A stretch of DNA of 62,662 nt, from contig JAAYEB010000260.1 in the NCBI GenBank assembly GCA_012728995.1, positions 1 through 62,662 on the forward strand, given 5' to 3'. Origin of the DNA: Fibrobacter sp. GTDB lineage: Bacteria > Fibrobacterota > Chitinivibrionia > Chitinivibrionales > Chitinispirillaceae. The first letter of the stretch is position 1; each line of letters opens with the position of its first letter. The notes beneath the pieces were generated by a model. The model saw only the letters and a program-made list of their open reading frames with translations. It was not told the origin of the DNA and ran no database searches. Shown piece by piece: positions 1 to 62,662 of the stretch. A program made the translations under genes and the position numbers.

Positions 1-2
1 AA

Positions 3-128
3 AATGTGATGTTAGAATTTGGTGAATCGATCACATATCTAATCCCATCTCCTGAAAAAGGCACTAGCATTTATAAGCCCATTAAGGAGCAGATCAGTGC
101 ACTTTTGTTGAATCTTGGAGTTTATTAA
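3..128 (+). CDS. C-terminal end of an unidentified protein (partial)
   Basis: An open frame enters from the left edge and ends at TAA 126-128, three bases before the next ATG at 132. The visible 41 residues end in LLLNLGVY and carry no motif I recognise. The tight spacing to the receiver gene suggests one transcript. It could belong to a signalling protein, given its neighbours, but this piece is too short to say. The frame is open throughout the visible part, so a real gene end is likely, not certain. Confidence 0.5.
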   Translation, partial: NVMLEFGESITYLIPSPEKGTSIYKPIKEQISALLLNLGVY

Positions 129-131
129 TAT

Positions 132-497
132 ATGAAAAAAATACTGATTGTCGATGACAGCACAGTTGTACGGCAGCTTGTTAAAACAACATTAGAAACT
201 TCTGTTTATAGACTTTTTGAAGCACAAAATGGAGAAAAGGCAATTGAACTCGCAAATAAGCATAAACCGGATCTTATTATAATGGATATAGCCATGCCCG
301 GAGAAATTGATGGAATAGAGGCAACCCGCAGAATTAAAACTAACCCTCAAACAAATAACTGCCAGGTCATCATTTTATCCGGTACAAAAGAAAATCAGCG
401 TAATGAGGGACTGGATGCCGGAGCAGAAGATATTTTTATTAAACCATTCAGCCCACTCGATCTTATCTCAAAAGTTGATAACATTCTGGGAAAATAA
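132..497 (+). CDS. CheY-like single-domain response regulator
   Basis: A 121-residue stand-alone receiver domain. The acidic pair is D8-D9, the phosphoacceptor is D52 in LIIMDIAMPG, the switch residue is S83 in ILSGT and the conserved lysine is K104 in FIKPF, so the phosphorylation chemistry is complete. There is no output domain, so it acts by protein contact. It ends one base before the HD-GYP gene at 499, which suggests co-transcription and possibly a shared c-di-GMP output. The chemosensory operon begins 9.2 kb downstream and encodes no CheY of its own, so CheA there is a plausible phosphodonor (inference). Confidence 0.93.
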   Translation: MKKILIVDDSTVVRQLVKTTLETSVYRLFEAQNGEKAIELANKHKPDLIIMDIAMPGEIDGIEATRRIKTNPQTNNCQVIILSGTKENQRNEGLDAGAEDIFIKPFSPLDLISKVDNILGK

Positions 498-498
498 A

Positions 499-1473
499 AT
501 GGAACAGATTAACTATTTTGATTCTGGTATACAGCAGAATTCTTTAAATTATTATGAACTCTACACTCGTGAGCTAACAAAAGTCAAAGAGCTGAAAAAA
601 GAGCTTGAGATTAGCAAAGTTCAGTCACAAACTTATGCGCGTGAACTTAAAAACATTTACCAGCACACAAAATTCAAGCGCAAGGAACTTTCATCCACAA
701 ATCTTCAACTGGTTAAATATGCTTCAGATCTCAGAAAAACTATTTCAAATCTTAAAAGAACACACAGTGAACTTCAGGAAGCATATAAAGATACAATACA
801 CCGCCTTGTACTTGCATCGGAATACAAGGACAAGGATACAGGAAACCACATCGCACGAATAAGCAGATACTGTACTCTGCTTGCAGAGTTTTTAGGTGTT
901 TCAAACCAGGAGATAAATGAATTAAGTTATGCAGCACCGATGCATGATGTTGGTAAAATTGGAATTCCGGATCGTATCATTCTAAAAAAAGGGCGCTTAA
1001 CTGAAAAAGAGTTCAATATTCTCAAAACACATACTGTTATCGGTGCTGTTATTCTCGAAAACTCTAAGGCACCAATACTCCACACTGCAAAGCAGATCGC
1101 CCTGTATCATCATGAAAAATGGAACGGAACCGGTTATCCCCATGGGCTTTGCAAGGAAGAAATCCCCCTGATGGCACGAATAGTGGCACTGTCGGATACC
1201 TTTGATGCACTTACCTCGCGGCGTCCATATAAACCACCCTACCCCATCAATATCTCCTGCAATATCATAAAACGAGAAAGAGAACAAAGCTTTGACCCCC
1301 AGATCGTTGACATATTCTTAAGTAATATCGACAAATTTGCTGAAATAAAATTCGAAATCGATAAAAACTGCGAAAATCAAATTAAACAAGAGTTCTACTG
1401 GAGTGAAAGAGATCTGCTTAAAACCTTCTCCAAACATTCTTCAACAATACCAATTGATCATCCAGCCCGTTAA
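499..1473 (+). CDS. HD-GYP domain c-di-GMP phosphodiesterase with N-terminal coiled coil
   Basis: The frame opens at 403, but ATG 499 directly follows the receiver gene and avoids a 95-base overlap, so I start there (324 residues). Residues about 20-100 are charged and heptad-like, probably a coiled coil. The HD-GYP domain follows: HD at 149-150 in MHDVGKIGIPD and the signature HHEKWNGTGYP at 204-214, both intact. Members hydrolyse cyclic di-GMP to pGpG and/or GMP in the cytoplasm. There is no receiver in this protein; the adjacent CheY-like gene probably supplies one in trans. The last 50 residues are poorly conserved. Confidence 0.92.
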   Translation: MEQINYFDSGIQQNSLNYYELYTRELTKVKELKKELEISKVQSQTYARELKNIYQHTKFKRKELSSTNLQLVKYASDLRKTISNLKRTHSELQEAYKDTIHRLVLASEYKDKDTGNHIARISRYCTLLAEFLGVSNQEINELSYAAPMHDVGKIGIPDRIILKKGRLTEKEFNILKTHTVIGAVILENSKAPILHTAKQIALYHHEKWNGTGYPHGLCKEEIPLMARIVALSDTFDALTSRRPYKPPYPINISCNIIKREREQSFDPQIVDIFLSNIDKFAEIKFEIDKNCENQIKQEFYWSERDLLKTFSKHSSTIPIDHPAR

Positions 1474-1600
1474 CTCCTGAATTCACGGATAGTACTGCTA
1501 AATCAGTTTTTTTTCGAAGCTGTTTTGCTGAAATATCACTAATAACATGAATCTCACCCAGTTTTGGATTTTTCATCTGGTAAGTGTAAAATATGATTTT

Positions 1601-3421
1601 CTAGAATGGCTGTCCGATATCAAAATGTAGTTGCAAAAGTGATTCAGATGGTTTTCTGTCCAGTTTGAAACCCAAATCCAGTCGGATTACTGCAATTGGT
1701 GTATTAAGACGGATTCCAGGCCCTGCACTCCATCTTAAATCATTAAACGAAGAAAAACCATTCCAGTTGTCTGTATCATCCCACACATAACCAGCATCCA
1801 GAAACAATGCTCCCTGAAACCACCAAAACAACGGAAAACGACACTCCAATAGATTTGCTGTTGCAAGGAAATTACCTCTTTCACTGTTTCCATCTATATC
1901 TTCCCTTAGATGTTTTTCATCAAAGCCTCTCACAGACCGGGCTCCCCCACCAAAAAAACGTTCCTGCACAGGAACCGGATCATTTCCATACGGATAAACC
2001 AATCCAAGTTTCAAACCGCTCCCGAAACGCAGGTTTCTTAGATTCCAGTGAAACCTCAAATCGTTGGTAACCTTTACAAATTTATTCGACTGCTTTCCGA
2101 TAAGACCTGCAACTGATGTTTCAAAAATATTCAAGAATCCTGTTTTGGGGTCCAGTATCCCGTCCCTGGTATCATAAGTCAAACTTAGTCCGATACTCTG
2201 GGTATTGGTATTCTTTAGGGATTCATCCCTTGTTCTTAATAAGTTTACATCCTCGTAGTTCATCCATACCTGATAAGCCAGATCAAAACCAGTTTGCTGG
2301 CCAATCGAAATCCTCCACCCTCTGAAAATGCCAAGATAATCCTCATCCGGATCACTCTCCCTCTTGTAATAAAGAGAAGAACCAAGTTGAATTGGAATCC
2401 CAAGTAACCATGGTGTTGAATAAAGAGCCTCTGTTCCCTGAAGTCTTTGAGAGAGATTTCCCTTAAGTGTAATTTTATGCCCAAGCCCAAAGAGATTATA
2501 ACAAGATATGCGAAAAGAGCTTCTAACTCCTTCAGAAGTTCCGTACCCTATGCCGGCACTAAGTCTGAAAAAATCGGATTCGTCAACAGCTACAAGAACA
2601 TTATAACTGCTGTCGGGAAGGTCATTTAGAGATATTGTATTAACAGAATCACCAAAAAGAGGAGTGATTTGTACAATACTGAAAAAATCTGTACGATACA
2701 ACTGTTTTTGAGTTTTTCTTATCTTTGATATATCAAGGGTATCACCCTTTTTAAATGCCAGTTCCCTGAAAACTATATCAGATTTTAACTTTTTAACCCC
2801 TTCAAGCTCAATTTCTCCAACTTTTACCATGGGCCCTTCGTTAACATAAAAAGTCACAGACGCCTGACTGGAAAAAGTATCAATTTCAATATCAGCTCCT
2901 GTTCTTGATTTCAAATATCCTTTTGCATTAAGAACATTGATTATTTTTTCTTGGTCCAGCTCCAAAGCCCTTGCGTTCAGAGGTCTTCCCGGTTGAGTTC
3001 TCAAATCCTTTAGTATACCAGAATCCAAATGTCCCCTTTCTGATTCCGTCTGAACCGACCTAATTGTAACCAGATCACCTTCATCAATATGAACCCAGAT
3101 AAATACCCTGTACCTGGTTGAGTCTCGCGTGATCTTATCGAGTGATACTTTTGCAAAGAGATATCCTTTTGATCTGTAATATTTTTCAATCGATTCTATA
3201 TCAAAACGTAACTTTGACAATGAAAATCTGGTGTTATAAAAAGGCCATTTGGGTTTAAGCTCAATAAGCCCCATAAGCTGCCTGTCGGAAAAAGACTTGT
3301 TTCCAATGAATTCGAATCGTTTTACAGTCCAGGAACTGGATTCAGCATCCCGGTTTGCTGCATAAACCATAAACATCATCAGAACTATTCCCAAAGCAGC
3401 TTTAGTTTTCAAATTATTCAT
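1601..3421 (-). CDS. tamA: TamA/BamA-type Omp85 outer-membrane protein
   Basis: 606 residues. A hydrophobic N-terminus (about 5-22) looks like a signal peptide. About three POTRA-like repeats follow (from about residue 31; motifs such as VKRFEFIGNKSF and VKVGEIELEGVKKL), then a D15/Omp85 beta-barrel from about residue 290 containing LTYDTRDGILDPKTG and GGARSVRGFDE, the latter matching the conserved loop-6 RGF motif. The size and apparent POTRA count fit TamA (three POTRAs, about 580 residues) better than BamA (five). Its start lies 5 bases after the stop of the TamB-like gene, so the two form one operon. It probably helps insert proteins or transport lipids at the outer membrane. Confidence 0.85.
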   Translation of the reverse strand: MNNLKTKAALGIVLMMFMVYAANRDAESSSWTVKRFEFIGNKSFSDRQLMGLIELKPKWPFYNTRFSLSKLRFDIESIEKYYRSKGYLFAKVSLDKITRDSTRYRVFIWVHIDEGDLVTIRSVQTESERGHLDSGILKDLRTQPGRPLNARALELDQEKIINVLNAKGYLKSRTGADIEIDTFSSQASVTFYVNEGPMVKVGEIELEGVKKLKSDIVFRELAFKKGDTLDISKIRKTQKQLYRTDFFSIVQITPLFGDSVNTISLNDLPDSSYNVLVAVDESDFFRLSAGIGYGTSEGVRSSFRISCYNLFGLGHKITLKGNLSQRLQGTEALYSTPWLLGIPIQLGSSLYYKRESDPDEDYLGIFRGWRISIGQQTGFDLAYQVWMNYEDVNLLRTRDESLKNTNTQSIGLSLTYDTRDGILDPKTGFLNIFETSVAGLIGKQSNKFVKVTNDLRFHWNLRNLRFGSGLKLGLVYPYGNDPVPVQERFFGGGARSVRGFDEKHLREDIDGNSERGNFLATANLLECRFPLFWWFQGALFLDAGYVWDDTDNWNGFSSFNDLRWSAGPGIRLNTPIAVIRLDLGFKLDRKPSESLLQLHFDIGQPF

Positions 3422-3426
3422 TTTTT

Positions 3427-6400
3427 TTACCTGCTGAATTTAAACTTTAAATCCACACCGGAATTTTCAGTATCAGTTTCACCTTCAAGAAACAGTCGTC
3501 TGGATAGTTTCAGCAAAGCCGATACTTTTGGTTTTGTCAAATTACTCAATGCAGTTTCATAAGAGAGCATTAAATGACGGTTTATTCTTTTAGCAAGCAT
3601 CAGCCGTGGACTGTTTACCTGTGATTTGAAATTAAAAACATCTCCCCTTATATCTACCTTCTCCATTCCGAGAATCTGTTCCAGCTTTCTGGTTCCAAAA
3701 CCTAACAGACTCTGTCCGGCGAAAACTCGTAATCTTTCACCCAGGTCACCACCAATTGCTCCCAAAGGCTGACCAAGAGTAAGAACGCTGATTATATCCC
3801 CTTCATTCAGATCAGAGTCTTCAGACCACAACCGTATTTGCGGGTTTTCAAGAGTACCCTGTACAGATAGATTGATCACATAGGAAACTGGCTCGATTTC
3901 ATCATTAAAACCCTTTCCTACAGTGATGATCTCGGAATACGCCTCCAGTTCGATGGTCGGATTAAATCTGTAGGGATCATGATTATATATGTTTGCTTTC
4001 GTTACCCGAAACTCCCTGTCCAGATAGTAAATATATCCTTCAGAAAGTTCCACTTCTCCTGTAAATCCAGGTTCGGAAATGTTGCCAGTTATGCTTACAT
4101 TACCATCAAGTTTCATATATCCAAGATTCATGTCAACATTCAAATTGTTATGAAGATTAACCCTGACTTGGAGTTCTGCATTTTTCAGGTATTCATTTGA
4201 AATTCTTTGAGTCCTGCGTATCATACCTCTTGTTTGCACATGATCTACCAAATCCATTATCCTTATATCACGTATGAAACGGCTGTTGTCCAGATTAACA
4301 TTACCTTTGATCAGGTATTTATTTGCTGATCCAGAAATATTCAACTTTCCGGATTGAATGTTAACAGAAGCTATATCTGCCATTTCAAATGGCAGATTGC
4401 GTGATTGTAAGCCGATACTGAAACCCTTGATTCCATGAATATCCATGTAAGCATTACCATCAGCCTTAAACGATCCCTTTCCCCATTTTCCGTCAAGATT
4501 CGAAAGGAACAGAGTATCACCCCTTAATAACAGTTTTCCATTAACCGGCCCGATTGCGGGTTTAAGATCCGGAACGACAAACTTACCACCTGTTAATTCT
4601 ATAAGACCGTCCGTATCAATATTCCCATCCTTGAACCGCAGTTTACCTGCACCTGTAAATTTCCCATCTCTTATTACATTATCATGATCGTGGATAAATG
4701 AAGAAAGCAGAATAACCGGAAAATTCATTATTTCGAAATTCAATTCCTGTTTCTGTTTGTCTGATATGGTTTTTTCCCTTTTAACAGGAAATCTTCCATC
4801 CAGACTCAACAGTCCATTGTGGGGTAAATAAAATTGTGCAGATTCCAGTTCAGCAAGATCAGGTGTTATGGAACCATTTAAAATTAGACTGTCGATTTTT
4901 CCTTCCAGTATCCTGACATCATTAGCAGAGAAATAACAGGCTGCTGCAGGATTCCAGACTGTTCCCGACAAGTCAATTGTCAGGTTGAGATTTTCAGCCT
5001 TTATTCTTTCAGGTTTATTTATTACGTTACCCTCATAAATTTTTAGCCTTCCATCCAATAACCATTCATCGTAACTGGGTTTGAAATTGATATCAATATC
5101 AGTAAGCCCTTTTGTTTCCCAATCTTTTCCCCAAAAAAGTGTCAGACAACTTAAATCCAGGCTGTCAGCTTTTACTACACCATAACCAGAATTTTTCTTT
5201 GAATTGTGGTGTTTCAATTTTTTGTTGGTAAAAACCGGAATTTTCAAATCCATATTAACAGGCTTGTGGCATCCCTGTAATTTTAAAACAGAATTTGAAA
5301 TAAAAATTGAATCAGCAAGAAGAAAGCGGTTATCAAAAACAGCAAGTTGCGAATCATCAAATTGATCATTAATAAAACTGGCTTTCAGTTTTCCGTTCAG
5401 ATTATCCAAACAGCCTTCCAGATCTGCAGCCGCAGACAACCGGCCTTCAAATCCTTTAAAAAATCCTATCCAGGGAGATAAAGACGAAATTTCCAGACCA
5501 TCTACTAAAAAATTACCTTTAATGGAATCCTCTCCAAGATATCCGTTCATTATGATTTTTCCATTGTTACACAACTCATCTCCATTTACCCCAATGCTGA
5601 ATCCATTTTTCAATTCCCGTTTATTAAAACTCAAAATTCCATGTCCATTCACCGTAGTATTATCCCTGTGTAATCGCAAGTTGTTCCATCGAACAGAATC
5701 AAATGATGTAAACAGTGCATTTCCTGAAAGAGAATCAAATCTGAAGCTTTTATAAAAAAGATCGGTACCATTAACCTTTAACGAAATGTCGGGTTCTGTA
5801 ATAACTCCTGAAGCACTCATTTCGATCAGCAGATCTCCTCCGATACTGTCAATATTGAAAAAACTTAATCCTGAATCAAGCTTCGCATCAATAAACAGAT
5901 CAGCATGATTAATATAGAGTGAATCATTTGAGTATTTCAGTGATGCATCAAGGAACTGAACTGCTGACGCTCGCCATGAAAGACTATCACTGAACAAGAA
6001 GCACTGTATTTGTGGTTTGCGGACATTTCCACTGAGTATGGCATCAACAGACAATACTCCACCAATATTCTCTGTAGTATAAAGATCACTTATGAGGTTT
6101 ATCTGCCTTAACGAACCTTTTATTGAACCGAAAACTTCTCCTTGAGAATCGATTACCATCGATCCACTAATCCGGTTATCTCCCAATAAACTTTTAAAAC
6201 TCAACTTTTTATTTAAACACCCTGCCTCAAAAATCAGCGGTGTTTCAGTAGACTCGCCCAAACCTTTTATTTCTCCACTCATAAATAATGTATCAGGAAA
6301 TTCTCTTATCCCGTTTCCATAAACATAACCATCTGTTTTTACTTCAGTTCCGGGTATTTCATCCGGCAATTCAAAAAATCTTTTTATTACAGGAATTGAA

Positions 6401-7515
6401 AAATCTACAAAGCGAAAATCTCCCCTGTATTTTCCAATCGAGGGATTATAAAAAAGATCTGAAATCATTATGTTTCCATTCAGATTAAAATCAGCAAATG
6501 AGGAATAGGCGTTTGTAGTTATGTCCAGAAGTTCATCCTTGCCATATTTTCCTCTGATTTTTATTGAATCCACTACACAGGAATCATACTCGATATTAAA
6601 TCCAATGCCAGAAAAATCAAGAAGAGGCTTATTGAGAGTTCCTTTGATTGATCCATAACCTTTTAAATACCCTTCAGGTTTCAACTTTTGTGACCATTTA
6701 TGAATTGCATTTACCGGATTCATTTCAGTTTCAGCTTCTGCAGAAAGATTCCACTCTCCTTTTTTATAGAACGGAATTCTTCCTCCACCCCTGACTGTTG
6801 TTCCGGAACCTTCAACGAACGAATTAACAAGTGTAATACCATTTAAATCCAGTACCGCTGATGTTCCAATTGTATCCAGAGTTCCGTTCCACCATGGACT
6901 TTTATAGTAAGCGCATGGTACACTTAAAGTTATGAGCATGGAATCAACATGAGGAATTTTCAAGGTTCCCGAAGTATTACGTAGCAACCCTTCGAAATCA
7001 AGCAGGCTGTCTTTATATATCGCATTGATATTACTTACAATAGCTTGATCTATTACCAGATCCCAGTCAGACAGCACATTATTCTCTGATTTGTTTAAAT
7101 CCAGAGAGGTATCGGGAAGAACTGGAATTTTCAATTCACCCTGTGGTGTCACAGAGATCGCTGTGAATATGTCTTTAACTTCTAATTTATTGATATGAAT
7201 TCTCTTAAAAAACAAATCAATAATTCTGAACCTTGCTCCTACATAACCAACAGTAATCGAATCAGTTCTGCCTTCTGAATCAATGAACCAAATTCCCTTG
7301 ATTTTTATGGAAGTTAAGATATCGGTTTCTATTCTACCGATCTTAACATTTCCTGTAATCAGGGAATTAACATGGTATTCCAGCAGTTTAACAACTCTTT
7401 TTTGAACCGGTGGAATTAATAAAACCCTTTTAATGGAAATACTCACCAGAAAAAATAGAATAACCAGAGTACCAATTATGAAACCCGCACGTTTGGCTAT
7501 TTTTTTATATCTCAT
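3427..7515 (-). CDS. tamB: TamB-like translocation/assembly module protein (AsmA/DUF490 type)
   Basis: 1362 residues with one N-terminal membrane anchor (about 9-31) followed by a very long region of short beta-rich, Asp/Gly-containing repeats, as expected for the lipid-conducting beta-taco groove of TamB/AsmA-like proteins. The conserved C-terminal domain is visible around residues 1130-1362 (LDGNVSITGNISEPGFTGEV, DIISVLTLGQPLG, and a closing FKFSR). It precedes the TamA-like gene by 5 bases. In Proteobacteria the usual order is tamA then tamB; here it is reversed. The protein would span the periplasm between inner membrane and TamA. A short perfect hairpin lies just upstream of the start (7539-7555). 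Confidence 0.85.
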   Translation of the reverse strand: MRYKKIAKRAGFIIGTLVILFFLVSISIKRVLLIPPVQKRVVKLLEYHVNSLITGNVKIGRIETDILTSIKIKGIWFIDSEGRTDSITVGYVGARFRIIDLFFKRIHINKLEVKDIFTAISVTPQGELKIPVLPDTSLDLNKSENNVLSDWDLVIDQAIVSNINAIYKDSLLDFEGLLRNTSGTLKIPHVDSMLITLSVPCAYYKSPWWNGTLDTIGTSAVLDLNGITLVNSFVEGSGTTVRGGGRIPFYKKGEWNLSAEAETEMNPVNAIHKWSQKLKPEGYLKGYGSIKGTLNKPLLDFSGIGFNIEYDSCVVDSIKIRGKYGKDELLDITTNAYSSFADFNLNGNIMISDLFYNPSIGKYRGDFRFVDFSIPVIKRFFELPDEIPGTEVKTDGYVYGNGIREFPDTLFMSGEIKGLGESTETPLIFEAGCLNKKLSFKSLLGDNRISGSMVIDSQGEVFGSIKGSLRQINLISDLYTTENIGGVLSVDAILSGNVRKPQIQCFLFSDSLSWRASAVQFLDASLKYSNDSLYINHADLFIDAKLDSGLSFFNIDSIGGDLLIEMSASGVITEPDISLKVNGTDLFYKSFRFDSLSGNALFTSFDSVRWNNLRLHRDNTTVNGHGILSFNKRELKNGFSIGVNGDELCNNGKIIMNGYLGEDSIKGNFLVDGLEISSLSPWIGFFKGFEGRLSAAADLEGCLDNLNGKLKASFINDQFDDSQLAVFDNRFLLADSIFISNSVLKLQGCHKPVNMDLKIPVFTNKKLKHHNSKKNSGYGVVKADSLDLSCLTLFWGKDWETKGLTDIDINFKPSYDEWLLDGRLKIYEGNVINKPERIKAENLNLTIDLSGTVWNPAAACYFSANDVRILEGKIDSLILNGSITPDLAELESAQFYLPHNGLLSLDGRFPVKREKTISDKQKQELNFEIMNFPVILLSSFIHDHDNVIRDGKFTGAGKLRFKDGNIDTDGLIELTGGKFVVPDLKPAIGPVNGKLLLRGDTLFLSNLDGKWGKGSFKADGNAYMDIHGIKGFSIGLQSRNLPFEMADIASVNIQSGKLNISGSANKYLIKGNVNLDNSRFIRDIRIMDLVDHVQTRGMIRRTQRISNEYLKNAELQVRVNLHNNLNVDMNLGYMKLDGNVSITGNISEPGFTGEVELSEGYIYYLDREFRVTKANIYNHDPYRFNPTIELEAYSEIITVGKGFNDEIEPVSYVINLSVQGTLENPQIRLWSEDSDLNEGDIISVLTLGQPLGAIGGDLGERLRVFAGQSLLGFGTRKLEQILGMEKVDIRGDVFNFKSQVNSPRLMLAKRINRHLMLSYETALSNLTKPKVSALLKLSRRLFLEGETDTENSGVDLKFKFSR

Positions 7516-7986
7516 TATTTTACCAGACAGTTACAAACGTTATTTGAGAAATAACTGAATTATTTATTTCGGGCATACAGCTTATTGAACTAATTTTGGA
7601 CATCATTTATAACTTATTAAATTTTCTAAATGTTACGAGTTCAAACTGAAAGCTGGTTATAATGACGCTGCAAATTTTCCAGATTACCGAACCGATAGTA
7701 AAAGAACAAATTTAATACCAGTTACGAACCCTAATTGCTACAGAGTCAACATCATAAGCCTCATTTCAAACACTTATGTAGTCAAATCAAATTTCTCATT
7801 TAAAAGTGCACCTATTATAATCGCAAGAAATTTTGTAAATACAGAATACAAATCATTGGAAATAGGCATGATGCATGAATCTACAAAATCCGGGTGTTGA
7901 TTAAAATGTATAATAGCCAGTTTATCACAGAAAGCATGCACATTTTAATAGGATTTGATATATAAAACGGTTTATATTACATTATC
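7516..7986. other. Divergent intergenic region between tamB and the PHP gene
   Basis: 471 bases of AT-rich sequence without a credible ORF or RNA gene. Promoters for both flanking genes must lie here. The only clear structure is the hairpin at 7539-7555. Neither flanking start has a strong ribosome binding site. Confidence 0.6.
7539..7555. promoter_or_regulatory. Perfect 7-bp inverted repeat upstream of tamB
   Basis: GTTATTT and AAATAAC are separated by GAG. The repeat ends 24 bases before the tamB start codon, a position suitable for an operator or a 5' leader hairpin. The function is unknown; the short AT-rich arms could arise by chance. Confidence 0.3.
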
Positions 7987-9615
7987 ATGTTTGATTTCAA
8001 CCAGTTTTCTTCAATACCACTATTAATGCTCTATGCGGAAATTCATTTCCGTTTTTTCCCCTTATTTCCCAGTCTGTTATATAAAAAAGAGCCTGAGATA
8101 CTGTTTGATACGCCTGCACGCCTGAAACCAGGCCATGATCTTCCTGTCGCTTTGATAGTGAATGACATAAAGCTTTTTCCAATAGAACTTGCAGATGTTT
8201 CAATTGCAGTAAACCATAAAGACAACCCACCCAAACTGTTCAATTTCAGTGATTTAAATCATTACGAAATTGATCATTCGTTTAAAAATAATACACGGGT
8301 TTTTGTTTTTATAATAAGCAGGGAAAAAATTCCTGAAGGCAACATTTTTATAAACTGCAGAGTATCAATAACTAAGCGGAAGAAAAGAAAGACTGTAACA
8401 ATTCTTAATGACAACCTGACAACATCTTCAAAATTTCCGTTTAAATGCTTTGTTGCTTCCAATTCTTTACCAGGCAACAATTTATGTGAATATGGGGATC
8501 TTCATGTACACTCAATCTTTTCAAGAAGTCATGTTGAATTTGGGCCTCCACTTCAACTGATTGATTTATTCGCAGATGCAATGGGTTTAAGATTCATTGG
8601 AATAACAGATCATTCATACGATCTTGCTTGCAGTGAAACCAATTATCTTGTTCAAGATCAATCCCTTAGCTTATGGAAGAGGCTTTCTGAAGAATTATCC
8701 GGCCCTACCTTTAAAACGACATTGTTACAGGGTGAAGAGATCTCCTGTTTGAATGGAAATGGCGAAATTGTACATCTGTGTGGTTTAGGACTAAACAGGT
8801 TTATTACAGGAACTCTCGATGGTGCACGGAAAAACAATATATTCAATCAACAACTTACCATAGATCAAACAATTAAAGAGATCCATGATCAGGGAGGTGT
8901 TGCATTTGCCGCGCACCCAGGTTCAAAATCCGGACTTCTTCAAAGAGTCTTACTTCACAGAGGAACGTGGGCTCAACATGACATTACAGGGAAACTTGAT
9001 GGTTTTCAGGCATTAAACAGCGGATTTTTTACTTCATGGAACAAAGCTAAATCACTTTGGATCAAAGCATTACAACAAGGAATAAGATTACCGCTTTTGG
9101 GAGGTAATGATGCACATGGTGATTTTAACCGTTATCGTGCAATATTATCTCCCTTTATCAGTATATACGAAAACTCTCATAGATTTATGGGTGCAGGAAA
9201 AACTGGGATTTATGGAAAAATGAAATCTCAACAAGATATTCTGAACGGAATCCGCAACGGAGCTTCTTTCGTAACAACCGGACCCTATATTTCAATCAAT
9301 TTCAGTTCCAATCCAAATACTCATGCAATATCATCAAAAAGCATTTCACCTGATGTAAAAATGCTTTATATACATGCCGTAAGTTCCAGTGAATTCGGAA
9401 AGTTACAACAATTATCAGTTTACAGTGGGGCTCCAGATTCAGAAAAGGAAAGTTTAATACTCTTAACAGATTATGCAAAAAGCTGTTATGAAGTAATAAC
9501 CCCTCTGGAAACTAAACCTGTAAAAAAACCAGGTTATATCAGGGCTGAAATTAAGACACTTTCACCACAAAACGATATTTACCAGGCATTCTCTAGTGCA
9601 TGCTACTTTAATTAA
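7987..9615 (+). CDS. PHP-domain metal-dependent hydrolase (CehA/McbA-like)
   Basis: 542 residues. The N-terminal 165 residues are beta-rich and of unknown role. The PHP metallohydrolase domain starts with GDLHVHSIFS (HxH) and continues with GITDHSYD, an acidic LLQGEEIS motif, FAAHPGSKSG and GGNDAHGDFNRY, so the metal-binding residues of the family are present. GASFVTTGPYIS near residue 430 is typical of CehA/McbA-like members. These enzymes hydrolyse phosphoesters or related bonds; the substrate cannot be read here. No convincing signal peptide is seen, although the first 30 residues are fairly hydrophobic. It is transcribed alone, between tamB and the chemosensory operon. Confidence 0.82.
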   Translation: MFDFNQFSSIPLLMLYAEIHFRFFPLFPSLLYKKEPEILFDTPARLKPGHDLPVALIVNDIKLFPIELADVSIAVNHKDNPPKLFNFSDLNHYEIDHSFKNNTRVFVFIISREKIPEGNIFINCRVSITKRKKRKTVTILNDNLTTSSKFPFKCFVASNSLPGNNLCEYGDLHVHSIFSRSHVEFGPPLQLIDLFADAMGLRFIGITDHSYDLACSETNYLVQDQSLSLWKRLSEELSGPTFKTTLLQGEEISCLNGNGEIVHLCGLGLNRFITGTLDGARKNNIFNQQLTIDQTIKEIHDQGGVAFAAHPGSKSGLLQRVLLHRGTWAQHDITGKLDGFQALNSGFFTSWNKAKSLWIKALQQGIRLPLLGGNDAHGDFNRYRAILSPFISIYENSHRFMGAGKTGIYGKMKSQQDILNGIRNGASFVTTGPYISINFSSNPNTHAISSKSISPDVKMLYIHAVSSSEFGKLQQLSVYSGAPDSEKESLILLTDYAKSCYEVITPLETKPVKKPGYIRAEIKTLSPQNDIYQAFSSACYFN

Positions 9616-9670
9616 CTCTCTATTATAATTCCCTTACCAGCAATTAACCTTGGTCATCTGTAAAAAATCA

Positions 9671-9699
9671 TTGAATAATTGGAAAATGATTTGTAATAT
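9671..9699 (+). promoter_or_regulatory. Candidate sigma-70-type promoter of the chemosensory operon
   Basis: TTGAAT (9671-9676) and TAATAT (9694-9699) are 17 bases apart, close to the housekeeping consensus. The -10 ends 44 bases before the STAS start. An 8-bp inverted repeat (AAATCATT 9665-9672, AATGATTT 9685-9692) overlaps the -35 box and fills the spacer, an arrangement compatible with an operator. This is seen by eye only. Confidence 0.42.
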
Positions 9700-9743
9700 T
9701 CATAAATCAAACATTCAGACTTATTGTGGCAAGGAACAATGAA

Positions 9744-10115
9744 ATGGCAAAAAAAGGTACAAACTCTTCTTCAATAAAGACTACTGGTACAAAGAAGACC
9801 ACTGGTACAAAAAAAACTTATGATACAAAAACCAAAAAGATAAAGATAAGTGGCAGTCTGGTCGGAAACAGAGTAAACGTTCTGGAATCTGAACTTTTAG
9901 AAAAGCTCAAGAGTATAAAACCGGAAAAAGAGATTATTTTCGACCTTACCAAGGTAGATTATATTGATTCCCGAGGGATATCATTATGCATAGGTATGTA
10001 TAAAGAGTGTCTGAAAAAAGGGTTTGATTTTTCAATCGAATCCAGCTCCAATGTGTACCGTATTTTAAATCAAATCAATCTAACCAGAGTTTTTCCCATC
10101 AAGGAGGCATCATAA
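9744..10115 (+). CDS. STAS-domain protein (anti-sigma-factor-antagonist type)
   Basis: A frame opens at GTG 9726, but ATG 9744 has AAGGA 8 bases upstream, so I use it (123 residues). Residues 1-35 are a Lys/Thr-rich tail built on a repeated TGTKKT unit. The rest is a STAS fold with IIFDLTKVDYIDSRGISL. SpoIIAA-type proteins have DSSG here with the second Ser phosphorylated; this protein has DSRG, so the usual phosphosite is Arg. It is the first gene of the chemosensory operon, and CheA starts right after its stop. It may bind a partner of the array or act as a non-phosphorylatable switch (inference). Confidence 0.8.
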   Translation: MAKKGTNSSSIKTTGTKKTTGTKKTYDTKTKKIKISGSLVGNRVNVLESELLEKLKSIKPEKEIIFDLTKVDYIDSRGISLCIGMYKECLKKGFDFSIESSSNVYRILNQINLTRVFPIKEAS

Positions 10116-12935
10116 ATGCAGGATATGGAATTGCTGCATGATCTGGTTCAGGAATCACGTGAACACCTTCAAAATATTGAACCAGACTTACTGGAACTTG
10201 AACAAAATGGCGAATCGGTTTCTGATGAACTCATTAACAGAGTTTTCAGGGCTGTACATAGTATTAAGGGAGGCTTTGGTTTTTTTGGAATCGAAAAAGT
10301 CATTCAGCTTGCACATTCAATGGAGAACATCCTGTCGCGGATTCGGGATCATGAGCTGAATGTAACAAAGGATTTAACCGATGCCTTGCTTAAAGGAATT
10401 GATAAATTACAAGTCATGATGGATGATATTGAAAATACGGATTCTATTGATATCGGACCAGAACTCGAAACCCTTGCACCATTCAGACAACAAACAGTTT
10501 CAAAAGAAAGCAAAACAGATTCTGATGGAACACAAAAGCCGGAAGAATCCACTATCCCCGGTCACCCCTATCTTGATCCTGATCAAATGGAAAAAGCTCG
10601 GAAAAGTGGCAAATTTATTTACAATATAACAGCAGAATCAATAAAAGATATTGAAGAAAGGGATCTGACACCACAGAAAATTATTGAGAACTGGGAAAAA
10701 ATCGGAGAAATACTCGATATCACAGTAAATCTAGATGATATTGAACAACTATCCGGAAGCAGTAATAAAAATCTGACCTTTAGTATCGTGTTTGCATCAG
10801 TCCTTGAACCAGACCTTATCAGCACCGGATGCGAGATACCGGACAATCAGATAGAGTTATTGAATAAAAAGGAACTTTCTAAAAATGATAACTCAAAAAC
10901 TTCTGATAATCACAATAAAGAACAGGAGTCTTCCAAACTAAACGAAACCGAAAAAAAACCTGTTCATTCTGAATCTCATGCGATAGATGAATCTTTACGT
11001 GTACGAGTCAGTCTTCTTAACAATCTTATGAACCTTGCTGGAGAACTGGTGCTCAGTCGTAATCAGTTGGTACAGTTATTCAATAAAAAGTTATCAGATT
11101 TACTTCAAACAGATTCGCACTTTTCTGATTTCAACAGAACAATTGAACAATCCATTACATCAGCAAGTGAAGCGATCGAATTAAATCCGTCATCCGAGGC
11201 AAATACCTTACTTTCAGAACTTTACAAGATTAAAGAATCATTCAAAAACTGTTTTTCTTTTCCGATGCAGGAGATATCCGGTATCAATGCCTCTTTACAA
11301 TCTATTGATACAGTAACCAGCCTTCTTCAGGAAAATATTATGCAAACCCGTTTACAGCCTGTATCAGTTGTCTTTCAGAAATTTCCACGGGTTGTCCGCG
11401 ATCTTGCACATAAACTCGGAAAACAGATCAATCTTGAGATGACCGGTCAGGATGTAGAACTGGATAAATCAATCATAGAGCTACTTAGTGACCCGCTTAC
11501 ACACCTGGTCCGTAACAGTGCTGATCACGGAATAGAACTTCCACAGCAAAGAACCAAAGCAGGAAAAAATCCAGCAGGAAAATTAGAATTAAGTGCGAGT
11601 CAACAAGGTGGAAAAGTAATCATAAAAGTGTCTGATGACGGTAAAGGGTTAGACAGCGAAAAAATTATTGAACATGCAGTCACCAAAGGAGTAATATCCG
11701 ACCAATCTGCTGCAAACATGTCTATACACGAAATCCAGATGCTTATAATGGCTCCGGGGTTTTCCACAGCAGAAAAAATCAGTGACGTCTCCGGAAGAGG
11801 AGTTGGCATGGACGTTGTGAGGGCAAATATCGAACGGCTCGGAGGATCCATTGACATTGAATCTGACCCTGGATATGGAACCTCAATCACTCTTACTCTT
11901 CCTTTAACACTTGCCATTATCCCTTCACTTATTATCAGTACTGAAGGACGGAATTTTGCAATTCCACAGGTAGGAGTCGAAGAACTGGTCCGAATAAGAG
12001 CTTTTGAAGTGACCAGCAAAATTGAACGGATTCAGAATGCTGAAGTTATGCGTCTGAGAGGAAAACTTCTCCCGCTCGTAAGGCTTTCCGAACTTCTTGA
12101 ACTACAACCCACTTTTGTTCACCCCGAAACAGGCGAACGAATGGAAGATCGCAGAGCCCACTGGTCTGATCGCAGAGGTCCGGATAAAAAAGACCACAAA
12201 CTGGCAGATAACAGAAGAAAAGGTAAAGAGGACAGGCGAGAAAATGTCTCAAATGCCGTAATGGTAATTGTTTTAAAATCTGGTCAATATTTATATGGCC
12301 TTGTAGTTGATCAGGTACTGGATAACGAAGAGATTGTTGTCAAGCCATTGCCCGAATATCTCAAATCAACTCAATGCTATACTGGTGCAACTATCATGGG
12401 TGACGGGAAAGTAGCAATGATACTTGATCCGGGAGGCATAGCACAAAAAGCAGATCTCAGATTTTCTGATCTCGAAGATGATTCCATTAATAAAAATCAA
12501 AATGATCTGCAAAATGATCTTCACGAGATACTTCTTTTTGATACAGGTACCCAGGAACGTTTCGGTCTTGATCTTGATTCCATTGTGCGGATAGAAACAG
12601 CTGAAAGCAAAGAAGTTGAACTGGTAGGTAACCGTGAATTTTTAAAACGAGATCAGGTAACTTTTCCTCTTATACATATACACGACTTTTTACCTGTCAA
12701 TAAACCGGAAAATAAATCAGACACCTTCTATGTGCTCATCCCGCGTAATAGAAGGAAAATTGGTGTGGCAGTAAATCAGGTATTCGATGTTGTTCATTCT
12801 GAATATAAACTGCAGACAAATGAAATACATGGTTCAGGCATTCTCGGATCAATGATCATAAACGATCGACTGACCATCATACTGGATATGCCTGCTCTTC
12901 TTGGAGCTGTAAACAGCAATGCAGGAGTACACTAA
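10116..12935 (+). CDS. cheA: Chemotaxis histidine kinase CheA with two C-terminal CheW-like modules
   Basis: 939 residues, with a strong AAGGAGG site 8 bases before the ATG. The Hpt domain has H48 in AVHSIKGGFGFFG. A poorly conserved P2-like region (about 130-270) and the dimerisation region (SLLNNLMNLAGELVLSRNQ) follow. The ATPase domain has the N box VRNSADHGIE, then DDGKGLD and GRGVGMDVV. The first CheW-like module carries a hydrophilic insert of about 45 residues rich in DRR/RR and then a second module follows (from about 803, LHEILLFDTGTQERFGLDLD). It autophosphorylates and passes phosphate to CheB and a CheY. Its stop overlaps the CheW start by one base. Confidence 0.95.
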   Translation: MQDMELLHDLVQESREHLQNIEPDLLELEQNGESVSDELINRVFRAVHSIKGGFGFFGIEKVIQLAHSMENILSRIRDHELNVTKDLTDALLKGIDKLQVMMDDIENTDSIDIGPELETLAPFRQQTVSKESKTDSDGTQKPEESTIPGHPYLDPDQMEKARKSGKFIYNITAESIKDIEERDLTPQKIIENWEKIGEILDITVNLDDIEQLSGSSNKNLTFSIVFASVLEPDLISTGCEIPDNQIELLNKKELSKNDNSKTSDNHNKEQESSKLNETEKKPVHSESHAIDESLRVRVSLLNNLMNLAGELVLSRNQLVQLFNKKLSDLLQTDSHFSDFNRTIEQSITSASEAIELNPSSEANTLLSELYKIKESFKNCFSFPMQEISGINASLQSIDTVTSLLQENIMQTRLQPVSVVFQKFPRVVRDLAHKLGKQINLEMTGQDVELDKSIIELLSDPLTHLVRNSADHGIELPQQRTKAGKNPAGKLELSASQQGGKVIIKVSDDGKGLDSEKIIEHAVTKGVISDQSAANMSIHEIQMLIMAPGFSTAEKISDVSGRGVGMDVVRANIERLGGSIDIESDPGYGTSITLTLPLTLAIIPSLIISTEGRNFAIPQVGVEELVRIRAFEVTSKIERIQNAEVMRLRGKLLPLVRLSELLELQPTFVHPETGERMEDRRAHWSDRRGPDKKDHKLADNRRKGKEDRRENVSNAVMVIVLKSGQYLYGLVVDQVLDNEEIVVKPLPEYLKSTQCYTGATIMGDGKVAMILDPGGIAQKADLRFSDLEDDSINKNQNDLQNDLHEILLFDTGTQERFGLDLDSIVRIETAESKEVELVGNREFLKRDQVTFPLIHIHDFLPVNKPENKSDTFYVLIPRNRRKIGVAVNQVFDVVHSEYKLQTNEIHGSGILGSMIINDRLTIILDMPALLGAVNSNAGVH

Positions 12936-13396
12936 TGCAGAAATCTTTTGTTACAACTGAAATTGGTAATTACTTTTTTGGCATTGACCTGGATCTTATT
13001 CGGGAAATCACACGATTTATCGAAATAACCCCGGTATCTCTCGCTCCCGATTATATTTGCGGTCTCATGAACCTGCGTGGACAGATAGTAACTGTAATTG
13101 ATCCAGGTGTACATCTTAACCTTGGAAAGAGATCTTCAGGTTCAAAATCCAGTTGTGTTATTCTTAAATCAAACATCAAAAACTTAACATCTTCAGATGT
13201 AACCGGTATACTGGTCGACAATGTTGGGGATATCATATCTGTTGATGATGATTCGATCGAACCTTCACCACCAAATATTGGAGAGGTTGATGGTAAATAC
13301 CTTAACGGGGTGGTAAAACTCAATAATAAACTTCTTATTCTGTTAAATATGATTTCTATTCTCAATCATCAAAACATGCAGGAACTGTCTGTATGA
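12935..13396 (+). CDS. cheW: Chemotaxis coupling protein CheW
   Basis: 153 residues forming a single CheW-like domain: FVTTEIGNYFFGIDLDLIREI at the N-terminus, then GLMNLRGQIVTVIDPG and GILVDNVGDIISVDDD. It couples receptors to CheA. The start shares one base with the CheA stop and its own stop overlaps the receptor start in ATGA, so translation is likely coupled along the operon. Confidence 0.93.
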   Translation: MQKSFVTTEIGNYFFGIDLDLIREITRFIEITPVSLAPDYICGLMNLRGQIVTVIDPGVHLNLGKRSSGSKSSCVILKSNIKNLTSSDVTGILVDNVGDIISVDDDSIEPSPPNIGEVDGKYLNGVVKLNNKLLILLNMISILNHQNMQELSV

Positions 13397-15072
13397 ACCT
13401 ATTAAATGATTACAGTCTAAAAACTAAAATTGTAGCCATAACGCTCATAAGTTCACTTGTTAATTTCATGATCGGTGCAATCGCAGTTTACAGTGTCGAT
13501 AGTATCGACAGGAAACTGATGCTTGCAGGAGAGATCAATGATGAAATAGATCAGCTATACAAAGCACAGATTGATCATAAAAACTGGGCAGAAGAAGCCG
13601 GTAAATTCAGATATAATGACAATACAACATCACTTGATGTCGAAACAGATAATCGTAAATGCAATTTCGGTAAATGGTTTTACAGCAGCGGCCGCAGTAT
13701 GCTCGAAAAGCATATCCCGAAAACCAGACAAGACCTGTCAAAAATTGAACAATTACACAGAAATCTTCATTCCAGTGCGGTTGAACTTGACAATCATTTA
13801 AGAGACAAAAAACTGGATACAGCTTCTGAATTCTACAATACCACCATTCAGGTTATCTTAAGAGAACTGGATAAAGTGATAAACAGAACCATAGAAATTT
13901 CTGAAGACGAGTCTTATAGTTTACGTTTAGAATCAGAGTCTTTTGCCGATAAATTACGGGTCTTTTCGATTCTGGTAGCAATTATCAGCTCTATACTTAT
14001 TCTGTCACTTGGATTCATGCTGGGTGATAAAATCACCAAACCAATAAAAAATGTTGTCTCTATGCTTAAGGATATTGCAGAGGGAGAGGGAGATCTTACA
14101 AAACAGATAAACTATACAGCCAGGGATGAAATCGGATCAATGGTTTACTGGTTCAATGATTTCCTCAAAAGACTACGAACCATAATCAGGCAGATTGCCG
14201 ACAACACATCCATACTTGCAACATCATCTGAAAATCTTTCAGCTGCATCAACACAATTGGCATCCAATACTCAGGAAATCAGCTCTCAAAGTCAGTCTGT
14301 ATCATTATCAACTTCAATGGCATCTGATAATGTCAATCGTATCTCTTCCGCTGCAAAAGACATGTCATCATCCATAAACACAGTTGCAACCGCTATTGAA
14401 CAAATGAGTGTATCAATAAATGAAGTAGCAAAAAGCTGCCAAAAAGAGTCTTCATTGGCAATTGATGCAAATGAGCAAACCGATTCAACACAAAAGATCA
14501 TGGAAAATCTTGAAAAAGCTGCCAAAGAGATCGGAAATATAATTGAAGTAATTAACGATATTTCAGAACAGACTAATCTTCTTGCATTAAATGCAGCTAT
14601 TGAAGCAGCATCGGCAGGCAGTTCCGGAAAAGGGTTTGCAGTTGTTGCAAATGAAGTAAAAAACCTGGCAAAACAGACATCACAAGCAACAGATGATATA
14701 CAGAGACGGATTGAACTGATGCAAACCAATACATCAGAAGTAATAGGTGCAATCGGACAAGTAACACAAATTATCAGGGAGATTAATTCAGTTTCTCACT
14801 CAATTGTAAGTTCAGTAGAAGAACAATCTGCTACAATTACTGAGATCTCAAAGAATATGAATGAAGCCAACCTTTTTGCAAATGATATTGCCGGAAATGT
14901 CAGCGAAACAGCTAACAGCTTTCTGGAAATCACATCAAATATCAAGGGTGTTGATTCCGGAACACAACAGGCAGCAGAAGGAATCGGGCTGATCAAAAAC
15001 AGCATCGATGAACTTACTGGAATGATAGATCAATTAAACAAAATCGTTAATAAGTTTAAAACAACGGAATAA
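13393..15072 (+). CDS. Methyl-accepting chemotaxis protein with periplasmic CZB-like zinc-binding domain
   Basis: 559 residues. TM1 spans about 13-35 and TM2 about 188-212. Between them lies a helical domain with H62, C90 (CNFGKWFY), H122 and H126 (LHRNLH), matching in order and spacing the three-His, one-Cys zinc site of CZB domains. HAMP (about 213-266) and a signalling hairpin follow, with the tip INDISEQTNLLALNAAIEAA and KGFAVVANEVKNLA. CZB domains usually lie in cytoplasmic regions, so a position between two membrane segments is unusual. The ligand is probably zinc or a thiol-reactive signal (inference). It is the only receptor in the operon. Confidence 0.92.
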   Translation: MNLLNDYSLKTKIVAITLISSLVNFMIGAIAVYSVDSIDRKLMLAGEINDEIDQLYKAQIDHKNWAEEAGKFRYNDNTTSLDVETDNRKCNFGKWFYSSGRSMLEKHIPKTRQDLSKIEQLHRNLHSSAVELDNHLRDKKLDTASEFYNTTIQVILRELDKVINRTIEISEDESYSLRLESESFADKLRVFSILVAIISSILILSLGFMLGDKITKPIKNVVSMLKDIAEGEGDLTKQINYTARDEIGSMVYWFNDFLKRLRTIIRQIADNTSILATSSENLSAASTQLASNTQEISSQSQSVSLSTSMASDNVNRISSAAKDMSSSINTVATAIEQMSVSINEVAKSCQKESSLAIDANEQTDSTQKIMENLEKAAKEIGNIIEVINDISEQTNLLALNAAIEAASAGSSGKGFAVVANEVKNLAKQTSQATDDIQRRIELMQTNTSEVIGAIGQVTQIIREINSVSHSIVSSVEEQSATITEISKNMNEANLFANDIAGNVSETANSFLEITSNIKGVDSGTQQAAEGIGLIKNSIDELTGMIDQLNKIVNKFKTTE

Positions 15073-15073
15073 C

Positions 15074-16156
15074 ATGGGATTGCGCACTCTAATAGTTGAT
15101 GATACAGTAGTTTACAGGAAAATACTTTCCGGTATAATTGAAGAGCTTCCGGATGCAGAACTTGCCGGCACTGCCCCGAATGGTAAAATTGCATTACAAA
15201 AGATATCATTTACCAAACCAGACCTGGTTTTACTTGATGTACATATGCCGGAAATGAATGGAATAGATACACTAAAAAAAATTAAAAGTTCCTACCCAAA
15301 AATCGCTGTTGTAATGATCAGTGGAATCGAAACTCAAAGTACAAAAAGTACCATTGAAGCTCTTCAATCCGGTGCAATAGATTTCATCAGGAAACCAACT
15401 GGAAAAGATCAACAGAAAAACATTGAAGAATTGCAACACAATCTTCGATCAGTCATACGCCTGGTATCTTTAAAACAAAACTCCACTTTAAAAAGACAGA
15501 ACCCAAAGGATGAATACAAAAAGGAATCACATGTCCCGGTTCGCAGGTCTCCTTCACCTGTTGTAAAAATTCATCCAGGCCAGTTCTCTGTTTGTTGTAT
15601 AGGTGTCTCTACGGGTGGTCCAGAAGCTTTAGGTAAACTTATTCCAATGCTCCCATCCAATTTCCCTTTACCGATTCTTGTTGTACAGCACATGCCGCCT
15701 TTATTTACAAAATCACTTGCGGAATCCATTTCCCGTAAATCAAATCTCAGGGTAGTTGAAGCATCGCAGAAGGATCCGATTCAAAAAGGTATCGTCTATA
15801 TCGCGCCCGGAGGCAAACATATGATAGTGAGAAATATAAATGATGCTCTTGTCATCGGGCTAAATGAAGAACCGCCGGAAAACAGCTGCCGACCCTCTGT
15901 TGACGTACTTTTCAGATCAGTTGCAGCAAACTATGGCAATCAGGGAGTACTGGCCTTGATACTTACCGGCATGGGAAACGACGGCCTCAATGGAGTGCGT
16001 TCATTAAAACGACAAAAATGTTACTGCATTACCCAATCAGAATCCTCATGTATAGTTTATGGCATGCCAAGATCTGTATATGAAGCAGGTTTATCTGACA
16101 TATCTCTGCCGCTCGATCAAATAGCATCTGAAATGGTCAAATTTACCATGAAATAA
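15074..16156 (+). CDS. cheB: Protein-glutamate methylesterase CheB
   Basis: 360 residues: N-terminal receiver with D9-D10, phosphoacceptor D55 (LVLLDVHMPEMNG) and FIRKP, a linker of about 55 residues, then the methylesterase domain with the catalytic triad motifs IGVSTGGPEA (Ser), VVQHMPP (His) and LTGMGNDGLNG (Asp). It removes methyl groups from receptor glutamates and is activated by CheA. The start lies one base after the receptor stop. Together with CheR it shows the system has an adaptation loop. Confidence 0.95.
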   Translation: MGLRTLIVDDTVVYRKILSGIIEELPDAELAGTAPNGKIALQKISFTKPDLVLLDVHMPEMNGIDTLKKIKSSYPKIAVVMISGIETQSTKSTIEALQSGAIDFIRKPTGKDQQKNIEELQHNLRSVIRLVSLKQNSTLKRQNPKDEYKKESHVPVRRSPSPVVKIHPGQFSVCCIGVSTGGPEALGKLIPMLPSNFPLPILVVQHMPPLFTKSLAESISRKSNLRVVEASQKDPIQKGIVYIAPGGKHMIVRNINDALVIGLNEEPPENSCRPSVDVLFRSVAANYGNQGVLALILTGMGNDGLNGVRSLKRQKCYCITQSESSCIVYGMPRSVYEAGLSDISLPLDQIASEMVKFTMK

Positions 16157-16219
16157 TAATTTTTGTAGAAACCAGGAATTTGGAACTAAACCCATACTTT
16201 TCAGGATACTTGTCTTTTT

Positions 16220-17059
16220 ATGCAATATAAAATAACTGATAATGAATTCAGCCTCTTTCAGGACTATATTGAAAAGAACTGCGGGATTCACCTCGAAAAT
16301 TCAAAAGCATATCTTATTGAAAATCGCTTAAGACATCTGCTTTTTGATTATAACTGCAAAACGTTTGTTGAATTATTTAATAAAATCCGCAGTGATAAAT
16401 CAAACCAACTGCGGGATAGAATCATTGATTCAATAACAACCAACGAAACATTCTGGTTCAGAGATATTCATCCATTCACTACTCTTTCCGAAAAACTGCT
16501 GCCAATATTTTCTAACGATATTTCCTCAGGAAGAAAAAACAAGATAAGAATATGGTCTGCAGCATGTTCAACAGGTCAGGAACCCTACTCTATTGTCATG
16601 AGTATTCTTGAATACTTTAAACAAAACAGTTCGCATTATGGCAGTTATTTCGAAATAGTTGCATCCGATATCAGTGAATCCGTCTTGGCTTCAGCTAAAT
16701 CCGGTATCTATGATTCACTCGTCATATCACGCGGACTGCAGACAGATATAAGGGACAAGTACTTCTCCATGGATGGCAATCTTTGGAAAGTAAATGATAA
16801 TATAAAAAAAATGGTAAGTTTTAAAAAACTTAATCTTCAGGATTCCTACAACACTTTAGGAAAATTTGATATTGTATTCTGCCGGAATGTCCTGATCTAT
16901 TTCTCTGATTTGTTTAAAAGAGACATTCTTAAAAGAATTGCAGATTTACTGAAGCCCTCCGGTTACCTCTTTATCGGTTCATCAGAATCAGATTCAAATT
17001 ACAGCAATGATTATAACATGCTCTCCCATAAAAAAACAATCTATTATCAGGTGAAGTAA
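16220..17059 (+). CDS. cheR: Chemotaxis protein methyltransferase CheR
   Basis: 279 residues. The N-terminal all-helical CheR domain is followed by the SAM-binding methyltransferase domain with TTNETFWFRD, IRIWSAACSTGQEPYSI (SAM motif I), CRNVLIYF and GYLFIGSSES. It methylates receptor glutamates using S-adenosylmethionine. The 63-base gap after cheB is the largest in the operon and the start has only a weak ribosome binding site (AGGAT 12 bases upstream), but no promoter stands out. No pentapeptide tether is obvious on the receptor C-terminus. Confidence 0.94.
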   Translation: MQYKITDNEFSLFQDYIEKNCGIHLENSKAYLIENRLRHLLFDYNCKTFVELFNKIRSDKSNQLRDRIIDSITTNETFWFRDIHPFTTLSEKLLPIFSNDISSGRKNKIRIWSAACSTGQEPYSIVMSILEYFKQNSSHYGSYFEIVASDISESVLASAKSGIYDSLVISRGLQTDIRDKYFSMDGNLWKVNDNIKKMVSFKKLNLQDSYNTLGKFDIVFCRNVLIYFSDLFKRDILKRIADLLKPSGYLFIGSSESDSNYSNDYNMLSHKKTIYYQVK

Positions 17060-17162
17060 ATAAGTTCAAGATTATTCAGTTTCGGTATGTTAATTTACAG
17101 ATTTATGGAAATATGAGCATTCCCTTCCTTCTTCTCAAATGAACTGCTTAGTTGAGTATTCT

Positions 17163-18416
17163 TCATGTCTCGATTCCCAGATATTCAAAGGCTTCACCTA
17201 CAGTGTAAAAAGAACCACATATGCACACAACATCATTTGCCGTTTCAAATGAAGCTGCAACGGCAAGTGGTATGGTATCTTTAATGCTGAATCTTGTACT
17301 TCCCTTATCTTTTATCATCATAATCATCTTTTCTGGAAATTCGGCTCTGGATGTAGATGGGCGCGTTAAAATAATATGATCAGCAAAACCTGAATATATC
17401 TGAAGTATCCCTGCAACATCTTTATCTTTCATGATTCCGGTTACAATACATACTCTTCTATTTCCAAAAGAACTCTGAATCTCTTTTCTCAATACTGTTG
17501 CAGCCTGACAATTATGCCCTACATCAAAAATAACTGTCTTATCATCAATTTTAACCTGGTGAAATCTTGCAGGTATAAGTGTGTTTTTTAAACCATCATA
17601 TACAGATGCATAATCAAACATACTGGCCTGGTTAACAGCTTCTATGGCCAGTAAAGCGTTTTTAACCTGAAAATCACCAGATGCTTTAATCTGGTAATCA
17701 AATCCGCCCCATTTAAATTCTGTAAATACTTTCTCATTGTTTGCTGTATACTGATCATCATAAATGACTTTGAAGGGTGCATTTTTCTCCAGACATACCC
17801 TTTTAATAAGGTTTATAACCTCAACGTTATCATTACTTCCGGTTATTACAGGAGTATTTTCTTTAATGATACCAGCCTTTTCTTTTGCAATATCAATAAT
17901 GGAATTACCAAGGTATTCCTGATGATCCACTGAAATTGAAGTTATTACAGAAACGACAGGCTTTATGATATTGGTAGCATCAAGCCTCCCCCCCAACCCT
18001 GTTTCACATACCAAATAATCAATGCCTGCTCGTCTGAAAAGTTCAAATGCAATAAGTGTAATTGCTTCAAAAAAAGTCAGACCGAACTCATCAATAATTA
18101 AATGCAAATCCTTATAAACATCGATCCATTCCTTTTCCCTTACATCCTTGCCATTAATTCGAAATCTTTCCTCAAATTTGACTATATGCGGAGAAGTAAA
18201 CAAACCTGTTTTGAATCCACCTGCACGGAGTATTGACTCAAGAAAATAACATGTCGAACCCTTGCCGTTTGTACCTGCTATATGAAATAATCTGTAACAG
18301 TTCTGAGGTGAACCGCATTTTTCTGCCGCTTTGTTTATTCTCTCCAGATCATATTTAATACCTTTTGCGGTAAGAGAAAAAAGGTGTTTTCTGATTTCAT
18401 CAGCCGCTTTTAACAT
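17163..18416 (-). CDS. folC: Folylpolyglutamate/dihydrofolate synthase FolC
   Basis: 417 residues of the Mur-ligase superfamily. The P-loop is HIAGTNGKGSTC, followed by the family loop GLFTSPHIVKFEERFRING, CETGLGGRLDATN, SVDHQEYLG and, in the C-terminal domain, VIFDVGHNCQAA. It adds glutamate to folates, and many members also make dihydrofolate from dihydropteroate. An AGGG site precedes the ATG. It lies 21 bases after the marC stop and is probably co-transcribed with it. The gene converges on cheR across 103 bases in which I see no clear terminator. Confidence 0.93.
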   Translation of the reverse strand: MLKAADEIRKHLFSLTAKGIKYDLERINKAAEKCGSPQNCYRLFHIAGTNGKGSTCYFLESILRAGGFKTGLFTSPHIVKFEERFRINGKDVREKEWIDVYKDLHLIIDEFGLTFFEAITLIAFELFRRAGIDYLVCETGLGGRLDATNIIKPVVSVITSISVDHQEYLGNSIIDIAKEKAGIIKENTPVITGSNDNVEVINLIKRVCLEKNAPFKVIYDDQYTANNEKVFTEFKWGGFDYQIKASGDFQVKNALLAIEAVNQASMFDYASVYDGLKNTLIPARFHQVKIDDKTVIFDVGHNCQAATVLRKEIQSSFGNRRVCIVTGIMKDKDVAGILQIYSGFADHIILTRPSTSRAEFPEKMIMMIKDKGSTRFSIKDTIPLAVAASFETANDVVCICGSFYTVGEAFEYLGIET

Positions 18417-18437
18417 ATATCACCCTGCACTTTATCT

Positions 18438-19037
18438 TTACATCAAACTGTTTTCCAATATGGTAAATATACCCCTGCGAACCATCATTACTGCGATCGC
18501 AGCCAGAAACAGACTCGCTATTTTGGACATTATTTTTGAACCTGAATTCCCGATTATTCTTATGATATGTCCAGAGAGCAAAAATATTGCACCTGCAATA
18601 AGAATATTGGCAATCATTGCTACAGCAGTTGGGAAAAAACCATACTCCTGAATAAGTAACATAACTGTTGTAAGAACCGCAGGCCCTGCTATCAGAGGTA
18701 CACCAATGGGAACCGGTCCCATTGATTCTGCACGTACAACCTTACGTAATGATTTTTCTACAGTTAACAGATCACTTACAGAAATCAGAAATAGTATTAT
18801 TCCACCAGCGATCATAAAATCTCCGACAGTAATACCCAAAAGCCGAAAAACAGCCTCTCCAATGAATAAAAAAAGTAATCCAACAATCATGGCTGTAATT
18901 ACAGAAGTAAAAACGATTGAACGGCGTCTGTGTAATTCGATTCCTTCTGTTATCGATAAATAAATCGGCATAACCCCAATAGGATCAACAGCAACAAAAA
19001 GCGGAACAAAACACAACCAGAATATATGCAGACTCAT
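18438..19037 (-). CDS. MarC-family integral membrane protein
   Basis: 199 residues with about six hydrophobic helices. Family features are the first helix with FVAVDPIGVMPIYLS and the central GVPLIAGPAVLTTVMLL. MarC-like proteins sit in the inner membrane and resemble small-molecule transporters, but their substrates are not established. AGAGG lies 3 bases before the ATG. folC follows downstream. A tandem 8-base repeat (19172-19187) lies about 135 bases upstream. Confidence 0.9.
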   Translation of the reverse strand: MSLHIFWLCFVPLFVAVDPIGVMPIYLSITEGIELHRRRSIVFTSVITAMIVGLLFLFIGEAVFRLLGITVGDFMIAGGIILFLISVSDLLTVEKSLRKVVRAESMGPVPIGVPLIAGPAVLTTVMLLIQEYGFFPTAVAMIANILIAGAIFLLSGHIIRIIGNSGSKIMSKIASLFLAAIAVMMVRRGIFTILENSLM

Positions 19038-19171
19038 AATCCTCTTATGAAAAGCAGGTGAAAAAGAAACCTCAAATTTATCCTATGCACATTACGATTC
19101 TCACATACATATATGGATAAGTTTTCAAACTGCATTTTTTTTTACAGAAAATTTCATTTATTTTAATGTAT

Positions 19172-19187
19172 ACTTTGACACTTTGAC
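19172..19187. repeat. Tandem octamer ACTTTGAC x2
   Basis: ACTTTGAC occurs twice head to tail. Read in the marC direction this is GTCAAAGTGTCAAAGT and lies in the likely promoter region. Direct repeats of this size can be regulator half-sites, but no regulator is identifiable. Confidence 0.35.
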
Positions 19188-19334
19188 TCAACATTTGGTG
19201 AATTCAATATAGTCTAAAAAGTACATTGTTCCAGGTTAGTACAAACATTCCAGTCCCTTTGAAAGATACAGAAAAACCCACATGTAAATTCAGATAATAA
19301 TCCATGGCAAAAAAGAAAATACTTTGTCACTCAA

Positions 19335-19375
19335 TAAACACCGGATCGAGACAGAACTTTAAAATCCGGTATTTA
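19335..19375 (-). terminator. Imperfect inverted repeat after the CoA operon
   Basis: TAAACACCGGAT (19335-19346) and ATCCGGTATTTA (19364-19375) pair at 11 of 12 positions with a 17-base loop, starting just past the stop of the leftward CoA-transferase gene. There is no T-run after the stem, so it is a weak candidate terminator or an mRNA-end structure. Confidence 0.35.
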
Positions 19376-19383
19376 AAAGTAAA

Positions 19384-21243
19384 CTACTCTTTCCGGAAAT
19401 TATATGAAATCTGATACAGGTCATCTTCCTTTTTAGTTGTAATTTTAAACCCGGAATTATAAAAAACTCCCAGCATCAGTTGATTCTGTACGAGAACTTT
19501 TGCATTAAATCCGACGACACCGCGTTTACGCGCAATATCGGTTAAAATTTCAAGAAGAATCGTACCGACCCCCTTTGCCTGCCAGTCATCACGAACCAGA
19601 AAAGAAACCTCTGCCCTTTTTGTCGCAGGATCCAGATTATATTGAGCAATACCAATAATCTGCTCCCCCCCCAAATCCTGAACCGTTGCAGCAATCGCCA
19701 TATCTTTTGAAAAATCTATTGCAGTGAAATCCTGGATAAATTTGTGTGGGAATGCTTTAATCTGCTCATAAAACCTGAAAGCAATTGATTGCTCAGAAAG
19801 TGAGTAAAACATATCCCGTAACTCTTTTGCATCAGTGGGTCGAATCGGTCTGAAAAACAGTTCAGTTCCTTCCGAAAGCGTTCGCGTTGTCTCGTATTCA
19901 CGTAAATACCTGAGACTTTCAACCGGCAGTTCTTTCTGATAAGGAAAAATGTAATTATGAATTTTTGCAGTTTTTAGTAACTCATTGCGAAAGTCCGGAT
20001 GTGCGATTTCTGTCAGTGCAAGAACTCTCTCACGAATGCTCTTGCCAAACAAATCTGCTATGCCATATTCAGTTACCACATAATGGACATCACTGCGGGT
20101 CACTACTGTTCCGGCACCCTCAGAAAGTGATGGAACAATTCGTGAAACTGAACCGTTTTTAGCTTTTGAAGGCAGTGCGATTATGGATTTCCCATCTTTT
20201 GCTCTTGCAGCACCTCTGGTAAAATCAGCCTGTCCGCCTACCCCGCTGAAAAATTCATACCCAATTGAGTCAGAACATACCTGACCCGTTATGTCCACTT
20301 CCAGAGCTGAATTTACAGAAACCATTTTGTGATTTTGACTTATAATAAAAAGGTCGTTCACATATTCCGATGGGCGGAAATCAAAAAGAGGATTACCATT
20401 TATGTAGTCATACAGTTTTTTTGATCCTGCACAGGAACTTGCAACTATTTTTCCCCTGTTCAGTCCTTTTCTTCTTCCTGTAATTACACCATTTTCAATA
20501 AGCGGAATAATACCGTCAGAAAAGAATTCAGTGTGAACACCAATATCCTTTTTATTGTCAAGATATCTGAAAACAGCCTGTGGGATAGCTCCAATTCCAA
20601 ATTCAACAGTAGAACCATCATCAATCAATGAAGCAACATTCCTTGCAATTGCATCACATACAGGGTCGTCAGTATTAAACGAATACTCCAGAATCGGTCT
20701 GTCACTTTCGACAATCGCATCTACCATCTCTATTGGTATTGATGAATCACCTGATGTAATCGGCATGTTTTTATTTACTTCTGCTATTACTGCAAGACTG
20801 TTTTCAACAGCAGATTTAACAATATCAACAGAAATACCCAGACTTAACTGACCATTATTGTCCGGAGGGCTTGTCTGTATCAAAACCGTATGTAGTGGTA
20901 TTTTGCCACTTTTAAAAAGAGAAGGTATTTCGGACATGGATACAGGAATATAATCACCATGCCTTTGATTGATACCCTCACGTATTGATTGAGAGATAAA
21001 AAAGCTGCATACTCTGAATTTTTTACTGAACTTTTCGTTAATGTAAGGAGCAGGTCCCAGAGGAAGCAGAGTATAAATCTCGGCATCAAATATTTCTGTT
21101 TCCTCACTTACAAGCTCTTCAATAAGAGTTTGTGGTTGAGCACAACCGGTACTTATCAGAATACGCGCTCCCGACTTGATCAAACGCACAGCCTGCTGTG
21201 CGTTAGTCAGCTTGCTGTCATATAATTCTTTCCAGGCAGTCAT
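19384..21243 (-). CDS. Acetyl-CoA hydrolase/transferase family protein fused to a GNAT acetyltransferase
   Basis: 619 residues. Residues about 5-430 form an acetyl-CoA hydrolase/CoA-transferase domain (VEFGIGAIPQAVFRYL; HTEFFSDGIIPLIENG, whose Glu is the likely catalytic residue; YGIADLFGKSIRERVLALTEIAHPDF). Residues about 455-615 form a GNAT domain (LFFRPIRPTDAKEL; VSFLVRDDWQAKGVGTILLE, the acetyl-CoA binding motif). The GNAT resembles the one carried by Pat-type protein acetyltransferases. The start overlaps the synthetase stop in ATGA, so the two are coupled. Probable roles are acyl-CoA/carboxylate exchange plus protein or metabolite acetylation. Confidence 0.9.
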   Translation of the reverse strand: MTAWKELYDSKLTNAQQAVRLIKSGARILISTGCAQPQTLIEELVSEETEIFDAEIYTLLPLGPAPYINEKFSKKFRVCSFFISQSIREGINQRHGDYIPVSMSEIPSLFKSGKIPLHTVLIQTSPPDNNGQLSLGISVDIVKSAVENSLAVIAEVNKNMPITSGDSSIPIEMVDAIVESDRPILEYSFNTDDPVCDAIARNVASLIDDGSTVEFGIGAIPQAVFRYLDNKKDIGVHTEFFSDGIIPLIENGVITGRRKGLNRGKIVASSCAGSKKLYDYINGNPLFDFRPSEYVNDLFIISQNHKMVSVNSALEVDITGQVCSDSIGYEFFSGVGGQADFTRGAARAKDGKSIIALPSKAKNGSVSRIVPSLSEGAGTVVTRSDVHYVVTEYGIADLFGKSIRERVLALTEIAHPDFRNELLKTAKIHNYIFPYQKELPVESLRYLREYETTRTLSEGTELFFRPIRPTDAKELRDMFYSLSEQSIAFRFYEQIKAFPHKFIQDFTAIDFSKDMAIAATVQDLGGEQIIGIAQYNLDPATKRAEVSFLVRDDWQAKGVGTILLEILTDIARKRGVVGFNAKVLVQNQLMLGVFYNSGFKITTKKEDDLYQISYNFRKE

Positions 21244-23348
21244 TTATTGGTCTCCTTGCTAATGATAATACGTGCATCAACAACATGGGCACCGTCACCC
21301 TCTGGTCCAACCATTAATGGATTAATGTCAATTTCTGTAATTTCAGGAAAATCCATTACCAACTGCGACATTCTCTGGAGATTTATAACTATAGCCATAA
21401 TATCTACCGGTTTTTGTCCGCGAGCACCAGTAAGCAATTTATATGATTTTGTACTCTGTATCATTTTCATTGCTTCTTCAACTGTAATCGGAGCAAGTCC
21501 AAAACTGACATCTTTTAAAACTTCGACAAAAATACCCCCTAATCCAAACATCAAAACCGGACCGAACTGCGGATCCTTGCTCATTCCTAAAATTACTTCT
21601 CTGTTAGCGGGAACCATTTTTTCCAAAAGAACCCCACGGAGATCTGCGTCCGGCATTTTTCTCTTTACACGAAGCATCATAAGTTCAAAAGCATCCTCGA
21701 CCTGACCTCTGTTGTGAAGCCCAATTTTCACTCCACCAACATCAGATTTATGAAGAATATCAGGGCTGGATATTTTCATGGCTACAGGATATCCAAGCTC
21801 ATCGGCAAACCTCGTAGCCTCATCAACCGATATTGCCAAAGCTCCTGGTGGAACATCGAAATTATATGCTTTCATGATCGCCTTGGCATCGACCTCACCT
21901 ATTTCATACAATTCACGCGAACGGTATGCTTTTATGATCTTTATTACCGGGTATTTATTTACAGCAAACCTTTCCACAACCCTTAATGGCCTTCTCTTAT
22001 ACCTGCTGTATTTAACCATCTCCAGCATTGCTTTTGCAGCCCTTTCCGGTACGGGATACTGTGGAATTTTGTTTTCTCTTAAAAGATTTACTCCTTTTGC
22101 AATGATATCTGCGCCAATAAAGCAGGTAAATATCGGTTTATTATATTTTTTTGACAAACCAATAACCCTTTTTGCCACATCCTGATCATCAGTCATTTTT
22201 TGTGGTGTAAGTATTACTATTACACTGTCAACAGAATTTGAAAGCATCAGCAATTCCATTGCCTTTTCATATAATTCACCTGAAGCATCCCCAAGTACAT
22301 CAACGGGATTATGCACCGATGCAGCCGCAGGAAGTATATCGAGAAGTTTCTGTGTAGTATCTGTATCAAGCTGTGCCATCTTTAATCCTGAAAGTTCAAG
22401 TGCATCCGACATCATTATCCCCGGCCCCCCAGCATTGGTAACAACAGCAACCCTGTCTCCTTCAGGAAGTGGTTGATAGGCAAACGCCATCGCAATATCG
22501 AAAAGCTGCTCAATTGATTCTGCCCGTATTACTCCTGTACGTTCAAAAGCTGAAGCATAAGCAGAATCAGCACCTGCAAGACTTCCAGTGTGTGATGATG
22601 CCGCTTTAGCTCCGGCTTTCGTCCGCCCTGCCTTGACAATGACAATAGGCTTGACTTTCCCTGCTACTTCGGCAACTCTCATAAAATCCTGACCACGAGA
22701 AATGTTTTCGAGATATGCACAAATTACCTTTGTATTTTCATCATTTTTCAGATTTTCAAGAAAATCAACTTCGTCAAGCAAAGCCTTGTTGCCAATTGAG
22801 GCCAATACAGAAAAACCCATTTTACCGTTCGCAGCAATATCCTGAACACCTGTTAAAAGAGCACCTGATTGTGAAATCAATGCAATTGCACCTGGAACAC
22901 CAATACTCTGTCCAAATGAGGCATTCAATTTATTCCACGGACTCAATAAACCCAAACAGTTCGGTCCTACAAGTGCGATGTCATTATCTCTTGCAATATT
23001 AACCATCTCCTGTTGAAGCTTCCTGCCTTCCTCACCAGTTTCACCAAAACCAGCAGTAATTACAATAACAGCTTTTATACCTTTTTCAACACATTCATGA
23101 AGTAGAGGTATCACAAGATCACGCTTTATAACAAAAATTGCAAGGTCAATTTTACCAGGAATCTCGTTTAACTTTTTGAAACACTTTTTACCCAGTATTT
23201 CATTAGCAACAGGATTAATCGGATAAATTTCACCTTCAAACTGATCATTAATCAAATTATGAAGAATTTCATAACCAACTTTGCCAGGAGTCGCAGACGC
23301 CCCGACAACCGCCACAGATTTTGGTCTTAGCAGCTGCTCAAAACTCAT
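21240..23348 (-). CDS. ADP-forming acetate/acyl-CoA synthetase, fused alpha and beta
   Basis: The frame opens at GTG 23354, but ATG 23348 has AGAGGGG 5 bases upstream, so I start there (702 residues). The order is CoA-binding domain (LRPKSVAVVGASATPGKVGYE), succinyl-CoA-ligase-like domains with the phospho-His motif SSHTGSLAGADSAY and TNAGGPGIMMSDALE, then a C-terminal ATP-grasp beta part (from about 485; GYPVAMKISSPDILHKSDVGG). It interconverts acyl-CoA, ADP and phosphate with carboxylate, CoA and ATP. Pat-type homologues carry a C-terminal GNAT; this one lacks it, and the downstream partner has one instead. Confidence 0.9.
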   Translation of the reverse strand: MSFEQLLRPKSVAVVGASATPGKVGYEILHNLINDQFEGEIYPINPVANEILGKKCFKKLNEIPGKIDLAIFVIKRDLVIPLLHECVEKGIKAVIVITAGFGETGEEGRKLQQEMVNIARDNDIALVGPNCLGLLSPWNKLNASFGQSIGVPGAIALISQSGALLTGVQDIAANGKMGFSVLASIGNKALLDEVDFLENLKNDENTKVICAYLENISRGQDFMRVAEVAGKVKPIVIVKAGRTKAGAKAASSHTGSLAGADSAYASAFERTGVIRAESIEQLFDIAMAFAYQPLPEGDRVAVVTNAGGPGIMMSDALELSGLKMAQLDTDTTQKLLDILPAAASVHNPVDVLGDASGELYEKAMELLMLSNSVDSVIVILTPQKMTDDQDVAKRVIGLSKKYNKPIFTCFIGADIIAKGVNLLRENKIPQYPVPERAAKAMLEMVKYSRYKRRPLRVVERFAVNKYPVIKIIKAYRSRELYEIGEVDAKAIMKAYNFDVPPGALAISVDEATRFADELGYPVAMKISSPDILHKSDVGGVKIGLHNRGQVEDAFELMMLRVKRKMPDADLRGVLLEKMVPANREVILGMSKDPQFGPVLMFGLGGIFVEVLKDVSFGLAPITVEEAMKMIQSTKSYKLLTGARGQKPVDIMAIVINLQRMSQLVMDFPEITEIDINPLMVGPEGDGAHVVDARIIISKETNK

Positions 23349-23796
23349 GATCACCCCTCTTAATTAAGAGTTCATTTTACAATACCAAATTATGAACAGT
23401 AACATTCGGAAATTTTTATCTATGCGAAACTGACATCCCCCCTGTGATCCAGAGGTTCTGTTTCTTTGAGGAGATCCCTGTATTGCACCAAAAATGGTAA
23501 CGTTAAAACTATTTAATCTACAAGACAGTTCTGAATTAAGGAAAAATCATTTCCCCATATCAATAGAATCTATTAATATATATTATGCAACCGTGAGAGT
23601 TTGTTTCAGTATTAGATGATTGATGATGAAATCCGGTGAGATATGGTTTATTTCACAACCAAACGAATTTTAATATATTTTAACTTTGGTTCAACTCGAG
23701 TAACCATCAGTACCACTCTGAAAATTTTGTTAAAAGAAACATTTACCGGGTTGCAAACACAATTTCAAGATTTTTTAAACAAAACGAAGCAATATC
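23349..23796. other. Divergent intergenic region before the methyltransferase gene
   Basis: About 440 bases of AT-rich sequence between divergent genes. No credible ORF, tRNA or strong hairpin was seen. It must hold both promoters, but no confident -35/-10 pair stands out. Confidence 0.5.
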
Positions 23797-24540
23797 ATGT
23801 ACCAGGAAGTTAAACATTTTATTTCAAAACTCATACCCAAAAAAATCTTATTTCGGTATGAATATCCATTCCGATATCTGTACTATCTGCGTTATACAGG
23901 CAATTGTTTTCAATGTAACATCTGTCATAAAACGATTCGATCTTTTATAAAAATCAACAATGATAATCGACTTTGCCCACGATGCGGCAGTTTTCAAAGA
24001 ATCAGAAGGCTTTGGCAAATTCTGAATAACGATAAATTACTAAAGGATAATTACAGAATTCTGGATTTTTCCCCTTCACGAAGTATATACCGGGTAATGA
24101 AAAAAGGGAACTATTCTTATTTCAGCTCCGATTTATCAGGTGATTTTTTATCTGATATTTCCTATGATATCAAACATATCGGGTCGGTAAGTGAGTGTTT
24201 TGATTTAATTATTTGTTATCATATTCTTGAACATATAGATTATGATATCATGGCAATGAAAGAACTTTGGAGAGTTCTAAAAAAAAACAGATACTGCCTG
24301 ATTCAAACACCATTTAAAGACGGTGATATTTTTGAAGACGATACTATAAAAACACCTGAAGAACGGAAACATTTTTTTGGTCAATCGGATCATGTCAGAA
24401 TATATTCAATTAATGGTCTTAAAAACAGACTCAAGAATGTCGGGTTCAAAGTCGAGATAAGGAATTTCACAGAAAAGTTCGACAATTTTTATGGATTTAG
24501 TGAAAATGAAACTGTATTAATATGCCACAAACCCAAATAG
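23797..24540 (+). CDS. SAM-dependent methyltransferase with zinc-ribbon N-terminus
   Basis: 247 residues. Residues about 45-75 hold a zinc-ribbon-like pair, CNICHK and CPRCGSFQR. A class I methyltransferase core follows: YRILDFSPS, a central LIICYHILEHIDYDIMAMKELWRVLKKNRYCLIQTPF and a GLKNRLKNVGFKVE C-terminal segment. Such proteins often sit near glycan or lipid biosynthesis genes, but none adjoins here. It stands alone between two divergent or convergent leftward units and is unusually rich in Ile, Lys, Asn and Tyr codons (AT-rich), which hints at separate acquisition. The substrate is unknown. Confidence 0.8.
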   Translation: MYQEVKHFISKLIPKKILFRYEYPFRYLYYLRYTGNCFQCNICHKTIRSFIKINNDNRLCPRCGSFQRIRRLWQILNNDKLLKDNYRILDFSPSRSIYRVMKKGNYSYFSSDLSGDFLSDISYDIKHIGSVSECFDLIICYHILEHIDYDIMAMKELWRVLKKNRYCLIQTPFKDGDIFEDDTIKTPEERKHFFGQSDHVRIYSINGLKNRLKNVGFKVEIRNFTEKFDNFYGFSENETVLICHKPK

Positions 24541-24621
24541 CTAACTTTAAAGAAATTGAGAATTAAAAAACAGCATCCTATCCGACAAATAAAACCCATT
24601 TGCTTACCATTCAAGTACTAT

Positions 24622-24656
24622 AAAAAAAGGTGGACATTTAATAAAAATGTCCACCT
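24622..24656 (-). terminator. Rho-independent terminator (strong for leftward ppiD, possibly bidirectional)
   Basis: A perfect 12-bp stem, AGGTGGACATTT (24628-24639) with AAATGTCCACCT (24645-24656), and a 5-base loop. In the leftward direction it is followed by seven T residues (A-run 24622-24628), which ends the ppiD transcript. In the rightward direction it lies 87 bases after the methyltransferase stop with a weaker T-rich tail. Confidence 0.85.
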
Positions 24657-24750
24657 CATGATTTTATTTACTTGCTTTCTGGCTATTATCTACAACAAAA
24701 ACCAATAATAGTCAAATTTGTTTGCACGTTTTTATTCGTGCCGGGCATTA

Positions 24751-26670
24751 TCAATCCAGATAAAGATCTGTAATATTACTTACGATATCAGCTTGTTCTT
24801 TATAGCTTGTATACCAGTCAAAATAGATCTTCTGTTTTATTTGCTGTTTAAGGTTCTCTTCAATTCTTTTAACATCAGGAGAATCCCACACAACTGGATC
24901 TACACTGTTTTTCCAGATAGTCTTAACAATATAAAAATCATCCCTATATTCAATAATACCGGATATTTTACCTTCAGGAAGTGATGCAGCAGCAGTTGCA
25001 ATTTTTGAGTTATATCCGATACCAGGAATGTAACTTGAAATTGCAGTAGAATCAATTTTCCCGTAAACATATACCGAATCATCATTCTTCAAATCAGCTT
25101 TTGATGAATCCTGATCTGCTTTTTCAGAAACACCTTCTTCTATCACCTGAGTTTTTTTCATGGAATTTAGCATATCAACCAGAGATGATTCCTGACCTGA
25201 TTTCTGCAATAAACTTTTTGCAAACTTTTGAGCATCAGATTTTTTTAGAGTTACCTGAAGTTCTTTGATAATACGAGGTCGAACAACATCTAAAGGCATT
25301 GTTCCTTTATCTATTGTGCGTTTGACAGAAAGCAGATAAAAACCATCAGTGTTTTCAAGTCTTTCCGAAACATTATCTTTATCTTCACTAAATGCAAACT
25401 GTCCTGCACCAGTAAGATATCCTATACCAGGTAACGGATCACCTTTTTTAAAGAAATCAGTTGAATCAAACTCTATTCCCTCTTTCCCCTTTACAGCTTT
25501 TGTCAATCCGTTTTTCAGGATTTCATTTCTTAAGCTATCACACTTTTCTGAAAGCATATCAAGAGTTTCAATAGTAGGAGAAATTTTTCTCAGTATGTGA
25601 CGAGCCTTAACCTTGATTTCGCCATTTTCCTCTTTTTTGTCTTCAACCAATATTATATGATATCCGAACTGAGTTTTTACCGGTTCTGAAATTTCTCCGG
25701 TATCCATTGAAAACGCAACAGAATCAAACTCCGGAACCATCCTTCCTCTGGAAAACCACCCCAGATCACCTCCACTGGCAGCACTTCCCGGATCGTCCGA
25801 TTCAAATTTTGCTTCTTCTCCAAATGCTTCAGCCAATGGTAATTCTGAAGATTTGATACGCTGTTTCAGGTCATTCAATTCCTGTTTATATATTTGACGA
25901 TCCTTTTCAGTAACTTTTTTAGGAATTTTCACATAATAAACCTGAACCTGTTGCTCATTGGTTTTGAAAGAATCCTGATTTGCTTTATAATATTCATTAA
26001 TCATCTGATCTGTAATTTCAGATGAATCAACCTGAAACTTGTCTGATTTAACCTGAATATATTCAAAAGAAACTTTCTGATTATCAATAAAATACTGGTG
26101 TTCAATTTCGGACCTGCTTGGAAATGCACCCGCCGTTAACAGATTTTCGAGTTTTTGAACCGGGATAATCATCTCTCTTGTGTATTGCTCAATATTAACC
26201 AGCCAGGGATAATAATCATAATTATCGGGGTTATTTAAAAATTCGACATATTTAGTAGTATCAAAGACGCCATCAGTTAAAAATATAGATGCTGTATCTA
26301 TACCTGGCATAGGGTTTCTTTTGATGTATTCAAAGACCTCTTCAGCTGAAGCACCGATTTTCATCTTTTTCAAGACATTCTGCAACAGAATTCTGCTAAC
26401 TTCTCTTTCCCATACCCGTTGTGGAACCATTCGATACTCATTGGGAGGTATTTCAGAATTTCCCTGTCCGAGATTCTGTCTTTCCTGTGTAACCTGCTGA
26501 TCGAAATAGGATAAAGGTATCTCTTTCCCATCAACCTTTCCTGCATAATTAATCCGTTCTTTTCCACCAGCAATATTCATCCCCCAGTCCAGAAATATTG
26601 TGCCTCCAATAAATGTTATAATAATAACTAACATGATAACGGGAGCTAATTCCCTCATCTTATTAATCAT
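24751..26670 (-). CDS. PpiD/SurA-type periplasmic peptidyl-prolyl isomerase
   Basis: 639 residues. One N-terminal membrane segment (about 9-31) anchors a periplasmic chaperone. A SurA-N-like region (about 40-240) is followed by a parvulin rotamase domain (about 240-350; [21 protein letters not shown] and [15 protein letters not shown]) and a second, degenerate one (about 350-470, beginning KARHIL). Members help fold outer-membrane and exported proteins leaving Sec. GGGAGAG precedes the ATG. The neighbours ctpA and secA fit an envelope-export cluster, although ppiD probably has its own promoter since a hairpin ends ctpA upstream. Confidence 0.87.
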
Positions 26671-26760
26671 ACTCTCTCCCTTAAATGTACAGATATGATA
26701 TTTATTACTGTTTTGCAGGTTATCTGCATTACCTGAAGCTTACTTGATGTAAACAATATA

Positions 26761-26790
26761 TGGCTGTCTTCCATATATAGCAGACAGCCA
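26761..26790 (-). terminator. Hairpin between ctpA and ppiD
   Basis: TGGCTGTCT (26761-26769) and AGACAGCCA (26782-26790) form a perfect 9-bp stem with a 12-base loop, 28 bases past the ctpA stop. The leftward tail is only partly T-rich (ATATATTGTTT), so it is a probable but not ideal terminator. Confidence 0.5.
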
Positions 26791-26817
26791 GTCATGCGAA
26801 AATAACCTTGTAAAAAT

Positions 26818-28674
26818 CTATTTTTCCAGCTTTTCAGTTTCAACAGCAGTTTTTGGCTGAAGTAACTTTTGGTATTTTATTTCATCCGAAATAATCGAAT
26901 ATGCAACCTTTAACTGCGGATCATCCGCAAGTTTTGCCTTATAATATATTTCATGGTCCTGACCAAATTCCCTGATCAATAGAGCCTCACGAAGATACTT
27001 TTTGACTTCATCCTCATTTTTCGTGAGTGCACTTCTGCTCTCTTTTACAAGGAGTGAATCCAGTTTTTCTGCCATAGACCTGATTTCATTAGCATCTTTA
27101 TCATTCCAATCAGGCAATTCCGGATAAATCTCAACTTTCTTACCGTCAGAATCCAGCGAATCTTTAATACCTGCACTTAACTTGAATTCATCAAACCTTA
27201 TCTGTGCCAGGCTGTTATAAGTAAATTTAATGGAATCAAGATATGTAAAAAAATCGTTCATGATCGTTTCATCAAGTTCAAAATTCCCATCAACTTTCAC
27301 TTTTCTTTTCTTTAGTTTGGGATATTCATGGTTTGCAAACTGAAAAAAAGCATCTTTTCCGAAAATTGCACGTACCGGCAAACTTATATATTGAATATCA
27401 ACAACAGAATCCGGAATTATGCCTCCACCACCAAATACGACCCTGCCGTTTTTAGTTTTATACTCAACAGTATCAATTTTTGAATCTGTATCTTTTGTCC
27501 CGTTATTATCCTTATTATCTGCTCCACTGTCTTCTTCCATATCCTCCTCTTCATCAGGATTTTCCTTATTGCGGAAAGAGTTTTCGGGACGATTAATACA
27601 ACGACCTGAAGGAGTATAATAAAATGCCGTGGTCAGTTTCAAATGATGAGTTTTGTCTCCCAGCGGTAAAATACTTTGAACAGATCCCTTACCGAAAGTA
27701 GTATCACCAACTATTATCCCTCTGTCCCAGTCCTGTATTGCACCGGATACAATCTCGGATGCACTTGCACTTGCATAATCTACCAGAACTGCCAAAGGAA
27801 TATCTTCTGGTAACACCGGTTGAGATGCAGAATAAAATTCTTTATTCTGTCCTCTAATTCTCCCACGGGTAGAAACTACCAGAGATTTTCTTGGCAAAAA
27901 CTTTTCGGCAACCTCAATTGCCTGAGGAAGAAGTCCTCCCGGATTGTGTCTCAAATCAAAAACCAACCCTTTTAAATCATTTTTAGCCAACTCTTTAATG
28001 GCTCTCTCTACCTCTGATCCTGCTTCCTGAGAGAATGTCTGAAGATGTATATATCCGATCCCATTCTCAAGCATTCCGTAATAAGGAACTGATTTAATAT
28101 GAATAATTTCACGTTTTATTGAATAATCAATATCTTTTGTCTCACCTTTTCTTTTGATAGTTATTTCAACCGGTGTCCCGGGTTCTCCCCTCAGTTTACT
28201 GACAGCTTTGTCAATAGTGATTCCCTTTGTAGATTTTCCGTCAATTTTAATAATCTGATCCCCGGACTGTATACCAGCTCTCGATGCAGGTGTACCAGCT
28301 ATGGGAGTCATTACAGTTAATACTTTATCCCGAATTGAAATCTGGATTCCCAATCCTCCGAATTTACCTTCTGTATGAATTTTCAGTTCCTCATACTGCT
28401 TTGCCTCAAAATAACTTGTATGTGGATCAAGAGTTTCCAGCATTCCCTTTATTGCATTATCAATCAGATTTTTTGAAGGCATCTCTTCAACATAATTCTG
28501 ATGAATTTTAGTCGCGACATTGTCTAATCTGATAATATCAGCATAAAAACTGTCTCCATCTGCTTTCGTTGCATCTACGACAAGTCCGGTAATTAAAAGT
28601 ATCATGATTCCAATACCGGCAAATGGTACGTTTTTCACAAAAGTAAGGTTCTTTCTTTTAGTCTGCCTGTCCAT
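26818..28674 (-). CDS. C-terminal processing protease (S41 family, PDZ domain)
   Basis: The frame opens at GTG 28698, but ATG 28674 has AGGAG 5 bases upstream, so I start there (618 residues). An N-terminal hydrophobic segment (about 15-35) is a signal or anchor. A PDZ domain (about 90-180; GLGIQISIRDKVLTVMTPIAGTPA) precedes the S41 peptidase core (FDLRHNPGGLLPQAIEVA; catalytic Ser in DYASASASEIVSG; Lys in DTTFGKGSVQ). An acidic insert (NPDEEEDMEEDSGAD) interrupts the core near residue 385. The C-terminal 150 residues are charged and helical. It probably acts in the periplasm on cell-wall or export proteins. Confidence 0.9.
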   Translation of the reverse strand: MDRQTKRKNLTFVKNVPFAGIGIMILLITGLVVDATKADGDSFYADIIRLDNVATKIHQNYVEEMPSKNLIDNAIKGMLETLDPHTSYFEAKQYEELKIHTEGKFGGLGIQISIRDKVLTVMTPIAGTPASRAGIQSGDQIIKIDGKSTKGITIDKAVSKLRGEPGTPVEITIKRKGETKDIDYSIKREIIHIKSVPYYGMLENGIGYIHLQTFSQEAGSEVERAIKELAKNDLKGLVFDLRHNPGGLLPQAIEVAEKFLPRKSLVVSTRGRIRGQNKEFYSASQPVLPEDIPLAVLVDYASASASEIVSGAIQDWDRGIIVGDTTFGKGSVQSILPLGDKTHHLKLTTAFYYTPSGRCINRPENSFRNKENPDEEEDMEEDSGADNKDNNGTKDTDSKIDTVEYKTKNGRVVFGGGGIIPDSVVDIQYISLPVRAIFGKDAFFQFANHEYPKLKKRKVKVDGNFELDETIMNDFFTYLDSIKFTYNSLAQIRFDEFKLSAGIKDSLDSDGKKVEIYPELPDWNDKDANEIRSMAEKLDSLLVKESRSALTKNEDEVKKYLREALLIREFGQDHEIYYKAKLADDPQLKVAYSIISDEIKYQKLLQPKTAVETEKLEK

Positions 28675-28709
28675 TACATCTCCTGCTTGTCTTAACACTT
28701 TAACTGCAC

Positions 28710-28731
28710 GTAAGTGAATCTTTCACCTTAC
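28710..28731. repeat. Bulged inverted repeat upstream of ctpA
   Basis: GTAAGTGA and TCACCTTAC pair over 8 bp with one bulged C, 36 bases before the ctpA start codon. It could be an operator or a leader hairpin; it could also be chance. Confidence 0.25.
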
Positions 28732-28812
28732 CTTTACAATTAAAAGAATTCTGAAAAATTGAAACTTACAATTTATTAAAAATATATCAGTAGCAATAAT
28801 GATTCCTCTATT

Positions 28813-29457
28813 TTATCCAATATATTCATTAATTCTCATATTTTTTTCGATTTCTTCCCTGATATGCCCTGTCAGTTCACTTATTGGCAAATTTCCATCA
28901 AGAACCTTAATACGCTTAGGATCCATTAATGCCAGTTTTCTGTATCCCTCCCTGATTTTACCAAAAAACTCTTTCCCTCCAAGTTCTATACGGTCTTTTT
29001 TCCTTTTCATTCTCTCGATCCGTTTAAAAGAAAGCTCCACGTCCAGATCTATTACAAAACTCAAATCAGGTATCAAACCACAAGTAGCAAAACTGTTCAT
29101 CTGTTTTAAAAAATCAATCTCTATATTCCTTCCAAAACCCTGATATGCAAAAGTCGCCTCTTGAAATCTATCGCAGATTACAATGTTACCTTTTTGAAGA
29201 AGAGGATAAATTTTCTCACGTACATGCTGTGCCCTGGCAGCCAGATACAGAAGCAATTCACACTCATTTACCATCTCCCCATGTTCTTCACTAATAAGAA
29301 TCTGTCTAATTTTTTCTGAAATTACAGTTCCACCAGGCTCACGTGTAACAGTAACTGGTAAGCCACGAGATTCAAGCCACTGCACAGTCTCTTTTACCTG
29401 AGTACTTTTCCCGCAACCGTCTATACCTTCAAATGTGAAAAACAAGCCTCTGCTCAT
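28813..29457 (-). CDS. tmk: Thymidylate kinase
   Basis: The frame opens at 29472, but ATG 29457 overlaps the secA stop in ATGA and begins [14 protein letters not shown], the family's normal N-terminus, so I start there (214 residues). P-loop [11 protein letters not shown], then [23 protein letters not shown] and a lid region [13 protein letters not shown]. It phosphorylates dTMP to dTDP with ATP. It is translationally coupled to secA, an unusual pairing that probably reflects shared growth-rate control. Confidence 0.93.
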
Positions 29458-32400
29458 ATACTTCCACAACACTTTTTATACTTTTTCCCGCTACCGCACG
29501 GACATGGTTCATTACGTCCAACCTGTACAGCAGTCTTTACCAGAGGCTGATTTCCAGAAGTCCCTTTGTTTGTTACGATATTGGGCTGAAATGAATTTTT
29601 TGGCTGAGTTCCTGCTGTCTGGTTTTCTGTGGAGAAAAGATTGAAGTCACTATGAACAGTTTTTGAATGATCTATACTTCGACTTCTTTGTTGTTCAACA
29701 CGCTCAAGCCTGAAGATAAAACTCGAAATTTCATGTGCAATATTACTGCGAAGCTCTTCAAACAGTTTCAATCCTTCACGCTGATATTCAAACAATGGAT
29801 TTTTCTGTCCAAAAGCCCGATACTGTACCCCGCCCTTAAGGTGATCCATTTCGTAAAGATGATCTTTCCATAAATTATCAATCACCATAAGAAATACATT
29901 GCGTTCGAATTGCCGCATGACATCTTCACCAAACCGATTTTCCTTCTCCTCATACCGTTCCTTAATCTCTTTCCATATCTCATCACAAATCGTATCCTGA
30001 GTTATGGCAGATAACTGATCTTCATCAAAACGATATGTCACACCAAAAACAGTCTGAATCTCACCATATAGACCTTGAAAATCCCAGTTATCCGGAAGTT
30101 TATCTGATGTATACTTCATAATGATATCCGATAAACAAGCATCAATCTGATCCAGTATTTCTTCCTTGAGATCTTCTCCCCGAAGGATTCTCTGCCGCAA
30201 TCCGTAAATCTCTGTTCTCTGAAAATTCATTACATCGTCATACTCTTTAAGATGTTTTCTTATTTCAAAATTGCGCCCCTCAACACGTTTTTGAGCATTC
30301 CCTATAGATCTGGACACCAATGGATGAGAAATTACCTCCCCTTCCTGTGCCCCTAGCCTGTCCATTATTGCAGCAATACGCTCTGAACCGAAAATTCGCA
30401 TTAAATCATCATCAAGAGACAGATAAAACTTTGAAAATCCAGGATCTCCCTGCCTCCCCGCCCTGCCACGCAACTGATTATCAATCCGGCGACTTTCATG
30501 ACGCTCTGTACCAATAATATGAAGTCCTCCAAGCTCAACAACTTTCTTATGCTCCTCTTGCGTCTGCTCATAAAGCTTTGAAAACCTTTTGCGTTTTTCT
30601 TCCAGTGTAATACTGTTTACATCAATTTCATCTTTTATGAGTTCATGATTGGCCATCGCCTCAAAGTTACCCCCAAGAACTATATCGGTACCACGACCAG
30701 CCATATTTGTAGCAATGGTAACAGAACCCAAACGCCCAGCCTGAGAAATAATTGCAGCTTCTTTTGCATGATGTTTTGCATTGAGTACCTCGTGCTTAAT
30801 CCCGGCCCTCTGAAGCAAATTGCTTAGATGTTCAGATTTTTCAATCGATGTAGTACCTACAAGACAGGGTTTACCCTCTTTCTGAAACTGCTCAATATCT
30901 TTTACTACAGCATCATATTTTTCACGTTGGGTTTTATATATTTCATCCTGACTATCGACCCTTTTCAGCGGTCTGTTTGTTGGAATGGTAACTACATCCA
31001 GCTTATAAATTTCATGAAACTCCCCGGCTTCAGTTGCAGCAGTACCTGTCATGCCAGCTACCTTTTTATACATTTTGAAGAAATTTTGAAAAGTGATTGT
31101 AGCCAGAGTCTGATTTTCACCGGCAACTTTAACTCCTTCTTTAGCCTCCAGAGCCTGGTGAAGTCCCTCACTGTATCGCCTTCCATGAAGAATTCGACCA
31201 GTAAATTCATCAACAATAAGAATCTGCCCATCCTGCACTACATAATCAACATCACACTCATATAATGAATATGCTTTTAACAATTGACTTACAGAGTGTA
31301 TCCTTTCAGATCTCTCAGCATAGAATCTGTGAGCTTCTTCCCGTTTAAGTGATTTTTCTTCCTGAGCCAAAGATGAATCATTATCAATTTTTCCAATTAT
31401 CTCTGCAAGATCAGGTACAATAAAAAACTCCGGATTATCGCCACTAATTGAAGCACGTCCCTTTTCTGTAAGTTCAGCACTATGACCGGATTCATCAATT
31501 GTATAAAAAAGCTCCTCCTCAATTTCATGCAGTTTTTTATCACGCAGGTAATCAGTTTCAACTGTTTTCATGTTTTTTGCAACTCCTGGCTCTTTCAGTA
31601 ACTTTGCAAGTCGTTTGTTTTTAGGATCACCACGTTGTGCAATCAACAACTTCAAACCGCATTGATACTCTTTGCCTTCCTGTTGCAACAGTTCCTCGGC
31701 TTCAGCAACGACTTTCTGAACCAGCTTGTTTTGTAAACTAACCAGTCTGGCAACTCTTGGTTTAAGCTCTTCGTACTCCTTATTCGAACGAGTTACCTGG
31801 CCTGAAATAATTAAAGGCGTCCTGGCCTCATCGACCAAAATATTATCGACTTCATCAATGATCGCAAAATTCAGCTCCCGTTGAACACAATGTTCGGGAG
31901 ATGTGGCCATATTATCCCGAAGATAATCAAAACCGAATTCGTTATTTGTACCAAAAGTTATGTCGCATGCATAAGCATCACGACGCTCGGAACTGTTAGG
32001 TTCTGTAAGGTCAAGACATCCAACAGTAAGTCCCATAAATTTAAAGATTTTACCCATCCATTCACTGTCACGGCGGGCTAAATAATCATTAACTGTAATT
32101 ACGTGCACGCCCTTTCCTGAAAGAGCATTAAGATAAGCAGCCATTGCAGCAACCTGCGTTTTACCTTCCCCGGTTTTCATCTCGGCAATTTTTCCCTGGT
32201 GAAGCACAATCGCACCAATAACCTGCACATCAAAATGTGCCATAAATGGAATCTCTTTATTAAGATAATTGTCAAAAACCATTTTCCTTTCACCAAGAAC
32301 CCTGTGAGTCGCTTCCCTGAATACAGAGAACGCCTCAGGCATTATATCATCCAGTGTAGCGCCCTCGGTTATCCGCTTTTTAAACTCACCAGTTTTTGCA

Positions 32401-32534
32401 CGCAACTGATCATCATCAAGCTTACCGACCTGCTCACGCCAATTGTTTACAAGCTCCAGAACAGGATAAAGCTTTTTAATATCACGTTCCTGTTTTGAAC
32501 CAAAAAGAAATCCTAAAATATCAAGTAATGTCAT
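29454..32534 (-). CDS. secA: Preprotein translocase ATPase SecA
   Basis: 1026 residues. The nucleotide-binding site shows [15 protein letters not shown] and [19 protein letters not shown]. The crosslinking domain, [44 protein letters not shown] and [10 protein letters not shown] follow in the usual order. The C-terminus ends in the zinc motif [13 protein letters not shown]. It is longer than Enterobacteria SecA (about 900) because of an insert of some 100 residues after residue 240, as seen in FCB-group SecA. It drives Sec-dependent export. ATGA overlaps link it to the FliL-like gene upstream and to tmk downstream. Confidence 0.97.
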
Positions 32535-33049
32535 GTCGATTCGGCCTTTTCTATATGAAAGCTCCTGAACTTTATTTCTGTCAGGATATCCATCTCAAAA
32601 ATACTGTTTATTGTTTCAATCAATTCTTTTCTAAGCTGTTCTTTTTTGATTTCTCCCAACTCTTTAACTCTTAAGACATTTTTAACTATTGTTTGAATGT
32701 CATTTTTTCTTATTATAATCTCCGGACCCATTATTTGATTTTCGTACCACATCTCGAATTCAAGATTTAATCTGATATCAGGTCTATTGCTGATAATACA
32801 ATCAGAAACCTTTATTTTTTGAAAAAAAATCGGATTCTCAACAGAATCCTTCAAATCTGATTCACCAGAATTCATAAAATCGTTATTGAAAGATTCCTCT
32901 AATGACAGATTCAGTTTTGGCAACTGATCCGATTTTCCAGTTTTTTCTGATAAAAAAACGTCTGAAAAATAATCCCTGTTGTTTAAAAATATAATAATTG
33001 CAAAAACAATAGCCGCGATACCTTGAATATATAGAATTTTTCTTGGCAC
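32531..33049 (-). CDS. FliL-like single-pass membrane protein
   Basis: 172 residues from a GTG start. One membrane segment (about 7-22) is followed by a linker and a C-terminal domain (about 85-172) with the FliL pattern: [13 protein letters not shown], a helix [17 protein letters not shown], then [16 protein letters not shown] and a final strand [12 protein letters not shown]-like segment (here [12 protein letters not shown]). FliL binds the flagellar stator, but no flagellar gene lies in the window. Its stop overlaps the secA start in ATGA. It may serve another ion-driven motor or be a stomatin-like membrane organiser (inference). Confidence 0.55.
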
Positions 33050-33467
33050 TTTATGTGTTCTTTATATAATAAATGAAAAAATATACAGTCAGTTCCTACT
33101 GAATAAGTACTCCAACAAAGACCTGGATATAATGAAAACCACAGTTACTTAATACAACAATTCATTAACTCGAGTCTATTTGCAAAATTGCATCTGACTC
33201 TCTCGATAACCCATCATTTGATGAGTGCACTGTCACCCAGTAAGAAATTACACTTTCTGCAACGAGCTCCAGGCATATTTGAGAAGATAATAAGATAATT
33301 AACTTGGCAACTATTTTTGAGAAATAATTAGAAAGTAAACTCTGCATCACACCTGTCTGCACGACAAGGTGGTATTTTAAGCCCACCAACCGGCTCAAAT
33401 TCTCAGTTAATAGCCTCCAGGAACATTTAATATAAATAAAATAATCTGCTAATTAAAATCTTAAATT

Positions 33468-33505
33468 TAATGGAGATTATAATTACCACCAGTTTCTCTC
33501 CATTA
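33468..33505. repeat. 9-bp inverted repeat with 20-base loop
   Basis: TAATGGAGA (33468-33476) and TCTCCATTA (33497-33505) are perfect complements. There is no T-run. It could be an operator, a transcript-end structure or part of an unannotated small RNA. Confidence 0.35.
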
Positions 33506-33671
33506 CGGTTCTGGCAAAAAAAACCAGCGTGAAATATTAAATTTATAAAATACCCTGGCAATTCCAGATTCTGTTACACCAGTATCCGTTGTGCAGCTTA
33601 CATAAAATCTTCCGATTAAGGTATTAAATATACGATATTGCATATACATTTAGTGTCTATTATGAATTTTT

Positions 33672-33700
33672 TTGACGTTATCATTAATCAGAACTATATC
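33672..33700 (+). promoter_or_regulatory. Candidate sigma-70 promoter of the kdsD operon
   Basis: TTGACG (33672-33677) and TATATC (33695-33700) are separated by exactly 17 bases. Transcription would start near 33707, giving a leader of about 155 bases before kdsD. This is the best promoter-like pair I found in the window. Confidence 0.5.
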
Positions 33701-33863
33701 AAGATATTATCAGGCAGTCACAAATCTGTCTAATGATACCCAAAGAAACCCAGATGCAGGAACCGCTACTATCTGGTTTTTAATTTTCGCTTCCCCTGCA
33801 AACCTGGAATTACGTATATTTTCATATACAGGTTTCGACAATGGTAAATTATAACCAGGGGTA

Positions 33864-34487
33864 ATGGTGAAAGCTATTCTTGACAGGGCAAGAGAAATTA
33901 TTGAAGCTGAATCAAAAGCACTGATGAATATCCCGCTGGGATACAGTTTTGAAGAAGCTGTTGACATTTTACTTAACTGCAAAGGAAAAATTATCACTAC
34001 CGGTATGGGCAAAGCAGGTAATATTGCCAAGAAAATTGCCGGTACATTGTGCTCTACAGGAACTCCGGCATCATTTCTTCACCCAGGTGAAGCAGCGCAT
34101 GGTGACCTTGGACTTTTGGCAGAAGGTGATGTCATCATAGCGTTTTCTACAAGCGGAAAAACCAGAGAAGTAATAGAAATGCTCGAACTGGCTTACCATT
34201 TCGGAATTGATAAAATTATAAGCATAACATCTCACCCGGATTCAACAATAAGGACCTTAAGCAATATTGTGATTAATATGGGTGAAATAAAAGAGCCGTG
34301 TTTGCTCGGGTTAACTCCCACTGCCAGCACGACTGTAATGCTGGCCATAGGTGATGCACTCTCTTTGATTCTTATGGAGAAAAAACAGTTTACACGAGAC
34401 CAGTATGGTCTCAGACACCATGGCGGCTATCTCGGACAAAAAGCACGCCAGAATTCTGCATTACTCAAACAAAATGCAGAATTCTGA
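33864..34487 (+). CDS. kdsD: SIS-domain arabinose-5-phosphate isomerase (KdsD type, without CBS domains)
   Basis: 207 residues, a single SIS domain: IITTGMGKAGNIAKKIAGTL, FLHPGEAAHGDLGLL (family signature), AFSTSGKTREVIEML and GLTPTASTTVMLAIGDAL. KdsD turns ribulose 5-phosphate into arabinose 5-phosphate, the first step to Kdo of LPS. Most homologues (about 320 residues) carry two C-terminal CBS domains; this one ends after the SIS domain, as in some Bacteroidetes. A GGGG site precedes the ATG. nadB follows 35 bases downstream. Confidence 0.85.
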   Translation: MVKAILDRAREIIEAESKALMNIPLGYSFEEAVDILLNCKGKIITTGMGKAGNIAKKIAGTLCSTGTPASFLHPGEAAHGDLGLLAEGDVIIAFSTSGKTREVIEMLELAYHFGIDKIISITSHPDSTIRTLSNIVINMGEIKEPCLLGLTPTASTTVMLAIGDALSLILMEKKQFTRDQYGLRHHGGYLGQKARQNSALLKQNAEF

Positions 34488-34522
34488 TTCTTGTCACCCA
34501 TAATAATTTGAAAGGACTTTCA

Positions 34523-36142
34523 GTGAAAGAAAAATGCGATTTCCTGATTATAGGAAGTGGAATCGCTGGCCTTACTTATGCAATCCAGGCATCCCGATAT
34601 GGCTCTGTGATTCTGATTACAAAAAAACAGGACACAGATTCTAACACTAATTACGCACAAGGTGGTATTGCATGTGTACTCGACTCAAATGATAATTTTC
34701 AAAGCCATATAAATGACACTCTCATAACCGGAAAAGGACTCTGTAATAAAAACGCTGTATCCATACTTGTTGAAGAAGGACCGGAAAGAATTAAAGAGTT
34801 ACTTGACTGGGGTGTAGTATTTTCAAAATCTGCAAAAAAAACCAACCCATTCAGTCTCCATCTTGGAAAAGAAGGTGGGCATTCACTCAACAGAATTGTA
34901 CATGCTGATGACCTGACTGGAAAAATGGTTGAGGAACGTTTACTTAAAAAAATACGCACTATTAAAAACATAAAAATTTATGAACATCATTTTGCAATAG
35001 ATCTGATTACAAATCACCATATCTCAAAAAGAAAAAAATCACAGACATGTTGTTATGGAGCTTATGTTCTCGATACTGTTTGCAGTACCATAAACCCGAT
35101 AATATCCAGAATCACCTGTCTGGCAAGTGGTGGAGCAGGTAAAGTATATCTTCATACAACCAACCCTGATATAGCTACAGGTGATGGAATTGCAATGGCT
35201 TTCAGAGCAGGCGCAACCATAGCAAATATGGAGTTTATTCAGTTCCATCCCACAACTCTTTACCATCCTGATGCTAATTCATTTCTTATTTCTGAAGCTT
35301 TAAGGGGGTTTGGCGCAATTCTGAAAGATCTTGACGGGAACGAATTCATGGATAAATACCATTCGTCAAAATCACTGGCTCCAAGAGATATCGTTGCCAG
35401 GGCTATCGATAACGAAATGAAAATTTCTGGTAAAAACCATGTTTGTCTGGATATCAGACATGTTTCAGCATCCCAGGTAAGAAAACATTTTCCAAACATT
35501 TACTCCAGATGTAAAGAATATGGAATTGATATCACAAAAGAGCTCATTCCTGTTGTTCCAGCCGCACACTATCTGTGCGGTGGTATTCAGGTAGATATCA
35601 ATGGAAACTCAAGTATCAAAAATCTGTATGCATGCGGTGAAGTCTCCTGTACAGGCGTTCACGGTGCTAACAGATTAGCTTCAAATTCTCTTCTTGAAGC
35701 TCTTGTATTTGGCCGTCGTGCAGCAATGAATTGTGGAGCAAGAATAAAAAATATTCCAATGATTAATCCCATGCTTATACCTGAATGGGATGACAGTATA
35801 ACAACCGACAATGAGGAATGGATTTTATTGGCTCACGATTTCAAGGAGATACAATCTGTGATGTGGGATTATGTTGGAATTGTACGTTCAAATCTGCGGC
35901 TTAACCGTGCCTTGAGACGAATCTGCCTGCTTGAAAAAGAGATAGAAAATTTTTACCGGCGTACCCGTATCACAGTTCCTCTTCTTGAATTGCGTAATAT
36001 TGTAACAACCGCCAAACTTATTATCAATTCTGCCCTTAAACGCAAAGAAAGCAGGGGACTTCATTATACAACGGATTATCCCGAAACAAATAACCGTTAC
36101 TGGAAACACGATACAATCATTTCTAATCGACTGCACAAATGA
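34523..36142 (+). CDS. nadB: L-aspartate oxidase NadB
   Basis: The frame opens at TTG 34508, but GTG 34523 has AAAGGA 6 bases upstream and is preferred (539 residues). FAD-binding IIGSGIAGLTYAIQ at the N-terminus, NTNYAQGGIACV, EFIQFHPTTLYHP, a mobile capping domain with LAPRDIVARAID, then PAAHYLCGGIQVD and GANRLASNSLLEALVFGRRAA. The C-terminal helical domain has RRICLLEKEIENFYRR. It oxidises aspartate to iminoaspartate for NAD synthesis. nadA and nadC are not in the window. Its stop overlaps the next start in ATGA. Confidence 0.94.
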   Translation: MKEKCDFLIIGSGIAGLTYAIQASRYGSVILITKKQDTDSNTNYAQGGIACVLDSNDNFQSHINDTLITGKGLCNKNAVSILVEEGPERIKELLDWGVVFSKSAKKTNPFSLHLGKEGGHSLNRIVHADDLTGKMVEERLLKKIRTIKNIKIYEHHFAIDLITNHHISKRKKSQTCCYGAYVLDTVCSTINPIISRITCLASGGAGKVYLHTTNPDIATGDGIAMAFRAGATIANMEFIQFHPTTLYHPDANSFLISEALRGFGAILKDLDGNEFMDKYHSSKSLAPRDIVARAIDNEMKISGKNHVCLDIRHVSASQVRKHFPNIYSRCKEYGIDITKELIPVVPAAHYLCGGIQVDINGNSSIKNLYACGEVSCTGVHGANRLASNSLLEALVFGRRAAMNCGARIKNIPMINPMLIPEWDDSITTDNEEWILLAHDFKEIQSVMWDYVGIVRSNLRLNRALRRICLLEKEIENFYRRTRITVPLLELRNIVTTAKLIINSALKRKESRGLHYTTDYPETNNRYWKHDTIISNRLHK

Positions 36143-38079
36143 ATTATTGGCACTTTTTAATAATAACTCTCTGCTTTTTATCTGCCGGCCTGACAATTTA
36201 CCGTTATTCACGTTTTTCATTAACAAATGGGCAAAAAATTGCCCTCGTGTCTCTTAGAATACTCCTGATAATCTCAGTTTTTATTTCTTTCCTGGAACCA
36301 GTATTGTGGTTTGAACGGCTACTTTCTCCAGATTCAACCATTTCTGTTTTAGTGGATGCATCACAGAGTATGAACCTTTTTTCTCCAGATTCAAATATAA
36401 TCCCGCTCCTGGAAAAGCTCAACTCTTCAGATTCCTCTTACCCAAAGCAAAAAAACAGATTCAAATTTTATCTTTTCGGTGATTCATTACGTGAAATTTC
36501 GAATCCTTCCGACATCAGCTTTTTGGATAAAAAAAGCTTCTTCCCTTTCAGTCTTAACGATCCCGAAATTAAATTTTCATCAAAAATACTTCTAATTACA
36601 GATGGTAACTGGTCCAATAATTCAATTCCCCATGATGTTTTATCTGATAAGAATGTTTATTACCATAATTTAAGCTCATTTTTCCCACACCCATACCTGA
36701 AAACCAGCTTTTTGACAAAAATTAATTCTGTTGCAGCCAATTCCGATTTTAAAATAGAGTCAAAATTGGAAGCAAGAACTCAAAAAAAAAGCAAGTGCAC
36801 AATAAATCTCTACAACAAAAATGCTCTTATTTACAATGATGAATTTTTAATTGATTCCGGTACTTCATATCAAACTGTTTCAATACCAGTTTCGGGTCTT
36901 GAATCAGGAAAGCATATCCTGAGAATTGAGGCTGTACTTGATACAGATTCTCTGCATTCAGTTGACTATGCCATGTATCCAACAATTCCACATTCTTTTA
37001 AATATGCCCTGATATCTGACGGACCATCACTAAATCAACGTTTTATAAAATTAGCCGTTTCAAGAGAAAAAGATTTTGATGAAGTCAGTTTAAAAAACAG
37101 TACTGCCGATGTAATATTTTTTCTTTCATGGAATTCCAAGTTTAAAAAAGAGATTCAGAAATTAAATAAAAACGGCATGCTGGTATTTGCCTCCACTCTC
37201 CCAAGTACATCATATTTCAGACCCTCAAAAAATATTTCATATATTAAACACATTACAGGAAGCAGATATTTCAATAATCTTAATACCAGTCTTCTACCCC
37301 CGCCTTCACAAATATTTCTTCCTGAAAATATTACTTCTGTTTCGCCCTTATTATCCATAGCTCACGATTCAGATACATCAAGCGTTATCTTTACCGGAAA
37401 CTTCTCAAGTCATTCATTGCTTGCACTAGCAGTATCAGATTTCTGGAAATGGGATTTCTGGCCTGTATCTCACGAAAACACTGGAGAAGAATCCGTTTTG
37501 TTTTCCGAGCTTTTTATTGCAGTACTCAAGGATATACTTATAAAACAATCGTTTTCAGATCAATACACAGCTTACCCGACCTCTCCTGTAATCGAAAATG
37601 ATTCCATGCGATTTTTTATTTCGCTGCCTTCAGATATTGATCCGATAAACACCGACTCTGTTGATATCTCATTTACCATAGCTAATAAAACTATTGGTTC
37701 CCTGATTGATACCACTTTCAGAAAAAAAATATCCGGTTTGTCCAACCAGACCATAACTCTTGCAGGTGTTTCGAGTGGTAATTATTTATACAAAACGGTT
37801 TTAAAATCAAAAAAACAGAACTTCGAATACAGTGATACTCTGTTTGTAAAACGTGATAATCGGGAACTGATGATAAACGGGCAGAACAACTCATTGTTGA
37901 AGGAAATCGGTCATTCAGTAACCATTACTGACACTCTGTTTAAACACAATAAAGAACAGATAAATGAAGTAACAGTTACAGAGCATTTCAGTATCACACG
38001 ATCATGGTATTTGTTATCTGTCATATTACTGCTTATACTTTGTGAATTAATACTCAGACATAGGTTCAAGCTGGATTAA
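36139..38079 (+). CDS. Membrane protein with von Willebrand A-like domain
   Basis: 646 residues. Two N-terminal membrane helices (about 5-22 and 35-57) and one near the C-terminus (about 620-640) frame a large extracytoplasmic region. It starts with a VWA-like segment whose ISVLVDASQSM contains the DxSxS metal-binding (MIDAS) pattern and KILLITDGNWS. The remainder is beta-rich, with a C-terminal part resembling Ig-like modules. The layout resembles BatA-type or uncharacterised VWA membrane proteins. It is translationally coupled to nadB, with no obvious functional link, and ends 8 bases before the convergent NtrC-type gene. Confidence 0.65.
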   Translation: MNYWHFLIITLCFLSAGLTIYRYSRFSLTNGQKIALVSLRILLIISVFISFLEPVLWFERLLSPDSTISVLVDASQSMNLFSPDSNIIPLLEKLNSSDSSYPKQKNRFKFYLFGDSLREISNPSDISFLDKKSFFPFSLNDPEIKFSSKILLITDGNWSNNSIPHDVLSDKNVYYHNLSSFFPHPYLKTSFLTKINSVAANSDFKIESKLEARTQKKSKCTINLYNKNALIYNDEFLIDSGTSYQTVSIPVSGLESGKHILRIEAVLDTDSLHSVDYAMYPTIPHSFKYALISDGPSLNQRFIKLAVSREKDFDEVSLKNSTADVIFFLSWNSKFKKEIQKLNKNGMLVFASTLPSTSYFRPSKNISYIKHITGSRYFNNLNTSLLPPPSQIFLPENITSVSPLLSIAHDSDTSSVIFTGNFSSHSLLALAVSDFWKWDFWPVSHENTGEESVLFSELFIAVLKDILIKQSFSDQYTAYPTSPVIENDSMRFFISLPSDIDPINTDSVDISFTIANKTIGSLIDTTFRKKISGLSNQTITLAGVSSGNYLYKTVLKSKKQNFEYSDTLFVKRDNRELMINGQNNSLLKEIGHSVTITDTLFKHNKEQINEVTVTEHFSITRSWYLLSVILLLILCELILRHRFKLD

Positions 38080-38087
38080 TGCAGGTA

Positions 38088-39458
38088 TTATTCGTACACT
38101 GAAACAATATTATAAGATTTCATTTTAAGGTAAAGTGTCTTTGCATTTATTTCCAAAAGTTTTGCAGCTTTTCCCTTGTGCCCGTTTACAAGGCCCAACA
38201 CTTTTATTATATGTTTTCTTTCCATCTCTTTTAATGACAGACATTCATTATCAGCCGACCGGATCAACTGTGATTTAGAGGGCATCTCTTCGGGTACCCT
38301 GTTTACCTTTAGAAACGACAGGTCTTCTGCTGTAACAATACGTTCAGAAGTGAGTATACAAGTTCGCTCAATAACATTTTTCAATTCACGGACATTTCCG
38401 CACCAGTCATACTTTTTCAGCAGTTCCATAGCCTCTTTGCTGAATTCTTTCTGAAACCCGTGCATAGCAATGAAATTATCAACCAGAAGCGGGATGTCAT
38501 CTATTCTTTTTTTTAAAGGTGGTACAATAACAGACAATACGTTCAGACGGTAAAACAGATCTGCACGAAACTGGTTTTTATGGACCAGAACTTCCAGAGG
38601 CTGATTTGTTGCACAGATAATCCGGACATTTAACAAAAGATCTTTAGTACCTCCGACACGCCTGATTTCTCCTGTTTCCAGAAACCGTAACAGTTTTGCC
38701 TGAAAATGGATTGGTATTTCTCCAATTTCATCAAGAAACAAGGTACCACCATCAGCGATTTCAGCGAGTCCACGCTTCTGTGATTTTGCATCGGTAAAAG
38801 CTCCTTTTTCATATCCGAACAACTCACTTTCAAGTAGTGTTTCAGAAAAAGAAGCACAGTTAATGGCAATAAACGGTTTATTACTGCGGTTGCTCTGTTC
38901 GTGGATGGATCGTGCAACAAGTTCTTTACCAGTACCACTTTCTCCAAGGATCAGTACAGTAGACTGCGTTGGAGCAACACGCGAAATTATTCTTTGGAGC
39001 TCAAGCATCACCTTGCTTTTTCCAATAAGTTTTCCTCCGCGCCCGCTCTTTTTCAACTCATCCCTGAGTAATTTCAAGTCCAACTGTGACCTTTGATGTT
39101 CAATTGCACGTTCTATCTGGATAAGGAGTTCATTAAGTGAATAAGGTTTTCTGACATATTCAAAAGCACCCAGTTTCATACTGGAGATCGCACTTTCGAG
39201 TGTAGCATTACCGGTAAGAATGATTACTTCAGAAGGAATCTTTTCCTGCTTCATGGTCCTGAGTACTTCAAGTCCATCTGTATGAGGCATAACTATGTCG
39301 AGAAGAACGATGTGAAAAAAATCTTCGCGAAGTTTTGATAGAGCAGAATCTCCGTCGGCAACAGCTTCAACTACATATCCCACTCGTGTTAATTCATTAC
39401 TTAGCAGAAGACGTAATGAAGCCTCATCATCCACAACAAGAATTTTTCCTTTACTCAT
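38088..39458 (-). CDS. Sigma-54-dependent response regulator (NtrC family)
   Basis: 456 residues: receiver with D10-D11, phosphoacceptor D54 (IVLLDIVMPHTDG) and VRKPY; AAA+ domain with Walker A GESGTGKELVARSIHE, the sigma-54 contact loop EKGAFTDAKSQKRG and Walker B GGTLFLDEIGE; C-terminal Fis-type helix-turn-helix ending KAAKLLEINAKTLYLKMK. It opens sigma-54 promoters when phosphorylated. The start overlaps the sensor kinase stop in ATGA, so this is its partner. I found no clear -24/-12 promoter in the window, so targets lie elsewhere or were missed. Confidence 0.96.
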   Translation of the reverse strand: MSKGKILVVDDEASLRLLLSNELTRVGYVVEAVADGDSALSKLREDFFHIVLLDIVMPHTDGLEVLRTMKQEKIPSEVIILTGNATLESAISSMKLGAFEYVRKPYSLNELLIQIERAIEHQRSQLDLKLLRDELKKSGRGGKLIGKSKVMLELQRIISRVAPTQSTVLILGESGTGKELVARSIHEQSNRSNKPFIAINCASFSETLLESELFGYEKGAFTDAKSQKRGLAEIADGGTLFLDEIGEIPIHFQAKLLRFLETGEIRRVGGTKDLLLNVRIICATNQPLEVLVHKNQFRADLFYRLNVLSVIVPPLKKRIDDIPLLVDNFIAMHGFQKEFSKEAMELLKKYDWCGNVRELKNVIERTCILTSERIVTAEDLSFLKVNRVPEEMPSKSQLIRSADNECLSLKEMERKHIIKVLGLVNGHKGKAAKLLEINAKTLYLKMKSYNIVSVYE

Positions 39459-40978
39459 TGTTCAAGCAGCTCCGTTTCCATTTCTTTAGCTAAAGGAATT
39501 TCCAGAATAATACAGGTACCTTTTTGTGGTTCACTTGTAATATCAATTCTTCCATTGCTTTTTTCCATTATCTTATGACATATTGCCAATCCCATTCCTG
39601 TCCCATGGCCCACAATTTTTGTTGTAAAGAAAGGATCAAAAACTTTCGGTAATTTGTCGGATTCAATTCCGGGTCCATTATCACTGATTTGCAGCGCATA
39701 ATACTTTGAAGGCGACCGGGATTTAACAGGGGATATCTCGACAGAAGTATTTTCCTGACAGAAATCGGTACAATTGGTCAATATATTAACAAACACCTGT
39801 TCAAGCCTGTTTGCATCAGCACAAACCCACACAGTTTCAGGTATATTATTGGTTACCGCTATACCAGCTTTTGACATTTTAGAATTTGTCAGTTTCAGGG
39901 CATCACTTATACAATCCCGGAGTATTACATTCTTTGGTAAGATTTCCCTCTCCTGTGCAAATTTCGACAAATTTTCTACAATATCCCTGCACCTTAATGC
40001 TTCTGCATTTATTATCTCAAGATACTGTTCCATCTCTTCGAACTCGATATTTTCCCTGTTTTTTATCCGGTCAGTCAAAACACTTGAAAAACCGAGAATC
40101 GCAGTCAGCGGGTTATTCATTTCGTGAGCAACACCCGAAGCAAGAGTGCCTATTGATGCTAATTGTGCAGACCGGTACAAATGTTTACGTGCAATTTTCT
40201 GTTCATCTTCCATACGCAATTTCCCGGTTATATCTTCCATTGCTATAACAACCGATAACCCCTTACCCATGCAACCGACATAAACAGCTTTCAGATTAAC
40301 AGTTATTGTCTCATTTGCATCAGGCTTTACAAGCTGAAAATTACGCTGCTGAACAGAAGGTATTTCCGAGATTATAAAGGAATTAAAAAAGTCTTCCAGT
40401 ATTCCATGATCTTCCTGCTTGAAAAGCGTAAAGATGGATTTGCCAATAATATCTTCCTTGGAAACATTGAATGTCTTACGAAAAAACTGATTGCAATCAC
40501 TGATATTCCTTTGAGAATCGATGGAAAGATAAAGATGCGGAAAATTTTCATAAAGGCTCTCATACCTTTTTTTTGATTGAGAAAGTTCATGATGAAGTCT
40601 TCTGATCCTAAGATGAGATTTGATACGCGCCAGGAGTTCCTCTCCGGAGAACGGCTTTGTGATGTAATCATCGGCAAACTCCAGACCTGCAACTTTATCC
40701 TCATCTGCAGCTAAAGCAGTAACAAGAATTACAGGTAAAAATTCATTTCCAGAGATTGTTTTTATTCTTTTCGCAACCTTGAATCCGTTCATATCGGGCA
40801 TTACAATATCCAGCAGCACCAGATCAACGCTATGGCTTTCTATAATCCTGAGAGCCTTTTGACCGCTATTGGCAATTATACTGTCGAAACCGGATTCCTC
40901 AAGCAAATTACTGATAAAAATCGAAGTATGATAATTATCATCTACAATAAGGATCTTTTCATTTTTCGAACAACACAT
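39455..40978 (-). CDS. Receiver-PAS-histidine kinase (cytoplasmic sensor)
   Basis: 507 residues with no membrane segment. Order: receiver (phosphoacceptor D57 in LVLLDIVMPDMNG), PAS domain (about 150-260; YLSIDSQRNISDCNQFF), HisKA with phosphoacceptor His in GVAHEMNNPLTAILGF, and an HATPase domain with NRLEQVFVNILTNCTDF, SDNGPGIESDKLPKVFDPFFTTK and GTGMGLAICHKIME. The start overlaps the rdgB end by 20 bases and has GGAG 7 bases upstream. The N-terminal receiver means it can itself be a phosphorelay target. It pairs with the NtrC-type regulator downstream. Confidence 0.93.
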   Translation of the reverse strand: MCCSKNEKILIVDDNYHTSIFISNLLEESGFDSIIANSGQKALRIIESHSVDLVLLDIVMPDMNGFKVAKRIKTISGNEFLPVILVTALAADEDKVAGLEFADDYITKPFSGEELLARIKSHLRIRRLHHELSQSKKRYESLYENFPHLYLSIDSQRNISDCNQFFRKTFNVSKEDIIGKSIFTLFKQEDHGILEDFFNSFIISEIPSVQQRNFQLVKPDANETITVNLKAVYVGCMGKGLSVVIAMEDITGKLRMEDEQKIARKHLYRSAQLASIGTLASGVAHEMNNPLTAILGFSSVLTDRIKNRENIEFEEMEQYLEIINAEALRCRDIVENLSKFAQEREILPKNVILRDCISDALKLTNSKMSKAGIAVTNNIPETVWVCADANRLEQVFVNILTNCTDFCQENTSVEISPVKSRSPSKYYALQISDNGPGIESDKLPKVFDPFFTTKIVGHGTGMGLAICHKIMEKSNGRIDITSEPQKGTCIILEIPLAKEMETELLEQ

Positions 40979-41558
40979 GCAGTTTCTCCCGTAATGAATT
41001 GAGAGCTTTTGCCCTGTGACTTATAATATTTTTCTCTCCTTGTCCGATCTGAGCGAATGTTTTAGTAAACCCTTTTGGTATAAAAAGAGGATCATAACCG
41101 AATCCGCCACTACCTTCAGACCCGAATGCAATTGTACCTTCACAACAGCCTTCTGCTGTAATGTATGTATTTGTTTCAGTCTTGATTACAATGACACATC
41201 TGAAACGGGCGGAACGTTTCTTTGGAGGTACACCAGAAAGCATTTTTAGCAGTTTGTTATTATTGTCAATATCGGAATGTTCGCCTGCATATCTTGCACT
41301 TCTAACCCCTGGCTCTCCATTAAGAGCATCTACTTCCAGCCCGGAATCATCAGCAAGTGTCCAGATAGAAGTTTTTGAAAAAACCCAGTCTGCTTTTATA
41401 CACGCATTCTCAAAAAATGTATTCCCAGTTTCAGGAATCTGTGGCACAGGATCCCATATGTCATGCAATGATGACAATTGAAGAGGAAAATCTTTCAGTA
41501 TTTCTTCTATTTCCCCGAATTTTCCTTTGTTGGCAGTAGCTACGATTAATTGCTTCAA
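40959..41558 (-). CDS. rdgB: XTP/dITP pyrophosphatase RdgB (HAM1 family)
   Basis: 199 residues from a TTG start with GGGGGAG 6 bases upstream. Family motifs: IVATANKGKFGEIEEIL, LADDSGLEVDALNGEPGVRSARYAG, GYDPLFIPKG, TFAQIGQGEKNIISHRAKAL. It removes non-canonical purine triphosphates to protect DNA. It lies 21 bases after leuS and overlaps the kinase gene, so it belongs to the same leftward chain. Confidence 0.95.
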   Translation of the reverse strand: MKQLIVATANKGKFGEIEEILKDFPLQLSSLHDIWDPVPQIPETGNTFFENACIKADWVFSKTSIWTLADDSGLEVDALNGEPGVRSARYAGEHSDIDNNNKLLKMLSGVPPKKRSARFRCVIVIKTETNTYITAEGCCEGTIAFGSEGSGGFGYDPLFIPKGFTKTFAQIGQGEKNIISHRAKALNSLREKLHVLFEK

Positions 41559-41579
41559 AAAAGACTCCCCCAGTTCATA

Positions 41580-44135
41580 TCACTTTGCCACAATATTCAC
41601 AAGTTTTCCAGGTATAACAATAATTTTCATGATCTCTTTTTCTGAAATGTAAAACTGCACTTTTTCTATGGCCAGAGCTTTTTGCTTAAGTTCTTCCTGC
41701 GAATCCTTACCAGAAGCCATAAACTCCCCCCTTAATTTTCCATTGACCTGCACAACAATAGTCTTTTGGTCTCTAACAAGTGCACTCCTGTCCACTTCCG
41801 GAAAGCTGCTTCTGAATATTGATTCTTTTTTCCCCATCAGTTCCCATAATTCTTCACTGATATGAGGAACAATCGGAGCTATTATTCTCAACAAGGACTC
41901 ACATGCTTCACGTATGACTGAGGATGCAGCAGATTCACGGTATTTTCTTATCGCATTAAGCAACTCCATGGCCCTTGCAATCGCTGTATTAAACTGCCAG
42001 TTATCCTCAATAGCCTTTTTTGATCGTTCGATTAATGTATGCACGATAAAACGGAATTCCTTGTCATCTTGCGACAAGTTGCCAATGTCAACAGAAGGTG
42101 AACTTTCTATATCTGGAATAAGTGAATTAAAAGTATCCCATAAACGATTCAGAAAACGATTTACACCCTGCACACCTTCCTCACTCCAGATCTGATCACG
42201 ATCCGGAGGATTATCAGCCAATACATACATACGCATAGTATCTGCGCCATATTTTTCAATAATAGTTTCGGGACTGACTACATTGAGTTTTGTTTTACTC
42301 ATTTTTGTGATATCGGATTGAACCTTCTGACCACAAATGGTGCACATGCCATTCTCTACCTGGTCTTCACGAATCCATTTATCCTTTTCACAATAATAAG
42401 CAGTTTTGCATATCATTCCCTGACAGAACAGCTTTTTTACAGGTTCTTCAAATGAGATTAAACCTAAATCATGCAGGACCTGAGCAAAAAAGCGCACATA
42501 GATAAGATGCATGGTAGCATGTTCGATTCCACCAATATATGTATCAACCGGACACCAATACCCGACTGCTTTATTATCAAAAGGAGCATTTTCCTCCCTG
42601 GCAGAAGTGTACCTCAGATAATACCATGACGAATCTACAAATGTATCCATTGTATCCGGATCCCGATATGCCTTACCACCACATTGAGGACATTCGGTAT
42701 TAATAAACTCTTGACACTCCTTTAACGGACTATCCCCTTGCGGTTTAAACGATACATTGCGCGGAAGACGCACAGGGAGCTCATCTTCCGGAACTGGAAC
42801 CTCACCACATTTTTCACAATACACAACAGGAATGGGAGCTCCCCAGTAACGCTGCCGCGACAACAACCAGTCGCGAAGTCTGTATGTCACTGTACCCTCA
42901 CCATAATTCTTTTCCTTAAGCCACGAAATTATCTCCGCCATGGCTTCTCGGTTTTTCCTGCCTGTAAACTTACCTGAGTTAACCATAATACCATCATCTG
43001 TATATGCACAATCCATATCACTGGCATTCAAGCTCATATTTTCAGGATTAATAACTACTTTCACATCAAGATTATACTTTCTTGCAAATTCAAAATCGCG
43101 CTGATCATGTGCCGGAACAGCCATTACAACACCTGTTCCATAATTCATAAGCACAAAATTTGAAACATACAGAGGAACTCTATCCCCGTTTACAGGATTA
43201 ATAACATACTTTCCTGTAAACACGCCCTCTTTTTCCCTGTTCAGCATTTCAATCTCTGAAGTACCCAGTAAGCGCATCATCTTGACTGTACTCATGATAT
43301 TTTCTTTATCCGGATTGTTCTCTATCAGCTTTTCAATTATTGGATGTTGAGATGCCATGGAAATAAAAGTTACACCAAAGAGAGTATCTGGACGAGTTGT
43401 AAAAACCTGTAAGACCTCTTCTGAATTTTCAATTTTAAAATTAACCAGAGCCCCTTCCGAGCGCCCGATCCACTCTTTTTGCATTTTTAATACCCTTTCG
43501 GGCCATTGCTCAAGGTATTTGTGGTTATCAAGCAGTTTGCCGGCATACTTGCTCATCAAAAAGAACCACTGCTCCAGATCTCTCTGCTGAACTTCAGTTC
43601 CGCATCTTTCACACCTCCCATCGTGCACCTGTTCATTTGCAAGTACGGTTTTGTCATTCGGGCACCAGTTTACAGGTGCTTTCTTTTTCCTGGCCAGCCC
43701 GGCTTTGTAAAACTGTAAAAACAGCCATTGTGTCCAGCGATAATAGTCTTCATCCGATGTGGCTATCTCTCTTGCCCAATCAAATCCCCATCCGGCACGT
43801 TTCATCTGTGAACGCATTCTGTCTATATTTATTTTAATATTATCATCAGGATGAACCTTTTCACGGATAGCTGCATTTTCTGCAGGGAGACCAAACGAAT
43901 CCCAACCAATCGGAGAAAGCACATTATAACCCTGCATCAGAGAGATTCTTACTACAACATCACCTATTGTATAGTTCATAACATGTCCCATGTGCAGCGC
44001 ACCCGAAGGATATGGGAACATGCTCAGTACATATTTTTTGGGTTTTGAATTATTGATTTCTGCAGAGAACAATTTCTGATCTTCCCAAAACCGCTGCCAC
44101 TTTGGTTCAATTTCTGATGGTATGTAATTTTTCAC
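41580..44135 (-). CDS. leuS: Leucyl-tRNA synthetase
   Basis: The frame opens at ATG 44159, but GTG 44135 has GGAG 5 bases upstream and aligns with the usual N-terminus (KNYIPSEIEPKWQRFW), so I prefer it (851 residues). Class I signature MFPYPSGALHMGHVMNYTIGD (HMGH), editing domain with TTRPDTLFGVTF, CxxC zinc pairs (CERCG; CEKCG; CPQCGG; CTICGQ) and the KMSKTK form of KMSKS (here ITKMSKTKLNVVSP). It charges tRNA-Leu. The KMSKT ending is a mild variant. It follows the UDP-glucuronate decarboxylase gene by about 27 bases. Confidence 0.95.
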   Translation of the reverse strand: MKNYIPSEIEPKWQRFWEDQKLFSAEINNSKPKKYVLSMFPYPSGALHMGHVMNYTIGDVVVRISLMQGYNVLSPIGWDSFGLPAENAAIREKVHPDDNIKINIDRMRSQMKRAGWGFDWAREIATSDEDYYRWTQWLFLQFYKAGLARKKKAPVNWCPNDKTVLANEQVHDGRCERCGTEVQQRDLEQWFFLMSKYAGKLLDNHKYLEQWPERVLKMQKEWIGRSEGALVNFKIENSEEVLQVFTTRPDTLFGVTFISMASQHPIIEKLIENNPDKENIMSTVKMMRLLGTSEIEMLNREKEGVFTGKYVINPVNGDRVPLYVSNFVLMNYGTGVVMAVPAHDQRDFEFARKYNLDVKVVINPENMSLNASDMDCAYTDDGIMVNSGKFTGRKNREAMAEIISWLKEKNYGEGTVTYRLRDWLLSRQRYWGAPIPVVYCEKCGEVPVPEDELPVRLPRNVSFKPQGDSPLKECQEFINTECPQCGGKAYRDPDTMDTFVDSSWYYLRYTSAREENAPFDNKAVGYWCPVDTYIGGIEHATMHLIYVRFFAQVLHDLGLISFEEPVKKLFCQGMICKTAYYCEKDKWIREDQVENGMCTICGQKVQSDITKMSKTKLNVVSPETIIEKYGADTMRMYVLADNPPDRDQIWSEEGVQGVNRFLNRLWDTFNSLIPDIESSPSVDIGNLSQDDKEFRFIVHTLIERSKKAIEDNWQFNTAIARAMELLNAIRKYRESAASSVIREACESLLRIIAPIVPHISEELWELMGKKESIFRSSFPEVDRSALVRDQKTIVVQVNGKLRGEFMASGKDSQEELKQKALAIEKVQFYISEKEIMKIIVIPGKLVNIVAK

Positions 44136-44162
44136 ATAAACTCCGTTGTTAATTTTCAATTC

Positions 44163-45104
44163 TTAACAATCATTATTATCCCTGAAATAAGCGATAGTCT
44201 TTTCAAGTCCTTCTTTTAACTCAACAGCAGGTTCCCAGTTCAGAGCCTGTTTTGCAAGTGATATATCCGGCTGGCGCTGTCTTGGGTCATCTGAAGGAAG
44301 AGGCTGATAAATGACTTCAGATGAACTGTTTGTTAATTTAATGACCAGATCTGCCAGTTCCTTTATTGTAAACTCACTAGGATTACCTATATTAACTGGC
44401 CCATAAAAATTTTCCTTGTTCATCAGTCGTATCATTCCCTCTATCAAATCATCAACATAGCAAAATGAACGTGTCTGATTTCCATCACCATAAACTGTTA
44501 TATCATTACCCTTCAGAGCCTGAACAATGAAATTCGATACCACCCTCCCATCATTGGGATGCATCCTTGGACCATAAGTATTAAATATTCGCATTACCCT
44601 GATATCCACATTATTCATCCGGTGATAATCAAAAAACAGTGTCTCTGCAACCCGCTTTCCTTCATCGTAACAGGAACGTATACCAATCGGGTTAACATGC
44701 CCCCAATAGCCTTCAGGCTGAGGATGAACTATCGGATCACCATATATTTCAGATGTAGACGCCTGCAATATTCTTGCTTTTACACGCTTTGCAAGCCCTA
44801 ACATGTTAATCGCACCCATAACGCTGGTTTTAATTGTTTTAACAGCATTATACTGATAATGTACAGGTGAAGCCGGACATGCCAGATTGTATATCTGATC
44901 AACTTCAAGAAAAACCGGAAATGTAATATCATGGCGAAGCAGTTCGAAATTACGGTAATCCATCAAGTGTTCTACATTACGTTTATTTCCTGTAAAATAG
45001 TTGTCAAGACAGATAACATCATGCTGTGCATGAACCAGTTTTTCACACAAGTGTGAACCAAGAAAACCAGCACCACCTGTAACCAGAATCCGTAACCGTT
45101 TCAT
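44163..45104 (-). CDS. UDP-glucuronate decarboxylase (UDP-xylose synthase type SDR)
   Basis: The frame opens at 45140 inside the kinase gene, but ATG 45104 has AAGGAG 6 bases upstream, so I start there (313 residues). NAD-binding [16 protein letters not shown], then [20 protein letters not shown], the catalytic YDEGKRVAE (YxxxK), [21 protein letters not shown] and [15 protein letters not shown]. These motifs separate UXS from dTDP-glucose dehydratases. It makes UDP-xylose from UDP-glucuronate for surface glycans. It lies between a sugar kinase and leuS. Confidence 0.9.
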
Positions 45105-45117
45105 TTTTTCTCCTTGC

Positions 45118-46047
45118 CTAAACAGCAGTAATCTGCACATCCTCCATTAATTGCCATACTTCATTTCTGGTAATTTCACCCGGTCCTTCATGCATTGCAT
45201 TCGAAGTACCGCATGCTACAGCCATTCTACACATTTCAGAAAATGAAAATTTTCTATATTTAGAAACAAGCAATCCCCCAACAAGTGCATCACCACATCC
45301 AACAGTATCAACAGTTTTTATCTGCGGTGCGCAACAAAGCAAACACTCATTTTCATGTAATGCGATCAATCCATCGGCGCCAAGCGATATAAACACATAT
45401 TTTATACCTGCATCAATGAGACGCTTCCCCTTTAACGCAATATGATGCACACCTTGTATCTGCTCATCAAAATAGTTTTCCAGTTCTGCAAGATTCGGCT
45501 TTATCATCACTGGTTTTGCCCTTACTCCAAACTTCAATGCATCATCCCTGCAATCCAGAAGAGTTGTATTACATTTATCATTGCATATTTTCAGCATCTG
45601 ACTGTAAATGTCCGATTCGAAACCCTGCGGTATACTTCCAGAAAAACACCACATATCATCTTTTGATGTCAATTGGCCAAAAAATTGCATGAATTCAATC
45701 TGAATTCTCATTGGCAGAGTTAAACCTTTACTGCTGATATGAGAAATGAATCCAGAATTTTTTTCTATAACAGTTGTGTTTACCCTTGAATTACCCGGGA
45801 TACTGAAAAAATGGCAACCAATCTGCATTAAATTAAGGTAATCAGTAATTCGCTTGAAATCATACTCTGGTGTCAAGCCTACCACACACACATCCTCGCC
45901 AAGCGTTTTAACCACTTTGGCAACGTTTATTCCCTTGCCTGCCGGAACAGAAAAATGCGGTATATCGGTATATGTCTGGCCAGACCTGAATTCATCTATT
46001 TTATATATAACATCAATTGCAGGATTCAGCACGGAGCAAAAAATCAA
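45118..46047 (-). CDS. PfkB-family hexose-phosphate kinase (1-phosphofructokinase-like)
   Basis: 309 residues from TTG 46047 with GGGGAG 8 bases upstream. The pattern of the FruK/LacC branch is present: [66 protein letters not shown] and the catalytic [13 protein letters not shown]. It phosphorylates a sugar phosphate such as fructose 1-phosphate or tagatose 6-phosphate; no PTS gene is nearby to pick one. The start overlaps the stop of a 43-residue membrane peptide. Confidence 0.85.
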
Positions 46048-46175
46048 GGAGTCATCTCCCCACTCATCAAAATGAAAAGAATATTCATTGCCTTAACCAG
46101 CATTATTGCCAGAATAATAACAACAACAACCTGTGCAATCCACAGAATTCGGTTGATTAATTTGAAACGATTCAT
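46044..46175 (-). CDS. Small single-pass membrane peptide (43 residues)
   Basis: ATG 46175 to TGA 46044. The sequence begins MNRFKLINRILW, runs through a strongly hydrophobic Val/Ile/Leu stretch (about residues 11-37) and ends MSGEMTP. Basic N-terminus plus one helix fits an inner-membrane peptide with N-in topology. The stop overlaps the TTG start of the kinase (TTGA), and the kinase ribosome binding site lies inside this frame, so coupling is likely. No strong ribosome binding site is seen before its own ATG. I recognise no family. Confidence 0.5.
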   Translation of the reverse strand: MNRFKLINRILWIAQVVVVIILAIMLVKAMNILFILMSGEMTP

Positions 46176-46253
46176 GAAAGTACACAATAAAAGGTAAAAA
46201 TACAATAGTATATAGGAATAAGCACGAAAAAATGTGAGGATTGAGAAATGAAC

Positions 46254-46279
46254 AAAGAAAATCCGCCCCGGCAGGCGGA
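46254..46279 (-). terminator. Rho-independent terminator after the sigma/anti-sigma operon
   Basis: TCCGCC (46262-46267) and GGCGGA (46274-46279) with loop CCGGCA; leftward it is followed by TTTTCTTTG. It lies 58 bases after the anti-sigma stop and separates that transcript from the 46175-38088 chain. Confidence 0.65.
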
Positions 46280-46336
46280 AAATTTATCAGGACTTGAACT
46301 AAAAACAGTAGCAGCTTCCGAAACAGAATGTATCAG

Positions 46337-46876
46337 TTATTTATTCTTTAGATCAACAGGAATCACTCCATTTTGATCAAGATTACCTCTGTTTTTGGAA
46401 AAAAATCTGTTTGTGTCGTTCAGACTGTCGGAGTCATTTATAATTGCAGTATTATCATTTTGCTTTTGAGAATTATTTGTGCTGTCAAACAATTCGTTTT
46501 CCAGAACAACATTAAGATTACTCTGTTTAGATTGCTCTGTATTCATTGCAAAATAACCAACGACAACAAATCCAACGACAAAAAAAGTGAGAGAATAGAT
46601 AGTTTTTTTCAGGAAAACAGGCATATTACCTAGTCCTGTAACCTTTTTGCGGGCATCAGAACAAACTCTCAGGATCTCTTTATCCACATCTTTTGATGGC
46701 ACTTCACCCAGCACATCGCATGTAAAGAATCTTTCCTGCTCCCTTCGGTAAGAATCGAACTCTTCCCGACACTCATCACAAATGCTCATGTGCGACTCAA
46801 AGCTCTTCTTCTCTTTCTCTGAGAGTTCACCCGAGCTGTACAATAATACTGTTTCTTCCAAATTACTGCACGCCAT
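46337..46876 (-). CDS. Zinc-finger (zf-HC2) anti-sigma factor
   Basis: The frame opens at TTG 46879, but ATG 46876 sits 5 bases after GGGGG and is preferred (179 residues). Residues about 1-65 are a ZAS-like domain with HMSICDEC (HxxxCxxC). A membrane helix (about 88-108, LTFFVVGFVVVGYF) follows, and the last 70 residues, rich in Asn, Asp and Ser, are probably periplasmic. It should hold the ECF sigma factor at the membrane until a signal arrives. The start overlaps the sigma gene by 14 bases. Confidence 0.85.
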   Translation of the reverse strand: MACSNLEETVLLYSSGELSEKEKKSFESHMSICDECREEFDSYRREQERFFTCDVLGEVPSKDVDKEILRVCSDARKKVTGLGNMPVFLKKTIYSLTFFVVGFVVVGYFAMNTEQSKQSNLNVVLENELFDSTNNSQKQNDNTAIINDSDSLNDTNRFFSKNRGNLDQNGVIPVDLKNK

Positions 46877-47432
46877 CAATCCCCCTTTTCTTCAGTTCTT
46901 TACGAATGTTTTTCAATGCCAATCTCATTCTTCCTAAAGCTGTATTTATAGGACAATCCATAATTTTTGCGATCTCTTTAAATGGTACTCCACCCAGTTC
47001 CCTCAGTAAAAAAACTTCACGCTGCAACGGATCCAGAGTCTCAACTGCTTCATTAATCAAAGCGCGTAAGTTCTGATCAGATAACTGTTGATCAGGAGCA
47101 TCAATCTTACTGCCTACTGCAGTTTCTGCATCAGATTTGTGTTCAGTTTCAACCTTTGCATGTCTGAAAAAATCAATAGTCCGTTTATGAGCTATTCCAA
47201 ACAACCAACTAAGAAAACTCCTGGACCTGTCAAATTGATCAGCATTTCTCAATGCTGCAAGAAAAGTTTCCTGAAGCAAATCTTCAGCAATCTCCCGGTC
47301 ACCTGTCATCCTTACAAGAAATCCAAACACCCGGTTCTTATACTTATCATAGAGCCCGGAAAATCCCTGAGGATCTCCTTTTAACCAAAGATCAAACAGA
47401 TGTTGATCATCACTTGTCTGATTCTGTTGCAT
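46863..47432 (-). CDS. ECF-type RNA polymerase sigma factor
   Basis: 189 residues. Region 2 shows GDREIAEDLLQETFLAALRNADQFDRSRSFLSWLFGIAHKRTIDFFR; region 4 shows LDPLQREVFLLRELGGVPFKEIAKIMDCPINTALGRMRLAL. There is no region 3, as is normal for ECF factors. It is followed by its likely anti-sigma factor. Targets are unknown; I saw no pair of matching promoter motifs that would show autoregulation. Confidence 0.93.
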   Translation of the reverse strand: MQQNQTSDDQHLFDLWLKGDPQGFSGLYDKYKNRVFGFLVRMTGDREIAEDLLQETFLAALRNADQFDRSRSFLSWLFGIAHKRTIDFFRHAKVETEHKSDAETAVGSKIDAPDQQLSDQNLRALINEAVETLDPLQREVFLLRELGGVPFKEIAKIMDCPINTALGRMRLALKNIRKELKKRGIDGVQ

Positions 47433-47969
47433 ATAATACGTCTTCTCTGAATATGTTATTGTTAAAAGTATAATTTTTTTTCAATTTTTTCTTCTGAACC
47501 ATAATTGCTGCTGAAAACCATTACATTCTCCCTTAATATTAATAATCCTCGCCAGAATGAGAACAATTCTTTTCTGAAACCAGGATGAAACACAGTGAGA
47601 ATTACTAACATAATATCCGTATACCTTTTAAATAATTGGCATACACTTCTTTAACAGTCGCCAGCGAACCTGCATCCAGAGCACAAGAAAGAAACATTAC
47701 TATGCAGATAATATACAAAATTGGTTAAACACCAGACACTATAATTAACCATAAATGGAAACGACCAGGTTTAACGGCAGATAGGAGAGCAACACCAGGC
47801 GCACAGAAACGGTTTTATTTGTGTATGTGTTAACTAAACCAAACACCCTTGGCCGCTCAGGTATCCAGGCCATGAAACTAACAGTTTTCACATTCAGGCA
47901 TATAAACTTTATAAGGCAAAAATCAAGCCCTTACAAAATTACCAGTAACGATTTAACCTGAAAGTTCAT
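47433..47969. other. 537-base intergenic region between the TPR gene and the sigma operon
   Basis: No credible ORF or RNA gene. It should hold the end of the leftward TPR transcript and the sigma operon promoter. A 7-bp inverted repeat (TGGTTAA 47722-47728, TTAACCA 47745-47751) is present. No T-run terminator or confident promoter was found. Confidence 0.5.
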
Positions 47970-50900
47970 TTATTTAAGTCGTTTAATCTCTTCCAGTATT
48001 TGTTCATTATCAGGTGCTAATCTTGCGGCATTCTCAAGATGTTTTTTATATTTTTGCGAATCTTTAAAAGCCTTCGCAATTTTTGCTAAACCGAATTCTG
48101 CCATTGCACAGTCTGGATCTGCTTTCAGTGCCCGTTTAAAAAATGTTTCAGCCCATTGCGGTTTTGATTGCAATAGATGTGTTTCTGCTCTTTCTAACAT
48201 AACCGCTACATTTTCCGGATCAAAATAAGAGATCTCCTTGTAAACTTCTATTGCTTCATCATACTTTTTCCTGCTCCTGAGATTTTTTGCCTTTAACATC
48301 AGTGCATCTGTATTTGTTGCTTCAACAGCCAGAATGTCTTCAATGACATCCTCCGATTCCCTGTTTTTCCCCTGTATCATCAATGCTTCTGCATAAATCA
48401 GCAGGTATTTTGTATCCCGATCCAATGTTGTAAGCTTCTCCAGTTCCTTTAGTGCTTTATCCATTTTCCCCAGTTTTTGATATACCTCAAACAACTGAAA
48501 CATAATCTGCGGATCTTCCTTTTTAAGTTCCCTTGCCTTAAGCAAAAGATCAAGTGCTTCGTTTGTACGTCCGGAATGATTATATCCTTTAGCCAGCATA
48601 CTCATTACAAGCGGATCTTCAGCAGAAAGGTTATTTGCCAGTTCCAGATGAACCATTGCCTTGTTATGTTCACCCTTTTTCATCAGTAATATTCCAATTC
48701 TTTTGTTGGCCTCCGGGTTCTGAGGATCATTGTCAAGATATGTTTCACAAGCCCTGAATTCATTCTCCTCATCACCAATTTTCCCATATGTCCGGGCCAT
48801 TTCAAGCCACACCTGGGGTACCGACCCGGCCATTTCAGTTACCCGTTGAAGCATATCGACTGCTTTTTTATACATTTCCTTATTTTTTGAATAAATTAAC
48901 CCAAGTTCGAGAAAATTTCTATGATCCTGCGGATACTTCTTGATATTTTTTTCGTATATATTCCTGGCTTTTGATTCATTAATTTTCTGCACAAAAAAAG
49001 CATGTTTATAAGCTGCATCCTTGTCGTTTACACCTGGCAGAAGTACATACTCACCATAAGCCTTTGCTGCCATTGAATCATTTCCAGACATTTCGTATGC
49101 CTCCGAGAGCTTTTTATAAGCTTCATTTCTTGTCTGCTTATTCAGCTTATCATTGTCTTTTACCTTTTCAAGAAAATCGGTGACGACCTTGTACTCCTTA
49201 AGGCTAAAACCGGATTCCGTATACATAGATACCTGATTTTCAGAAATATTGGAACCCAACCTGTCGAGATACTTGATAACATCGGCATACATTTTGTTAT
49301 CAAATGCATGTTTTGCAACAATCTGTACGATCGATTCATCACGCTCACCCTTTTCAAGGTACTCCTTAAACTTCTGCATGCCCTCCTGATCTCTTCCAAG
49401 TTTTAGATAAAGTTCTCCCAGCAATCTGTATTCTTCCTTTACCTGAGGATTCATCATTATTACCTGTTCATAAGAGATGACAGCATCTTTAAGGTCTCCA
49501 TTTTCTGCCTGGCATGATGCAGTAGCAGATAAAGCATCTAAATTTGAGGGATCAATTTTTAACGCTTTTTGATACATATCAACTGCTTCCGGATACTTTT
49601 TCTTTTGCTGGTAAATCATTCCAAGTGTAGTATAGGTACCAATTTCAGCCTCATTGGCATCAACAACTTTTGTTAATGCTTTTATAACCTCATCCTGCTG
49701 GCCTTTTGCAATAACAATATCTGCATACCTTTTATAAAATCCCTTGATTGATGGATCTTTTTTCAATGCAGTCCTGTACGCTTCAAGTGCACTATCCAGT
49801 TTTTTTGATTCATACATCAAATCACCCAGATCCCTGTAAGCAGAAGCATCATCCGGCTTAAGTTTAATAAACTTGTTCACATACTCAACAGCCTTTTCCT
49901 TATCTCCATTTTTTGAGAACAATTGGTACAGCTTGCGCACTATTTCAGCCGTATCGGGCTGCAACAGCGCAAGCTCCTTGTAATATTTCAATGCTTTTTT
50001 TGTATCGCCAACCGAATCAGCATACTCTGCCAGACGCATTCGGGACCAGAAATCTCTTGAATCAAGTGCAGCTATTCTTTTATCAACCTCAAGAAGCTTT
50101 TTTTTCTGATTATTTTTTTGCAAACAGGCAGCCGTTTGCTTTAGTAAACTGATGTTATCCGGCTCATTTCTTAGAAGGATTTCAAGATGCTTTTGCGCAT
50201 TTTTATAATCTCCCCTGTTCATTAATACAGAAACCATAACCATACGTGCATCCCGAAAATTAATATCAAGTTTCAATGCAGATTCCGCAGCCCTGTATGC
50301 ATCATCATATTTCTTCAGATTAAACGCACAAACAGCAATTCCATCAAGAGCATTACCGCTATTTTTAAGTGAATTACTTTTTTGAAACATGTTCAAAGCT
50401 TCAGAATATTTTTTGGCGTTCAGATTATATTTTCCAAGCACAAGATAAACATCAGGATCATCAGGACTAATCTCCATCATCACCCTGTATGTCTGCTCAG
50501 CCTTTTCATTCATGCCATTCTTCTGATACAAATCTGCAAGCCGTGCATAAGCTTCGAAATTTTTCTTATCAAGTGAGATAGCTTTTTGAAGCGTAGATAT
50601 CGCTTTTTTATTATCACCTAACCCCTGATAGGCTTCAGCAAGTTTAAAACAACCCTGTGGAACAACTTTGCCCTGTTGGTCGGCATTAACTATAAAACTG
50701 AACTGTTCCAGTGCCTTCTGATGATTTCCATTTGAAAGAAAAAAATCGCCGGTTTTCGCCCTGGCCCATAAAGCTTCTTTTGAAACTTCTGCCCCGAATT
50801 CAGTAACTGCAGTCTGATATGCCTTTATTGCATTTTCATTATCGCCAGTATAATCTTTACTTACAGCTATCCTGTAATAATCCTGTGCTGTCAACATATC

Positions 50901-51656
50901 CGGCGAGACTTTCGAATATTCGGTTAATGCCTTTCCATACTCTTTTTTGTAAAATAAGGCACAAGCCAGATATTTAACAGCTTCCGGAGGTCCTTTCATC
51001 TCTATTGATTTTTTCAGATAAAACACAGCCGAATCGACAGCACCAATCTCACAGTAAGCCATACCGGTTTTATATGCCATATCAGAAGATTTCTTTGCAT
51101 TGTACGCCTTTTTCAGCAAAGGAACAGCCCTGGCCCACTCTTTTTCGTTAATGTATATATTGCCCAGTTCCCGATTTGCAACCAGGTTTTCGGTATCCGA
51201 TTTGATTACTTTTTCCAGAGCTTTTTTTGCTTCAGCAGGTCTTTTAAGCGCTATACAGGCCCTTGCATACTCCCAGCTTGCCTCTGCTGTAAAATTCATC
51301 TCCAAAGCCTTTTTAGCCATATTTATCGCGTTATCCGGCTGTTGAAGATTGTTATAGACTCTTGCAGCTCCCACAAGAGCATTGTAATCATCGGGATTCA
51401 TTCTCCAGGAAACCAGATAACATGCAAGCGCTTTTTCTGTAAAACCCAGTGCATCATTTGCCCGTGCGATTTTTATCCAGTCCATGGCAGTTCTATCTGA
51501 TGCAGGGATAGACCTATCTGCATATTCTACTGCTTCCCTGTATTTACCTTCAGAAAGCAGTTTATCCATTTCCTTATCAGAAAAAACTGCAATAGCATTA
51601 ATCAGAACCATTAAAAAAACCATTTCTGTTTTTGAAAACATTTTGATTTTAATCAT
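47970..51656 (-). CDS. Giant tetratricopeptide-repeat protein, probably exported
   Basis: The frame opens at 51686, but ATG 51656 has AAGGGG 9 bases upstream, so I prefer it (1228 residues). A hydrophobic N-terminus (about 10-25, VFLMVLINAIAVFS) looks like a signal peptide. The rest is an almost unbroken run of about 30 TPR-like 34-residue repeats (for example KKYPEAVDMYQKALKIDPSN and KKLDSALEAYRTALKKDPS), which makes a long superhelical scaffold. No catalytic domain is seen. It probably acts as a periplasmic or outer-membrane scaffold for protein assembly; partners are unknown. Confidence 0.85.
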   Translation of the reverse strand: MIKIKMFSKTEMVFLMVLINAIAVFSDKEMDKLLSEGKYREAVEYADRSIPASDRTAMDWIKIARANDALGFTEKALACYLVSWRMNPDDYNALVGAARVYNNLQQPDNAINMAKKALEMNFTAEASWEYARACIALKRPAEAKKALEKVIKSDTENLVANRELGNIYINEKEWARAVPLLKKAYNAKKSSDMAYKTGMAYCEIGAVDSAVFYLKKSIEMKGPPEAVKYLACALFYKKEYGKALTEYSKVSPDMLTAQDYYRIAVSKDYTGDNENAIKAYQTAVTEFGAEVSKEALWARAKTGDFFLSNGNHQKALEQFSFIVNADQQGKVVPQGCFKLAEAYQGLGDNKKAISTLQKAISLDKKNFEAYARLADLYQKNGMNEKAEQTYRVMMEISPDDPDVYLVLGKYNLNAKKYSEALNMFQKSNSLKNSGNALDGIAVCAFNLKKYDDAYRAAESALKLDINFRDARMVMVSVLMNRGDYKNAQKHLEILLRNEPDNISLLKQTAACLQKNNQKKKLLEVDKRIAALDSRDFWSRMRLAEYADSVGDTKKALKYYKELALLQPDTAEIVRKLYQLFSKNGDKEKAVEYVNKFIKLKPDDASAYRDLGDLMYESKKLDSALEAYRTALKKDPSIKGFYKRYADIVIAKGQQDEVIKALTKVVDANEAEIGTYTTLGMIYQQKKKYPEAVDMYQKALKIDPSNLDALSATASCQAENGDLKDAVISYEQVIMMNPQVKEEYRLLGELYLKLGRDQEGMQKFKEYLEKGERDESIVQIVAKHAFDNKMYADVIKYLDRLGSNISENQVSMYTESGFSLKEYKVVTDFLEKVKDNDKLNKQTRNEAYKKLSEAYEMSGNDSMAAKAYGEYVLLPGVNDKDAAYKHAFFVQKINESKARNIYEKNIKKYPQDHRNFLELGLIYSKNKEMYKKAVDMLQRVTEMAGSVPQVWLEMARTYGKIGDEENEFRACETYLDNDPQNPEANKRIGILLMKKGEHNKAMVHLELANNLSAEDPLVMSMLAKGYNHSGRTNEALDLLLKARELKKEDPQIMFQLFEVYQKLGKMDKALKELEKLTTLDRDTKYLLIYAEALMIQGKNRESEDVIEDILAVEATNTDALMLKAKNLRSRKKYDEAIEVYKEISYFDPENVAVMLERAETHLLQSKPQWAETFFKRALKADPDCAMAEFGLAKIAKAFKDSQKYKKHLENAARLAPDNEQILEEIKRLK

Positions 51657-51893
51657 ATTTATCATCCCCTTCACCAGCAAACTCATCTATGAACCGTTTC
51701 ATGATCACAATCGCTTTTGTCCAAAAATTATTTTGAAACAACCTGTCCAGCCTTATTCCATATACCCAGAGTAAATTGCACCTGATTTGTATACTTGAAT
51801 AAAACAGTATAAAGCAACCGATTTTATATTTAAAGACCACAAATCAAATGTTTTAACAGTTTCTCCATATAAACTGGGTCTTATTGTGCCTGT

Positions 51894-52514
51894 TCACTGA
51901 TCGATTATAGACAAATGCAAATCACCAGAACGACCCATTTTTCTGCGTCTTTCCAGACATTTAAAGAAATATTCCCATTTGAACGTTTCACCAGGATCAT
52001 TCTTTTTTTGATTACGCAAGCCAAGCGATACGGCTTCATCTCCGGCAACGTTTTCATGACCAGTATAAGTAAAGTTACGCTGAAATTTATATTCAAGACC
52101 ACAACATAATTCACACAGAGCATGATACTGCTTAAACGTAAAGCCACTGTAATCAGTAGCGATCAGTTCGATACCGATAGAAAAATCATTAACTCCTGTG
52201 CGTCTGTCCGGTTCAGGCATGATACTTCCCCCGCAATGCCAGGCTTTTTTTTCAACAGGAACAAGATTTATAACTGTGCCGCTTCTGTTAATCAAGAAAT
52301 GGCTGCTTACTCCATAATCAGAAAATATCTGCAGTATCTTCTTTTTGTTGAAAGGTTTTTGTGGTGATATCGCAACAGCACTTATATAATGAATAACAAT
52401 TACATCAATAATATCAGAACTTCTTTCATCCCACAAAGCCTGTTTACCCGAATTTCGGATCTGTTGACCTACAACCGGATTGTTTTCATCAAGAAACAAT
52501 GGAACTATTTTCAT
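51894..52514 (-). CDS. N-acetylmuramoyl-L-alanine amidase (amidase_2 family)
   Basis: The frame is open from TTG 52586; ATG 52514 is a likelier start because the upstream bases must also hold promoters for the divergent SDR gene (206 residues). Zinc-site motifs of the AmpD/PGRP fold: IVIHYIS (first His), AWHCGG, FSIGIEL, TGHENVA and NDPGETFKW. It cleaves the bond between N-acetylmuramate and L-alanine in peptidoglycan. No signal peptide is clear from either start, so it may be a cytoplasmic wall-recycling enzyme. Confidence 0.82.
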   Translation of the reverse strand: MKIVPLFLDENNPVVGQQIRNSGKQALWDERSSDIIDVIVIHYISAVAISPQKPFNKKKILQIFSDYGVSSHFLINRSGTVINLVPVEKKAWHCGGSIMPEPDRRTGVNDFSIGIELIATDYSGFTFKQYHALCELCCGLEYKFQRNFTYTGHENVAGDEAVSLGLRNQKKNDPGETFKWEYFFKCLERRRKMGRSGDLHLSIIDQ

Positions 52515-52609
52515 TTTTTTGATTTTCCATTCAAATAACCTTAAACAGTCAAAAACAATTATACTATTTTTTAAAAGAGAAGCCAATCTTTCACATAGAA
52601 ATCAAACAG

Positions 52610-53317
52610 ATGAATTCCAAAGCAATACTTATCACAGGAGCATCAAAGCGTTTAGGGCTTCATTTTGCCAAAACGAGTCTGGATATGGGTTATGCTGTTA
52701 TAATTCACTATCATAATCCGCTTTCTGACATTGAGAAAAAACAGCTCTTTAAACAACAATTCTATAATAAAGTATTTTATATTCAATACGATTTATCGGA
52801 TCAGCCGGAAAAATTACTGGACAGGATATCCGATTTCCCTGTTGAGCTGGAAGGTCTTGTCAACAATGTTTCAGTTTTTTCCAAAGGAAATTTAAGCAAC
52901 ATTTCACATTTTGAATCATTGTTCAAAATAAATTTTGCTGCACCCATGAAACTTTCCCAAAGATTTTCGGAAAATGTAAAAAACGGCTGGATTATAAATA
53001 TTACAGACTCAAATAACAGAAAATTCAACAGAAATTTTCAGAACTATCGTTTGACTAAACTGTTTCTTGAAGAACTGACACGGCAACAGGCTTCATTGTA
53101 TGCCCCTGATATCAGAGTTAATGGAATAGCTCCAGGCGCTATTCTTCCCTCAAATGAACATGAAGCAAAATATTTTTTGGCTTTAGCCAAAAAGATACCT
53201 TTGGGACGAACAGGTGATATTCAATCTTTAATGGATGCATTCAGGTTTCTCGTAAAAACATCATTTATAACTGGTGAAATAGTCAAAATTGATGGCGGGT
53301 GGAACCTTGTATCTTAA
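52610..53317 (+). CDS. Short-chain dehydrogenase of the pteridine reductase/FolM type
   Basis: 235 residues, one Rossmann domain: LITGASKRLGLHFA (TGxxxRxG cofactor site; the basic residue favours NADPH), GLVNNVSVFSKGNL, the catalytic YRLTK (YxxxK) and RVNGIAPGAILP. The TGASKRLG and NNxSxF forms match PTR1/FolM-like enzymes, which reduce dihydromonapterin or dihydrobiopterin/folate, better than FabG. Usual FolM length is about 240. It is divergent from the amidase gene. Confidence 0.75.
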   Translation: MNSKAILITGASKRLGLHFAKTSLDMGYAVIIHYHNPLSDIEKKQLFKQQFYNKVFYIQYDLSDQPEKLLDRISDFPVELEGLVNNVSVFSKGNLSNISHFESLFKINFAAPMKLSQRFSENVKNGWIINITDSNNRKFNRNFQNYRLTKLFLEELTRQQASLYAPDIRVNGIAPGAILPSNEHEAKYFLALAKKIPLGRTGDIQSLMDAFRFLVKTSFITGEIVKIDGGWNLVS

Positions 53318-53340
53318 ACCTGAATCAGACGATTCCTTCA

Positions 53341-53540
53341 CGCGATCTGCTTCGCGGACATTGGCAAAAGAATCAGATCCAGAACGTTTAATATTCATTG
53401 GTGTAGATTACGACAACGATTGTAGTTTTTTTCTTCATTCACCATTCATAATTCACAATTCACCATTATCTTATGACCTTCACAGCCATAAAACCTTTCT
53501 GCTAAATGCCGCTCTCGTAGCTCATTCCCGCATTGCGGGA
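53341..53540. repeat. Repeat-rich patch: two small hairpins and an ATTCACM heptamer array
   Basis: Between the SDR gene and the convergent phosphatase gene lie CGCGA-TCTGCT-TCGCG (53341-53356), four tandem copies of a heptamer (ATTCACC, ATTCATA, ATTCACA, ATTCACC; 53437-53464) and TCCCGC-ATT-GCGGGA (53526-53540). An 88-codon frame crosses the patch but overlaps the SDR gene and looks like chance. None of the hairpins has a T-run. Confidence 0.55.
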
Positions 53541-53570
53541 CAAGTTGTAAATTAATCGTCTCCATTTAGG

Positions 53571-54050
53571 TTAAAGAAAATTCGCAGGAAACCTGGCAAA
53601 CAAAACCGGGATTATTCTCTCAATGTGATTCTGAATTATGCCAAAAGTTTTGCGGTAATCATAAATAGTTCCACCTATTGGATCATTGATCGTCTTGTTT
53701 CGTTTTTCTTTGCCAGGCCATGCGCCCAAAAGAAATACTCTGTCGCAAACCTGGGGAAAAAACATCAGAACAAACTGTTTCTGTTCGGGTTCCATTGTAA
53801 AAATCAGATCACTTTTTTTTAACTCTTTAGGTACCAGAGAACGGGATCGGTGTCTGGTAATATCCATACCATGTTCAGAACAAACTTTGACGGCAGATTT
53901 GGATGCTGGATGATTTTCCAGTCCATGAGTTCCCATAGACGAAACGATTATATCGTCTCGTCCCAACTCAATGAACCGTTTTCTGAATATGGCTTCAGCC
54001 ATGGGGCTTCTGCAGATATTGCCTGTACACAAAACTATTATGGATGCCAA
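53571..54050 (-). CDS. Low-molecular-weight protein tyrosine phosphatase family protein
   Basis: The frame opens at 54149 across the divergent neighbour, but TTG 54050 has GAGG 6 bases upstream and gives the normal family N-terminus (SIIVLCTGNICRSPMAEAIF; 159 residues). The P-loop CTGNICRS matches CX5R, and the acid motif NDPIGG supplies the catalytic Asp. It dephosphorylates tyrosine, often on exopolysaccharide kinases; some relatives are arsenate reductases. No tyrosine kinase gene is in the window. Confidence 0.86.
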   Translation of the reverse strand: MASIIVLCTGNICRSPMAEAIFRKRFIELGRDDIIVSSMGTHGLENHPASKSAVKVCSEHGMDITRHRSRSLVPKELKKSDLIFTMEPEQKQFVLMFFPQVCDRVFLLGAWPGKEKRNKTINDPIGGTIYDYRKTFGIIQNHIERIIPVLFARFPANFL

Positions 54051-54136
54051 ATAAAACCTCAACAAATTCTGTTTGAATGTAGATCTGCTTAATTGAAAAT
54101 AGTATTTTATCCTAAAATTTAAAACAGGAGATAGTG

Positions 54137-54466
54137 ATGTCATTAACAAATGAAGAAAAAGGAATTATTCAGGAAGCTTTATCTGTATATTTACAACTGG
54201 TTTCACAACAGGTCCCCCCCCAGCAGGTACAACAGCTTGCCCAAGTGGCCCAAGGTATAATAAAAAAACTGGACTCTGTTGGAGCACCTTCCGGAAAAAA
54301 CGGCAATAAACCTTCAGGAATAACTGATGAATGGTACAAGCAGGTTTGCCTCAAGTGTGATAAATTGACACCAGGCGGATGCAGCGACAAGGTAACCGAA
54401 AAATTTCCGGGCAAATGTGATCCGATTCTCCACTATGAACGCCAGAAGATACTGAAAAAGAAATAA
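54137..54466 (+). CDS. Small Cys-containing protein of unknown function
   Basis: GTG 54134 and ATG 54137 are both in frame; ATG 54137 sits 6 bases after AGGAG and is used (109 residues). The N-terminal half is helical and Gln/Val-rich (LQLVSQQVPPQQVQQLAQVA). The C-terminal half has four cysteines, CLKCDKLTPGGC then GKCDP, which could bind a metal. No signal peptide or membrane segment. I do not recognise the family. The good ribosome binding site and intact frame argue that it is real. Confidence 0.7.
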   Translation: MSLTNEEKGIIQEALSVYLQLVSQQVPPQQVQQLAQVAQGIIKKLDSVGAPSGKNGNKPSGITDEWYKQVCLKCDKLTPGGCSDKVTEKFPGKCDPILHYERQKILKKK

Positions 54467-54935
54467 AAGAACTTCGAAAACAGTTATTCTAAGCAGTAGC
54501 CTTGTACGATTCTTTGGTATGTGGTAAGGTGTGTATAGTTCCGTTTTTTCGGGAAACGGCCAGGAATAATAAATGGCTTATGATGGCTGGTAGTGGCTGG
54601 GGTCGGACCAAGTTAAATCATTGATTTCACGTACAAAACGTTCCAAACATCCATGTTTTTGATACTTAAATGGCGATTTTCTGTATCAATTCTGTTGGAA
54701 TAAGGAAACATCTTGCATGCAACCGCTGCATTACTGATTGTTTTTTTGAAATCAGATCCTGGCAACCAGAATATCAAGATATTTACTTTCAACACCAATT
54801 AGTACCGAAAAATATATCTTTTTGTTCCTGTCATTATGAATCGATATAAAAGACTCTGATTCTTAAAACTATCTTTTTTGACCTGAAAACAGGTGTTTAA
54901 GGCTGAAAACAGTGTTTTTTTTAGCATTAGTATCT
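54467..54935. other. 469-base intergenic region with short inverted GGTCGGACC-type repeats
   Basis: It contains a hairpin CCGTTT-AAACGG (54541-54559), a G-rich stretch with repeated TGGCTGG (54574-54600) and GGGTCGGACC (54600-54609), whose exact complement GGTCCGACCC lies at 54957-54966 inside the end of the next gene. A 61-codon leftward frame (54613-54798) has no recognisable similarity. A decayed mobile element is possible. Confidence 0.4.
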
Positions 54936-57041
54936 TTAACGACAAGCACTTACTGCGGTCCGACCCGAAATCACGCCATTAACCCGAATAAAAACCAGAT
55001 AGATTCCCGATACAGTCAGATACTCATTTAAATCCATTGAATATCTGCCTGACGAAACATTTTTATTTTCAATATTTTTAACCAGTTTTCCGTTTATATC
55101 AAAAATCGAACCCGAAACGTCTGAAGTTCTTTCCAAATTGCAAACAAGCCTGTTTTTTTCGATTCTCGCTTTAACCGCAAAATCAGTTCTTTTGTGCTGA
55201 CCCGTTTTTTTCACAAAAACAGGTTCCGCGTTCAACTCATACTCAAGACATCTTATTACAGGTGACGTAAGAGATGCACTATAGTCAAAAGAATCCGAGA
55301 ACAGTATCTGGTTATCAGAAACAGACAGGTTATCCACAGTAAAAGATTCATGCAGTCCGCTGCGAAATCCAACTACGCCATCATTAAATGAGTTGTCGGA
55401 ATAAGAATCAATCTCCTGCCCGTTAATCAAGCATTTATAGTTACTTTGCGAAACCTCAATCTCTACCTGGTATTTGGTTCCTGTCTGTAAATTGTAATTT
55501 GTCTCTTTGTGAACAGACCACTCTCCCCTGTTTCGAATATGAAACCGAAGAAGATCTGAATCGGCATTAAATTGCCACATATAAAAATTATCACTGTCTT
55601 TAACCCTGAAACATACACCTGCTGCTGTTTCCCTTATTTTCAGATCGAAATTCAGATTAAAACCGGTCCATTTATCAGAATTGGATTCACAGTAACCATT
55701 ACGTTCAACACCCATTACCTCCGGACCAATCAACACGTTTGATACATTTCTCCAGTTTTTAATCTCTGATAAACCCTCCTGGGCAAACACATACAAACTG
55801 CTCCTTTTTTCATCATTATCTTTAACACTTACAAGCGGTTCAGAATAATAAAACCGGTTTTCATCCTGTTTGTCCAGTATTCGCCAGTCTGAATAACCGG
55901 AATTTAATGAAGCACCGGCAATACTGATATGAGGCATAACAGCATAAACATTATCTTCAGCATCACACGCAATACCCGACCTGTTGTCCCAGATTTTTGT
56001 TTGTATACCTGTATTGCCACGATGCCACTCACCGAGTGTGTCCCTGAAATAGTGCAGTTGCATATTTTTACCGGAAACATCTTCCCTGGAAAGAACATGA
56101 ACCCTCCCCCTGGAATCAATTGTCATGCTCTCCTGATTTATAAGTCCGGTATTGGTGGGAATTGTCCAGATTTTGCATGAAGCAGTATTTTGACTTATGT
56201 ATTGTCTGCCGGATTCGGCTACTATATTTCCGTTGTTATCGTGCCATTTTTTACCATAGTCGTCACTGTAAGCGTACATAAGGTCATGATTCATTCCCCC
56301 GCTCCCGGTTTCTCTCCAGCACCAGGCTGCATGAAGCCTGTTATTATTATCAAACCGCAATCCATGAAAATAGGCCGTACATGTTCCTTCGCTATAGTCT
56401 CCCTCAATAAACTGACCCAGATTTTTCCACGTACCGTCATTATTATATTTCCATATCCTGTTATCGCTGCTTCCGCTTGTACCTGTCCTCACAATCAGGA
56501 CAAGTGTACTATCCGGTGCTGTAATAAATCTGGGGTAAGTAACATCCCTTACTGTTTCTCCATCAAGTCTGTTTGTAACATTATTAAACAGAGCCTGATT
56601 CCATTCAAAACTTTGTGGATTGGTTGCTATTCCTTCCCTGGATATCCTGTAATTAATCGGCACAGTATGATGATCAAACGAGAGGTGAATCCTTCCATCA
56701 GACGGAGAAATACCCATGGAGATAGTATTATGATTATCATTTGTATTCTGTTTATAATCACTCAGTTCAAAACTTTCCCATGTTCCTGAAGGAAGTTCTC
56801 TTCTTGCAACAGCCACATATCTGTTTGCAGAATAAAAAGCCGCATACTGATACCCATTATATGTAGTCAATGCATCTTGCTGAAATGATAAACTGTTCAT
56901 ATAAAGGTTACCGTATCTGCTGTCTGTCCACTCCAGTGCATTTTCTGTTATTATTGATTCACCTTTTTTCTCTACGGACAGTTCTCCATATGCACTGCAT
57001 AGATAAAGACATATTATGGTAAAAACGGTTGCAAATTTCAT
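54936..57041 (-). CDS. Secreted BNR-repeat (BNR_4-type) polysaccharide-active protein with C-terminal sorting-like domain
   Basis: The frame opens at 57164, but ATG 57041 has AGAGGAG 7 bases upstream and starts a signal peptide (MKFATVFTIICLYLCSAYG), so I use it (701 residues). Residues about 40-450 resemble the BNR_4 beta-propeller (NDNHNTISMGISPSDGRIHLSFDHH, GLRFDNNNRLHAAW). Some proteins with this fold are ulvan lyases of families PL24/PL25. A concanavalin/LamG-like module (about 460-600) follows, then a C-terminal domain (about 620-701; IFDINGKLVKNI, SGIYLVFIRVNG) typical of type IX secretion cargo. The substrate is not determined. Confidence 0.75.
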   Translation of the reverse strand: MKFATVFTIICLYLCSAYGELSVEKKGESIITENALEWTDSRYGNLYMNSLSFQQDALTTYNGYQYAAFYSANRYVAVARRELPSGTWESFELSDYKQNTNDNHNTISMGISPSDGRIHLSFDHHTVPINYRISREGIATNPQSFEWNQALFNNVTNRLDGETVRDVTYPRFITAPDSTLVLIVRTGTSGSSDNRIWKYNNDGTWKNLGQFIEGDYSEGTCTAYFHGLRFDNNNRLHAAWCWRETGSGGMNHDLMYAYSDDYGKKWHDNNGNIVAESGRQYISQNTASCKIWTIPTNTGLINQESMTIDSRGRVHVLSREDVSGKNMQLHYFRDTLGEWHRGNTGIQTKIWDNRSGIACDAEDNVYAVMPHISIAGASLNSGYSDWRILDKQDENRFYYSEPLVSVKDNDEKRSSLYVFAQEGLSEIKNWRNVSNVLIGPEVMGVERNGYCESNSDKWTGFNLNFDLKIRETAAGVCFRVKDSDNFYMWQFNADSDLLRFHIRNRGEWSVHKETNYNLQTGTKYQVEIEVSQSNYKCLINGQEIDSYSDNSFNDGVVGFRSGLHESFTVDNLSVSDNQILFSDSFDYSASLTSPVIRCLEYELNAEPVFVKKTGQHKRTDFAVKARIEKNRLVCNLERTSDVSGSIFDINGKLVKNIENKNVSSGRYSMDLNEYLTVSGIYLVFIRVNGVISGRTAVSACR

Positions 57042-57300
57042 AAACAACTCCTCTAAATTATCGTTCTCGGAATAATATAATCTGCGCATTATTAAAGTAT
57101 AGATTATCCGGGTCGCAGAGCGCACACGCCCCACGCGGTAGTTATTAAAAATTCGAGATATCAATACCGAAATACGAAACAGAACAAAAAATACATTTAA
57201 AAACTCATATCGGAGGACGTGTGGAAACCTGTGACTCGTACTGTTTTACACAGGAATCAGAATGCAATCAAAACCAATTAGAATGTTGATTGTTCAAAAT

Positions 57301-58410
57301 TCAATTATCAATAAAAGGTACCAACGACATATTTCCATTATTCCGTGTTTTTACGATGTAAACACCTGATGTTTTCATATTTAATCTGTTGCTGGAATTA
57401 TTATGCCTATTCGAAACAACTTTTCCATTTATAGAGTAAATGGTAATATCATTACCGTAAGAGTTGATCATCTCAGAATTAACTGTTCTTTTTGATTGTT
57501 TTTTGTTTACATTATTTTGGATACGAGGGACATGATCAGGGTCAGCCAGTTTTAGAAATGCTTTTACATACCTTTCTCCAAATTCTTTTACATCTTCACA
57601 GGAAAAATGTGCATTCCACTCATCACCGGGCCTCATAGCCAGACCTTCTGAAGATGCTAAAGCACAATTTGGATATTCTGATGCCAGTTTGTTTACCAGA
57701 GGATTGTGATCACTGCAACAGGCACCAGGTGCCTGCAACAGTTCACCAACAACGATTGGAATATCACCAAGACCCAAATCAGATTTCAAATTATCAAAAA
57801 TCTCTTTTGTTGTATCAACCCACCAGCCATTGCCATTGTCAGTTTCACCCTGATGAAAAAGTATTCCCTTTATAACACCCGTCTCTTGTGCAATACGACA
57901 CCGTTCCAGCATCCAGTCGTATACGAAACGATTCTGGTCACATAATTCCTCATGAACCCAGCAATTGTACCGCGTGAGCTTTCCAGAACCTTTTTTGAAA
58001 ATTTTTATTGATTGCCCGGAAAGGGCACATGGTATAAGTCCGATTGTAATGTCCTGCCTGATTGAATCAAGCAAAGCTCTTGCAAAATAATCTGCAGGAC
58101 CGATTCCTTCATTACAGTTATGATACGGAGGTGTTGCCGTATACCATTGATCTGCCTGTCGGCTGAAATGAACACCACATGCTTCAGATGTCTGATTGCA
58201 TGTTCTGAAAGCTAAAACCTTTATACGATCATTGGGTTCACATTCATTACCAACTACTTTTTCCTTGCAGCCACCAGCCATATTCGATTGCCCAAAGAGC
58301 AAATAACAATGAAAATTTGAATCTACATCAGCATAAACCTGCGATAATATTGAAAGCACAATAAAAGCAAAACTGATTTTAATCCTGTTTTTTTTATGTA
58401 TTTTATCCAT
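57301..58410 (-). CDS. Secreted SASA/CE6-type carbohydrate acetyl esterase
   Basis: 369 residues. Signal peptide (about 8-27). The esterase domain has the Ser motif YLLFGQSNMAGGC, then LIPCALSGQSIKIF, GILFHQGETDNG and WNAHFSCEDVKEFGERY, which supplies the likely catalytic His. This is the SASA domain of carbohydrate esterase family 6 and sialate O-acetylesterases. A short C-terminal tail (IYSINGKVVS, MKTSGVYIVKTRNNG) resembles a type IX sorting domain. It probably removes acetyl groups from plant or algal polysaccharide outside the cell. The BNR-type gene follows 259 bases downstream. Confidence 0.82.
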   Translation of the reverse strand: MDKIHKKNRIKISFAFIVLSILSQVYADVDSNFHCYLLFGQSNMAGGCKEKVVGNECEPNDRIKVLAFRTCNQTSEACGVHFSRQADQWYTATPPYHNCNEGIGPADYFARALLDSIRQDITIGLIPCALSGQSIKIFKKGSGKLTRYNCWVHEELCDQNRFVYDWMLERCRIAQETGVIKGILFHQGETDNGNGWWVDTTKEIFDNLKSDLGLGDIPIVVGELLQAPGACCSDHNPLVNKLASEYPNCALASSEGLAMRPGDEWNAHFSCEDVKEFGERYVKAFLKLADPDHVPRIQNNVNKKQSKRTVNSEMINSYGNDITIYSINGKVVSNRHNNSSNRLNMKTSGVYIVKTRNNGNMSLVPFIDN

Positions 58411-58494
58411 TTTTAAGTTATCCCTGTTAATATCTTAATATAAACTTTCTCATTGTAAATTGCCCACAGAAAATAATTAACCAGCCGGTTGGAT

Positions 58495-59583
58495 TTACCC
58501 TATTATTTCTACTTTCGCAGTGTTTTTCATTGAAATAAACCATATGGTTAGTTCTTCAAGATCTACACCTGCATCGATAATATCAAACAGCAATGAAGAA
58601 AGTAAAAAAGATACTTTTCCTGAAAAAACTGGAACACCATTTTTTTCTTCAGGCTTTGCAATTACCGGTAATGACATTTCCTTGAATAAAACAAATACAC
58701 GGTCTTTATTGAATACCGCTATTCCAACAGGCAGAGACGCAAAAGCATCATCCCCATCAGGAGTTTTGGGCAGTTCTTCTGCGAATAAAAATCTTTTTAG
58801 ACCTGCGATACTATAATCAACAGTTAACCTGTAATCTGTTTCGTTTTCTTTTGTTTTAGAAACTTCGAATTTCTGTTTTTCATTATCAGATTCGGTCAAC
58901 TCATGATGCTTTATTTTTAGTTCTGTATATACATTTTTGAAAGGCAAAGGCATATTTTCGTTGTTTAACTGTTCAATCTGTTTTTTATAATTATCTATAT
59001 CTTCCTTTTCACTCCCGGGGATTATCTCAACAACCTGATTATTGGATATCTCTGGTCCACATAAGAGCATTACATTATGTTTTCCAGGTAGTGTTCCTAA
59101 AGAAAGTTTTTTATGTAAATCAATTGTTAAAACTCTACTTGAAAATCCTGGTGGGTGTTTTCGTGTATCCTTAATAACAGGTGAATCTGCCAATTTAATT
59201 ATTTCGATTTTTCCTGTTTCCAGATAAACATGAACCAAGTATGTTGTTGTCTTTAGTGAATGTATAACAAACTTACTGGTTTCAGCAGTATGTAAGCAAA
59301 TCATCGGAACAGATTGATGCTTATCAAGAAAAACTTTCTCTGGAGCATCAACAAGAAAACCATCAATACAATTAATCATCCTTTCATATTTTTTATCACT
59401 TATCATAAACTCAGGATCATCCCAATATTGTTCATTTTTTAAAGGTAATGTATGCATTGTTTCCTTTATACCTTTCTCTGAACTATTATTATCGGGAACA
59501 CATGAGTTAAAACAGATCTCAATTAAAATAACTGGATACAGTAGCTTGACATTACTTATTAACCTGCAATTATTTAGAATCAT
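58495..59583 (-). CDS. Unknown protein with N-terminal hydrophobic segment; paralogue of the upstream gene product
   Basis: 362 residues. A hydrophobic stretch (about 13-27, LLYPVILIEICF) ends in FNSC, a poor lipobox, so it is a possible lipoprotein or signal peptide. From about residue 75 it aligns by eye with the 321-residue neighbour: YLVHVYLETGKIEI vs YVLLTHLETNNLYL, NVMLLCGPEISN vs QIQLICGKVISN, and matching C-terminal ends. No known domain recognised. It is the last gene of the operon that begins beyond the right edge, 62 bases after its paralogue. Confidence 0.7.
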   Translation of the reverse strand: MILNNCRLISNVKLLYPVILIEICFNSCVPDNNSSEKGIKETMHTLPLKNEQYWDDPEFMISDKKYERMINCIDGFLVDAPEKVFLDKHQSVPMICLHTAETSKFVIHSLKTTTYLVHVYLETGKIEIIKLADSPVIKDTRKHPPGFSSRVLTIDLHKKLSLGTLPGKHNVMLLCGPEISNNQVVEIIPGSEKEDIDNYKKQIEQLNNENMPLPFKNVYTELKIKHHELTESDNEKQKFEVSKTKENETDYRLTVDYSIAGLKRFLFAEELPKTPDGDDAFASLPVGIAVFNKDRVFVLFKEMSLPVIAKPEEKNGVPVFSGKVSFLLSSLLFDIIDAGVDLEELTIWFISMKNTAKVEIIG

Positions 59584-59645
59584 TTTATGACCAGCTTTTC
59601 ATGATATCACAGAGGTTTTCAGCACTTAAAGCGAATAGCGAAATT

Positions 59646-60611
59646 TTAATATTCTTTTATTTCGAGTATATTACTTGACACCGAGCCGGTTACGGCAAGT
59701 ATTACAATTTTTTCAGGAATAATATCGGTAGACATATTTTTATGAATATACTCCAATAGATCAAATGCGAAATAACCTCTAAAAGAGTTTTTATCATTTT
59801 CAGCCAGTTCAAGTGGTATTATTATTTTTTCTTTCATTATGCCACCATTACATATTTGAACTATAACATTTAAAACTATTGGTATATCCACTAAACTTTC
59901 GGGTAATTGAATATTATAGCTTCCATTAATAACAAAGCTGTTATCATTTTTTGATATACTGTTTTTTTCCGGTTTAATTTCAATATTATCTTTATCAGGA
60001 GGTAGTTTAGGAGAAAGTTCTCGCTTTGTAAAAAGTTCTTTATCTTCTTCAGAAAGACTTAAATTTTTAACTTCTAATTCTTTTTTCAGTTCGTTAATGT
60101 AATTATCTTTTTCATAAAGACCAGATACATTGAATTTATGTCCATTTGAAATTACTTTTCCACAGATCAATTGTATCTGGTAATTTCCATCTGTTTTTTG
60201 CACCTTTTTAAAGTCTATATTCTGCCATAAATGCTCGTATGTAAATGACAGTCTTACGTTTTTTTCTTCCGATGTAGTGTTTTTCTTCTCTACAACATAA
60301 GGAGAAGGTATTTTATCAGGATTTTCAAAAAGAGGAAACAAATACAGGTTATTAGTTTCCAAATGAGTTAGAAGTACATATGCATCTTCAGGAGGAATAA
60401 ATTCAGCATTATCATGCGTATTAGTTTTCCAGATACAAAAAAAGGGATACCTGGTTTCTTTCTCTGCGTCAAATTCCATCGGTCCTATTACTGCTGAACC
60501 ATATCGTTCATCGATTTCAGTTACCTGTTGATATATTTTGTCAAATATATCCGGTTTGTGATAAAACGAACTGTCTGGCAAACCCAGCGCGTACAGAATC
60601 ATTTCAAGCAT
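59646..60611 (-). CDS. Unknown soluble protein; paralogue of the downstream gene product
   Basis: 321 residues from ATG 60611 with AGGGG about 5 bases upstream. No signal peptide or membrane segment. The middle holds a charged helical linker (YINELKKELEVKNLSLSEEDKELF). The C-terminal part is beta-rich (IIIPLELAENDKNSFRGYFAFDLLEYI; KIVILAVTGSVSSNILEI), equivalent to the same part of the 362-residue neighbour. It starts 12 bases after the metallopeptidase-like gene, so it is co-transcribed with it. Candidate roles are chaperone, adaptor or immunity partner of that protein (inference). Confidence 0.7.
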   Translation of the reverse strand: MLEMILYALGLPDSSFYHKPDIFDKIYQQVTEIDERYGSAVIGPMEFDAEKETRYPFFCIWKTNTHDNAEFIPPEDAYVLLTHLETNNLYLFPLFENPDKIPSPYVVEKKNTTSEEKNVRLSFTYEHLWQNIDFKKVQKTDGNYQIQLICGKVISNGHKFNVSGLYEKDNYINELKKELEVKNLSLSEEDKELFTKRELSPKLPPDKDNIEIKPEKNSISKNDNSFVINGSYNIQLPESLVDIPIVLNVIVQICNGGIMKEKIIIPLELAENDKNSFRGYFAFDLLEYIHKNMSTDIIPEKIVILAVTGSVSSNILEIKEY

Positions 60612-60623
60612 TTTTACCCCTAT

Positions 60624-62662
60624 CTATAGTTTTAATAAACTTTGAGCATTAATAAAAGGTCTACACTGATCACAATATACTAATTCACAATTAAAATTCA
60701 GTTGATGAAACATGATACATCTTCCATCAACATATTTACTTTTTGTTGACAACTTTTTATCAACTTTGTAAGAACAATGACTTCCAGATCCACCCATACC
60801 TATATATCTATAAGTGTGATCATTATATTTAAACTCTGGCGGGCAGTTATATATCCCTTTGTATGGAACCATATTCATCAAATGACCCAATTCATGCATT
60901 ACACATTGACTATGAATAGTATCGTTTTTATCAATAACAACCAGGTTATGAGGAGATACACTTCCATCCCCTCCCCATGGACCTGACGCTGCTGTGAGTA
61001 TGAAATCAACTCTTACTGGATTTTCTTTTGACGGAATAGCTTTTGATGGGAGTTTTATTTCTATATTATCCTCATCAATACAAGTAACTAAACCTGTTAC
61101 ATCATCAATTTCAGTATTATCATCAGTTAGGTTTCCGCTTGTTTTTTTATTAATGTTTTTCCATTTACCTTTTATTAAAAATTTGGCCCCTTTTTGGAGC
61201 GGTGGATTAAATATTTTTACAAGATTTTTACTTACCTTAATTTTATCGTTTTTCGATTCAAGTATTTCTGTCTTTGTGATAGTGATATTTTTACCACTAC
61301 TATCTAACCCATCGAACTGTTTATCACATAATATAATATGACAACACTTATTTTTGTTTTTCGATGATAATAATTTGTGGTACTCACTTTGATTATGATT
61401 CCCAACAATAACATTGCCTGCATTATTTATAGAATGCATATTTGGTTTTTCTGCAATAAACTCTATAAAAACATCATGTAAATTATTTTTTACAGTTTTC
61501 ATTGGTGGTGGTATAGCATCTTTGTGATATGTCAATTGGTACCACAACTTCCTCCAGTTCTCCACCACAAACTTACTCCTAAAATTTTCTCCATCAGTTC
61601 CAGCTTCAACTGTAAATCTATCGCCACCGGCAAGACCGCATGCTAAAACTATTGATGACTCATTACCGGTGAATTCAGTATCAATTGTTGCAATTCTTTC
61701 TTTGAATTCAACAAGCTTGCCTCCTGTTTTTTTCATTATACCTGGTTTTGGACTGTTACGTTTACTGTTACCATCCTCTGCCGTTATACGCCAAAACACT
61801 TTCTTTCCATCTGTTTTTGCATTTGGATCTTTTGACCTAACTTTTATTGTCAGCTCTGTTCCCTGCTCTTTTCCATTTGAAGAAAGATTTACATACTGTT
61901 TATGAGGTTTTGAACTGTCAAAAACCTGTGGATAAACCCATTCAAGAATTATTGTCTCACTGTTCTCTGCTTTTACCTGCTTTGAAAAAACCGGTTTCTT
62001 TTCCGTAATCCTCTTGTCATAAATTACTGCTTCACTTTTCTTAACCTTCTTTTTATTTTCAGGCTTAATAAGCTCAGGAGCTTTACCCTTGTCGAAAAAC
62101 ACGATCTCGACCCTGCGGTTTTCACGAGACCGATAATCGTCTTTTCCTTTTTCATCAATCGGAAAACTCTCACCACACGGATATATACCATCATGCTTAG
62201 AACTGTAAACAAGCTGCGCCGGTTCACTTCCTGTCTCACTTTTCACACTTTCAACAAGAAGATCCCTGATTACCTCAAATAAAGCACTCCAGGTGTTTTG
62301 CCCCATCACACCATCCTGCTTAAGCGATCCATTAAATCGATTATTGTACTCACCCTGGAATGCGTTAACCGCTTGTTCTGTTTTCGGTCCGTTTGTGTTG
62401 TCTACTGCACCGGGATCAGTTGCCCATCCGTGATTATAAAGCGATTTCAGTATCTGCTGGTAATCTTCAATCTTTGATGCCAGTTCAACTATGTCAAGCC
62501 AGGCATCTTTTTTGTTATCGAGAACAGCTTTTATTCCTTCCGCGCGCCATTGTGAAAGGTCGTAGTTATACTCCGGATCACCACTTGTATCACTGTGCCC
62601 AAAAAGCAGTATCTCTTTATCACTGTTTTCTTTTGCAAATTTGAATACAGAACAAAGAGAAC
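60624..62662 (-). CDS. OmpA-like protein with nested peptidoglycan-binding fold and HExxH metallopeptidase-like C-terminus (partial)
   Basis: The frame stays open to the right edge, so the start is outside (at least 678 residues; GTG/ATG at 62309 are internal). First visible is an OmpA-type half (ILLFGHSDTSG, DLSQWRAEGI), then a peptidoglycan-binding-like insert (LKSLYNHGWATDPGAVDN, GPKTEQAVNAFQ, GVMGQNTWSAL), then the OmpA remainder ending RSRENRRVEIVFF. About 150 beta-rich residues and a C-terminal zinc-peptidase-like domain follow: HSQCVMHELGHLMNM (HExxH), GMGGSGSHCSYK and a closing Cys/His-rich block (CIMFHQLNFNCELVYCDQC). A wall-directed or injected hydrolase is plausible. It heads an operon with two paralogous unknowns. 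Confidence 0.75.
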   Translation of the reverse strand, partial: SLCSVFKFAKENSDKEILLFGHSDTSGDPEYNYDLSQWRAEGIKAVLDNKKDAWLDIVELASKIEDYQQILKSLYNHGWATDPGAVDNTNGPKTEQAVNAFQGEYNNRFNGSLKQDGVMGQNTWSALFEVIRDLLVESVKSETGSEPAQLVYSSKHDGIYPCGESFPIDEKGKDDYRSRENRRVEIVFFDKGKAPELIKPENKKKVKKSEAVIYDKRITEKKPVFSKQVKAENSETIILEWVYPQVFDSSKPHKQYVNLSSNGKEQGTELTIKVRSKDPNAKTDGKKVFWRITAEDGNSKRNSPKPGIMKKTGGKLVEFKERIATIDTEFTGNESSIVLACGLAGGDRFTVEAGTDGENFRSKFVVENWRKLWYQLTYHKDAIPPPMKTVKNNLHDVFIEFIAEKPNMHSINNAGNVIVGNHNQSEYHKLLSSKNKNKCCHIILCDKQFDGLDSSGKNITITKTEILESKNDKIKVSKNLVKIFNPPLQKGAKFLIKGKWKNINKKTSGNLTDDNTEIDDVTGLVTCIDEDNIEIKLPSKAIPSKENPVRVDFILTAASGPWGGDGSVSPHNLVVIDKNDTIHSQCVMHELGHLMNMVPYKGIYNCPPEFKYNDHTYRYIGMGGSGSHCSYKVDKKLSTKSKYVDGRCIMFHQLNFNCELVYCDQCRPFINAQSLLKL

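What the first reader, a model, noticed from the sequence alone, without database searches (positions are those of the whole stretch)
60624..62662. Peptidoglycan-binding fold nested inside an OmpA-like domain and fused to an HExxH domain
The visible N-terminal part shows the first half of an OmpA peptidoglycan-binding domain (GHSDTSG, LSQWRA), then a complete PG_binding_1-like module, and only then the OmpA end (RSRENRRVEI). A beta-rich middle and a HELGH-containing C-terminus follow. Two wall-binding folds plus a metallopeptidase signature in one chain suggest a secreted or injected enzyme acting at the cell wall. The motifs are seen; the nesting is my reading; the function is inference.
Basis: partly seen in the sequence, partly recalled or inferred. 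Interest (0 to 1): 0.72.

Follow-up and report, generated by a model that had tools for sequence, protein, structure and literature searches.

The report
Nested wall-binding domain on T6SS toxins
The truncated gene at the end of this contig most likely encodes a bacterial weapon, a zinc-protease toxin carried on a split wall-binding domain and injected by a type VI secretion system, and its relatives show that the same carrier holds many different toxins in a bacterial phylum where such weapons are little studied.

Summary
On the minus strand, ORF 60624-62660 (678 aa, 5' end cut by the contig edge) reads OmpA front half, PG_binding_1, OmpA back half, beta-rich linker, HELGH domain. A model of uninterrupted OmpA domains matches it in two pieces on either side of the PG_binding_1 module. 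The OmpA peptidoglycan triad (Asp/Asn/Arg) is kept in 47-49 of 49 related modules.

What it is: a polymorphic type VI secretion (T6SS) effector. All 19 Fibrobacterota genomes with a full nested module carry TssC (50 of 168 overall). Two relatives are fused to Hcp, others sit in vgrG-PAAR operons, none has a signal peptide, and the same carrier bears Tle1-like, phospholipase D, Het-C, subtilase and arginine-deiminase C-termini (25 C-terminal clusters among 44 proteins). The two genes downstream are paralogous immunity candidates, one a putative lipoprotein.

The window's own C-terminus is zincin-like, with invariant HExxH, GxHC, CxM and CxxC. It resembles VgrG2b in kind, but no membership was found. 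Its fold and third zinc ligand are untested (poor model).

I found no description of the nested carrier. T6SS delivery is inferred from genomics; nothing is shown experimentally.

The parts
60624..62660 (-). effector ORF, 678 aa visible, 5' end cut off by the contig edge
   Evidence: no start codon before the edge
62511..62654 (-). OmpA front half (GHSDTSG...N..LSQWRA); peptidoglycan triad D24, N32, R39
   Evidence: PF00691 E=7e-6; D 48/49, N 47/49, R 49/49; same residues and spacing (8, 7) as PorE D576/N584/R591
62280..62471 (-). PG_binding_1 module inserted in the OmpA domain
   Evidence: PF01471 E=4.1e-8; helical insert in both models
62088..62186 (-). OmpA back half (CGESFPI...NRRVEI)
   Evidence: uninterrupted-OmpA HMM match at aa 163-191; C162 47/49, R183 49/49
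61563..61898 (-). beta-rich, probably Ig-like linker (KQYVNLSSNGKEQGTELTIKVR...CGLAGGDRFTVEAG)
   Evidence: strands in a low-confidence model; 88.6% DNA identity to paralog C123 over 61530-62075, ending at the peptidase start
60627..61568 (-). C-terminal zincin-like domain (putative toxin)
   Evidence: 13 Fibrobacterota homologs, HExxH invariant
60882..60896 (-). HELGH, aa 589-593
60774..60779 (-). H628-C629 of the invariant GxHC motif; candidate third zinc ligand (inference)
60663..60719 (-). C648xM ... C663xxC666, invariant cysteines (second metal site or disulfides, inference)
59646..60611 (-). immunity candidate 2, no clear signal peptide; 12 bp after the effector
58495..59583 (-). immunity candidate 1, putative lipoprotein, remote paralog of candidate 2
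   Evidence: hydrophobic N-terminus with FNSC; hhalign probability 98% to candidate 2 family

Best explanation
The gene is the visible part of a polymorphic antibacterial T6SS effector. It is made in the cytoplasm without a signal peptide and loaded on the T6SS through its N-terminal part: relatives are fused to Hcp or encoded directly behind VgrG and PAAR. It is fired into a neighbouring cell. The carrier is an OmpA domain with a PG_binding_1 domain inserted between its second helix and third strand, and it keeps the residues with which OmpA domains hold peptidoglycan, so it probably docks the toxin on the spike, on the prey's wall, or both. The C-terminal zinc peptidase then cuts an unknown protein of the prey envelope, while the downstream partners, one of them lipoprotein-like, protect the producer. 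Shown by computation: nesting, motif conservation, polymorphic C-termini, T6SS linkage, partner genes. Inferred: secretion, wall binding, peptidase activity, immunity.
For: T6SS in the same genome: TssC E=7e-131 with TssA, TssB and Hcp, VgrG plus DUF2169. All 19 Fibrobacterota genomes with a full nested module are TssC-positive against 50/168 overall (P=6e-12 naive; 13 of 13 genera against 24/41, P=1e-4). Hcp fusions: L060 (TIGR03344 E=7e-8; BLASTP 1e-15 to the own Hcp) and L104 (PF05638 above cut-off). Operons: VgrG-PAAR-effector in L114 and L127; VgrG-effector-partner-PAAR in L109; VgrG-LysM-nested module-DUF4280 in Zixiibacteriota L020. Toxin C-termini: Tle1-like 6e-24, PLD 2e-8, Het-C 3e-38, S8 1e-12, PAD 2e-94; 25 C-terminal clusters in 44 proteins. 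0 of 48 nested proteins have a hydrophobic N-terminus, most partners do. DNA identity to paralog C123 stops at the peptidase boundary. OmpA triad conserved.
Against: No T6SS gene lies in this contig next to the gene, and the missing N-terminus cannot be read. Only 7 of 51 nested loci have a recognisable VgrG or Hcp in the stretch fetched. Co-occurrence is confounded by phylogeny and genome size. The catalytic domain has no Pfam family; its best solved relatives are weak (myroilysin, E=6e-4, around HExxH only). The structure of that domain was not obtained.
Confidence: 0.85

Rival explanations
1. A Sec- or T9SS-exported enzyme anchored to the producer's own wall by its OmpA and PG_binding_1 domains, for wall remodelling or nutrient use.
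For: Both domains are classical wall binders, and neighbouring genes in the window encode carbohydrate enzymes with weak T9SS-type tail matches.
Against: No signal peptide in 48 relatives; Hcp fusions and vgrG-PAAR operons; known T6SS toxin C-termini; immunity-like partners.
Confidence: 0.06
2. An effector of an extracellular contractile injection system (eCIS) rather than the T6SS.
For: LysM and DUF4280 neighbours in L020 may also belong to eCIS (LysM protein is an eCIS core component, PMC10673891); OmpA domains have been reported on toxins of the PVC type of eCIS (PMC3482391).
Against: All 19 genomes with the module have TssC; fusion partners are T6SS Hcp; eCIS genes were not searched.
Confidence: 0.06
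3. The nested module is only a structural spacer or a dead relic, and the wall-binding residues have no role.
For: Variable insert lengths and a missing PG_binding_1 Pfam hit in some members (L127, L129).
Against: D/N/R triad kept in 47-49 of 49 modules over wide divergence.
Confidence: 0.15
4. The two OmpA halves do not form one fold; PG_binding_1 merely lies between a partial OmpA and an unrelated NRRVEI tail.
For: Pfam matches only the front half of OmpA; the strand-pairing argument is indirect, since coordinates could not be inspected.
Against: Two-piece match of an uninterrupted OmpA HMM in 34 of 49 proteins; both models show long strands of matching length on both sides of the insert (E53-60/E224-231 in L016, E15-21/E184-190 in the window); Foldseek hits are OmpA/Pal domains.
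Confidence: 0.07

Closest known systems
Polymorphic T6SS cargo effectors with N-terminal delivery domains (MIX, FIX, RIX, PIX, WHIX; PMC12135965)
   Same: Shared N-terminal carrier, many exchangeable C-terminal toxins, partner immunity genes; WHIX can carry toxins on both sides, as L119 seems to
   Different: The carrier here is a nested OmpA[PG_binding_1] domain, found outside Proteobacteria; secretion sufficiency untested; relation to those domains not tested
VgrG2b C-terminal metallopeptidase (Pseudomonas aeruginosa, PMC6899460)
   Same: T6SS-linked HExxH toxin with envelope-exported immunity protein
   Different: No sequence match to that solved domain; VgrG2b uses Glu as third ligand, whereas here an invariant His in GxHC is the candidate; VgrG2b is a VgrG fusion
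LysM and PG_binding_1 loading domains at vgrG loci (PMC10673891)
   Same: Wall-binding domains used next to VgrG, alone or fused to the toxin's N-terminus; LysM shown there to bridge VgrG and toxin
   Different: That survey reported PG_binding_1 only in gammaproteobacteria; its main text does not mention OmpA
Hcp with extended toxin (Hcp-ET)
   Same: L060 and L104 are Hcp fused to a long C-terminal extension
   Different: The extension contains the OmpA[PG_binding_1] carrier; the window's own N-terminus is unknown
Canonical OmpA-like domains (Pal, TagL, PorE)
   Same: GHxD...N..LS..RA and NRRVEI, same peptidoglycan triad
   Different: Interrupted by a PG_binding_1 domain of about 100 residues; part of an effector, not of the cell's own envelope

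Membership tests
OmpA-like peptidoglycan-binding domain (PF00691) | front half GHxDxxG...N..LS..RA | tested here: met
   Pfam score 26.7 against a cut-off of 27.2 for the truncated window copy, above the cut-off in several paralogs
OmpA-like peptidoglycan-binding domain (PF00691) | back half GxGExxP...NRRVEI | tested here: met
   two-piece HMM match; conservation
OmpA-like peptidoglycan-binding domain (PF00691) | one closed fold | tested here: inconclusive
   strands on both sides of the insert in two models; coordinates not inspectable; beta-1 poorly modelled or absent
OmpA-like peptidoglycan-binding domain (PF00691) | Asp/Asn/Arg peptidoglycan-binding triad | tested here: met
   D24, N32, R39; spacing as in PorE
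PG_binding_1 (PF01471) | match above the curated cut-off | tested here: met
   33.7 bits against 23
T6SS polymorphic effector | shared N-terminal carrier with exchangeable C-terminal toxins | tested here: met
   25 C-terminal clusters in 44 proteins, known toxin domains
T6SS polymorphic effector | linked to or fused with Hcp, VgrG or PAAR | tested here: met
   met for relatives; not visible for the window gene itself
T6SS polymorphic effector | T6SS in the same genome | tested here: met
T6SS polymorphic effector | T6SS-dependent secretion and killing | not testable with these tools
   needs an experiment
VgrG2b-type metallopeptidase | sequence homology to the solved VgrG2b domain | tested here: not met
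   no hit in the PDB at E<=10 with A2, none to VgrG2b with A5; that the solved domain is in this PDB copy was not checked separately
VgrG2b-type metallopeptidase | HExxH with Glu as third ligand | tested here: inconclusive
   no invariant Glu after HExxH; invariant His628 instead
Metzincins (M12) | HExxHxxGxxH | tested here: not met
   position +10 is Pro in the window; only weak local similarity
MIX, FIX, RIX, PIX, WHIX | the respective domain | not tested
   no models on hand

The most novel reading that the evidence does not exclude
Nested OmpA[PG_binding_1] is a new class of T6SS delivery domain, centred on Fibrobacterota but present in other non-proteobacterial phyla. It both loads effectors and fixes the injected toxin to the prey's peptidoglycan, so that diverse toxins, including an arginine deiminase, are held in the periplasm.
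Probability: 0.4. Interest if true: 0.75.

Novelty: new variant of a known kind. Interest (0 to 1): 0.62.

Why it matters
A large T6SS effector survey notes that its genomes were virtually all Proteobacteria (PMC11148199). A carrier domain that can be recognised by sequence would open the effector repertoire of Fibrobacterota and others to direct listing, as MIX and WHIX did. It also raises a testable question: why would a delivered toxin keep an intact peptidoglycan-binding site? It shows one domain inserted into another to make a composite wall-binding module, and it links an uncharacterised zincin-like family to interbacterial competition.

Tried and rejected
Plasmid searches with the peptidase (two members) and with the module: no match. 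Viral contigs with the peptidase: none; with the module: only short matches to the OmpA front half. PDB search with three peptidases: none; with thirteen: weak metzincin hits around HExxH only. Structure of the whole window protein: C-terminus below pLDDT 50, so no zinc site could be read and no fold search was made. A strict regular-expression test of the nested order caught only 22 of 49 and was replaced by the HMM test. Rejected: secreted wall enzyme; membership of the VgrG2b or metzincin families.

Full report
What is there. The finding lies on the minus strand of a contig that ends inside the gene. The readable part, 678 aa, contains an OmpA front half, a PG_binding_1 domain (E=4.1e-8) and an OmpA back half ending NRRVEI, then a beta-rich stretch and a HELGH domain. 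The contig edge removes the first OmpA strand and everything before it. Contigs of two paralogs, C474 and C409, also end inside the same module, C474 at the very same sequence, which suggests the assembly broke on a repeated carrier module. The paralog on C409 (about 90% identical in DNA) shows the kind of start such genes have: about 120 aa of other sequence, an Ig-like stretch, then OmpA. It is a different copy and was not joined.

Nesting. Across eight modules from several phyla, the columns invariant on both sides of PG_binding_1 are those of OmpA. In 49 modules the Asp, Asn and Arg that bind peptidoglycan in PorE and other OmpA domains (PMC7192894) are kept in 48, 47 and 49, with the same spacing; behind the insert, Cys162 is kept in 47 and Arg183 in 49. 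An HMM from five uninterrupted OmpA domains matches the window protein in two pieces that flank the insert, and does so for 34 of 49 proteins. AlphaFold of the intact module of the named Chitinispirillaceae relative L016 (pLDDT 76.5, pTM 0.77) gives strands E53-60 and E224-231 with a helical insert between. The 50 structures listed for it are almost all OmpA-like domains (Pal, OprF, TagL, PorE and others), though with E-values above 0.01, as would be expected if the insert limits the alignment. The window protein gives E15-21 and E184-190. DSSP calls a strand only when it is hydrogen-bonded to another, and no other long strand exists in the module, so the halves probably pair; this is an inference, since coordinates could not be inspected.

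T6SS. The genome has TssA, TssB, TssC, Hcp, VgrG and DUF2169. Of 168 Fibrobacterota genomes, 50 have TssC; all 19 with a full-length nested module are among them (P=6e-12 if genomes were independent, 1e-4 by genus). Relatives L060 and L104 begin with an Hcp domain. In L127 and L114 the order is VgrG, PAAR, nested protein; in L109 it is VgrG, nested protein, lipoprotein-like gene, PAAR. In Zixiibacteriota L020 two nested modules follow VgrG, together with LysM and DUF4280 proteins. None of 48 nested proteins has a hydrophobic N-terminus (a few of these ORFs are 5'-open or have uncertain starts).

Polymorphic toxins. 44 nested proteins fall into 25 C-terminal clusters. Recognisable C-termini are Tle1-like phospholipase, phospholipase D, Het-C, subtilase, calcineurin-like phosphoesterase, C39-like peptidase and protein-arginine deiminase. 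Window and paralog C123 are 88.6% identical in DNA over 61530-62075, up to the peptidase boundary, while their peptidase domains are 32% identical in protein, the mark of a swapped or fast-evolving tip. Orphan pieces of the peptidase lie in other loci, some downstream of effectors.

The peptidase. The domain occurs in 10 of 168 Fibrobacterota genomes, all TssC-positive. In homologs as low as 19-23% identical, HExxH, GxHC, CxM, CxxC and an Ala are invariant. It has no Pfam family; the nearest solved proteins are metzincins around HExxH only, and the metzincin third His is replaced by Pro in the window. His628 is the best candidate for the third ligand, and the four cysteines may hold a second metal or form disulfides; both are inference. 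VgrG2b is the closest analogue by role (PMC6899460), not by detectable sequence.

Partners. The two genes after the effector (59646-60611, 58495-59583) belong to families that follow most peptidase effectors; they are remote paralogs (hhalign 98%). One family usually carries a signal or lipobox, the other does not. The immunity role is inferred from position and from the periplasmic immunity protein of VgrG2b.

What is new. LysM and PG_binding_1 domains are reported as candidate effector-loading domains at vgrG loci, PG_binding_1 only in gammaproteobacteria (PMC10673891), and MIX, RIX, PIX and WHIX define classes of polymorphic T6SS effectors (PMC12135965). None of the papers searched describes OmpA with an inserted PG_binding_1 as such a carrier; the library is incomplete and has no preprints, so absence there is not proof.

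Noticed in passing
L113:182-2827 (+), genome G019: Nested OmpA[PG_binding_1] fused to a full protein-arginine deiminase (PAD E=1.6e-94, PAD_M 1.5e-19) with motifs QDVMEIG, GHVDE and HCGTN present (catalytic in PADs, from memory), followed by a 284-aa gene with a lipobox-like LTGQC: a candidate T6SS arginine-deiminase effector with immunity gene.
   Followed up: partly
L119:5834-10447 (+): Zinc-dependent phospholipase C at the N-terminus, OmpA in the middle and a C39-like peptidase at the C-terminus: possibly a two-toxin effector.
   Followed up: partly
L016:6633-10868 (+): Two nested OmpA[PG_binding_1] modules in tandem in one 1411-aa protein.
   Followed up: partly
L060:3697-4050 (-), L064:7065-7421 (+), L069:7665-8006 (+): Short orphan pieces of the peptidase domain, the one in L060 next to an immunity-like gene, as expected of displaced toxin tips.
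   Followed up: partly
window 59646-60611 and 58495-59583, and their relatives: Two paralogous partner families, one with and one without an export signal, next to the same effectors; the role of the signal-less one is unexplained.
   Followed up: partly
L012:2815-6263 (+), own contig C154: A stand-alone nested module ending in a carboxypeptidase-regulatory-like domain, followed by a 770-aa protein without a significant Pfam match.
   Followed up: no
L061:1714-3969 (-): A 751-aa protein that by eye combines a wall-endopeptidase-like start with a PG_binding motif, near another effector's N-terminal pieces.
   Followed up: no
window 54936-58410: BNR_4 and SASA carbohydrate enzymes with weak Por secretion-tail matches (below cut-off), possibly T9SS cargo.
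   Followed up: no
L013 near 7900 (contig C474): A frameshift in the OmpA region of the closest paralog, which may be a real defect or an assembly error; not mended.
   Followed up: no
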